Shown here: piece by piece, positions 1 through 36,205 of the stretch
How positions within the stretch are numbered: the first letter of the stretch is position 1
How the letters are laid out: the number at the start of each line of letters is the position of its first letter
From: a virus
Strand: one strand, 5' to 3'
IMG/VR virus record: IMGVR_UViG_3300037246_000798
Coordinates: 1 to 36,205 of that record
DNA: 36,205 nucleotides
Notes under the pieces: model-generated
The model's database searches: none
Seen by the model: only the letters and a program-made list of their open reading frames with translations
Told to the model about the DNA's origin: nothing
Translations under genes and position numbers: made by a program

Positions 1-126
1 CATCACCTAACTTTCTTCTAGCCCAACTCTTCAATTCATCGGGGTCTACCCAATGTGGTGCAGAACCAAACTCTAAAGATTTTGAATGTGCTTTCTTAGA
101 TATAATATCATAAGATAAATGGTTAG
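1..126. repeat. Terminal direct repeat, left copy
   Basis: This stretch is identical to 36067-36192 by direct reading. It lies inside the gp10-like neck gene, and joining the two copies restores one uninterrupted reading frame. The repeat therefore marks contig circularity or terminal redundancy rather than a dispersed repeat. The length is close to a common assembler k-mer size (inference). Confidence 0.95.
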
Positions 127-280
127 GAATCATTGGTTCAATCACAATATTTCGAGCTGTGTCGGCAGTATCCTTACTTACTTTTTGTTTCGCCTTTTCC
201 TGAACTCGAAGAGCAACCTTAAAGAGAGCATTAGAAAGAGCGTTGCGTATTGCGGAATCGTCATATTCAACTACTACCAT
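1..280 (-). CDS. HK97 gp10-like neck/tail-completion protein, N-terminal part
   Basis: Start ATG is at 278-280, 14 bp inside the end of the upstream stopper gene, and the frame runs off the left edge. This part encodes 93 residues beginning MVVVEYDDSAIRN. Across the contig junction it continues in frame at 36067 and down to the stop at 35933-35935, giving about 137 residues. The pattern of an N-terminal helix, an ARNIVIEPMIPN strand segment, then LEFGSAPHWV and a C-terminal HPFMTPAY is typical of the HK97 gp10 family, which joins the head-tail connector to the tail. The gene position between stopper and tail terminator fits that role. Family assignment is from remembered motifs, not a search. 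Confidence 0.8.
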   Translation of the reverse strand, partial: MVVVEYDDSAIRNALSNALFKVALRVQEKAKQKVSKDTADTARNIVIEPMIPNHLSYDIISKKAHSKSLEFGSAPHWVDPDELKSWARRKLGD

Positions 281-650
281 TTAAATCAATAGCAGTCACA
301 ACCCCAATCCCATAAACAGGTGGGTATGTAGATGTGATAGCTTTTACCCTCCATCTTCTTGTTCCATCATCAATAATATCATCCACTGCAACAATCAAAT
401 CATAAGGAAAATAAATCTTCATATTACCAACAATGTTCAAACCACTATTCGATATTTTTAAATCTTTATTAGTAATGTTAGCAATAACAATCCGACCAGC
501 AGTCCCTGCGTCCTCGGTGATTCCAGTAACTCTTCCATACTCATCAACAGTAGTTGTACTTTTTTTGTAAATAGTAACATCAACTCCACCACGAGCCAAA
601 GGGTTTGCTTTGAAACTTTCCAAAGAACCAACCTTATAATTTCGTGCCAT
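267..650 (-). CDS. Head-tail stopper (head-closure) protein
   Basis: A 127-residue protein, mostly beta-strand in appearance, with N-terminal MARNYKVGSLESFKANPLAR and a C-terminal strand-rich part (RRWRVKAITSTYPPVYGIGV) like small phage head-closure/stopper proteins. Its ATG overlaps the stop of the adaptor gene (TAATG at 648-652), and its own end overlaps the start of the gp10-like gene, so the three are translationally coupled. Position after the adaptor and before gp10 is the conserved siphovirus order and is the main support. The sequence alone does not identify the family firmly. Confidence 0.6.
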   Translation of the reverse strand: MARNYKVGSLESFKANPLARGGVDVTIYKKSTTTVDEYGRVTGITEDAGTAGRIVIANITNKDLKISNSGLNIVGNMKIYFPYDLIVAVDDIIDDGTRRWRVKAITSTYPPVYGIGVVTAIDLNGSS

Positions 651-1531
651 TATGCTAACCTCATTTTAAACTTCCTGTATGAAATTCCAGTTGCCAATTC
701 TAATCTTTTCTTTTCCTTTTCAAGCATACCAATCATTGCGTTCAAGTTTGTGTAGGGTTCTCCTAAACTTTCTTGAAATTCTCCAAGAGAATAAGAAGTA
801 ACATCATTGTAAGAACCACCTGTGATGTGAACGAAGATTCTAATTGCAGTCATAATTTTAGCTAACTGCTCAACCTCAGCAGGTATTGTTAATAGTCCAT
901 AAGTTCCAATAGCCTGAATGTCATTATATCTGTAGAATCCATAATATGAATTAGAGTACAAATGGATAATACCATTTGTTTCAGCTTCATAATCATAATG
1001 ATTTCTTAGAGTATTATATTCCTGAGATTCAAGATTAAGTATATAACCCACCGACGTGACACTCACATTCTTGAAAGGCAATTTCCAATTTTTACATGAA
1101 TCTAAATCAGTTTTACTAGAACCAGTGATTGTAAAATTTTCGAGCCTACCATAAACAGTTTGTGTAGACTTATCAATATTTCTTGAGATGTCATAAATCC
1201 ATTCATAAATAGTTTCAGTAGTTAATGAGTCTGGTAAAGTTTCTTCAGTCAATCCAGCCATTCTTAAAACAGAAGCATAGTCTGTATAGAGGTTTGAAGT
1301 CCCAGCTTCAAATGGGTCTGAGTATTCAGAATGTTTTGTTTGATTTGTAGAGTAAAATCTAATCTTATACCAATTACCGTCAATCCCATCATAATCATAA
1401 TAAACTCCCTCAGTCACTGGAATACTACCTATCTCTGCATAACTTCCTTCTTCAGTATCACTTCGATAGATTTTTACTATATCAAAGTCCGCAGGGTATG
1501 GAGTATCGTTCCAGTTTATTAAATTTCCCAT
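650..1531 (-). CDS. Head-tail adaptor with N-terminal FN3-like domain
   Basis: Predicted 293 residues from the ATG at 1531. The open frame extends up to a TTG at 1579, but a BRE/TATA at 1553-1567 lies within that extension and exactly 22 nt from this ATG, the spacing seen across the genome. Residues about 1-80 resemble a fibronectin type III domain (INWNDTP, FDIVKIYRS, YYDYDG, YKIRFYS). The remainder resembles phage connector adaptors: an N-terminal helix, a beta insertion, then helices TIPAEVEQLAKIMTAIRIFVH and a long C-terminal helix. The stop overlaps the stopper start. FN3 on an adaptor would place an immunoglobulin-like decoration at the neck (inference). Confidence 0.6.
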   Translation of the reverse strand: MGNLINWNDTPYPADFDIVKIYRSDTEEGSYAEIGSIPVTEGVYYDYDGIDGNWYKIRFYSTNQTKHSEYSDPFEAGTSNLYTDYASVLRMAGLTEETLPDSLTTETIYEWIYDISRNIDKSTQTVYGRLENFTITGSSKTDLDSCKNWKLPFKNVSVTSVGYILNLESQEYNTLRNHYDYEAETNGIIHLYSNSYYGFYRYNDIQAIGTYGLLTIPAEVEQLAKIMTAIRIFVHITGGSYNDVTSYSLGEFQESLGEPYTNLNAMIGMLEKEKKRLELATGISYRKFKMRLA

Positions 1532-1552
1532 GTTAATTATTGTGTTTGTAAG

Positions 1553-1567
1553 TTTATAAGTATTTTC
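1553..1567 (-). promoter_or_regulatory. BRE/TATA promoter for adaptor gene
   Basis: On the minus strand this reads GAAAATACTTATAAA. The TATA 8-mer (plus-strand TTTATAAG at 1553-1560) begins 22 nt upstream of the ATG at 1531, matching the leaderless pattern of other structural genes. It decides the start of the adaptor gene. Confidence 0.7.
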
Positions 1568-1568
1568 A

Positions 1569-4500
1569 TCAGTTGACAACTAAAGTTGGTTTGAACGAAC
1601 TACCCATTCCAGATGGTACAAAGATTCTTGAAGACCCTTTTGCTTTGAAATATTCTACTAATTTAATTGATGGTTTTATTAACAAAAGCTTTTCTAAATA
1701 TGCAGAAGCATCAATGTCAAATGAAGAAGTCTTAATAATGAATGATTCACCAGTAACATCATCTGAGAATTGTTTGAATAATATTGCATCCCCAGAAATA
1801 TCATCTGAGTATCGTTTGTATAGATAAGAATTAGCAAAAATATTATTTGAGATTTGTTTGGATAATAGTGCATCACCACCAATATTATTTATTAACTGTT
1901 TAAAGACAACTGCATCTCCTTGAATATTTACACCTAATGCTTTGTATAATACAGCATCAGAAGTAATAGTGTCCGAGTATCGTTTATATAAATAAGAATC
2001 AGAATCAACGGTGTCTAAAAAGGTCTTAAAAACAACTGCATCTCCTTGAATATTTACACCTAATGCTTTGTATAATTCAGCATCAGAAGTAATAGTGTCC
2101 GAGTATCTTTTATATAGATATGATTCACCAGAAACATTATCTGAGAATCTTTTGTATAGATATGCGTTAGCAAATATTTCTCCATCCATCTCTTCATGTA
2201 TGTATGCGTCACCTTGAATTGTATCAAAATATTTCTTATCCAAATAAGAATCACCACTTACAACATCGGAGAATTGTTTGAATAATACAGCATCACCACT
2301 GATGACATCACTTGGTTGTTTCCATAATGAAGCATCACCATCAACAGTGTCAAAGTATTGTTTATCCAAATAAGCATCTCCATCGACAGTATAACTTGGT
2401 TGTTTCCATAAAAATGCGTCACCACTGATGACATTAGTTGGTGATTTATAAATTTCAGCATCACCTGTTATAATATAACTTGGTTGTTTCCATAATGAAG
2501 CGTCTCCGCTAATAACATCACTTGGTTGTTTCCATAATGAAGCATCAGCATCAATCGTATCTAAGGATTGTTTGTCTAATGAAGCATCAGCATCAATAGT
2601 GTCTGAGGATTGTTTCCACAATGAAGCATCACCCTCAACAGTATCTGATAATGTTTTTACTAAAAATGATTCACCAGTTACATCGTCAGAAGATTGTTTC
2701 CACAATGATGCGTCTCCATCTACATCATCAGAGAACTTCTTGAATAATTCGGCATCAGCATCTACAGTCTTTGAATATGTATTAACAGTTGATTCCTCAA
2801 ATAGTTGAATAGTCCTAAAATTATATTGGTCACCTATGTCTCCATTATACACCATCAGCAATGTTGTCTCATCTATCCAATCATAAAACTTACCAACTGC
2901 TAAAAAATCATTAATATTAGGCATTGTTGTTTCTTCGTGAATCTCTGTTAATTGACCATCTCCTCCAATACTGTGAAATGAATTATGGATACCATTATTA
3001 TGTCTAATAGACAAAAAGAAACCATTATGCTTTTGTGTGGAATGGTGTATGTAAACATCACCATCTGTTTCAGTTGAAGTTGTTAATGATAATATTTGAC
3101 TACTATCTGATGTTATAACATAAGAGCCATCAACAGCTACAGTCTCAACCCTAACAGTTCCAGTAGAACTATCCCTAGAAACAACACTATAATTGTCACC
3201 GTTTATAAAAGTCTCAATACCTTGTATTCTATTTCGACCAGTAGCGACGGTAAACTCTGCACCAAAAGTCATTGTTGTCCCACTCAATGTTCCAATCCTT
3301 GCTTGAACTTCACTATACAAATCAATGTAAAAATAAATAACATGAGTATCATCAATCTTCTCCGCTCTAACACCGTAACAATTAGTAGAACCATTAATTT
3401 CTGTCCTTCCAGTAAATGTCAAACTTCCACCAGAGGCAGTGCAAATTGCATATCTAAGGTCTAAGTCATCATCCATATAACTAACAAACCACTTATCTGT
3501 TTGCAGAGGAATAATATCAAAATATTTTGACCCATCTTTACTATTAACTGTATCATAAGTTGTTGAAATATTTGTAGCTATTTTACTACCAACAGTCATC
3601 CCAGAATCAGTAATGTTACTATATTTGTTGTAATAAACACTAACACCATTATTATGAAAACTATAAACATTACCAGAAGTATCCTCAATATACCCTCCGT
3701 TACTGTGAAAGTTTGTTGTGTCAATTTCTGTAAAATTAAGTGATTTAATAGTTGAGACAGAAGACATGTCACTGTAATTCATATATCTAACATATCCATC
3801 ATCCGCTAGAGCATCACACATATTTGTAGCTATAACTCTATTATTTGGCATATTCTTAATACCAATAAGTTTAGGGACGTAGTTACTAAAATCATTAGTT
3901 CTTTGAGATTCTAATTCTGTCCAAATTGGGTTGTATCTGATTAATGAAGCATCAGCATCAATCGTGTCTGATGATGTTTTGATTAAATAAGCATCAGCAT
4001 CAATCGTGTCTGGTGTGGGAACATATTCAATTCCTAATCTAGGATAATCATTTCCATCATCTATAAACCAATTTTCATCAACATAACTTCCTATAGCAAC
4101 AATATCCCAAGCACTAAAAGTTGTTATATCTTCCATCTGCGTTGTTGTCTTTGGAACTCCGTTACCAGTATCACTTTGTCCAGATGTAGTAGTATCATAG
4201 AAGCAACTTGTTATAGTTGATGTTGAATTTAGTGCTATTAATCCACCCCTAGTTCCTACACCTCCACTTATAAAGCCAGTAGAATATGAATATTGTATTG
4301 TGGAATTATCTAAAATGATACTTATAAGTCCACTAGCATAGTTAACGGTCTTGGTTGCATCTGCATTAGAGTAACAATTACTTACTACACTACCTGATGC
4401 AATCCCAATTAAACCTCCAATATATGAAACCCCAGCAACATCACCGCTAGTATAACAATTCGATATTGTTGAACTAACTAAAATATATCCACATAAACCT

Positions 4501-4826
4501 CCAACATACTCATCGCCTGTAATATCTACGTTTAAAACACCCAAATCACTAATACTACAACCAGTTGAACTTCCAAACAATCCTTGATAATCAGCACTTC
4601 TGGATATAAATATATCTGAAATAGTATGTCCACCACCATCAAAAGTTCCAGTAAAATTTGTGCTATTATCTCCTATCGGAATCCACCCCTCACCACTATT
4701 TGCAGACGAACTAGCATAAGTATCGTATCCAGCTGAGTTTTGGTCTAAATCAACTGTAAGAACGTAATCATCTGTTAAATCACTATTCATATCTGCTAAA
4801 TCAGCCCATGAAGTTATATCTGTCAT
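1569..4826 (-). CDS. Large repeat-containing appendage/adhesin with GLUG motifs
   Basis: A 1085-residue protein. Residues about 60-250 carry GLUG-type motifs (YQGLFG, YVGGLCG, YIGGLIG with intervening SNCY) and end in KTTTQMEDITTFSAWDI, a sequence typical of GLUG-containing bacterial adhesins and IgA-protease-like proteins. Two 14-residue units follow near residue 275 (consensus SDTIDADASLxKxS). Residues about 300-680 are a strand-rich domain of unknown type. Residues about 683-1046 are roughly 26 uninterrupted 14-residue repeats, consensus SDxIxGDAxLxKQx, before a short C-terminal tail. Lies between capsid and adaptor genes, so it may be a head or neck fibre rather than a tail-tip fibre (inference). 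It starts next to the stop of the preceding gene, without its own promoter. Confidence 0.7.
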   Translation of the reverse strand: MTDITSWADLADMNSDLTDDYVLTVDLDQNSAGYDTYASSSANSGEGWIPIGDNSTNFTGTFDGGGHTISDIFISRSADYQGLFGSSTGCSISDLGVLNVDITGDEYVGGLCGYILVSSTISNCYTSGDVAGVSYIGGLIGIASGSVVSNCYSNADATKTVNYASGLISIILDNSTIQYSYSTGFISGGVGTRGGLIALNSTSTITSCFYDTTTSGQSDTGNGVPKTTTQMEDITTFSAWDIVAIGSYVDENWFIDDGNDYPRLGIEYVPTPDTIDADAYLIKTSSDTIDADASLIRYNPIWTELESQRTNDFSNYVPKLIGIKNMPNNRVIATNMCDALADDGYVRYMNYSDMSSVSTIKSLNFTEIDTTNFHSNGGYIEDTSGNVYSFHNNGVSVYYNKYSNITDSGMTVGSKIATNISTTYDTVNSKDGSKYFDIIPLQTDKWFVSYMDDDLDLRYAICTASGGSLTFTGRTEINGSTNCYGVRAEKIDDTHVIYFYIDLYSEVQARIGTLSGTTMTFGAEFTVATGRNRIQGIETFINGDNYSVVSRDSSTGTVRVETVAVDGSYVITSDSSQILSLTTSTETDGDVYIHHSTQKHNGFFLSIRHNNGIHNSFHSIGGDGQLTEIHEETTMPNINDFLAVGKFYDWIDETTLLMVYNGDIGDQYNFRTIQLFEESTVNTYSKTVDADAELFKKFSDDVDGDASLWKQSSDDVTGESFLVKTLSDTVEGDASLWKQSSDTIDADASLDKQSLDTIDADASLWKQPSDVISGDASLWKQPSYIITGDAEIYKSPTNVISGDAFLWKQPSYTVDGDAYLDKQYFDTVDGDASLWKQPSDVISGDAVLFKQFSDVVSGDSYLDKKYFDTIQGDAYIHEEMDGEIFANAYLYKRFSDNVSGESYLYKRYSDTITSDAELYKALGVNIQGDAVVFKTFLDTVDSDSYLYKRYSDTITSDAVLYKALGVNIQGDAVVFKQLINNIGGDALLSKQISNNIFANSYLYKRYSDDISGDAILFKQFSDDVTGESFIIKTSSFDIDASAYLEKLLLIKPSIKLVEYFKAKGSSRIFVPSGMGSSFKPTLVVN
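1691..2780 (-). repeat. Array of about 26 tandem 42-bp (14-residue) coding repeats
   Basis: Successive units read as SDDVDGDASLWKQS, SDTVEGDASLWKQS, SDVISGDASLWKQP, SDNVSGESYLYKRY and similar, always 14 residues with no slippage. Most units differ at the DNA level, but a block of about 90 bp beginning at 1906 is repeated almost exactly at 2032, a 126-bp shift equal to three units, showing recent duplication. Confidence 0.9.
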
Positions 4827-4827
4827 A

Positions 4828-5190
4828 TTATTCTAACCTCGTCTTTTCCATATCATAGAACACTAATTTTTTACAGTTCTTTCCATTCAATTCAAATTGA
4901 AACCCAAATCCATAACCTACAATCTTAACTTCCATAGTTGGGAAAGTCTTCTGCTTTCTACAAAAAGAAATCCACCTAGCATGTGGGATTGTTGGCATAG
5001 CAGGTAATTCATACTCAACTCCATTAACAGAAATCTTTTTGTCTTCCAAGTCTACTTCAAATAATAAACCATTAACATCGTAGCCGAAAGAAAGTAATTC
5101 ATCTTCATGTTCTTTAAGAATTGCATTGAATGATATTAAGTCAATATCATCATAAGAAAAATCGTTTGTTTTTGTTTTTATATATTTCAT
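4828..5190 (-). CDS. Hypothetical appendage-associated protein
   Basis: A 120-residue protein starting MKYIKTKTNDFSYDDIDL. It has alternating acidic strands and a central PAMPTIPHARWISFCRKQ segment; no family is recognised. It ends one base before the start of the 1085-residue adhesin gene, so the two are co-transcribed and may be coupled, suggesting an accessory or chaperone role for the adhesin (inference). A weak AT-rich TATA candidate lies at 5208-5218, closer to the ATG than usual. The ATG at 5190 is the only sensible start. Confidence 0.65.
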   Translation of the reverse strand: MKYIKTKTNDFSYDDIDLISFNAILKEHEDELLSFGYDVNGLLFEVDLEDKKISVNGVEYELPAMPTIPHARWISFCRKQKTFPTMEVKIVGYGFGFQFELNGKNCKKLVFYDMEKTRLE

Positions 5191-5229
5191 TGTATTGAAA
5201 ATGTTGTTTTATAATATTGTTTGTGTTTT

Positions 5230-5730
5230 CTATTTTAAATACTTTTCGCTTTGATATTTTCTATGCCATTTCATATGACACGACCTACATCTCATTTCTA
5301 AATTTGATAAGGTATTATTGAAGTGGTCTCCATCTTTATGATGAACACAAAGCCCATAGGTTATTTTACATTTCACACATATTTGTTTAAGATTCTCCTT
5401 AGCTAATTTTCTATATTCTTTTCCGTTTTTACTTTCACCTGTGATTGTTTGAGCCTTAGAAATCTTATCCCTTGTCTCCTGACTAACTATTCTACCTAAA
5501 CAATTTTTATTACCCATTAGTTTTTTAGAAATATTTTTCTTATGAGAATCAGTTTTATTTTTCCAAGGATTAAGGTCATTATTTTTTTGACTATCAGATA
5601 AACTTCGAGCCTGAATACCATATTTATTCATTAATCTTTTAATCCTAGTCTGATTTAAACCTAAGATTTTAGCTATTTGTCTTTGAGATTTATTTTCTAC
5701 ATAATATAGTCTTTCTATTATATCTTTCAT
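5230..5730 (-). CDS. Free-standing HNH homing-type endonuclease
   Basis: A 166-residue protein with three parts. Residues 1-40 form a helix-turn-helix (QRQIAKILGLNQTRIKRLMN), like resolvase-type DNA-binding domains. Residues about 70-95 resemble a NUMOD3-type DNA-binding segment (GRIVSQETRDKISKAQ). Residues 116-156 are an HNH nuclease with zinc cysteines C118/C121 and C148/C151, the core HH at 130-131, N139 and H152. It has its own promoter (TATA 22 nt upstream) and sits between two structural genes, the usual place of a homing endonuclease that spreads by cutting alleles lacking it. A packaging-associated HNH is less likely because it is far from terminase. Confidence 0.85.
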   Translation of the reverse strand: MKDIIERLYYVENKSQRQIAKILGLNQTRIKRLMNKYGIQARSLSDSQKNNDLNPWKNKTDSHKKNISKKLMGNKNCLGRIVSQETRDKISKAQTITGESKNGKEYRKLAKENLKQICVKCKITYGLCVHHKDGDHFNNTLSNLEMRCRSCHMKWHRKYQSEKYLK

Positions 5731-5751
5731 ATAGTATATTAGAATTAGTCA

Positions 5752-5766
5752 CTTATAAATGTTTCG
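5752..5766 (-). promoter_or_regulatory. TATA promoter for HNH gene
   Basis: The minus strand reads CATTTATAAG with the box at 5752-5759, beginning 22 nt from the ATG at 5730. The box is in reverse orientation to the CTTATAAA of the structural promoters but the palindromic core TTATAA is shared. Confidence 0.55.
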
Positions 5767-5773
5767 TTATACC

Positions 5774-6265
5774 TTAACTCTCATCGTATTGAATTGTAAA
5801 TTGTTGTGTACCGATAGTTCCTAAAGTTACAACAGCAGTTGGTACAACTAATTGCATATCTAAATATTTTGAAATTCCGGGAACTGTAATTGGAGATGCT
5901 TGTGATAAATCTAAAGCACTACCCTCGCTTGTTGGAATATCGACTGTAGCTCTTGGACTTGCAGTGTTTACAGGTGTGAATACACTTGTTTCAACTGAAG
6001 CCTTAATAGCCAAAGCACCGTCGCTGAATGAACCACCAGACTTCCATGCTAAAATATTATCAATAGAATTAAAAGAACCTGAGAAATCCATAGCCAAAAC
6101 TCTTTCATAAGAATATGAAGAACCAGCGTCGGGAACATTAATTGGATTATCACTTGCTGGGTCAGCTGAGTGAGTATCTGCACTTAGAAAATTTGCATTT
6201 AGAGCAGTTTCTTCTACAGCTAAACTTGCTGTTGTATATACTTTGATTACTGATGTAGCTACCAT
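5774..6265 (-). CDS. Putative structural (capsid decoration-type) protein
   Basis: A 163-residue, strand-rich, low-charge protein with no cysteines, starting MVATSVIKVYTTASL and ending TLGTIGTQQFTIQYDES. Composition, size and position two genes after the major capsid gene suggest a virion protein such as a decoration or head-fibre base protein, but no family is recognised. It has its own BRE/TATA promoter, placed inside the 3' end of the upstream EF-hand gene, with the box 22 nt from its ATG, so it is probably a single-gene, strongly expressed transcript. Function is inferred from context only. Confidence 0.55.
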   Translation of the reverse strand: MVATSVIKVYTTASLAVEETALNANFLSADTHSADPASDNPINVPDAGSSYSYERVLAMDFSGSFNSIDNILAWKSGGSFSDGALAIKASVETSVFTPVNTASPRATVDIPTSEGSALDLSQASPITVPGISKYLDMQLVVPTAVVTLGTIGTQQFTIQYDES

Positions 6266-6267
6266 AG

Positions 6268-6447
6268 TTAGTTAATGTTTCTCCTCTTTATAAGTCTTTT
6301 CATTTTGGTATCCACGTCTTTAAGGAATAATTTCATCTCTTTAGCAGAGACACTACCGTCCTTATTTTTGTCTGCATACCTAACAAAATATTTAATACCT
6401 AAGTCTAAAAAATAGACTCCTAATATTTTTAGTATTTTCTTTACCAT
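6268..6447 (-). CDS. EF-hand miniprotein (59 residues)
   Basis: A short gene with a full promoter (TATA at 6469-6476, 22 nt from the ATG). The protein has an amphipathic N-terminal helix (KKILKILGVYFLDLG), then a canonical 12-residue EF-hand loop at residues 26-37, DKNKDGSVSAKE, with Asp1, Asn3, Asp5, Gly6, Val8 and Glu12 all in place, and a second helix (MKLFLKDVDTKMKRLIKRR). It is a single EF-hand or half-dockerin, so it could bind calcium alone or as a dimer. It lies among capsid genes, suggesting a virion component or calcium-dependent assembly factor (inference). The gene ends two bases before the next gene. Confidence 0.75.
   Translation of the reverse strand: MVKKILKILGVYFLDLGIKYFVRYADKNKDGSVSAKEMKLFLKDVDTKMKRLIKRRNIN
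6287..6301 (-). promoter_or_regulatory. BRE/TATA promoter for 5774-6265
   Basis: The minus strand reads GAAAAGACTTATAAA, with the box at 6287-6294 and 22 nt from the ATG at 6265. It is embedded in the last codons of the EF-hand gene. Confidence 0.75.
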
Positions 6448-6468
6448 AGAGAATAGACGATACTTGCA

Positions 6469-6483
6469 TTTATAAGTATTTTG
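6469..6483 (-). promoter_or_regulatory. BRE/TATA promoter for EF-hand gene
   Basis: The minus strand reads AAAATACTTATAAA, box at 6469-6476, 22 nt from the ATG at 6447. Confidence 0.75.
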
Positions 6484-6519
6484 TATAATAAAAAATAAAT
6501 AATAAAATTGTGTTGAATA

Positions 6520-6927
6520 TTATAAAGGTAAATTTAGTAATTTTCGTTCTCTCATTATTGCATCGGTGATTTTCATACGCCTGTAACCTGCTTCTTTCAT
6601 ATCTTCTTCAAAGAATGATTCATGCTCAAATGGTGATTCAAAATTTTCATTAGCGATTCTTGCCTTCTCAAAAAATTCTAAAATAGCCCTAACTCTTTTC
6701 TCTATGTGAGCAAGGAACATATATAAAATTCTAACATCTTCAAGAACAAATTTTTCACAAAACTTGTTATCCATATCAACAGATGCTTTACCGTCCTGAA
6801 TGTGAATTATTCCAACAGTCATTCCACATTTAACTATCTGGTAAAAACTAAACTTGTTCTCCTTGGTATTATCAACTAAATGAAAAGTAATTTTTTCATT
6901 TTCTTTTTCCATATTAAGTGCCTCCAT
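6520..6927 (-). CDS. Hypothetical protein downstream of capsid gene
   Basis: A 135-residue protein from the ATG at 6927, or 130 residues from an in-frame ATG at 6912. The first start fits a leaderless message from the TATA at 6952-6960; the second has a GGAGG immediately upstream, so both are possible. The N-terminal half looks beta-rich (KITFHLVDN, FSFYQIVKCG, VGIIHIQDGKASVDM), and the C-terminal half is helical and charged. No family is recognised. It is separated from the major capsid gene by a strong hairpin and has its own promoter, so it is regulated apart from it. Confidence 0.65.
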   Translation of the reverse strand: MEALNMEKENEKITFHLVDNTKENKFSFYQIVKCGMTVGIIHIQDGKASVDMDNKFCEKFVLEDVRILYMFLAHIEKRVRAILEFFEKARIANENFESPFEHESFFEEDMKEAGYRRMKITDAIMRERKLLNLPL

Positions 6928-6951
6928 TGTAATAATATCAGGAAGTCGAAG

Positions 6952-6966
6952 TATATAAACTTTACT
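6952..6966 (-). promoter_or_regulatory. TATA promoter for 6520-6927
   Basis: The minus strand reads TAGTAAAGTTTATATA. The box is 25 nt rather than 22 nt from the ATG at 6927 and belongs to the TTTATATA variety also seen before the genes starting at 10298 and 22845. Confidence 0.55.
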
Positions 6967-7016
6967 ATTACCTAATATTAGAGAGTGTCGGACAAATATC
7001 GTATAAAATAATAAGA

Positions 7017-7040
7017 ATCGAGGGGACGAATCCCCTCGAT
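7017..7040 (-). terminator. Perfect 10-bp hairpin with UUCG loop after the capsid gene
   Basis: On the minus strand ATCGAGGGGA pairs with TCCCCTCGAT around a TTCG loop, starting about 46 nt after the capsid stop and followed by TTATTATTTTAT. It also follows a T-rich run (ATTTTTTTTATTTTTAAAC), itself a good archaeal terminator. It probably ends or stabilises the capsid mRNA. Confidence 0.7.
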
Positions 7041-7085
7041 GAGAGTTTAAAAATAAAAAAAATTTTGTATGTTAACTTACTCCAA

Positions 7086-8165
7086 TTAAGAAGTTATATT
7101 AACATTGTAGGCTTTAACAATTGCATCGACGTGTCTTGCTTGAAAACCGAAGTCTTCTACAATAATAAGTCTCTTTCTATCGAATTCAGTTTCTTCTTTC
7201 TTAGTGAATTTCATTGCTCTGTCAGCGTAAGCTGAAATACCAATGAACACTTCGTCAGCGTTGAACATAACTGCAATAGTTCTGTCAACAACACCAGCAG
7301 TTTCCCTAACACCAGAGGCGTTTAGGTCTGCTCGTAAGTAATTCGTTTCGATAGGTTGTACACCAAAGATAGGTGGCATTTCACCCTTAAAAATAGTTGC
7401 TCCCTGTCCGTAAACTTCTAGAGTTTGGATTGGAATAACATTTCTTCGGATTTGGTCTGCAATCTGAGGAGAGATTAATAGAACACATCTATCTTTCTTA
7501 CCCTGTGCATACCGAGCCAGACTTAGTAACATTGCTGAAACTGTGTCTTCAGTGAACCCTGCATTTGCGACATCAATACTTTTACCAGCTAAGATTCTTA
7601 GACCGTCTAGAGCTTTTCTAGGGTCGTCAGCATCTGTAACATCGTCATCCATGTGAGTTGCAGTAGTATCTCCGTTGATTATAGCGTCAATTTCTGACTC
7701 CATAATTCCTGAGATAATATCTTCCTTCAGCATAGTTTCAATCTGACTAGAAGCATTGTAAGCTAAGAATTTGTTATTAACTTGTAAGTTAACAACCAAT
7801 GTCTTTAGAACAATGATTCTCTCGTCAGTAGCCAAATCGCTTTCAGGGATTTGGTCTGCTTGTGGCAAAGTAGTAATATTTGAACCAACATAGACTGCAC
7901 TTACTCTTGAAGTAAAAGATGGGATATGCTGTGTCTCAGTAGTCATAGTAATCGTAGGGATTACTTGTCTGTGCCACGCTCTCTCATATACTTCTCGAAT
8001 AATATCTGCACTCCAAGACTTTGGAATAAATTCCGCACCCTCGTTGGCTGTATCGCTTGTTAAAGCTTTCATAAAGAAGTTGTTACCAGATAAGTCCGCA
8101 CCCTTAGAGAGTTCGTTCAAACCTTTGTAGTAATCGCTTCCTAATACTGCTTTTCGTAATACCAT
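7086..8165 (-). CDS. Major capsid protein, HK97 fold
   Basis: A 359-residue protein immediately downstream of the protease/scaffold gene. The N-terminal part contains FIPKSWSADIIREVYERAWHRQVIP followed by strand-rich TQHIPSFTSRVSAVYVG, the arrangement of the N-arm and first E-loop region of HK97-type capsids. Later come a helix-rich A/P domain (EDTVSAMLLSLARYAQGKKDRCVLLISPQ) and the closing GISAYADRAMKFTKKEETEFDRKRLIIVEDFGFQ typical of phage major capsid proteins. The protein forms the icosahedral shell. No convincing TATA was found in the 29-bp gap to the protease gene, so it is probably transcribed from upstream promoters and ends at a strong hairpin. Confidence 0.85.
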   Translation of the reverse strand: MVLRKAVLGSDYYKGLNELSKGADLSGNNFFMKALTSDTANEGAEFIPKSWSADIIREVYERAWHRQVIPTITMTTETQHIPSFTSRVSAVYVGSNITTLPQADQIPESDLATDERIIVLKTLVVNLQVNNKFLAYNASSQIETMLKEDIISGIMESEIDAIINGDTTATHMDDDVTDADDPRKALDGLRILAGKSIDVANAGFTEDTVSAMLLSLARYAQGKKDRCVLLISPQIADQIRRNVIPIQTLEVYGQGATIFKGEMPPIFGVQPIETNYLRADLNASGVRETAGVVDRTIAVMFNADEVFIGISAYADRAMKFTKKEETEFDRKRLIIVEDFGFQARHVDAIVKAYNVNITS

Positions 8166-8194
8166 TTTGAGTTTTTTGTAAATTTAATTATAGT

Positions 8195-8875
8195 TTAATT
8201 GTTGAGCCATTTCATAAATTCACTTTGTTCTGTCTTACTCTTAGGTTTATTAGAATCTAATGTGTAATCTTTCGTGATTGTGTATGATTTTCTCATCGGC
8301 TCATCCGTTTTATCAAGGTCTGATTTGTCCTCCTTATCATCTTCGCTTGAATTATCTGAGGCTTCTGCCCCTTCAGACTTTTTCATCTTCTTCAACTCTT
8401 TGTTCTCTTCTTTGAGTTTTTCGATTTCAGAAATTAAGTCTGTGTTTTTCTTTGTTAGGTCTTCAATTACCTTTTTAGCATCAATAAGTTTTTCGCTATC
8501 TTTCTTGTCAGCTTCTTCTTTAGCCTTGTCTTCCTCAGCTTTCTTGTCAGCATCTTCCTTAGCCTTAGCTTTTTCTTCTTCAGTTTTCTTGTCGGCTTCT
8601 TCCTTAGATTTCTTTTCTTCCTCAGCCTTTTTATCTTCTTCAGTTTTCTTGTCAGCTTCTTCTTTAGCCTTGTCTTCCTCAGCTTTCTTATCATCTTCAG
8701 TTTTCTTGTCGGCTTCTTCCTTAGCTTTAGCTTCTTCGTCTGTCTTAGCTTTATTATCAGCTTCAAGTTTTTCAGCTTCAGCTTTCTTAGCTTCTGCGTC
8801 AGAATTATCTTTACCAGCGTCGTTATTGTCGCCTTCTCCAGAATTTCCTTCCTCTAGTTTTTTATCTTCTACCAT
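8195..8875 (-). CDS. Probable nested scaffold protein from internal start
   Basis: An in-frame ATGG at 8875 (Met212 of the protease fusion) lies exactly where the protease domain ends and the charged scaffold begins. A BRE/TATA matching the structural promoters lies 29 nt upstream. Independent expression would give a 226-residue scaffold in excess over the protease, as in the nested protease/scaffold genes of phage lambda (C and Nu3). The 29-nt spacing differs from the usual 22, implying a leader of about 7 nt. This is an inference from sequence signals. Confidence 0.5.
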   Translation of the reverse strand: MVEDKKLEEGNSGEGDNNDAGKDNSDAEAKKAEAEKLEADNKAKTDEEAKAKEEADKKTEDDKKAEEDKAKEEADKKTEEDKKAEEEKKSKEEADKKTEEEKAKAKEDADKKAEEDKAKEEADKKDSEKLIDAKKVIEDLTKKNTDLISEIEKLKEENKELKKMKKSEGAEASDNSSEDDKEDKSDLDKTDEPMRKSYTITKDYTLDSNKPKSKTEQSEFMKWLNN

Positions 8876-9508
8876 TTTATCTAATTTAATCACGCCACTA
8901 TCATTTATAAGTCTTTCTTTTTCAATCTCAGCTTTTACAAATTTCCTAGCCTTCTCAAAAGCACCTAGTAATAGAGATTCTGGGTTTGCGGGAATACTTG
9001 TAAGAGATACTTCACTAGCTTCAATCTTAGTAGCGACATTGTAATACTCTTCTTTCTTCTCATCCCAATAAGTTTCAACAGTAACAAATTTACCACCGAT
9101 ACTGAAAGCATCTAAGAATCCACTTTGTAGAGAACTCCAAACTTCATTAGCTCTTTTATGGTCTTCGTTCAACTTTGCCAAAATAAGCAAACCTTTACTA
9201 TCCATAGAAGTAGCAACAATCATACCAACTGCAATGTCTTGATAATCGTGAGAAATAAAAACTTTATTATATGGAGCAATAATTAACTCGTCCTTAACAG
9301 CTTCCAAAGCACTTAGAGTAATTCTGTCACCTTGTGTATCTTTAACATCCACAGAAGCATATCCCCAGAAATATTTACCAGTTTTTAAATCAATGTCACC
9401 AAAAATATCTGGAACTTGTTCACTAGATTTGTCAATAGAAAATGACTTTTCTAGCTTTGCTGGAATCGCAAAACTAATGTTTTCTTTACTTAATTGAATT
9501 TGTTTCAT
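8195..9508 (-). CDS. Prohead serine protease fused to scaffold
   Basis: A 437-residue protein. Residues about 30-195 are a caudoviral prohead protease: YASVDVKDTQGDRI, catalytic His87 in ISHDYQD, Ser136 in DAFSIGGKF and Glu166 in ASEVSLTSIPANPE. Residues about 212-360 are very rich in Lys, Glu, Asp and Ala with imperfect KKTEEDKAKEEAD repeats and read as a helical scaffold; a coiled coil (IEDLTKKNTDLISEIEKLKEE) follows. The short C-terminal SEFMKWLNN may bind the capsid protein (inference). An SD (GGAAG) precedes the ATG, and the gene lies 3 bp after its upstream neighbour. An internal promoter and ATG at 8875 may give a separate scaffold. Confidence 0.88.
   Translation of the reverse strand: MKQIQLSKENISFAIPAKLEKSFSIDKSSEQVPDIFGDIDLKTGKYFWGYASVDVKDTQGDRITLSALEAVKDELIIAPYNKVFISHDYQDIAVGMIVATSMDSKGLLILAKLNEDHKRANEVWSSLQSGFLDAFSIGGKFVTVETYWDEKKEEYYNVATKIEASEVSLTSIPANPESLLLGAFEKARKFVKAEIEKERLINDSGVIKLDKMVEDKKLEEGNSGEGDNNDAGKDNSDAEAKKAEAEKLEADNKAKTDEEAKAKEEADKKTEDDKKAEEDKAKEEADKKTEEDKKAEEEKKSKEEADKKTEEEKAKAKEDADKKAEEDKAKEEADKKDSEKLIDAKKVIEDLTKKNTDLISEIEKLKEENKELKKMKKSEGAEASDNSSEDDKEDKSDLDKTDEPMRKSYTITKDYTLDSNKPKSKTEQSEFMKWLNN
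8904..8918 (-). promoter_or_regulatory. Internal BRE/TATA promoter within protease-scaffold gene
   Basis: The minus strand reads AAAGAAAGACTTATAAAT, identical in its GACTTATAAAT core to promoters at 9868, 18484, 20358 and 35440. It encodes ERLIND in the protein, so codon constraint alone could produce it, but the match plus the following ATGG is notable. Confidence 0.5.
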
Positions 9509-9510
9509 TG

Positions 9511-9846
9511 TTATTCTTCCTTTTTATTAGATGTCTTCTTAGACTTCTTACTAGATTCTTTCTTAACTTCAGGTGCTTCTTCAACATGAGTATGTTGTGC
9601 AAGTTCCTCTTCCTTAGGTGCTTCAAGAACTTCTTTTAACTCTTCAAGTTCCTCAACTACTTCTTCAACAACAGGTGCTTCAACAACAGGTGCTTCAACA
9701 ACAGGTGCTTCAACAACAGGTGCTTCAACAACAGGGTCTTTAGAAACAATCTTTAGAACTTCTTTCTCAGATAGACTAAACTTCTTACAAAGTCTTCGCA
9801 TTGAGATTTTTTTCTCGAATAATCTTTTGATTAATTGTTTATCCAT
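9511..9846 (-). CDS. Small HTH-like protein with VVEAP repeats
   Basis: A 111-residue protein. Residues 1-36 look like a helix-turn-helix (IKRLFEKKISMRRLCKKFSLSEKEVLKIV). Residues about 38-62 are five near-identical VVEAP units, followed by an acidic stretch and a basic Lys/Ser-rich tail (KKESSKKSKKTSNKKEE). It heads a two-gene transcript with the protease/scaffold from its own promoter at 9868. The low-complexity, charged body suggests an assembly or scaffold-interacting factor, or a late regulator; neither is demonstrated. Confidence 0.65.
   Translation of the reverse strand: MDKQLIKRLFEKKISMRRLCKKFSLSEKEVLKIVSKDPVVEAPVVEAPVVEAPVVEAPVVEEVVEELEELKEVLEAPKEEELAQHTHVEEAPEVKKESSKKSKKTSNKKEE
9666..9740. 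repeat. Five tandem 15-bp repeats (VVEAP)
   Basis: Unit CAACAACAGGTGCTT occurs four times exactly from 9666 to 9725, with a fifth copy at 9726-9740 carrying a small change. The units keep reading frame and encode VVEAP on the minus strand. Copy number is likely to vary between relatives. Confidence 0.92.
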
Positions 9847-9867
9847 AAAGAATAGAATGATAACTTA

Positions 9868-9882
9868 TTTATAAGTCTTTTG
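9868..9882 (-). promoter_or_regulatory. BRE/TATA promoter for protease/scaffold transcript
   Basis: The minus strand reads AAAAGACTTATAAATAA, box 22 nt from the ATG at 9846. Confidence 0.75.
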
Positions 9883-9896
9883 TTTCCTAAGAAAAA

Positions 9897-10298
9897 TTAA
9901 TTAATAAATAACTCGTATAACTCAACTAACTCAGATGTAATCTTCTGTTCCTTATCTAGCTTCTGAAATTCCTCTTTGATAATTCCAATAACTAGATTAT
10001 CAATTCTAACTGCCTTGATTGTCTCAGCAAGTTTTAAATCTTGAAATTGAATACTTCCATTAGGGTATCTAACTATTTTGTATTCTTCATATTCCTTCTC
10101 ATTAAGCTCTAATTTTTCTTTTAAATTAACTAAAAGTCTCATAGTAACATAAGTAGTTTCCTTTGGTAAAACATTCATTAAAATCATTCTATCTTTAGCA
10201 CTAATATCAAATACTTTTGATTTTTCAGAATCTTGTTTCACTTCAGTTGTTGTAACTGGTTCTTGTTCAACATCCTTTGAAGTCTCTTTATCTTCCAT
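9897..10298 (-). CDS. Hypothetical phage-type protein
   Basis: A 133-residue protein. After an acidic, disordered N-terminus (MEDKETSKDVEQEP), it has a compact part: KDRMILMNVLPKETTYVTMRL, a helix KEKLELNEKEYEEYKIV, the strand pair YPNGSIQF, and a terminal helix. Many phages carry small proteins of this layout near head genes, but no family is named here. It has its own promoter of the TTTATATAG type, nearly identical to that of the regulatory operon starting at 22845, so it may be expressed at another time than its structural neighbours (inference). Confidence 0.6.
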   Translation of the reverse strand: MEDKETSKDVEQEPVTTTEVKQDSEKSKVFDISAKDRMILMNVLPKETTYVTMRLLVNLKEKLELNEKEYEEYKIVRYPNGSIQFQDLKLAETIKAVRIDNLVIGIIKEEFQKLDKEQKITSELVELYELFIN

Positions 10299-10319
10299 GA
10301 ATATTAGATGATATTAGAC

Positions 10320-10334
10320 TATATAAAGGTTTTG
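10320..10334 (-). promoter_or_regulatory. TATA promoter for 9897-10298
   Basis: The minus strand reads AAACCTTTATATAGT, box 22 nt from the ATG at 10298. The stretch between box and ATG (GTCTAATATCATCTAATATT) closely matches that before the gene starting at 22845, suggesting co-regulation. Confidence 0.7.
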
Positions 10335-10335
10335 A

Positions 10336-13300
10336 TTACGACCACATATTACGCCAACTTGAACCGTCCCAACATTGTGCAATATCATATGTAGTATTAT
10401 AAACAATCTGACCACCAGTTTTTGCTGGGTATATGTCGATTGCAGTTTGAGGAAGTCTTGGTAAAACAAATGTAGGGAATGTTCCCCAAAAACTTAGTTT
10501 TCCACCGTTTACCATAATATTTCCACCTTCCATGTTTAAATTTTCATTAGTAATATCAATAGTTCCTGTAATTCTAATATCCCCAGTCATAATAATGTTT
10601 GAGTATTGAGCCATATTGATGTCACCACCACTTGATATATTTAGGTCTCTTCCATTATTGATATTGATGTCACCGTTGCTGATGTTAAAGTCACCGTTGG
10701 TTAGGTCAAGGTCGCCACCAGTGATGTTAGCACCACCTGCATTAATATTTAGCTCACCAGTATAAATTGTAATACCTCCGATTGTGGCTAGAGCATCACC
10801 AGTTGAATCATTTTGTAGATGTAGGCAAGTTGTTGTTACAGCCAATGTATTATCGTTATGAATCTCAACTAAATTTCTTCCTGAGGTGTTAGATGAATTA
10901 CTATAAAAACTAGCTAGGCTTCCAGTTCTTAATGCGTTTCCTTGAACATAAAGAGCTTTTCCTTCAGTCACATAATCAGCATCTAGTTCCCAACCTATTC
11001 CTGTCGTCGCTGTACTTCGATGCTTGAATATACCACCATCTATTTCAATAGCCATAGCTCCACCTACATCTTGTCGAACATATAACGAAGTAGTATTTGT
11101 TGCTAATATATTATCGTTATGAATAAATACTAAATTTCTAACGCTAGTGTCTGCTGAATTACCATGAATATTCAATATAGTTTCAGTAGTCAAAGCATCA
11201 CCGTTAATTTCTACAGCTCCTTCAATAGTCAATCCATCAATTATTAAATCTCCATTAACATTCATATCTCCGTCTACATCTAGTTTATATGTAGGAATAG
11301 TAACTCCAATACCTACATTACCATTAGCAGATACTACTAAAGCATTTTCTAACCATCCCCACGCTCCCATAACCATAAGTCTAATTGAACCTTCATTTTC
11401 ATCAAAGATGTCGTTAATAAATGCTATTCCTGAAGAATGATTATAAAGTCCATGATTAAGAATACCTGTCCAAGTTCCATCTGTTCCATTAGTATTTTTT
11501 AATCCAATAGATTCATTTCCAATAGAAGAAAGGTCTGTACTTGCATTATTATATTGAATAGCTACTTTGGAATTAGGTTCATCAGTCCCAAACCCAACAT
11601 TACCGTCACCAAGAATTATCAAACGAGTTTCTCCACCAGTATGAATTTTCCAATACTCATTAGCTATATCACTATTTGCCATCATAGATACTGAGCCATC
11701 ACCCCAAAGGATTGGAGTGCTGTCAGACATTATTAATGTGCTATCTAATTTAAGATAACCATGAATCATACTATCCCCATCAACTTCTAGCGTATGAGTT
11801 GGAGCAACCATATTTGATAAGTCATCTCCTATTTTGACCATACCATTTTGTAGCATCATGCCAATCTTACCTGTACAATACCATCTGTGCCAGTCTAAAT
11901 CATCAATCCCACCACCACCGTTCCAAGTATCAATAGTCCATACTCTATGTTCAGGTTGACCTCCAAGACCTCTTCCATAAAGACCGTATCGACTGTAACC
12001 ATCGAGAACTCCTTGTGTCATATACCTATCACCAGTATTCCAACTTATACGTGAACCTTGACTAAAATCATTCTCAGGATTATAGCCAAGACGAACCTCA
12101 AACTCGCTGACAGGATTACTTGTTCCAATCCCAACATCACCAGTCTCATCATCAATAACAAAGTAGTCTTCCCCTAATCCTAATTCAGCGTTCTTGGAAA
12201 TCTTGAATTTCGACCCATCAGACTTGTCAAGACCCATAGTCATAAATCGATTACCTGTTAATAGAAAGTGAATAACTGCATCACCTGAACCAGCTTGCTC
12301 TACGACTAAACCAGCAGTAGCATCCACACTTGAATCACTTTGGTAAACATGAAGCGGATTTCCTAGAGGTGTAGGAACACCACCTACAATAGCATTACCA
12401 TTAACATGCAATTTAGCATCAGGACTATCCGTCCCAATCCCGAAATTACCACCACTATTGTCATATGAAACTGCCGTATCTGTAGTAAACAATACCTTCT
12501 GTGTTTCATTCTTGTCAAACATATGTATTGAACCATCACCGTCGCTACTTTCTCTTATCCATAGAAGGTCTTTACCTAAACTGCTCTCTACAGCAAAGGC
12601 ATTAAACGAAGGCTGAGGAGATTTAATTTTTAATAGAGAATCACCTAAACTTGTACTCAGGTCATTTGTCCCAATTCCGACACCTTCACCAGATTCGGTT
12701 GGAGACAGTACACCGTTTGAGCTAGTCCAATGACTTGCACCTGAAGCACTACTGCCAGTTCCCATTTGCCCTGCACCTATCACTTCGTGAATTATAGCAG
12801 TGTTGGTATCTGTAAGGTCTGTAGCTCCTTGCTGTACTACTAAATATGCTCGTAGAATAGCTCCACTTAAATCCTCTCTATTACGAGTAGGCACTTCAGT
12901 TAATACTGCTTTTTCTGCTAATGTTCGTGTGTCAAAAAGTGTTTGTCCATATAGCATTGTAAGTAGTTCACTTACTGGGTAATACCATACTTCTTGTATA
13001 GACCACTTACCAACTGGGATTTCTGTTCGTACTCCATCATTATCCCAATAGTTAGGGTCAATAGTTGTCTGTGGCATAACACTAGAACCTTGCAGTGCGT
13101 AGAAGTAAGAGTTAATTGCTGTTGCTCCACTATCAGGGTGAACATTTTCTATACCTTCTGTTGTATCAGCCGCATATCTGTAGGACATTCCTGATGATTT
13201 ACCTAATAGTAAGTTACCTGCTACAGCAGGGAAATATACATTTCCTGAAATATTCCATGCTCCATATTCAAGAATAAAGTCTTGAAAGGCTGTCTGTATT

Positions 13301-14394
13301 CCCGAAGCTGGATGTTTGTAATTAGCAACTCCATCAATAATTGGATATGTGCCTTGGGTGTTCCATACTCTGCCTATAACAGCAGTCTCTCGTCTAGCTA
13401 CAGCATTGAACTCACTATCAAATGATACTACATGCGTATTATTTTCAGAACCTACTATTGCTATCCATTTAGTACCAGAGGTTAATTCAGGGTCTACACC
13501 AACATAAGCATCCCAATGAACAACATGTGTAACAGGATTTGAAGGGTTAGAATAATCAGCTCTAAGCATTGAACCTGCTGTGATGTCTATAAGCGTATTG
13601 TCGATAGCATTAATACTTATTTCACCACCTGACAACCATCCAGTTGTACTATTATAATAATCAAAGTGTTCAGATACACAATTCCATCTACGATTGTTAC
13701 TAGCGAAGTCACCAGTTTGTACCCCTGCTGTTAGACATGAAAAGATTCTACGATTTTCGATAACCCAGTTACCTACTTCATAATTCTTTCCAGCTTCCCA
13801 AGGTTCTGCTTGAATTAAATTATCTTCTCTAACTAAACTAATATCACCAGCAGTCCAAGGATATAATAAATCGGAAGTACATTTAAGTGAAAAATCTTCT
13901 GCACTTGAAATTTTGATGTGATAATTAATATCCTTATCAAATTCAAGATAACCTTTAGCCTTAACAGTTATCTCAGTGTTAGCAACGAATAAACTAGCTG
14001 GATATGTTTGCTCAAAAAATGGGACACCAGAATCATCTTCTCCTTCCCATACTTGAAAAGTTATATCCTGTGTTGCTGGTTTTGCTCCTGTTTTGTAATA
14101 CACATTCTTAAACATCCTATGGTCAACTGAAGGATAATCATATTCATAAGACATACCTGTCCATTCACCAGTATCATCAGGTATTATAATCTCGTGTGGT
14201 AAGTATTGAAAAGCTTGAAGCTGTTGAGCATCCTTAGTAGAAAGTCCATTTTCAAAACTTCCATGTGGATGTAAATGAACATGTCCATCATGAGATAACC
14301 CAGCAATATGATGTCCTATGTTTTCTAAAGTTACATTCTTTCTAAGTAGAGCAGTTCCATCTAATTCTAAATCTCCATAGACCTTCATTACCAC
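10336..14394 (-). CDS. Large fibre protein (1352 residues)
   Basis: The start is taken as GTG at 14394 because a GGAGGTGA Shine-Dalgarno lies 6 nt upstream; ATG at 14388 is the alternative. The N-terminal 70 residues contain a His-rich IGHHIAGLSHDGHVHLHPHG motif. From about residue 570 come repeated fibre elements: VGIGTNDLS, FGIGTDSPDAKLHVNG, VGIGTSNPVSEFEV, VGFGTDEPNSKVAI and VGIGVTIPTYKLDVDG, typical of trimeric phage tail fibres. The C-terminus has NGD-rich strand repeats and ends GGQIVYNTTYDIAQCWDGSSWRNMW. The intramolecular S74 chaperone that often follows such regions is absent. It probably binds the host surface. Confidence 0.82.
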   Translation of the reverse strand: MVMKVYGDLELDGTALLRKNVTLENIGHHIAGLSHDGHVHLHPHGSFENGLSTKDAQQLQAFQYLPHEIIIPDDTGEWTGMSYEYDYPSVDHRMFKNVYYKTGAKPATQDITFQVWEGEDDSGVPFFEQTYPASLFVANTEITVKAKGYLEFDKDINYHIKISSAEDFSLKCTSDLLYPWTAGDISLVREDNLIQAEPWEAGKNYEVGNWVIENRRIFSCLTAGVQTGDFASNNRRWNCVSEHFDYYNSTTGWLSGGEISINAIDNTLIDITAGSMLRADYSNPSNPVTHVVHWDAYVGVDPELTSGTKWIAIVGSENNTHVVSFDSEFNAVARRETAVIGRVWNTQGTYPIIDGVANYKHPASGIQTAFQDFILEYGAWNISGNVYFPAVAGNLLLGKSSGMSYRYAADTTEGIENVHPDSGATAINSYFYALQGSSVMPQTTIDPNYWDNDGVRTEIPVGKWSIQEVWYYPVSELLTMLYGQTLFDTRTLAEKAVLTEVPTRNREDLSGAILRAYLVVQQGATDLTDTNTAIIHEVIGAGQMGTGSSASGASHWTSSNGVLSPTESGEGVGIGTNDLSTSLGDSLLKIKSPQPSFNAFAVESSLGKDLLWIRESSDGDGSIHMFDKNETQKVLFTTDTAVSYDNSGGNFGIGTDSPDAKLHVNGNAIVGGVPTPLGNPLHVYQSDSSVDATAGLVVEQAGSGDAVIHFLLTGNRFMTMGLDKSDGSKFKISKNAELGLGEDYFVIDDETGDVGIGTSNPVSEFEVRLGYNPENDFSQGSRISWNTGDRYMTQGVLDGYSRYGLYGRGLGGQPEHRVWTIDTWNGGGGIDDLDWHRWYCTGKIGMMLQNGMVKIGDDLSNMVAPTHTLEVDGDSMIHGYLKLDSTLIMSDSTPILWGDGSVSMMANSDIANEYWKIHTGGETRLIILGDGNVGFGTDEPNSKVAIQYNNASTDLSSIGNESIGLKNTNGTDGTWTGILNHGLYNHSSGIAFINDIFDENEGSIRLMVMGAWGWLENALVVSANGNVGIGVTIPTYKLDVDGDMNVNGDLIIDGLTIEGAVEINGDALTTETILNIHGNSADTSVRNLVFIHNDNILATNTTSLYVRQDVGGAMAIEIDGGIFKHRSTATTGIGWELDADYVTEGKALYVQGNALRTGSLASFYSNSSNTSGRNLVEIHNDNTLAVTTTCLHLQNDSTGDALATIGGITIYTGELNINAGGANITGGDLDLTNGDFNISNGDININNGRDLNISSGGDINMAQYSNIIMTGDIRITGTIDITNENLNMEGGNIMVNGGKLSFWGTFPTFVLPRLPQTAIDIYPAKTGGQIVYNTTYDIAQCWDGSSWRNMWS

Positions 14395-14400
14395 TGGATT

Positions 14401-14408
14401 TCACCTCC
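14401..14408 (-). promoter_or_regulatory. Strong Shine-Dalgarno deciding the fibre start
   Basis: The minus strand reads GGAGGTGA, 6 nt before the GTG at 14394 and 12 nt before the ATG at 14388. It supports the GTG start. Confidence 0.65.
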
Positions 14409-14419
14409 GCTATTTTCAT

Positions 14420-14767
14420 TTACCATGATACTTGTAGGACACCACCCTTCCAAAGTTCAAGTTGGTCTGCTCCTGAATTATAAATAAGATATGTATTTCC
14501 GCCAATGCCATTAAGAGCAATCTTAATATCTGAATCCACAGATAGAATATTAGCACCCAAATTAACATCTTTAGTAGCACCATCATAAGGCACAAAATTA
14601 GTATTTAAAGAACCGATGGTAACATTTTCCCACTCCCCAGTGCTTAAATTATATTGTAATAAATCATTATCAACAATATCAGAAATAGTAACATCACTTA
14701 AATCAGTCATTGATATTATTTCATATTGAGTTACATCAACACCGTCGATAATCATTCTTTTTACCAT
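14420..14767 (-). CDS. Small fibre-associated protein
   Basis: A 115-residue protein whose ATG overlaps the stop of the upstream gene (TAATG at 14765-14769). It contains LSDVTISDIVDNDLLQYN followed by GEWENVT and VPYDGATKDVNLGANIL, motifs that recur in phage tail-fibre proteins, and ends NSGADQLELWKGGVLQVSW. It probably forms the fibre base or a connecting segment for the 1352-residue fibre, which follows 25 bp downstream. Exact role is inferred from motifs and operon position. Confidence 0.65.
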   Translation of the reverse strand: MVKRMIIDGVDVTQYEIISMTDLSDVTISDIVDNDLLQYNLSTGEWENVTIGSLNTNFVPYDGATKDVNLGANILSVDSDIKIALNGIGGNTYLIYNSGADQLELWKGGVLQVSW

Positions 14768-16083
14768 TAGTCTGTCACCGTATGCCCCTCTGCTATTATC
14801 GCAAATCTAGTCAAACTTGTTAAATCATCTTGTATAATTATTTGCATATCTTCGCCAGGCTCTAATCTTAGAGTTACTCCCATTTTAGATTGTCCAGAGA
14901 AGGTTAATCTTCCAACAAACCCATCTTGACCCTGTTGTGGATTAGTAGAAGCACTAATATCAAAATCGTACATCATGTTTTTTAACTCCCCATTTGTTTT
15001 TACATTGAAAATATTTCTAATCTCTCCATCCTTCTTTCTTAATACAATTCCGTTTGTTAATCCATCAGCAATATCTCCAAACTTTGATAAGTCTATTGAG
15101 GATTCTGTTAGACATACAAACATTATTCTTGTAATATCAAAAGCACTTCCAATAGCTTCTTCAGTATTTCTTAATCCATAAATAACTGGTGTAGTGCTTC
15201 CATCAACATTCATGTTTCTATTCCCAGACGTAACAAAAGAGCCAACTGGATAAGCAAAATCTAATGGAGTATCGACAGTGATTGTATTAGATACAATATT
15301 TAAAATACTAGCTAAATAAAATCTATTATCAGGAACACTAAAAATTGAGAGATAACCACCAATCGTAAAACCAGTTGCATCTACTACATCAAAAGATAAA
15401 TCATTAATTACTGTAGGATTTGTTGCTAGGGTTGAACTCGCTTCTTCATTATTCATATATGCAATGATTATTGGAGTATGTTGGTCTTGAACATTAATAG
15501 CTAGTCCACCATTCTTTTCAACATTTACTTCTTTTCCTGTGATTGGGTCTACTATTTTTACCTTCCCAATAACCTCATCCCCAGCCCCTAAACTTGGAGT
15601 ACCATTAAGAGTAGATTGCCCTTCTGTTGCTTTTAAAATACAATCCATTATTCCAGCCGATGCCAACTGAGTAACGGTAACTGTTATATTTTCATTAGCA
15701 TTAAATCCTTGCTGAAATATTAAATTAAAATTCTTAGCAGTTGTATTGTATCCCTTATTAGAACTAGATGTGTTTACATCTCCACCCCATAAAATAGTTC
15801 CGTCTGAGCTTGTGATTGTGATAGTCTTTGCTTCGTTTGTTGAGAAATTTAACTCAATACTATCAAAGAAATAATCATTATTAATATTAGTAGTAGCAGA
15901 AAATGCTGATGCGTTTAAATCATAATTTGTCTGGTTTATTGCATTTGTTATAACTAGAGCAGGGGCTTGATATGTGCTTCCATCATCATTAACTTGCTTC
16001 ACTCTTTTAGCCTCGGCTGTCTCATCGTGTTCCTTCAGTTCTATTTGAGAACCCTTATCATATCCATTCTTAAATTCTGTCAT
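14767..16083 (-). CDS. Structural appendage protein, baseplate or fibre-base type
   Basis: A 438-residue protein. The N-terminal third is a strand-rich jelly-roll-like region (NDYFFDSIELNFSTNEAKTITIT, TILWGG). The C-terminal two thirds contains GNRNMNVDGSTTPVIYGL, ITRIMFVCLTESSIDLSKFGDI, GIVLRKKDGEIRNIFNVKTNGEL and MKTGVTLRLEPGEDMQI-like segments that I associate with uncharacterised phage structural proteins near fibres. It starts 3 bp after the 107-residue gene and overlaps the next one, so it belongs to a four-gene appendage operon from the promoter at 16431. Confidence 0.65.
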   Translation of the reverse strand: MTEFKNGYDKGSQIELKEHDETAEAKRVKQVNDDGSTYQAPALVITNAINQTNYDLNASAFSATTNINNDYFFDSIELNFSTNEAKTITITSSDGTILWGGDVNTSSSNKGYNTTAKNFNLIFQQGFNANENITVTVTQLASAGIMDCILKATEGQSTLNGTPSLGAGDEVIGKVKIVDPITGKEVNVEKNGGLAINVQDQHTPIIIAYMNNEEASSTLATNPTVINDLSFDVVDATGFTIGGYLSIFSVPDNRFYLASILNIVSNTITVDTPLDFAYPVGSFVTSGNRNMNVDGSTTPVIYGLRNTEEAIGSAFDITRIMFVCLTESSIDLSKFGDIADGLTNGIVLRKKDGEIRNIFNVKTNGELKNMMYDFDISASTNPQQGQDGFVGRLTFSGQSKMGVTLRLEPGEDMQIIIQDDLTSLTRFAIIAEGHTVTD

Positions 16084-16085
16084 TT

Positions 16086-16409
16086 TTAATCACTCGCTGT
16101 ATAGAGGACTGATACGCTTCCACTTCCTGTATAGTTTTTTAATTCAGCTTTATAGTAATATCTTGGAACATCCACCGCAGTGTATTCCTGAATATCCTCG
16201 TCCTCAATAGTTGTAGTATCTACAAGTTTCCATTTTGACTTATCGAAAGAAGCATAAATCTCAACTATTGAACCAATAACATCTCCTGTCGGGGTAATCT
16301 GAATGTTAATTCTATTGAAACCCAATAGGTCAGTAACTTCAGATTCGTGATTGCTAGACTTATCTTTGAATAAATATCCGTTGCTTGTTACTGCATTAGT
16401 TTTTACCAT
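16086..16409 (-). CDS. Small beta-sandwich structural protein
   Basis: A 107-residue, beta-rich protein (INIQITPTGDVIGSIVEIYASFDKSKW, RYYYKAELKNYTGSGSVSVLYTASD), which looks like a small lectin-like or jelly-roll domain that might decorate the appendage. It is the first gene of the appendage operon, with a BRE/TATA 22 nt upstream of its ATG. No family is assigned. Confidence 0.6.
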   Translation of the reverse strand: MVKTNAVTSNGYLFKDKSSNHESEVTDLLGFNRINIQITPTGDVIGSIVEIYASFDKSKWKLVDTTTIEDEDIQEYTAVDVPRYYYKAELKNYTGSGSVSVLYTASD

Positions 16410-16430
16410 AACAAATCATATCTCACTATA

Positions 16431-16445
16431 TTTAAAAGTATTTCC
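16431..16445 (-). promoter_or_regulatory. TATA promoter for first appendage operon
   Basis: The minus strand reads GAAATACTTTTAAA, box at 16431-16438, 22 nt from the ATG at 16409. It serves the operon ending with the 1352-residue fibre. Confidence 0.7.
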
Positions 16446-16449
16446 AATA

Positions 16450-18462
16450 TCAATCAGATACGAAAACTAAAGTATCTCTGTCATTAATGTGTAGCGGTGT
16501 TGCTTTACCTTCAATCTTCTTACCTTTATAGATTATACCAAACAAATCCTCAAGTGGAATTGCTTGTTCAGCCGAACCATATTTCTTATTAAATATTTTG
16601 GAGATGTCCGACGTTACCTTATCATCGACCATAAGCAAATACTTTTTGATATTCATTTCGCCCATACTTTCCATAGCAGATAATGCTCCGTTTGAATTAG
16701 CCCTGTTCAACTCAGTTCGTATAATCCTCTCAGCTTCCACCCTAGTTTTATCCATTATACCCATAACCTCAACAGTAGAGTCAGCAGTAGATTTACCCTC
16801 AAGTATATTTCTTCGTAGAGTGTTTGTTAGAGCATCAGTATTCCTATCTTCCATAGACTTAATCAAATCAAAATTATAATTCTTTAAGAACTCAATCTCA
16901 TCTGCTCGTGGTGTGAAGTTTCTACCTAGCTTTCCAACAGCATAATCTCCACTCTCGATATATTTCTTAACAATGTCTGCTGAATATAACTCTGCTAAAA
17001 TTTGCCAATCAACAGTTGCTTTAACAGCATCTACAACCTCCTTAGGGTCTTTGATTACTTTAGTAAATTTAGACATCTCTTCCCTTATCTTAGATTTTGA
17101 TTTAGTGTTCCATTTCTTAAAAATTGATAGTGTAGAATTAACATCAGCGTCAGTGATAGGATTCAATTCAATGTGTACTTTTGGCTTATCCTCAGATTCG
17201 ACTTTTTTTTTAAACTTCATAGATTTCTCTAAGTCTTGTGCATCGTCGCTACGCTCTCCACTATCATCGCTTTCTTCAGAAGTATCTTCTGGGTAAGATT
17301 CATTAGTAGAGTCCTTCCAAATCATATTTGCCTCTGGAAATTCCTCATCGTCCAATTCTGGTAAACCCAATTCTTTTCTAGCTTCATTCAAAGTAACTAA
17401 CCCTTTCATCAATGTAACTCTCTCTATTTCTCGGACTTCATCTCTCTTACTAGCCTTGTCCAAAACAAAACTAATTAGGTCTAATCCTAATGGAGCTAAT
17501 AATTCAGTATCGACTTTATACTGTATAGCTTTCTGAAGTGAAGCTATTCTTCTATCGAATGCTTGTAACTCTACATCAGCACTAGCCTTGTTTGAACCTT
17601 CTGGGATACCAAGCATAATTGGTGGAACTAACATACCTACGATGATTTCTAATCTAGCTTCAGATAAAGCGTTCTTGAAATCCATATCCTTTTGAGCATC
17701 AAAAGAGGTAAATTTTATTCCTTCACCTTTTAGAAAAATATCTTTATGAGATTTTGTCTTATTATCGACGATAGACTTAACATTCAAATCGTATTCTTCT
17801 TCACCCATTTCCTCTGGGAAAGTCCAAACTCCTCTTGGCTTAAAGTTAGAGAACACATCTCCATTATATTTTTCAATAAATTTCTTTAGAGCAGATGAAT
17901 ATAAAACAGCAGAGATTAGTGATTGTCCTTCCAATGAACTACCAAAAATATTTGATGTATAATGAACAACATCATCAATTCCAAATTTAACCTTTTCAGT
18001 CCCATCAATTTCCTGAGCATATCCAGTTAATTCGCCTTTATCATTTTTCTTTATTTTCATAGACGGTGTATCAATAACATCGGACTTAAACATAGTCTTA
18101 CCTTGGTCAATCCAAATTCGTTTTTCCTGATACGCATCAGCCAATATAACAATAGATTTAGTAAGATTCTTAATTTTCTCTAAGAAATTATCATCATAAA
18201 ATAATCTATCAGCTTCCTCGATTTGTCTAGTAGCTTCATCATTATCTTCTTTAGCTTTAAAACTATAACCAGTACAAACATTATCCACAGTAACTTGAAC
18301 TCCAGCAGAAATAATTGGGTCTGATTGAGCATAAGCAATTAAAATATCATCAGTAACTACAAATGATTTGGACGTACAAGTGTCCTGAGACTTCTTTCCC
18401 GACTTCTTTGACTCCTTGTTTGGTGCTGGTTTTGCTTTTTTAAATCTATCAAATAATCCCAT
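16450..18462 (-). CDS. Portal protein fused to MuF-like head-morphogenesis domain
   Basis: A 670-residue protein. Residues about 30-400 read as a phage portal: early VVTDDILIAYAQSDPIISAGVQ, GSSLEGQSLISAVLYSSALKKF, the wing and stem region, GIPEGSNKASADVELQAFDRRIASLQKAIQ and LGLPELDDEEFPEANM. An acidic linker follows (about 390-420). Residues about 480-670 match an SPP1 gp7/MuF-type domain: LRRNILEGKSTADSTVEVMG, RVEAERIIRTELNRANSNGALSA, and a closing TPLHINDRDTLVFV corresponding to the usual PxHxxCRC end but without cysteines. These two functions are usually separate adjacent genes. It sits directly after terminase, as expected. Confidence 0.85.
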   Translation of the reverse strand: MGLFDRFKKAKPAPNKESKKSGKKSQDTCTSKSFVVTDDILIAYAQSDPIISAGVQVTVDNVCTGYSFKAKEDNDEATRQIEEADRLFYDDNFLEKIKNLTKSIVILADAYQEKRIWIDQGKTMFKSDVIDTPSMKIKKNDKGELTGYAQEIDGTEKVKFGIDDVVHYTSNIFGSSLEGQSLISAVLYSSALKKFIEKYNGDVFSNFKPRGVWTFPEEMGEEEYDLNVKSIVDNKTKSHKDIFLKGEGIKFTSFDAQKDMDFKNALSEARLEIIVGMLVPPIMLGIPEGSNKASADVELQAFDRRIASLQKAIQYKVDTELLAPLGLDLISFVLDKASKRDEVREIERVTLMKGLVTLNEARKELGLPELDDEEFPEANMIWKDSTNESYPEDTSEESDDSGERSDDAQDLEKSMKFKKKVESEDKPKVHIELNPITDADVNSTLSIFKKWNTKSKSKIREEMSKFTKVIKDPKEVVDAVKATVDWQILAELYSADIVKKYIESGDYAVGKLGRNFTPRADEIEFLKNYNFDLIKSMEDRNTDALTNTLRRNILEGKSTADSTVEVMGIMDKTRVEAERIIRTELNRANSNGALSAMESMGEMNIKKYLLMVDDKVTSDISKIFNKKYGSAEQAIPLEDLFGIIYKGKKIEGKATPLHINDRDTLVFVSD

Positions 18463-18483
18463 AGTAGTTTAGAGTATTATTTA

Positions 18484-18498
18484 TTTATAAGTCTTTTC
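18484..18498 (-). promoter_or_regulatory. BRE/TATA promoter for portal gene
   Basis: The minus strand reads GAAAAGACTTATAAATAA, box at 18484-18491, 22 nt from the ATG at 18462. Confidence 0.75.
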
Positions 18499-18499
18499 A

Positions 18500-19855
18500 T
18501 TATCCAGACCCAACCCTGAAAGACCTTTTATTTACAACATAATACATTCTCATTATTAGGCAATCCAAAAGGTCTGGTGACCTACCCAGATTTTTCTTCA
18601 TTTCATCCTTGTTTATAATCTCTTTCTTGCTCATATCCTTGTCTAAATTGTTTCTCTTCAACTGACTCAACTCCTCAATTATAACCTGCTTCAACATTCT
18701 ATATTTTCCTTTAATCATAACCTGCTGACTTTCTGGAATATCAATATATAATTTACCTAAGTTAATCATCTCAGCCAATTTGAAAGCACACTCATTCTTA
18801 GTGTTACGATAAACATCACCATCCTTAGCAGGTTTACCACCCTTGAACTCTTTGATACCTTTCATGTAACTCTCCAAGTAATTTCCCATTCCATCAGAAT
18901 CAGCTAGAACTCTACTTCGTGGAGTCTTTGTATCTTCTGCATATTTCTTCAGAGTTGTCTCAATATCTTTACCATCAGACTTAGCTCTTATCACTGGGAA
19001 CTTAACTCGTAACCCTTCCCATGTTGTAACCACAAAATTATCACGTCCTTGCATCGCTAAATCAGACACAACAAAATTCTTACCTGCTTTTATAAAATCA
19101 TTAGTGAAACAATCCCTGATATTCTCAAATTTACACATGGCTCTAGCATCGTCATCATAATCGAAGTTACCTAGAAGCAATCTCTGTCTAGTAATCTCAT
19201 CAGAGTTCTCCAACTGGATGATATAGTCTCTTGGTAGATGTGGATTATCAGTAGCCAATGCTGGGATGAAACAAACATAATCGAATAATGAATCCTCTTT
19301 CCAAGGTGCGTAATATCTTGTATAAACATGGTTCTTAGAGGGATTGAATGTTTCAAGTAATTTAGGAAGAATATTATATTTATCATTATTACCTCTACCA
19401 ATTCTCGTCTTGATAATCTGAATAGCTTTAAGGTCAATCTCATTGCTTTCATCCAAGAAAGCCCCTGTCAATTCCAATCCACCAAACCTTAGATATTCTG
19501 GGTCACTTGGCTGGTGAGCCATATCCATCAGAAGAATCTTAGAACCATTATGGAAGACAATCTCATTTGACTGATTGTTCATCTTGAATATATCGTCTGG
19601 GTTAATCTTCAAGTCCTTTAGCAATTTAAAGAATGAGGAAAGTGTAGTTCGCTTCAGATTTGTAAGACTTCTACGACCCATCAAATAAACTACATCGGGG
19701 AATGCTAAACATTGTGATAACAACCAGAAACATCCTAAATAGCTTTTCCCGCCACCAGCACTCCCACCATATCCAATCTCTCTGGTAATGTTATCCTTCA
19801 ATTTCATGTAAGCTATCGACTGCTTAAATGTAGGCTTAAAATTAATCTGTATCAT
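18500..19855 (-). CDS. terL: Terminase large subunit
   Basis: A 451-residue ATPase-nuclease. The Walker A-like GSAGGGKS is at residues 31-38, Walker B LTGAFLDES at 129-137 with D135/E136, and a coupling segment ETFNP at about 168-172. The RNase H-like nuclease is marked by D265 (FVVSDLA), D319/D321 (VLADSDGMG) and the SPDLLD motif with D428/D431. It translocates viral DNA into the prohead through the portal and cuts it. Its start overlaps the end of the small subunit gene by 14 bp, and the portal promoter lies directly downstream. Circular assembly of the genome would fit headful packaging, but this is not proven. Confidence 0.93.
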   Translation of the reverse strand: MIQINFKPTFKQSIAYMKLKDNITREIGYGGSAGGGKSYLGCFWLLSQCLAFPDVVYLMGRRSLTNLKRTTLSSFFKLLKDLKINPDDIFKMNNQSNEIVFHNGSKILLMDMAHQPSDPEYLRFGGLELTGAFLDESNEIDLKAIQIIKTRIGRGNNDKYNILPKLLETFNPSKNHVYTRYYAPWKEDSLFDYVCFIPALATDNPHLPRDYIIQLENSDEITRQRLLLGNFDYDDDARAMCKFENIRDCFTNDFIKAGKNFVVSDLAMQGRDNFVVTTWEGLRVKFPVIRAKSDGKDIETTLKKYAEDTKTPRSRVLADSDGMGNYLESYMKGIKEFKGGKPAKDGDVYRNTKNECAFKLAEMINLGKLYIDIPESQQVMIKGKYRMLKQVIIEELSQLKRNNLDKDMSKKEIINKDEMKKNLGRSPDLLDCLIMRMYYVVNKRSFRVGSG

Positions 19856-20336
19856 CCTTTTTCTTCTCCTCTTTCTTAGGAGCTTTTGGCATGATTACAT
19901 TGATACTGACTTCTCCAAGTCCTTCGTGTGCAACAATGCTCTTCTCAGTGTAGCCCCTATCTTTCGCTAGGTTCTTCAAAATAAATTGTGCTGAGTTAAG
20001 CTGGACTTTCTCATCACCATTCTCCATTAAATAATGTAATTTGTTTTCAGCAGAGTCAATCATGTTCTGCGACTCTTCCTTAACATAATCCATCATAGTT
20101 GGATTCTTTTCAAGAAACCTCTTAATATCAACCCTAGAACATTTATACTTCTCTGCGATTGTTTTCAAAATACCACAAGAGCCTTTAACATAAATTGGAA
20201 AATTCTCAACTGTAATAGGAGATTGTTTCTTTGCTTTCTTAGTTTTCTTTGGAGATACAACAGGAGCTATTTTTGTAACTGCATCCGCATGGACATTAGG
20301 AGCTTCTTGTATAAATGGGTTTTCTTCTTCTACCAT
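19842..20336 (-). CDS. terS: Terminase small subunit
   Basis: A 164-residue protein. A basic Pro/Lys linker (residues 25-40) leads to a helix-turn-helix (CGILKTIAEKYKCSRVDIKRFLEKNP), then helices NMIDSAENKLHYLMENGDEKVQLNSAQFILKNLAKDRGY, the typical oligomerisation core of phage small terminases. It recognises viral DNA and loads the large subunit. Its overlap with terL and its own promoter support the assignment. Confidence 0.82.
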   Translation of the reverse strand: MVEEENPFIQEAPNVHADAVTKIAPVVSPKKTKKAKKQSPITVENFPIYVKGSCGILKTIAEKYKCSRVDIKRFLEKNPTMMDYVKEESQNMIDSAENKLHYLMENGDEKVQLNSAQFILKNLAKDRGYTEKSIVAHEGLGEVSINVIMPKAPKKEEKKKDDTD

Positions 20337-20354
20337 GTTTAATATTAGTTAATG

Positions 20355-20606
20355 TTATTTATAAGTCTTTTTATTTTCTGCATTACTTTTCAAGATTTCA
20401 TATACATTATTAATCTTCTCCTCAACATGATGTTTATACAAAATCAACCCAATCCAATCATCCTCCTTAGGAATTGGAATCATACCAACAAAATGTTGAG
20501 ATACATCATCAATCTTAATCATAATCGTATAAGAGAAATCATCTTTATCAAAATATATTCTATCATCAACATCACAAATCTCTCTTAATAAATCAGTTAC
20601 CTTCAT
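20355..20606 (-). CDS. Hypothetical acidic protein
   Basis: An 83-residue protein starting MKVTDLLREICDVDDRIYF. It has a strand pair (FSYTIMIKIDD, HFVGMIPIP) and a C-terminal helix. No family is recognised. It starts with an ATGA overlap on the stop of the transglutaminase-like gene, so the two are translationally coupled, and it ends within the spacer that holds the terminase promoter. Confidence 0.6.
   Translation of the reverse strand: MKVTDLLREICDVDDRIYFDKDDFSYTIMIKIDDVSQHFVGMIPIPKEDDWIGLILYKHHVEEKINNVYEILKSNAENKKTYK
20358..20372 (-). promoter_or_regulatory. BRE/TATA promoter for terminase genes
   Basis: The minus strand reads AAAAAGACTTATAAATAA, box at 20358-20365, 22 nt from the ATG at 20336. 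It overlaps the last codons of the 83-residue gene. Confidence 0.75.
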
Positions 20607-21151
20607 TCTGAGAATACTTCACATTTTATTTCCGTCTGGTCTAATACACAATATCCATCCTCAGTAGAAACTACTGTGAATGCGTGACCATATTGAATTT
20701 GAAGTCCATTTTCATAACCAATATCTGTATTAATTAAAACAACCTCATAATATGCTCCAGTCACATCACTGGTTAATTTGAATATCATCTCATAGAACAA
20801 AGCCCAATCATAACAATCTCCACCATTCTCAATCAGGTAATCATACTCCTTGAATCCGAACTCAGGGTTGTCAGGTGATTCTACATATTTGTAAACTAGC
20901 TTAACCCTATCACCAACACATTCAGAAAAGGATACAATATCATCTGCAAAGACTTCACAATCCTTATAGAAAAATCCGATGTCTGGAAACCTACTCTCAT
21001 TGATTAGAGTATCATTGATTAGAGTATCATTAGGCTTGGTTAATTCAACCCCGATGGAATTGTCATCAGCATATTGAAACGCTAACCCTATAGAAAATAT
21101 AGACATGAAGACATAACATAAAATCAACACGTTATCAGTTTTTCTTCCCAT
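20603..21151 (-). CDS. Membrane-anchored transglutaminase-like cysteine protein
   Basis: A 182-residue protein. Residues about 8-26 are a hydrophobic segment (VLILCYVFMSIFSIGLAF), a signal anchor or signal peptide after a short basic start. Residues about 100-175 resemble a transglutaminase-like protease core: C113 in GGDCYDWA, H156 in YGHAFTVV and D171 in VLDQTE. Export would place the catalytic part outside the membrane. Possible roles are cell-envelope degradation in lysis or entry, or processing of a surface protein; none is shown. A 15-bp tandem duplication encodes NDTLI twice. It has its own TATA at 21173. Confidence 0.65.
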   Translation of the reverse strand: MGRKTDNVLILCYVFMSIFSIGLAFQYADDNSIGVELTKPNDTLINDTLINESRFPDIGFFYKDCEVFADDIVSFSECVGDRVKLVYKYVESPDNPEFGFKEYDYLIENGGDCYDWALFYEMIFKLTSDVTGAYYEVVLINTDIGYENGLQIQYGHAFTVVSTEDGYCVLDQTEIKCEVFSE

Positions 21152-21172
21152 AGTATTATATAGTATTACAAG

Positions 21173-21187
21173 TATTTAAACTTTTGG
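21173..21187 (-). promoter_or_regulatory. TATA promoter for transglutaminase-like gene
   Basis: The minus strand reads CAAAAGTTTAAATACTT, box 22 nt from the ATG at 21151. It is of the TTTAAA variety that precedes most rightward genes. Confidence 0.65.
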
Positions 21188-21199
21188 GTCAAAGGAATA

Positions 21200-21322
21200 T
21201 TAACAATTAGTTTTAAACACTACCCTTTCTGAAAATTCCTGAGATTTTCCATCATTCCACCTCGACGTGGGACGAAGGTATCCAACAACTCTGCTCCAGA
21301 TTTCACACTTCGTTCTCTCCAT
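21200..21322 (-). CDS. NrdD glycyl-radical-domain-like miniprotein (40 residues)
   Basis: A short gene with a standard promoter whose box lies 22 nt from its ATG. The peptide contains CEIWSRVVGYLRP at residues 6-18, then RWNDGKSQEFSERVVF at 21-36. This closely resembles the C-terminal end of class III anaerobic ribonucleotide reductase (NrdD): RVxGYL carries the glycyl-radical glycine in that enzyme, and the W-N-x-G-K-x-x-E-F-x-x-R pattern follows it. The zinc-binding CxxC pairs that precede this region in NrdD are missing, and the whole catalytic barrel is absent. It could be a stand-alone radical cofactor, a regulator of the host enzyme, or a relic. The motif match is from memory. Confidence 0.6.
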   Translation of the reverse strand: MERTKCEIWSRVVGYLRPTSRWNDGKSQEFSERVVFKTNC

Positions 21323-21343
21323 ACATACTAAAGTCAATTACTT

Positions 21344-21358
21344 TTTATAAGTGTTTCT
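21344..21358 (-). promoter_or_regulatory. TATA promoter for NrdD-like miniprotein
   Basis: The minus strand reads AAAGAAACACTTATAAA. The box (21344-21351) overlaps the TAA stop of the upstream 68-residue gene and lies 22 nt from the ATG at 21322. Confidence 0.7.
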
Positions 21359-21551
21359 TTGGGTTATAGATATATTCAAATGGTGGATTGATACCGCCCT
21401 TATTCTGTCGTCTTCGAGACATCTCATTAGCATCACACATTTTACGACAACAAAAACTAGCAGATTTACCGAAGAGTTTTTTCAACACTTCAATCTTTAT
21501 CCATTCATTCGGATGCTTAACCATGTAAGCATATATTTGAGCTTGACCCAT
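21345..21551 (-). CDS. Small winged-helix-like protein
   Basis: A 68-residue basic protein. The segment IYAYMVKHPNEWIKIEVLKKLFGKSASFCCRKMCDANEM resembles the core of a winged helix (helix, turn, recognition helix), followed by a wing-like GGINPPFEYIYNP. Three cysteines are clustered at FCCRKMC. It lies 3 bp after the coiled-coil gene in the regulatory operon. A DNA-binding or regulatory role is an inference. Confidence 0.55.
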   Translation of the reverse strand: MGQAQIYAYMVKHPNEWIKIEVLKKLFGKSASFCCRKMCDANEMSRRRQNKGGINPPFEYIYNPKKHL

Positions 21552-21554
21552 TTA

Positions 21555-21851
21555 TTAATCCTTCTTCGCTTTCTTTTTTTTCTTCTCCAACTTTTTCAAC
21601 TTCTTCTCTACCTTCTTAAACTCTTCCTTCATTGCATCAGCATTTGTTAGCTCCATCTTCAAACCTTCTACCTCAGCTTTCAAATCTCTGGACATTCTGT
21701 TATTACTAGCTACTTCAATATCAGACCTAGCCTTCAGCTTAGTCAAAAGTTGTATAGCATGAATGTGAATCATCTTAGCCTTAGTTCCAAAAACCATTCT
21801 ACGTTGCTTATTTTCCATAACCAACATTCTCTTAATCATTGTGTTTACCAT
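21555..21851 (-). CDS. Basic coiled-coil protein
   Basis: A 98-residue protein with a helical N-terminus (TKAKMIHIHAIQLLTKLKARSD) and a long Lys/Glu coiled coil (VEGLKMELTNADAMKEEFKKVEKKLKKL) ending in poly-Lys. The ATG at 21851 follows a GGAGGAAG Shine-Dalgarno and overlaps the end of the AbrB-like gene. The basic tail could bind nucleic acid. No family is assigned. Confidence 0.6.
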   Translation of the reverse strand: MVNTMIKRMLVMENKQRRMVFGTKAKMIHIHAIQLLTKLKARSDIEVASNNRMSRDLKAEVEGLKMELTNADAMKEEFKKVEKKLKKLEKKKKKAKKD

Positions 21852-22015
21852 TTATCTTCCTCCTTCTTCTTGAATATTATTTCTTCACCGTCTTCAATAG
21901 GGCAATCTTTTGGGATTGTAACTAGCTTTTGACCATTAGATTTATTCTTCCAGACCTTTCTAACATAAACTCCTTCTGGCTGACCTTTAGTGTCTTCTAT
22001 TTTTTTATCTTCCAT
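21845..22015 (-). CDS. AbrB/MazE-like DNA-binding protein
   Basis: A 56-residue protein from the ATG at 22015, chosen because a GGAGG lies upstream and the in-frame extension has no such site. Residues about 17-50 (VRKVWKNKSNGQKLVTIPKDCPIEDGEEIIFKK) match the swapped-hairpin AbrB fold: a first strand, the QKLVTIPK signature and the GEEIIFKK closing strand. Such proteins are usually dimeric transcription regulators in archaea and their viruses. It is the third gene of the leftward regulatory operon. Confidence 0.7.
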   Translation of the reverse strand: MEDKKIEDTKGQPEGVYVRKVWKNKSNGQKLVTIPKDCPIEDGEEIIFKKKEEDKW

Positions 22016-22016
22016 G

Positions 22017-22223
22017 TTAATTTGAATCCTCCTTTTCAGTTTTGTCAATCTTTTCATTTATTTCATAAATTTTTTCTGTGATTTCTTCAAAATCCTTTTC
22101 AATGGATTCAATGGATTCAGTTGATTTATTTTCTTTTATGTTTTTATATTTTCTAATTATTGCTTCTTGACCTTCTTTATAAAGTTTATCTCTAGCATCT
22201 AAAAGTTTATTTTTATCTTCCAT
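22017..22223 (-). CDS. Acidic coiled-coil protein
   Basis: A 68-residue helical protein (from ATG at 22223, preceded by AAAGGAGG) with heptad-like EKDFEEITEKIYEINEKIDK. Its gene start, including Shine-Dalgarno and the opening MEDK codons, is nearly a copy of that of the AbrB-like gene downstream. No function is recognised. Confidence 0.6.
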   Translation of the reverse strand: MEDKNKLLDARDKLYKEGQEAIIRKYKNIKENKSTESIESIEKDFEEITEKIYEINEKIDKTEKEDSN

Positions 22224-22224
22224 A

Positions 22225-22845
22225 TTAATCTTTGTCCTCCTTTGATTCTTGTGTAATTTGAGCTTGGTCAATCTTCTCATCAGCTAGTTCCTTGATTTTC
22301 CTAGCCTTGACAGTTCCAATAAGCTCCTTAACCAATTCTAAAACCTTCACACTTTCTGTATGCTCAAAGTCATATTGCCACTTTAAATACAGCGAGAGGT
22401 CTCCACACCGCTTACAAACCAACTTAGGTAGTTCCTTACCAATTACAAACTTTTTATACTCGTCTGAGTCTCTGACGAAGCCAGTGATACATTCTGAGTT
22501 CTTACTCAGCAAATCACAATAAGGACATCGAGATGGCATAATACCCATCACCATGTTTTTTTCTTCAGCTTCTTTGAATGTGTTTTTTAGATTCTTCTTC
22601 TCTTCCTTCTCAGGAATTTTCTTCATAACCTTTCTGAAATGAATCAAAGATTTCTTATAATCTGTAATCTCGTAGAACTCTTGGTTAGACAAAGCTTTAC
22701 AGGCATCACATTGAGTACCCTTCTTATCTTCTTTCTCCTCACCACAATTAATACACAAATTCTTAACCATCTCTTTAGCTTCCAATTCCTTAGACACAAT
22801 CTTCTCTGTAAGTTCTTTTTCATTTGTAATTTGTTTCTCTTCCAT
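22225..22845 (-). CDS. Multi-zinc-ribbon protein
   Basis: A 206-residue protein, first gene of the leftward regulatory operon. Cysteine pairs are at C31/C34 and C46/C49 (CINCGEE, CDACK), C107/C110 (CPYC) and C144/C147 (CKRC), enough for two zinc sites. An N-terminal charged helix and a C-terminal helix (SVKVLELVKELIGTVKARKIKELADEKIDQ) flank them. Zinc ribbons of this kind bind nucleic acid or proteins. A TTTATATAG-type promoter lies 22 nt upstream. Confidence 0.7.
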   Translation of the reverse strand: MEEKQITNEKELTEKIVSKELEAKEMVKNLCINCGEEKEDKKGTQCDACKALSNQEFYEITDYKKSLIHFRKVMKKIPEKEEKKNLKNTFKEAEEKNMVMGIMPSRCPYCDLLSKNSECITGFVRDSDEYKKFVIGKELPKLVCKRCGDLSLYLKWQYDFEHTESVKVLELVKELIGTVKARKIKELADEKIDQAQITQESKEDKD

Positions 22846-22866
22846 AAATATTAGAGGATATTATAC

Positions 22867-22881
22867 TATATAAAGCTTTGC
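22867..22881 (-). promoter_or_regulatory. TATA promoter for leftward regulatory operon
   Basis: The minus strand reads AAGCTTTATATAGT, box 22 nt from the ATG at 22845. The 20 nt between box and ATG resemble those at 10298-10320. Confidence 0.7.
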
Positions 22882-23350
22882 TTTTTAATAGTATCTACTA
22901 CTTTCAAATAACTACCCTAATCAAATACTACCTTAATCAAATACTACTAACCGACCACCCGCAGGGCAGGGAAAAGAAAAAGAAAACTATGTAGAAAAAT
23001 AAATAAATAAATAATAATATAAATATTATTATTAAAAAAAAGCAATTATATACCTTTTATTTATTTATTTAATCCTTAACTCGTGCAAAACAGGCTATAT
23101 ATAGTATTAGACAGTATTAAAAAGATGTCCGACAATTTTACGAGCCGAAGGCGAGTCAGCATATCGCCCTAAAACACAATAATCTCAAAATAAAAACTCG
23201 CATTATCTCCACTATTTTAGGCAAAAACTCGCACTATCGTCCATTTTTTGACCAAAAACTCGCATTATCTCATAGCACCCCTTTTGAGTAACAACGACTT
23301 TTTTCATTGACCAGTAATAACATTTTAGCACTATTTTAATATCTAATAAT
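22882..23350. other. Divergent control region, candidate replication origin
   Basis: About 470 bp without a convincing gene. It holds three copies of TCAAATA(A)CTACC near 22904, 22921 and 22937; a GC-rich patch near 22950-22970; long AT tracts with the inverted pair AAATAAATAAATA / TATTTATTTATTT around 22998-23072; one TGTCCGACA palindrome at 23126; and three 31-bp-spaced repeats at 23192-23271. The leftward and rightward transcripts start on either side. An easily melted AT-rich stretch next to iterons in front of the MCM transcript is a plausible origin; operator function is the alternative. Confidence 0.55.
23192..23271 (+). repeat. Three direct repeats (iterons) with exact 31-bp period
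   Basis: AAAAACTCGCATTATCTC at 23192-23209, AAAAACTCGCACTATCGTC at 23223-23241 and AAAAACTCGCATTATCTC at 23254-23271. Starts are 31 bp apart, about three helical turns, so a bound protein would sit on one face of the DNA. The intervening 12-13 bp differ. Confidence 0.9.
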
Positions 23351-23365
23351 AGTAAACTTTAAATA
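23351..23365 (+). promoter_or_regulatory. BRE/TATA promoter for first rightward gene
   Basis: AGTAAACTTTAAATA, ending 22 nt before the ATG at 23387. Confidence 0.7.
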
Positions 23366-23386
23366 CTTAACAATATTCCAATTATC

Positions 23387-23728
23387 ATGAAAAAGTCTAA
23401 AGATTTCAATTACACTGATATGATATGGAATACAAGGGTTACAAAACAAATCAAACTCACCAAAAGGAACATCCGTCTTCTGGAAACTTACTCAAAATTG
23501 ACTGGAGAGAAATTCGATGACATAGCCAATCATGCCCTTAATGTTTTCTTGTTTGACGAGATAAGATTCCAACACATACTGAATGACATTTTTAAACAGA
23601 TTTCAGACGATGAGTATGACCCTGAGACAAAAAGAGTCTCTGAAGTTGTGAAAAAGATAGAGGCAGATATTTTAGAAAAACACCCAGAAATAGCCGAATT
23701 TGGTGCAAATATGGTCGAAATAGACTGA
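23387..23728 (+). CDS. Ribbon-helix-helix regulator
   Basis: A 113-residue protein. Residues about 20-58 fit the RHH fold: a strand TKQIKLT, helix KRNIRLLETYSKLTG and helix KFDDIANHALNVFLFDE. The rest is acidic and helical. It is the first rightward gene and stands next to the 31-bp repeats, so it could bind them as autoregulator or origin-binding protein (inference). A promoter box lies 22 nt upstream. Confidence 0.65.
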   Translation: MKKSKDFNYTDMIWNTRVTKQIKLTKRNIRLLETYSKLTGEKFDDIANHALNVFLFDEIRFQHILNDIFKQISDDEYDPETKRVSEVVKKIEADILEKHPEIAEFGANMVEID

Positions 23729-23737
23729 ATATTGGTA

Positions 23738-23762
23738 AAAAAAGGAAACATTTAAATAGTAT
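23738..23762 (+). promoter_or_regulatory. Promoter with 25 bases shared with 27319-27343
   Basis: An A-run, AGGAAAC BRE-like element and ATTTAAATAG box, identical over 25 bases to 27319-27343. The box ends 28 nt before the ATG at 23786, implying a leader of about 6 nt. Confidence 0.7.
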
Positions 23763-23785
23763 TAATACTATCTAATATTAGAAAA

Positions 23786-24067
23786 ATGGTAAACAAGAAA
23801 ATAAAAACTATAGAAGAGTTAAAAAAATTAGCGAGTAAAGATATAATCACAGTAAGATTAATCGTCAGCAACGTCGGTGGTTTCGGAGGATTTAATATTC
23901 TGAAGAAAGTATCATACGATAAGAAAATCGGTATGTGGCTTGTATCTAATAAGGTTGGTGATAGTTATAGTAGAGAAGAATCTTTCAGTGAATACGAATT
24001 TAAAACTCAAACTTCTATTTTAGAAGTAATGGATAGACAAGGATTGTTCTTGGAGGACTCTGAATAA
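23786..24067 (+). CDS. Hypothetical early protein
   Basis: A 93-residue protein starting MVNKKIKTIEELKKLASKD, with strands DIITVRLIVSNV and a Gly-rich GGFGGFNILKKVSYD. It could be a small nucleic-acid-binding beta-barrel, but this is only suggested by the pattern. It heads an operon through to the 149-residue RHH gene, and the next gene begins 1 bp after its stop. Confidence 0.6.
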   Translation: MVNKKIKTIEELKKLASKDIITVRLIVSNVGGFGGFNILKKVSYDKKIGMWLVSNKVGDSYSREESFSEYEFKTQTSILEVMDRQGLFLEDSE

Positions 24068-24068
24068 T

Positions 24069-24305
24069 ATGGAAAAAAACAACTCAACAGTATTGAACGG
24101 TATGATTCACAAGAATCAGAAGAGATTCAACATGGGTGGAATGGTTAACTGTGGAATCACAGACGAGCAAAGAGAGGCAGGACGACTGTGCCGATGTATG
24201 TTCTGCGAGGGTTGCACAACATTCAGAGCTAGAATGAATGATGGAAAAGCTAAGGTAACAGAAAGAATAGAGAAAATTCGAGGTAAAAATAATGGAAATT
24301 TGTAA
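24069..24305 (+). CDS. Small cysteine-cluster protein
   Basis: A 78-residue protein with the tight cluster CRCMFCEGC at residues about 42-50, able to bind one zinc or iron-sulphur site, next to basic helices (FRARMNDGKAKVTERIEKIRGK). The first half contains HKNQKRFNMGGMVNCGITDEQ. No family is recognised. Its end overlaps the start of the next gene by 14 bp. Confidence 0.6.
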   Translation: MEKNNSTVLNGMIHKNQKRFNMGGMVNCGITDEQREAGRLCRCMFCEGCTTFRARMNDGKAKVTERIEKIRGKNNGNL

Positions 24306-24624
24306 ATGTGGAAATCGTATGAAGAAGACTGTTTATGATGATATGATAATATTCAATTGTTATAATAAAGATTGTGAGTGTTTCGTTGGAAACAAAGAAC
24401 AGTCGCTAGACAAATTCAATCAGAGAGAAGCTGTTGATATGTTGAAGAAACTTGATTTATGGAATGATTGCCAATTCAGAAGCGACGGTAGAATAGAGTG
24501 GGTTTGTAAACATGGTGTTGGACATACTGTGTGGGCTAGTAAAAAATTAGGTAAGTCAGGATATACTTATGGTTGCGACGGATGTTGTTCTAAAAAATAC
24601 TCGGAGGTGGAGGTGTTTTTCTAA
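24292..24624 (+). CDS. Zinc-ribbon protein
   Basis: A 110-residue protein. The N-terminal CKCGNRM with C23 and C28 (FNCYNKDCE) forms a zinc-ribbon-like four-cysteine set, in the style of restriction-alleviation/Lar-type ribbons. The C-terminal part adds CKHGVGHTVW and CDGCC. It overlaps the neighbours by 14 bp and 1 bp, so it is strictly coupled in the operon. Function is unknown. Confidence 0.6.
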   Translation: MEICKCGNRMKKTVYDDMIIFNCYNKDCECFVGNKEQSLDKFNQREAVDMLKKLDLWNDCQFRSDGRIEWVCKHGVGHTVWASKKLGKSGYTYGCDGCCSKKYSEVEVFF

Positions 24625-25073
24625 TGGAAGAGGTAAAGAATATTAACATAAGTGTTTTGATGAATGAGGAAAACATAGATAGAATGAATGATATTGATTG
24701 TAATCAATCTAAGTTTGTCAGGGACGCTGTTACAGAGAAATTTAAGAATTTGGAATGGTTAAACTCAGAGTTATCTATTTGTAAAGTTAAGATGAAATTC
24801 CTAAGAGGTGAGATTAAAAAGGCTGAGGAGTTCAAAATAATCACAACAGATTTGATGAAAGCTCACTTGATAATTACTGCTAAGGGATATATCAGAGTTA
24901 AGCTTACAAACGATTTTGTAAGAAATAGATACAAAGATTTTGCTAATAAATTCAGTGGTAGGGTTGACTCATTCGATGAGTATATAGACCTTGTAGGTGA
25001 ATTTGTAATGGAAGCATTAGAAGAAATGAAGACTGAACAAAATTCGGAGACACAGAATCCAGATAGAGTTTAA
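24624..25073 (+). CDS. Ribbon-helix-helix protein with helical extension
   Basis: A 149-residue protein. Residues about 5-37 fit RHH: strand KNINISVLM, helix EENIDRMNDI and helix NQSKFVRDAVTEKF. The remainder is helical and charged. It starts on the last base of the previous stop region (TAATGG) and ends just before the MCM promoter, so it may regulate that promoter (inference). Confidence 0.65.
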   Translation: MEEVKNINISVLMNEENIDRMNDIDCNQSKFVRDAVTEKFKNLEWLNSELSICKVKMKFLRGEIKKAEEFKIITTDLMKAHLIITAKGYIRVKLTNDFVRNRYKDFANKFSGRVDSFDEYIDLVGEFVMEALEEMKTEQNSETQNPDRV

Positions 25074-25076
25074 ATA
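25062..25076 (+). promoter_or_regulatory. TATA promoter for MCM gene
   Basis: GATAGAGTTTAAATA overlaps the stop of the RHH gene. The box ends 22 nt before the ATG at 25098, which decides that start over a GTG at 25083. Confidence 0.7.
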
Positions 25077-25097
25077 CCTACTGTGTTGAATAAAAAA

Positions 25098-27146
25098 ATG
25101 GTGAAACCTCCACAAAATAAAACTTCTAATGTAAATATTGAGAAAGAGAATATTAAGAAAATAGGTGGGATGATTTCTGTATTAAAATCAAAGTCTGGAA
25201 AAGAGTATCATAAAGTTCTTCTTAAAATAGTTATGGAAATTGGATTCAGAATGGGAGAAACCTCGTCGTGGTTAGTTCAGAATTTGAAAGAAGAATCTAA
25301 TTTTTTTATAACAGACTTCATGGTGGTTGAAAAACAAATAATGAAAGATGGTTCAACAAAGGGAAAACTAGAAACTGATATAGCCATTGATGATTATGAT
25401 TATGAAGAGTTAAGCATAGGAACAATCCGAGAAACTCACAGTAATAAGCCAATTATATTTGATTGTTCTATTGATTCAATTACCCAAGTATATATTGAGG
25501 TTGTCTGCCATGTTTACAAATGTGAATCCTGTGGGGCTGTTTCTAATCAAGCTAAGAAGAAAGCTCCTGAATGTCCTAATTGTGAAAAGAAAATGAAATA
25601 TGATAGCACTGTAGAACATGATGTTCAAGAGTTAGTAGCAACAGAGATACAAGACGAGGTTGGTTCAAGACAGGCTCAAAGAATGAGAATCAAACTTATT
25701 GGAGACAGAGTTCCTAAGGAAATTAGAGAGGATTTGGTTGGAGGAAACCGAGTTAGGATTTGTGGGATTGTTACTTCTGAGAAATTGAATGTCAAGAAAG
25801 AATTGGAGATTAGGGAATTTGTAATCAAGGCATTGAAGATTGAGACTTTGGAAGACAACTTGGATGATGAAATCACCGCAGAGGACATGGAGGAGATTAA
25901 GAAGATTGCGTCTGACAACCCATTCAAGAAGTTGACGGACAACTTTGCACCGAGTATTTCGGGGATGGAGGATATTAAGAAAGCTACTGTGCTTCAAATG
26001 GCAGGTGGAGTAAAAGAGCAAAAGCTTATGGGAGCTAATACACGAGGTATGATTCATTTATTGGTCTGCGGTTCACCTGGAACTGGAAAATCTGAGATTC
26101 TTGAGAACCATAAACTCCGAGTTCCTAAGTCAATATTTGTGAGTGGTGACAACACAACTGCTGTTGGTTTGACTGCTGGAGTTGAGAAGGAAGAGCTTAC
26201 TGGGCGTTGGGCTTTGAAGGCTGGTTCTATGGTTAAGGCTCATGGTGGGTTCATCGAATTAGACGAGTTGGAGAAAATGCACGAAGACCACATCAAATCA
26301 CTACACACTCCAATGGAGAAGGGACAGGTTATTATAAACAAGGCTGGAATCAAGGCGACTATGGGAGCAGAGACCTCTATTATTGCGTGTTCTAATCCTC
26401 GTAAGGGCGATTTTAGGACAGGAATACCCAAGATAGAACAAATGGGTCTACCACCTGCACTAATCAATAGATTTGACCTAATCTTTGCTATTGAGTCCGC
26501 ACACACTGATGAGGAGATTACTAGCATTAACAAGATGATTTATTTTGGTAAGGAAGATGAGGCTGAGTTGATTTCGATTGAATTATATCGGAAGTATATG
26601 ATACATTGTCGGACATATAAGCCGAAGTTTTCTCCAGAGATGTTTGACACACTTAATGATTTCTTTTTGGACATGGTTGCTAAGATGAAGGGGAACGTAG
26701 AGATGAAAGCCTTTCCAATGAACGCAAGATTTTTTACAGGTATGATGAGACTGGCTCAAGCCAGTGCTAAAATTAGATTATCAAATGAAGTCAACGAAGG
26801 AGATATAGAAATTGCCAAGTCTATTATTTTGGCTTCATTTGATTCACTTGGAATCAACAAGGATAATATTGATGAGTTAGGATTTATTAACACTGGTAAA
26901 ACTGTCGAGGAGAAGAAGGGAGATGATAGGCTCGATGAGTGGAAAGCTAAGGTTGAAGTTGAATCAACTGAGGTTCACAAACTTCTTATGGCAACTGGTA
27001 AGAAAAATCTCACTTATACCGAAGTTAAATTCATGTTGTCGGACAAAGGTATTGACGAGAAAAGGCTGGGGCAAATCATTAAGAGACTTGAACACAATGG
27101 TAAGATTCAGAAAATTATGGAGAATATTGAGGTGCTAGACTTATGA
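25098..27146 (+). CDS. mcm: MCM replicative helicase
   Basis: 682 residues from the ATG at 25098. An N-terminal domain contains a zinc finger with C142/C145 (CESC) and C159/C162 (CPNC). The AAA+ domain has Walker A GSPGTGKS at 325-332, Walker B IELDEL with D389/E390, sensor-1 N433 (IIACSN) and the arginine finger R458 in LINRFD. The C-terminal winged helix is VHKLLMATGKKNLTYTEVKFML...GQIIKRLEHNGKI. It unwinds DNA 3' to 5' as a hexamer. Archaeal viruses and plasmids carry such genes acquired from hosts. It is the only replication enzyme visible, so polymerase, primase and clamp are presumably from the host. Confidence 0.95.
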   Translation: MVKPPQNKTSNVNIEKENIKKIGGMISVLKSKSGKEYHKVLLKIVMEIGFRMGETSSWLVQNLKEESNFFITDFMVVEKQIMKDGSTKGKLETDIAIDDYDYEELSIGTIRETHSNKPIIFDCSIDSITQVYIEVVCHVYKCESCGAVSNQAKKKAPECPNCEKKMKYDSTVEHDVQELVATEIQDEVGSRQAQRMRIKLIGDRVPKEIREDLVGGNRVRICGIVTSEKLNVKKELEIREFVIKALKIETLEDNLDDEITAEDMEEIKKIASDNPFKKLTDNFAPSISGMEDIKKATVLQMAGGVKEQKLMGANTRGMIHLLVCGSPGTGKSEILENHKLRVPKSIFVSGDNTTAVGLTAGVEKEELTGRWALKAGSMVKAHGGFIELDELEKMHEDHIKSLHTPMEKGQVIINKAGIKATMGAETSIIACSNPRKGDFRTGIPKIEQMGLPPALINRFDLIFAIESAHTDEEITSINKMIYFGKEDEAELISIELYRKYMIHCRTYKPKFSPEMFDTLNDFFLDMVAKMKGNVEMKAFPMNARFFTGMMRLAQASAKIRLSNEVNEGDIEIAKSIILASFDSLGINKDNIDELGFINTGKTVEEKKGDDRLDEWKAKVEVESTEVHKLLMATGKKNLTYTEVKFMLSDKGIDEKRLGQIIKRLEHNGKIQKIMENIEVLDL

Positions 27147-27340
27147 AATTTACAATAAACAGCGACGCTGAGAAGATTATTACAAGAGACATATCTAATA
27201 TTATGAGGAAGTATTCACCAAAAGCCTTGCTTGATTTAGAGGCTACAGTTGAGGGTCAAAGAGAGAAAAACGATATTGTGTTATTAAAGATAGCAAAATA
27301 TATAATTGAACAAAAGATAAAAAAGGAAACATTTAAATAG
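27143..27340 (+). CDS. Small helical protein downstream of MCM
   Basis: A 65-residue protein, MKFTINSDAEKIITRDISNIMRK..., ending in a long helix (DIVLLKIAKYIIEQKIKKETFK). Its ATG overlaps the MCM stop by 4 bp (ATGA), so it is coupled to the helicase. Its final codons include the next promoter's BRE and TATA (ETFK over GGAAACATTTAAAT). A helicase partner or loader is possible but not shown. Confidence 0.6.
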   Translation: MKFTINSDAEKIITRDISNIMRKYSPKALLDLEATVEGQREKNDIVLLKIAKYIIEQKIKKETFK

Positions 27341-27343
27341 TAT
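27319..27343 (+). promoter_or_regulatory. Promoter for the structured-leader operon
   Basis: Identical over 25 bases to the promoter at 23738-23762. The box ends at 27339, so transcription should start near 27361, about 129 nt before the first ATG. It lies inside the last codons of the 65-residue gene. An AATAGTAT/ATACTATT inverted repeat follows the box. Confidence 0.7.
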
Positions 27344-27360
27344 CTAATACTAATACTATT

Positions 27361-27489
27361 AGGTAATATTAATCACAAATCACAAATCATAATTGTCTTT
27401 TCGACCTCAACACCGAGAAGCCATATACACCGCCGAAATCGTTCGGTATTCATTTCGCCTCCTGACGAAAATCAGGAGGTCTTATACTC
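27361..27489 (+). promoter_or_regulatory. Structured 5' leader sequestering a Shine-Dalgarno site
   Basis: A leader of about 129 nt in a genome of mostly leaderless genes. Hairpin A: CCGAA (27433-27437) with TTCGG (27442-27446) around ATCG. Hairpin B: CCTCCTGA (27458-27465) with TCAGGAGG (27472-27479); its 3' arm contains the AGGAGG that lies 10 nt before the ATG at 27490. An upstream GACCTC (27403-27408) can alternatively pair with GAGGTC (27476-27481). Translational control by ligand, protein or temperature is possible. Confidence 0.6.
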
Positions 27490-27690
27490 ATGGAAAGAAA
27501 AACAAAACAACAACAAAAGAAAACGAGACCAGAGCTTATAGAAAGAAAGTGCGTTCACTGTAAAAAGGAAACTACTCATGTGAAACAGTGGAGAGAATTA
27601 CCTCAGCCCCACATAAGTTATTGGTGCAGAGAATGTAAAAAAGGAGTATTAGAATTTGAAGATAAGGAGGTTAATAACAATGGAAAATAA
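27490..27690 (+). CDS. Small zinc-ribbon protein
   Basis: A 66-residue protein with a basic N-terminus (MERKTKQQQKKTRPE) and a zinc ribbon CVHCKKE ... YWCREC (two CxxC pairs). The ATG follows an AGGAGG that is buried in a hairpin. Such ribbons often bind RNA or DNA, so autogenous control of its leader is possible. The stop overlaps the next gene. Confidence 0.7.
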   Translation: MERKTKQQQKKTRPELIERKCVHCKKETTHVKQWRELPQPHISYWCRECKKGVLEFEDKEVNNNGK

Positions 27691-28048
27691 AATAGAAAAA
27701 AGATTTCAATTTAAAATTACAAAAGACCGTAACGGTAAAGATAGATGTACCTTATACGTCGACGGTAAGAACTTTGGTTCAGCTACAAGAGGTGAGGATT
27801 TAAAGGCTGTCGTTTTGAAGGAATATATTAAGAGAACTTTCTACCAAGAATTGAGAAAGAGATTCCCATTCGTCTTAGCTACGAATGAAGAAACTACATT
27901 CACAGTTCTTGTAGGTGTATTGATATGTTTTGGGTATAGCCTTGGATATGTAAAAAATAATCTAGCTTCGGAGTGGTATGCTCTGAACAAAATTGATGCA
28001 CTGGGTAGAATAATACACAAAGGTAAAACAACTGAGGTGTTTGAATGA
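27680..28048 (+). CDS. Hypothetical early protein
   Basis: 122 residues from the ATG at 27680, chosen because AAGGAGG lies 9 nt upstream. It begins with a strand-rich RFQFKITKDRNGKDRCTLYVDGKNFGSATRGED, then a helix KAVVLKEYIKRTFYQEL, and a hydrophobic stretch TVLVGVLICFGYSLGY that could be a membrane segment or a buried helix. No family is recognised. The gene overlaps its neighbours by 11 bp and 4 bp. Confidence 0.6.
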   Translation: MENKIEKRFQFKITKDRNGKDRCTLYVDGKNFGSATRGEDLKAVVLKEYIKRTFYQELRKRFPFVLATNEETTFTVLVGVLICFGYSLGYVKNNLASEWYALNKIDALGRIIHKGKTTEVFE

Positions 28049-28542
28049 AAATCCCTTTTGCAACTCAGGCAGATGTGAAATTTGGTGGAGTGGATGTAGC
28101 CCAAAGTATAGTAGACAAATATGCTATGGGTCTGGTTGAAATTAATATGGCTTATGAAAAAAAGTATAATCAAGATACTCATAAGGAAGATATTATTCCA
28201 ATACACTTCTCGTTTATTCCTAAAGTGGAGACGGTTAAGGAGACATTGAAATGTGAGTATTGTAAAGGAACTGGATATGACAAGAAAGGGTTGTATGGAA
28301 CTTGTGAGATGTGTCATGGCTCTGGTGTTCAAGACCACATAGTTCAAGTTGCAGACACACATGTTTATAGAGATATGGAAGAAATGCACAAATGCAGAAT
28401 CGAGGCAGAGAAAGAATTGAGGAAGCTACATAGTAGATTGGGATTTGTTATCTTCGAGGTCGCTGAACAAATACATAATGTTGGGAAAACACCTAGACAA
28501 ATAAGACAGCGTTATCAAAACAGATGTAGGGGAGGCTATTAA
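28045..28542 (+). CDS. Protein with DnaJ-type CxxCxGxG zinc motifs
   Basis: A 165-residue protein. Residues 70-95 have two CxxCxGxG motifs, CEYCKGTG and CEMCHGSG (C70, C73, C87, C90), forming half of a DnaJ-type zinc-binding domain. It lacks the J domain and the HPD motif. The C-terminus is helical and basic (RQIRQRYQNRCRGGY). It could act in protein or nucleic-acid binding; co-chaperone function is unlikely without a J domain. Confidence 0.65.
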   Translation: MKIPFATQADVKFGGVDVAQSIVDKYAMGLVEINMAYEKKYNQDTHKEDIIPIHFSFIPKVETVKETLKCEYCKGTGYDKKGLYGTCEMCHGSGVQDHIVQVADTHVYRDMEEMHKCRIEAEKELRKLHSRLGFVIFEVAEQIHNVGKTPRQIRQRYQNRCRGGY

Positions 28543-28692
28543 ATGGTAATAAAGAAATTAACACGAAACGAAGAAAGAATATTTGATAATAAAATTTCGG
28601 AGATGTATAACTCTATTGAGAGCGAAGAGGGTTTCGCTATGGTTAAGAAGATTAGATATTTGTATATTGATGAATGTAGGAGAATACGATGA
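28543..28692 (+). CDS. Small hidden gene, 49 residues
   Basis: ATG at 28543 directly follows the TAA of the previous gene, with GGGGAGG as Shine-Dalgarno. It encodes MVIKKLTRNEERIFDNK..., a charged helical protein ending YLYIDECRRIR. Its TGA overlaps the ATG of the next gene (ATGA), so three genes are coupled without a gap. Context and translation signals support it; function is unknown. Confidence 0.7.
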   Translation: MVIKKLTRNEERIFDNKISEMYNSIESEEGFAMVKKIRYLYIDECRRIR

Positions 28693-28937
28693 AAAAAGTA
28701 AAGATGTATAAGAATTTTGATATTAGGGAAGAGCTTCAAGCCTTCAGGTATGCTGTTATGGTGAAGCATCCAAATTTAACTGAGGAAGTAAAAGCACTTG
28801 AAAGCTACCATCACTGGGACAGGAAATCTAAAGCTCTTGCGTTGAAGGAGATAATGTTGAAAGTAAGAATTGACCCAGAAGAATTAAATGCAGTTTATCT
28901 TATTAAAAAGTTAGATAAAATATTGGCTGAGGTTTAA
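28689..28937 (+). CDS. Hypothetical helical protein
   Basis: An 82-residue helical protein (MKKVKMYKNFDIREELQAFRY...), with no recognised family. It is coupled to the 49-residue gene by ATGA overlap and precedes the 150-residue gene by 2 bp. Confidence 0.6.
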   Translation: MKKVKMYKNFDIREELQAFRYAVMVKHPNLTEEVKALESYHHWDRKSKALALKEIMLKVRIDPEELNAVYLIKKLDKILAEV

Positions 28938-28939
28938 TT

Positions 28940-29392
28940 ATGGAAAGGTCTGATTTTGCTAAACTCTGTATCCGAATGAATCCTGAGAATAAACTTGAAG
29001 TAGTTGAGTATGATACAAAGATTGATGAGGATGTTGATTTTATATTCGAGAAATTGGAGAATGGAGATAAGAATGGTAATGCTCCAACCTACAAAATTAT
29101 GAAGCTGGTTTATAAAAAGTATGTTGGCATAGGGAGAACCTGTGAAGACAAAATGGCTGATGAGGGATGTCACTTCAGAAACGCATTAGAAATATTTAGA
29201 GCTACTCGTAAAAATACATATTCTAGTTATGAGATAACACATAGTGATTTGAAGGACTTAATGTTCTTTATTGAATATTTGAATGGGTTGAATAAGGTAG
29301 TGAATCACAGAGAAGGAGATTTGATAATCCCAGTTCTTGAAGGTGTATGGCGTGATGACTTATCTTATAGCGTCGTGAAGAAAAAGCGTTAG
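28940..29392 (+). CDS. Hypothetical protein, last rightward gene
   Basis: A 150-residue protein with an acidic N-terminal half (KLEVVEYDTKIDEDVDFIFEKLENG) and a helical centre (RTCEDKMADEGCHFRNALEIFRATR). No family is recognised. Its stop overlaps the stop of the convergent membrane-protein gene by 4 bp, with no terminator hairpin seen between them. Confidence 0.6.
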   Translation: MERSDFAKLCIRMNPENKLEVVEYDTKIDEDVDFIFEKLENGDKNGNAPTYKIMKLVYKKYVGIGRTCEDKMADEGCHFRNALEIFRATRKNTYSSYEITHSDLKDLMFFIEYLNGLNKVVNHREGDLIIPVLEGVWRDDLSYSVVKKKR

Positions 29393-29661
29393 ACTAATGC
29401 TATAAAGAATAGACTAGATGCAAAAGGTATATATTTTTTTAAACCAAAGGCAACGGTCAATAAGAATAACCATATCCAATGAATACGATTTGTCATTATT
29501 GTGGTAGATTGAAATTTGTTGTCAGCGTCCTTATTTGTTTCTAATCTATTTTTGATTGAGATTAGATTCTCATAAATTATTTTATCTTTCCTGCCTCTAG
29601 GAAGTACAGAGAAGTCTTCTGGGCTTATCTTCAATTCATTATAGTTCTCAGATGCTAACAT
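29389..29661 (-). CDS. Small membrane protein, holin- or XhlA-like
   Basis: A 90-residue protein. The first 53 residues are soluble and partly coiled coil (KIIYENLISIKNRLETNKDAD), then W-flanked hydrophobic segments HWIWLFLLTVAFGLKKYIPFASSLFFIALV, giving one or two membrane helices at the C-terminus. This layout recalls XhlA/holin-type lysis proteins after the tail module, although those are bacterial families. It has its own TATA 22 nt upstream. Lysis function is an inference from layout and position. Confidence 0.5.
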   Translation of the reverse strand: MLASENYNELKISPEDFSVLPRGRKDKIIYENLISIKNRLETNKDADNKFQSTTIMTNRIHWIWLFLLTVAFGLKKYIPFASSLFFIALV

Positions 29662-29663
29662 AG

Positions 29664-29765
29664 TTATACAGTATTTTTGATGTTTAAAAGCATTTCTAAA
29701 AGTACTACTGAGTAACGATGAAGGTAGGGAAGAGGTGAAAAGAGTTTGAGAAACCCTACCCTCAC
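29664..29765 (-). CDS. Possible leaderless 33-residue hydrophobic peptide
   Basis: A GTG at 29765 lies 23 nt from a TATA at 29788 and opens a frame of 33 residues (MRVGFLKLFSPLPYLHRYSV..., hydrophobic second half) ending 2 nt before the holin-like ATG. The frame also contains an inverted repeat that may be a terminator, so it could be non-coding. Weak support. Confidence 0.25.
   Translation of the reverse strand: MRVGFLKLFSPLPYLHRYSVVLLEMLLNIKNTV
29683..29697 (-). promoter_or_regulatory. TATA promoter for holin-like gene
   Basis: The minus strand reads AGAAATGCTTTTAAA, box at 29683-29690, 22 nt from the ATG at 29661. Confidence 0.6.
29723..29760 (-). terminator. Candidate hairpin terminator after tail operon
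   Basis: GGTAGGG (29723-29729) pairs with CCCTACC (29754-29760) around 24 nt. It follows the tail-hub stop by about 47 nt. T-rich stretches are limited, so it could instead shape a small RNA from the TATA at 29788. Confidence 0.4.
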
Positions 29766-29806
29766 TATAATATATAGGATATTAAGATATATAAGTTTTT
29801 CCCTTT

Positions 29807-32119
29807 TTAATTTGTCTTCTGATGTTTGATATTCACATTAATTGTAGCGTAGTCCAACAGCGTCGCTGATAGGATGTTGCTTGAATAAATAATCTTGTAA
29901 ACCCCAGCACTATCAAAATCACTTAGAGGAAGATTATATCCTTCAAGACCATCGAACCATTCTTGATTCAATAATTGGAAAGTGTTTCTTGTAACCCTAG
30001 CAACAGGGAAACCTGAACTATCATAATACATATACATAAGATTATTTGAAACATACCCAACACAAACAGCACCAGCCTCATCATAATTACTATCAGTTAA
30101 TCCATCAACTTGCATAGTGTATGGAATCTCAGCATCAGTTGCTAACTCCCAAGAATCATAATTCCAGATATAGTGTTTCAAATCTATTATTCCTGAAGCA
30201 TCCACGATGTGAATCATATAGAGCCTTCCAAGATGAGTGTAAGTATTATGTTTGATTAGTCCGACAACCGAGGTGTTATTCAACTCAGTATAGGGTAATC
30301 CTTCTAATAGTGTGTTGGTTGCAGATGCAATCCAAACTTCTCCTGTGAAACTATATTGATAAAAAACAAGTCTTGAATTTCCAGTAGTTAGATAATCATC
30401 GTCAGCAACTAAGCAATACAGTTTACCGTTATCCCAGAAAACATCTGGATTATTTTGTTGTCCAACAGGTAATCCATCCTCTTGAATTGTTCCGTCAGAA
30501 TAATCTGATGTGAATTGCCACGCCCCACTTCTCCAAACAAACAAAACCATATTACTAGCTCCACCAGTAACATACAAATAAGTCTCATCATTATATTCAA
30601 AAGAAGAACAATTATTCATATTACTGATATTATCTAAATTGCCAGTTTCAATATCCCATTCCTTAGAGTTAGCCTTATCATATTTATAAACTAAAGCTTG
30701 GGTAGAACTACCTCTACACATGAATAAATAGGTTTCACCATCAATATTCAAAAATGTCATATCTGTTATAGCTGTCGTTATAGGTAAATCAGTTGTATAA
30801 ACACTAGCCCCATAGAATGTTGTCTTAGCATCATGGACTTCTAAAGCCAAACCATCTCCATTGATTGTTGAATCGTTATTGATACCGTAAGCTGTATTTT
30901 GTAATGCACCCTCAATCTTATAGTCGACTGTGACAGAATTAATTCTAGGATTTCCAGCGAAGTCTAAAACATCTTCTGGTGCAAGATTTAATATAATTTC
31001 TTTAGTATCATTCATAGATGAGTTTTGTGCATTAACATAGTTCAAAGTATTCTCAGAGCCATCAGTATAAGTATCAGTATCTCTAACCTTTCTATTAGTT
31101 CCACCGAGGACTTCATTCCTTTTCTTAAACACTTGTGAGTATTCTTTGTTGGCAACTGTAAGTGTAAGAAATTCATTTCCGCCAATGCAACCTCTCTCAA
31201 TCTCAGAGATTCTAACTTCCTCAGAAATAATGTCTTTCTCCAAAGAGTTTAATGTTATAACATCACCACTCTCCAAATCTAAAGAAGGATTTACTAAATC
31301 GAATTTGTATGACTTGATTGCACTTCCATAAACAATCGCAAGAACATCAGCTAATTTGTTTGCTTCAAGAGTTGACACAATAGTTGGGTCTGTCTCAGTG
31401 TGAACAATTAATCCCCAATTTGTCTGACTATCTGAATTTTGTCCATGAGCAGGGTACTCGCTAACAATTCTCTGATTACCAACACCACTACCATAAACAA
31501 TAATCTTATTTCCCTTTGGCTCTAGTTGGTCAAAGATTGGGTTGACGAAATCTAATCCATCATTCAGAGTCATAACAGAAGTCTCGCTACCTTTGTGGTC
31601 AACCAAATTTACTGTTGAATCACTATCCTTAAAATATAAGTCCTGATTTGTTTTCTTCCTCAAATTCTGAAGAACATTCAAATAAGAGGAACTAACCTTA
31701 GCCTTAAAATCTAAAGTGAAAGCATTTTCTATAGTACCTGCATTGAATCCACCATCCGAGATAATATCACCTGCTATTACACTTGTTGGTTTCTTAATCC
31801 ATTTTTCATCAGCGTCGTAACCATCCCTAGACAATAATGCTAACTTTGAAACACACCTAAGAGATATACCTCCACCGTCCAAAAAAGATTTACCAACTGG
31901 ATAACCAGTAAACTCAACAACACCATTTTTCAAAATCTCAACTTTGTTATTTATACCAACTTCAAATAGTTCCCTAGTCTCAGGAGTAGACGCAGGTAAT
32001 TTAACCGAAGCTTCGTCGACATTGTTTAATCTATCAGTGTATTGACAAAAACTATTTCCATCAAAAGTTGAAGTAACAAACGTAGTTTGATTAGTTAATC
32101 TAACCTTGTAATTTACCAT
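29807..32119 (-). CDS. Tail hub/baseplate protein with C-terminal propeller-like domain
   Basis: A 770-residue protein. Residues about 1-340 fit a siphovirus tail hub (gp27-like): VNYKVRLTNQTTFVTSTFDG, RLNNVDEASVKLP, VEILKNGVVEFTGY, then SYLNVLQNLRKKTNQDLYF and late SGDVITLNSLEKDIISEEVRISEIERG. Residues about 440-770 contain repeated blades such as DGETYLFMCRGSSTQALVYKYD, NDETYLYVTGG..VLFVWRSGAW and NGKLYCLVADDD, reading as a beta-propeller, probably a receptor-binding or tip module. It follows Dit by overlap, as expected. Where the hub ends is approximate. Confidence 0.75.
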   Translation of the reverse strand: MVNYKVRLTNQTTFVTSTFDGNSFCQYTDRLNNVDEASVKLPASTPETRELFEVGINNKVEILKNGVVEFTGYPVGKSFLDGGGISLRCVSKLALLSRDGYDADEKWIKKPTSVIAGDIISDGGFNAGTIENAFTLDFKAKVSSSYLNVLQNLRKKTNQDLYFKDSDSTVNLVDHKGSETSVMTLNDGLDFVNPIFDQLEPKGNKIIVYGSGVGNQRIVSEYPAHGQNSDSQTNWGLIVHTETDPTIVSTLEANKLADVLAIVYGSAIKSYKFDLVNPSLDLESGDVITLNSLEKDIISEEVRISEIERGCIGGNEFLTLTVANKEYSQVFKKRNEVLGGTNRKVRDTDTYTDGSENTLNYVNAQNSSMNDTKEIILNLAPEDVLDFAGNPRINSVTVDYKIEGALQNTAYGINNDSTINGDGLALEVHDAKTTFYGASVYTTDLPITTAITDMTFLNIDGETYLFMCRGSSTQALVYKYDKANSKEWDIETGNLDNISNMNNCSSFEYNDETYLYVTGGASNMVLFVWRSGAWQFTSDYSDGTIQEDGLPVGQQNNPDVFWDNGKLYCLVADDDYLTTGNSRLVFYQYSFTGEVWIASATNTLLEGLPYTELNNTSVVGLIKHNTYTHLGRLYMIHIVDASGIIDLKHYIWNYDSWELATDAEIPYTMQVDGLTDSNYDEAGAVCVGYVSNNLMYMYYDSSGFPVARVTRNTFQLLNQEWFDGLEGYNLPLSDFDSAGVYKIIYSSNILSATLLDYATINVNIKHQKTN

Positions 32120-32883
32120 TATAATGAGTAAGCGTCACGATATTTAGTTGTGACCCCAGTGACATTCGTTATACTAACATCTGTATTATCTCCACCAGAA
32201 GGAATTTGTAATGCACCATAACCCCCGACAGAATTAACAGCCTTTGTAACTACTCCATTAATCTCAAAAATTGCATACTCAGTTAACATTACACCTGAAC
32301 CAGAATCATTCATTTTAACAAATGTGTATGTTATAACATCACTAGATGATAATTGTGAAGATGAGATTTCAAAGTTACGACCTTCAACGTCAGTGAATAC
32401 AACATCTCCTGAACCATCATAGGTACAAGTAATCTCTTCAACATAAGTTGGAGCGTCACCACCATTGGAAACAGTTGTATGCAAAACATCTCCGAACACA
32501 ACAGGGACTATTTGTTTGAAACCACATACATAATCAATAAACCCAATTCTTCCACCAGTGTTAATGCTCTTACAATCCACTCCGACACCAAGCATGAACC
32601 TATTATCTTCCCAATACAATTTCTTTAATTGGTTAGTTTCAAGTAAGAAGTGTTTATTGATTGCTCTCATGTCAGATTCTTTAGAAGAGCCAGAGACGTG
32701 ACCAGAAAGGATAATTGATTTAGGTCTAACTGACCCATTAGATGTAATAACAGGGAAAGGTGCATTTGCTGTCTCTTTAATTCCTACACTAGAAATCCCA
32801 GACCTATCTACCGAACTTGGATTGTTCGGGAAAGTAAAAGTATCTGCTGTTCCTTCGTAGTTTTCTATTTTCATATTTGCCAT
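32119..32883 (-). CDS. Distal tail protein (Dit-like)
   Basis: A 254-residue protein. The N-terminal part (FPNNPSSVDRSGISSVGIKETANAPFPVI, KSIILSGHVSG, RAINKHFLLETNQLKKLYWEDNRF, RIGFIDYVCGFKQ) matches the N-terminal ring domain of Dit proteins. The C-terminal half is a beta-sandwich (NFEISSSQLSSSDVITYTFVKM, EYAIFEING). It sits between tape measure and hub and overlaps the hub start by one base, the standard order. Confidence 0.72.
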   Translation of the reverse strand: MANMKIENYEGTADTFTFPNNPSSVDRSGISSVGIKETANAPFPVITSNGSVRPKSIILSGHVSGSSKESDMRAINKHFLLETNQLKKLYWEDNRFMLGVGVDCKSINTGGRIGFIDYVCGFKQIVPVVFGDVLHTTVSNGGDAPTYVEEITCTYDGSGDVVFTDVEGRNFEISSSQLSSSDVITYTFVKMNDSGSGVMLTEYAIFEINGVVTKAVNSVGGYGALQIPSGGDNTDVSITNVTGVTTKYRDAYSL

Positions 32884-32888
32884 ATTAT

Positions 32889-33881
32889 TTATCCACCGAA
32901 ATTAGTATTGTTTAATTCCCAATCTTTTCTAGCTATAGCGTCGGGGTTATACATTCCACTTTGATTATTATTTGTTATATTGTTCGTAGTATTTGTATTG
33001 CTACTATCATTTAAAACTTTATTGTTATTTCCATCTCCATAATCTCTTTCAATTTGAGCATTTGTCATTAAGGTTTCATATAAACCTTTACCAAATCCAA
33101 ACGCCCCACCGATACCTGCACCAACTGCTGTTCCGACACCTGGAATTATAGTTCCAAGAGCCGCCCCCCCAGCCGCAAAAGTTGCAGTAGTAGCACCAAT
33201 CTTAGTAACCCCTCTTATAATATCTTGTGACATCGAAGGGTCTGTTGGGTCTGTTAATCCTATGTAATCTGTGAATTTTGTAATCCAATCAGGCATTTTC
33301 CAACCCGCAATAATTAATCCAATTCCTGCAAAAGCAAGTCCAATAGTTCCAATAACACCTAATAAAGCAGTAGCCTTCCAAGCATTTAATATCGCAAAAG
33401 CAGTTCCCACCATTTTTACAGCAGTAAAAACCTTACCCACCCAAACACCTAATAACATAATAGCTCCGATAGCTCCAACAACTGCTAATGTTCCTACAAC
33501 AGCTTTTGAAAAAAGAGGATGCTCATCCATGAAAGATACAAAAGTTTGATATTTTCTTGCTAACCACTCAAAAGTTGGAGCTAAATCTTCACCAAGAGAA
33601 CGTATTAATTGGTCAGTGGCTAACTTAATCCTAGTCATAGCACCTGCAAGAGCGGGAGAAGAACTAGCTAAAGCACCAATACCCATAAGACCCGCACTAC
33701 CCATAGCCAAAAGTTTCCCACCTAAAGTTCCTAAACCTTTACTCATTCTACTAAAATCATTTTCCGCAGACTTAGACTTTGATTTTACTTCGTCTAATTT
33801 AGACTTAACCTTTTCACTACCCCTATCAAAATCTTGGGTATTCAATTCTGCTTTAACGCTTATTTTTCCTACTTCTGTCAT
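32889..33881 (-). CDS. Tape measure protein, short
   Basis: A 330-residue protein. The N-terminus has a coiled coil (GSEKVKSKLDEVKSKSKSAENDFSRM), the centre has hydrophobic helices AVVGTLAVVGAIGAIMLLGVWVG and ATALLGVIGTIGLAFAGIGLIIAGW, and a Gly/Ala-rich region GAALGTIIPGVGTAVGAGIGGAFGFG follows. These are normal tape measure features. At about 1.5 angstrom per residue (established for siphoviruses), 330 residues give a tail near 50 nm. The start lies two bases after the frameshifted chaperone stop. Confidence 0.82.
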   Translation of the reverse strand: MTEVGKISVKAELNTQDFDRGSEKVKSKLDEVKSKSKSAENDFSRMSKGLGTLGGKLLAMGSAGLMGIGALASSSPALAGAMTRIKLATDQLIRSLGEDLAPTFEWLARKYQTFVSFMDEHPLFSKAVVGTLAVVGAIGAIMLLGVWVGKVFTAVKMVGTAFAILNAWKATALLGVIGTIGLAFAGIGLIIAGWKMPDWITKFTDYIGLTDPTDPSMSQDIIRGVTKIGATTATFAAGGAALGTIIPGVGTAVGAGIGGAFGFGKGLYETLMTNAQIERDYGDGNNNKVLNDSSNTNTTNNITNNNQSGMYNPDAIARKDWELNNTNFGG

Positions 33882-33882
33882 T

Positions 33883-34119
33883 TTAATTTAATGCACCCAT
33901 TGTATTTATCAGTTCATCTCTCTTTTTAAGTCTTTTAGCCTTCTCAAATTCTGCATCTTCAATATCAGAGAACATAAAAACATCTTCAACACTCATAGAA
34001 TCGAAGTCAAGCATAGACATACCCTTGTTAAAAGACTTATATCTTAGAAAAAGTAATTTTTGTCGTCTATTATCAAATGAAATAGAGTCACCAGAAAACA
34101 GAATTTTATCTATAACTTT
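33883..34119 (-). CDS. -1 frame extension of tail chaperone (gpGT-like)
   Basis: This frame has no upstream stop and no own start with a Shine-Dalgarno. It runs 78 codons from the A9 slip site to a TAA at 33883, two bases before the tape measure start, and encodes a charged helical domain (VIDKILFSGDSISFDN ... KAKRLKKRDELINTMGALN). A -1 shift joins it to the 34472 frame, giving a fused product of about 196 residues, exactly as in the conserved G/GT arrangement of long-tailed phages. Confidence 0.8.
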   Translation of the reverse strand, partial: KVIDKILFSGDSISFDNRRQKLLFLRYKSFNKGMSMLDFDSMSVEDVFMFSDIEDAEFEKAKRLKKRDELINTMGALN

Positions 34120-34472
34120 TTTTTTAAATCTTCGGAAGAAGTTTCAATCTTAGCAATAGCAACAGTTATCTCAGCAAAAACAGCAGAAGACATCTTATTC
34201 AAAAGTTGTAGTTTGTCATCCATAGATAATTCCGACCACTCTTTGTCGACGCTGATAACAGAATTGATAGTTTCTTTATTATATGGGATAGCAGATAATC
34301 CAAACGCAACTTTATACAAAGCGTATAACTGCATATCAAGCTCTTCCTTTATTACAAAATACTTAGCATCCATAGAAAGCTCTCTTTTAACTGAAAGTTT
34401 TTTGTAAGTAAACTCACCGCTATCTGTTGTAAATTTAACATCTTCATCCAGAACAAAATCATTAATAGTCAT
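34110..34472 (-). CDS. Tail assembly chaperone (gpG-like) with -1 frameshift site
   Basis: A 120-residue protein placed between tail tube and tape measure, as for gpG. Helical throughout, with KLSVKRELSMDAKYFVIKEELDMQLYALYKVAFG. It ends DLKKKL at a TTTAAAAAAAAAG run (A9 at 34117-34125), immediately before its TAG. A -1 shift there opens a 78-codon extension ending just before the tape measure. The ATG overlaps the tube gene by 11 bp. The two products chaperone the tape measure during tail assembly (family knowledge). Confidence 0.82.
   Translation of the reverse strand: MTINDFVLDEDVKFTTDSGEFTYKKLSVKRELSMDAKYFVIKEELDMQLYALYKVAFGLSAIPYNKETINSVISVDKEWSELSMDDKLQLLNKMSSAVFAEITVAIAKIETSSEDLKKKL
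34117..34128 (-). promoter_or_regulatory. Slippery site for -1 frameshift (TTTAAAAAAAAA)
   Basis: Minus-strand codons in the zero frame are GAT TTA AAA AAA AAG TTA TAG. Moving back one base reads AAA AAA AAA GTT ATA GAT and avoids the TAG. The A9 run suits ribosomal slippage on AAA-AAA; transcriptional slippage is an alternative. Confidence 0.8.
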
Positions 34473-35418
34473 CTAAACCATCCTCCACTACAATACCTAA
34501 TGTCATAGGTCTACCAACAACGTCTGTGTTCGTGATACCTTCCATATTAGTTGCACCCAATGCGTTCCCGATATACAAACTCCCGAATGTAATCTCAACA
34601 CTGTCTGCTGTAGCTCCTCTAATTATCTCTAACTTTGATACACCTGTAAGAACCTCTCCTGTAAATCCATCGTATAATGTCTTATCCTTTTGGTTAATAT
34701 TAAATGTGAAATCGTAAGACTTCTTAGTACAAACTGGTTCTCCAATCTTACCATTCAAATCTACTGAAGCATAAAGAGTATCCTCGTCAGTGATTCCATT
34801 ATCAAGGTTAATCTCACCAGAGTTTACTTCGTCATAAACAATATCATCAATAGTTAGTCTAACAGTATCAAAAGTATAACATTCACCAGTCTCTTTGATT
34901 GTAGCGGATAGAGCAGAACCTTCAACAACATCCTGAGCAATACATTCCATAACTACTTTTACAAAAGCATCCTTACCACCAGTTCCTTTAGAGAATTGTA
35001 ACTTGTAGCTCTTAACAGTAACACCTAGGAAATCTAAAACTTGGTCAGTATCTTGTGGTCTAATCCATTTCATAGAGAAAGATTCGATAGCTAGAGCAGT
35101 TAAGAAAGTGTGGTCAAATCCACCAGAGATAACATCATTACTTACAACACCACTGTGTGTATTATATTTTAGCATCTTAAAGTTAGTAGGGATGTATTCT
35201 ATTGTGAAAGGATATAGTGTAGTGTTCTTTTTCAAAGCAACCATTTCAGCGTCGCTACCACCGTTATTATCAATCTCTGCAAAATTATGTGAAAAATTAG
35301 GAGTCACCTTAACATCATATCCCATAGATTCAGCGTCTTCAAAGTCAGTAACTAATACTCCATAATCTACTTCAGGTTTCCATACAACATTTTCAGTTCT
35401 TCCGATTCCGATTACCAT
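34462..35418 (-). CDS. Major tail tube protein
   Basis: A 318-residue protein, the first of the tail operon. It begins MVIGIGRTENVVWKPEVDYG and has the tube pattern: PNFSHNFAEIDNNGGSDAEMVALKKNTTLYPFTIEYIP, then DHTFLTALAIESFSMKW, KLQFSKGTGGKDAFVKVVMEC, and a C-terminal VEITFGSLYIGNALG. No sheath gene was found next to it, so the tail should be non-contractile. It has a strong BRE/TATA promoter, box 22 nt from the ATG. Confidence 0.78.
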   Translation of the reverse strand: MVIGIGRTENVVWKPEVDYGVLVTDFEDAESMGYDVKVTPNFSHNFAEIDNNGGSDAEMVALKKNTTLYPFTIEYIPTNFKMLKYNTHSGVVSNDVISGGFDHTFLTALAIESFSMKWIRPQDTDQVLDFLGVTVKSYKLQFSKGTGGKDAFVKVVMECIAQDVVEGSALSATIKETGECYTFDTVRLTIDDIVYDEVNSGEINLDNGITDEDTLYASVDLNGKIGEPVCTKKSYDFTFNINQKDKTLYDGFTGEVLTGVSKLEIIRGATADSVEITFGSLYIGNALGATNMEGITNTDVVGRPMTLGIVVEDGLDDY

Positions 35419-35439
35419 AATATTACCAGTGAGTGTTTA

Positions 35440-35454
35440 TTTATAAGTCTTTTC
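35440..35454 (-). promoter_or_regulatory. BRE/TATA promoter for tail operon
   Basis: The minus strand reads GAAAAGACTTATAAATAA, box 35440-35447, 22 nt from the ATG at 35418. It serves the genes from tail tube through hub. Confidence 0.75.
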
Positions 35455-35455
35455 A

Positions 35456-35908
35456 TTATAATTTCAGGTGGGTGTAATCCACAGTTAAAAATTTAACAAT
35501 AACATCTTTATCATAATCAAAGTCCATATCAGTCAAAGTAGTAGCAATGTCAATATCAAATAAATTTGGATACAGTTCCGAACCAAATTCTTCAAAAGCA
35601 TCTGTGATTTTCTGTCCGATTAAATCTGCCAAGAAATCTCCTTCATAATCAACATCATCTTCATTGTAGATGAATCCCCTCTTAACATAGATTGTAATTT
35701 GAGTGTTCTTATTGTAAGCCACAATAGCAACATTGTTCCCCATTCTATTAGCAGTTCCAGCATTATTCGTTAAATATACTCTAGGAAATTCATCTTCAGT
35801 AGGTGGCTCATTAGTCATATTTGGAAAAATCCAATTAGTTGTACCATCTCTAAGATTAGGTACTTTCGCATTTAGAAAATCTGCTAGTATAGTTTTTTCA
35901 TTAGCCAT
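35456..35908 (-). CDS. Tail terminator protein
   Basis: A 150-residue protein with an N-terminal helix (EKTILADFLNAKVPNL), then FPRVYLTNN, QITIYVKRGF and EGDFLADLIGQKITDAFEEF, ending in strands DKDVIVKFLTVDYTHL. This layout and its place between the gp10-like gene and tail tube match tail terminators that cap the tube at the head end. Its TATA lies in the end of the gp10-like gene. Confidence 0.7.
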   Translation of the reverse strand: MANEKTILADFLNAKVPNLRDGTTNWIFPNMTNEPPTEDEFPRVYLTNNAGTANRMGNNVAIVAYNKNTQITIYVKRGFIYNEDDVDYEGDFLADLIGQKITDAFEEFGSELYPNLFDIDIATTLTDMDFDYDKDVIVKFLTVDYTHLKL

Positions 35909-35929
35909 AATATTCTATAGAATCCTTTG

Positions 35930-35944
35930 TTTTTAAGTATTTTG
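35930..35944 (-). promoter_or_regulatory. TATA promoter for tail terminator gene
   Basis: The minus strand reads AAAATACTTAAAAAC, box 22 nt from the ATG at 35908. The downstream start region holds a TTCTATAGAA palindrome. Confidence 0.6.
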
Positions 35945-36192
35945 TAATTGCTTTCTAACAATTTCAGCTACTTCTAATTTAGTTTCCATGTAGGCTGGAG
36001 TCATAAAAGGGTGTTTCTTAGTTCCCTTCTTGCTAATACTTCTAGCAACCATGAAGGCTTTGTCCTCATCACCTAACTTTCTTCTAGCCCAACTCTTCAA
36101 TTCATCGGGGTCTACCCAATGTGGTGCAGAACCAAACTCTAAAGATTTTGAATGTGCTTTCTTAGATATAATATCATAAGATAAATGGTTAG
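35933..36192 (-). CDS. HK97 gp10-like neck protein, C-terminal part
   Basis: This part carries the remaining residues including the DEDKAFMVARSISKKGTKKHPFMTPAYMETK segment in pieces and the stop TAA at 35933-35935. The last 42 codons overlap with the copy at the left edge (identical DNA). Joined to 1-280 after removing the redundancy, the gene is 414 bp for 137 residues. See the left-end entry for role. Confidence 0.8.
36067..36192. repeat. Terminal direct repeat, right copy
   Basis: Identical to 1-126. The identity ends where the adapter-like sequence begins at 36193. Confidence 0.95.
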
Positions 36193-36205
36193 AGATCGGA
36201 AGAGA
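36193..36205. other. Illumina adapter remnant
   Basis: AGATCGGAAGAGA matches the start of the common TruSeq adapter (AGATCGGAAGAGC) in 12 of 13 bases and replaces the viral sequence found at 127 onwards. It is a sequencing artefact, not viral DNA. Confidence 0.93.

Follow-up and report, generated by a model that had tools for sequence, protein, structure and literature searches.

Between its tail tube and tape measure genes, a virus known from an IMG/VR record carries two overlapping reading frames joined at a run of adenines. The question raised by this locus is whether a tail assembly chaperone is made there in two forms through a programmed -1 shift, and, if so, whether it is the ribosome or the RNA polymerase that slips, and in what kind of host. 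Analysis of the window, by which is meant the whole 36,205-base stretch of that record, indicates that the locus is best understood as a G/GT tail chaperone produced by programmed -1 slippage in a tailed virus (class Caudoviricetes) whose host is most likely archaeal, a reading to which a probability of roughly 0.82 may be attached. This reading draws on gene order, conservation across 26 relatives, profiles of both frames, purifying selection on the T frame and the predicted fold of G, which together bear out the G/GT arrangement proposed in the sequence-only reading of this DNA. The features concerned are collected in the table.

Table. Features of the window bearing on the G/GT locus and on the host, with the evidence for each
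Feature	Position	Strand	Evidence
Tail tube protein	34462..35418	-	Pfam PF18906 Phage_tube_2, E 2.5e-6; 32-38% identity to relatives
G-like tail assembly chaperone gene (0 frame), 120 aa	34110..34472	-	open frame; relatives' profile; fold model
Slip site T TTA AAA AAA AAG	34116..34127	-	sequence; in-frame heptamer in 26/26 relatives
T domain, readable only via a -1 shift, 79 codons + TAA	33883..34122	-	open -1 frame; profile; dN/dS; AlphaFold
Short tape measure protein, 330 aa	32889..33881	-	PHROG tape-measure families, best E 9.5e-6
Conserved tail gene 3' of the tape measure	32119..32883	-	22 related contigs, 28-44% identity; bait for relatives
MCM replicative helicase	25083..27146	+	Pfam MCM, E 1.2e-61
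Archaeal-type TATA box TTTAAATA, 29 nt 5' of ATG 23387	23358..23365	+	one of eight

On the minus strand of the window the genes follow the order tail tube, G, T and tape measure. The G frame closes with GAT TTA AAA AAA AAG TTA TAG, giving a protein that ends in DLKKKL, and its stop lies two codons 3' of a run of nine adenines (A9, 34125..34117); the distance of six codons first given for this stop holds if counted from the TTA at the start of the run. From the A-run the -1 frame reads KKKVIDKIL...NTMGALN up to a TAA at 33885..33883, which is separated from the tape-measure ATG (33881) by a single base rather than by the two originally counted. Three in-frame heptamers of the X_XXY_YYZ form, namely T_TTA_AAA, A_AAA_AAA and A_AAA_AAG, lie inside the overlap of the two frames. 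The central observation of the sequence-only reading, an A-run followed by a -1 frame open as far as the tape measure, is readily seen: over the 230 nt that follow the slip site as far as the TAA, the -1 frame contains no stop as against 6 and 15 in the other two frames, and it stays open in only 1 of 5000 dinucleotide shuffles. ATG codons are present within this frame, and T is devoid of a start of its own near its beginning. Runs of this length are rare, the window holding just one other, at 17211 on the minus strand within the portal gene. There, the 13-mer TTTAAAAAAAAAG of the slip site recurs in another phase, and the -1 frame is closed by a stop only a few codons on, with no long open stretch, making this copy a natural negative control. 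A search against Rfam detected no known RNA element, and no tRNA was found in the window.

Direct searches with G, the tape measure and MCM recovered no usable relatives from viral or genome collections, on account, in the case of G and the tape measure, of the great divergence of both proteins. The tail tube led to one relative (L003, 35% identity), whose layout matches that of the window: a tube gene, a G frame ending GTA AAA AAA AAC TAA, and a -1 frame free of stops as far as the tape measure. Further contigs were fetched with window and L003 alignments of the tube and of the gene 3' of the tape measure, and removal of duplicates and of false pairings, in which neighbouring genes overlapped by chance, resulted in a final set of 26 relatives in addition to the window, with 24 distinct sites upon merging near-identical ones. 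The order tube, G, T and tape measure is maintained in all 26 related contigs, which come from many metagenomes. Further, T lies in the -1 frame relative to G at each of the 27 loci, with an in-frame X_XXY_YYZ heptamer in every overlap, and the T stop of most loci directly adjoins the tape measure start or overlaps with it (e.g., TAAAATG, TAAATG). As a separate matter, an HNH-endonuclease-like ORF separates T from the tape measure in the contig L008 (2899-3462; also L009 and L011). A second copy of part of the start, ATGGTAGAAATA, lies 3' of this ORF, and the corresponding junction in L012 is uninterrupted; no intron match was obtained from Rfam.

The heptamer in the 26 relatives is most often A_AAA_AAC (20 sites), followed by A_AAA_AAA (4), with single instances of A_AAA_AAT (L036) and C_CCT_TTA (L016), the slip position of the last being a guess from the sole heptamer present there. 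The window itself carries A_AAA_AAG, such that AAC is the dominant A-site codon across the sites (20/27). The A-runs range from 6 to 10 bases, with none at all in L016, and although A9-A10 runs are common, A9 is not universal. Checked against the refuting condition set by the sequence-only reading, the relatives keep the -1 frame throughout and the A9 run often but not always, and a slippery heptamer is in frame in every one of them. An in-frame heptamer persists even at the 9 distinct sites, out of 24, whose A-run is limited to A6-A7 or is missing altogether. The run begins at the third codon position in 25 of the 27 sites, as the heptamer requires, a phase that is partly forced by common descent and by the G frame.

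To establish homology, HMMs of G and T were built from the 26 relatives, with the window excluded, and run against its six frames. The G profile matched 34472-34113 (E 1.6e-21) and the T profile matched the -1 frame (E 2.4e-13), with nothing else below 0.5 in any of the six frames; the latter match indicates that the product of the -1 frame in the window is homologous to T. When close relatives are compared, the dN/dS values of T are 0.08-0.20, similar to those of G, and purifying selection of this kind implies that T is expressed as a protein. By sequence, neither G nor T has a significant match to a chaperone family in Pfam or PHROGs. Two relatives of G hit a T4 baseplate family at a weak E of 0.019, a match that was not used.

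Modelled with AlphaFold from 25 sequences (pLDDT 85.5), G finds its best solved match in Bacillus subtilis YqbN (3klu; Foldseek probability 0.92, E 0.25; VIA Z 7.6, rmsd 3.6 over 97), and resembles the HK97 tail assembly chaperone (2ob9; VIA Z 4.7, rmsd 5.2 over 91) as well. Additionally, several of the top BFVD matches of the model are named tail assembly chaperones, with probabilities up to 1.00. The scores against the solved structures are moderate (Z < 8, Foldseek E > 0.001), and the predicted chaperone-like fold of G is accordingly to be taken as supportive rather than as proof. With 7-14% identity to 2ob9 and 3klu, the likeness is one of fold, and sequence gives no demonstration of common descent. 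The model of T is helical (pLDDT 89.9) and has no convincing solved counterpart in the PDB.

The G/GT reading suggests the following course of events. Most ribosomes would read the G frame and terminate two codons past the A9 run, yielding the 120-aa G protein. A minority would move back by a single base, either at A_AAA_AAG or at the T_TTA_AAA or A_AAA_AAA preceding it, and carry on into T; the resulting GT fusion would measure about 196 aa and have KKKV at its junction. If lambda is taken as the model, G might coat the tape measure protein and T might recruit tail tube subunits, in which case the ratio of G to GT would be important in tail assembly. While the frames, their homology and conservation, the selection on T and the chaperone-like fold of G are seen directly in the data, that slippage occurs in infected cells and at what rate, that the ribosome is its agent, and that G and T have these roles are points which we infer from the sequences and models described above.

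The same fusion could also come about if an archaeal-type RNA polymerase added one A at the A9 run in some transcripts, and the earlier suggestion that the shift might be ribosomal or transcriptional was a fair one. Both Shine-Dalgarno-like pairing upstream of a slip site and structure downstream of it are known stimulators of bacterial frameshifting. Some of the short-run sites (L036, L018, L016) combine strong pairing of this type with downstream structure; in L036, for example, the Shine-Dalgarno-like duplex reaches -11.3 kcal/mol and the z of the downstream fold about -4.4 to -5.4. The A9 site of the window, on the other hand, lacks both: the z for downstream structure is about 0, and no Shine-Dalgarno-like element is present. 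Considered as groups, short-run sites have stronger downstream structure than long-run sites (Mann-Whitney p 0.012, with phylogeny ignored and two measures examined), and the relationship of Shine-Dalgarno-like pairing to run length gives p 0.06, again with phylogeny ignored. It seems as if the stimulators compensate for a short A-run, which is best regarded as a lead only. The frequency of A9-A10 runs among the relatives, the weaker structure of the long-run group, and the absence of stimulators at a window run long enough to arouse suspicion would all be in keeping with a slipping polymerase. However, a long homopolymer is not conserved across the relatives; their heptamers stay in frame even where only six adenines, or no run at all, are left, and several short-run sites are flanked by a Shine-Dalgarno-like stretch on the 5' side and by a hairpin on the 3' side. 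The usual phase of the run, with the above-noted constraint of descent and frame, and the description of the published archaeal-virus cases as ribosomal point the same way. Ribosomal slippage is therefore the favoured mechanism, as judged from comparison of the sites, and polymerase slippage at the window's own A9 is less likely, indeed rather unlikely; the relatives tilt the balance towards the ribosome without settling the matter for the window A9. A mixed situation, in which the window makes GT through RNA polymerase slippage on A9 and its short-run relatives make it through stimulated ribosomes, so that one fusion is reached by two mechanisms, appears slightly more doubtful still.

Two further explanations dispense with slippage altogether. 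Given the ATG codons inside the -1 frame, T might be a separate protein, reinitiated in its own frame after the G stop. This is very improbable, since the conservation of T starts right at the slip site (KKLIxKI), 5' of all the internal ATGs of the window, a pattern which favours a fusion over separate initiation. On the strength of this conservation and of the in-frame heptamer always found in the G/T overlap, independent translation of T is rejected. Alternatively, G and T might be one continuous gene split by an error of sequencing or assembly. Homopolymers are prone to such errors, and adapter sequence has indeed been retained at one end of the contig: AGATCGGAAGAG at 36193-36204 is the beginning of an Illumina adapter, and the right end of the contig is probably artificial. 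The same -1 relation, however, is shared by another 26 contigs, whose A-runs measure 6, 7, 8, 9 or 10 or are absent, and errors would not all yield an identical frame relation. The error explanation is thus rejected, its likelihood being next to nil.

With regard to the host, the sequence-only reading had pointed to an archaeal-type virus, a view which the MCM replicative helicase, of archaeal/eukaryotic type, and the archaeal-type promoters support. All 16 matches of the MCM in the phage collection are from archaeal viruses, and its best matches among solved structures are MCM proteins, with 4fdg first. A TATA-like box lies 27-35 bases 5' of 8 of the 21 intergenic starts, as against 1.0 expected. 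No such excess is present in two AT-rich Bacteroidetes phages (L064, L066), and it is also lacking in the archaeal virus MFTV1, which means that only a positive outcome of this promoter test carries information. It could instead be supposed that the frameshift mechanism is correctly identified and that the host is bacterial, for instance a member of the Bacteroidetes, with the MCM acquired from archaea. The large terminase subunit (18500-19855) does group with Bacteroidetes phages, at up to 43% identity, and a search of 22 related records, a good many of which are fragments, detected no MCM. Against this stand the TATA boxes, about 29 nt 5' of the starts, and their lack of excess in the two Bacteroidetes phages, the uniformly archaeal-virus affinity of the MCM, and the presence of haloarchaeal viruses among the portal relatives of the family. 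A bacterial host consequently appears improbable. The genome is, from these affinities, a mosaic of a Bacteroidetes-like terminase with an archaeal-looking MCM and promoters, and the host of the window virus, to which alone this statement applies, is very probably archaeal.

In terms of broader significance, the window locus extends G/GT recoding to what is probably an archaeal virus lineage of low GC. According to a 2021 review (PMC8211752), only one cellular case of -1 frameshifting has been studied experimentally in archaea. The 27 aligned natural shift sites, with their varied run lengths and stimulators, offer a test set for how archaeal ribosomes or polymerases slip. They also have value for annotation, in that ordinary gene callers miss T.

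The lambda-type G/GT frameshift has been described as conserved in long-tailed phages (Xu, Hendrix and Duda 2004, as cited in PMC5009743). Like lambda gpG/gpGT, the window locus has two overlapping frames between the tail tube and the tape measure, a -1 shift at a slippery heptamer close to where G ends, and a T without its own start. Unlike the lambda system, it has no detectable similarity in Pfam or PHROGs, a long A-run (A_AAA_AAG with its neighbours) forms its slip site, and its host is probably archaeal. Among archaeal viruses, chaperone overlaps with the opposite direction of shift are also on record: a +1 shift at TTT-CGC has been proposed for the HF1-group haloviruses (PMC7230728), and a +1 shift has likewise been proposed for HSTV-2 (PMC5009743), in contrast to the -1 shift of the window. 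In Methanocaldococcus fervens tailed virus 1 (L065, NC_074641; 11406-11917), an open frame of 56 aa in the +1 phase comes after the G-like gp17, and the overlap contains an in-frame TCC TTT CGC at 11742, equivalent to the TTT-CGN +1 motif proposed for the HF1 group. This virus may, from its sequence, have an unannotated +1 tail-chaperone shift.

The closest parallels are provided by the haloarchaeal viruses HVTV-1 and HCTV-1, -2 and -5, for which a -1 tail-chaperone shift has been proposed, with A_AAA_AAC as the slip site of HCTV-2 (PMC5009743, PMC8211752), and Hardycor1, in which a -1 shift of the tail chaperone has been proposed, with G GGA AAT as the site (PMC7911831). In the light of these precedents, the novelty implied when the window locus was first noted is unsupported. 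They share with it a -1 chaperone overlap at an X_XXY_YYZ heptamer, and the HCTV-2 site is the one most common among the relatives of the window. They differ in that all of them infect haloarchaea, whereas the window has 34% GC, an A9 run and relatives consisting of uncultivated metagenomic contigs. The window locus is, in sum, a new and sequence-divergent instance of the known G/GT system.
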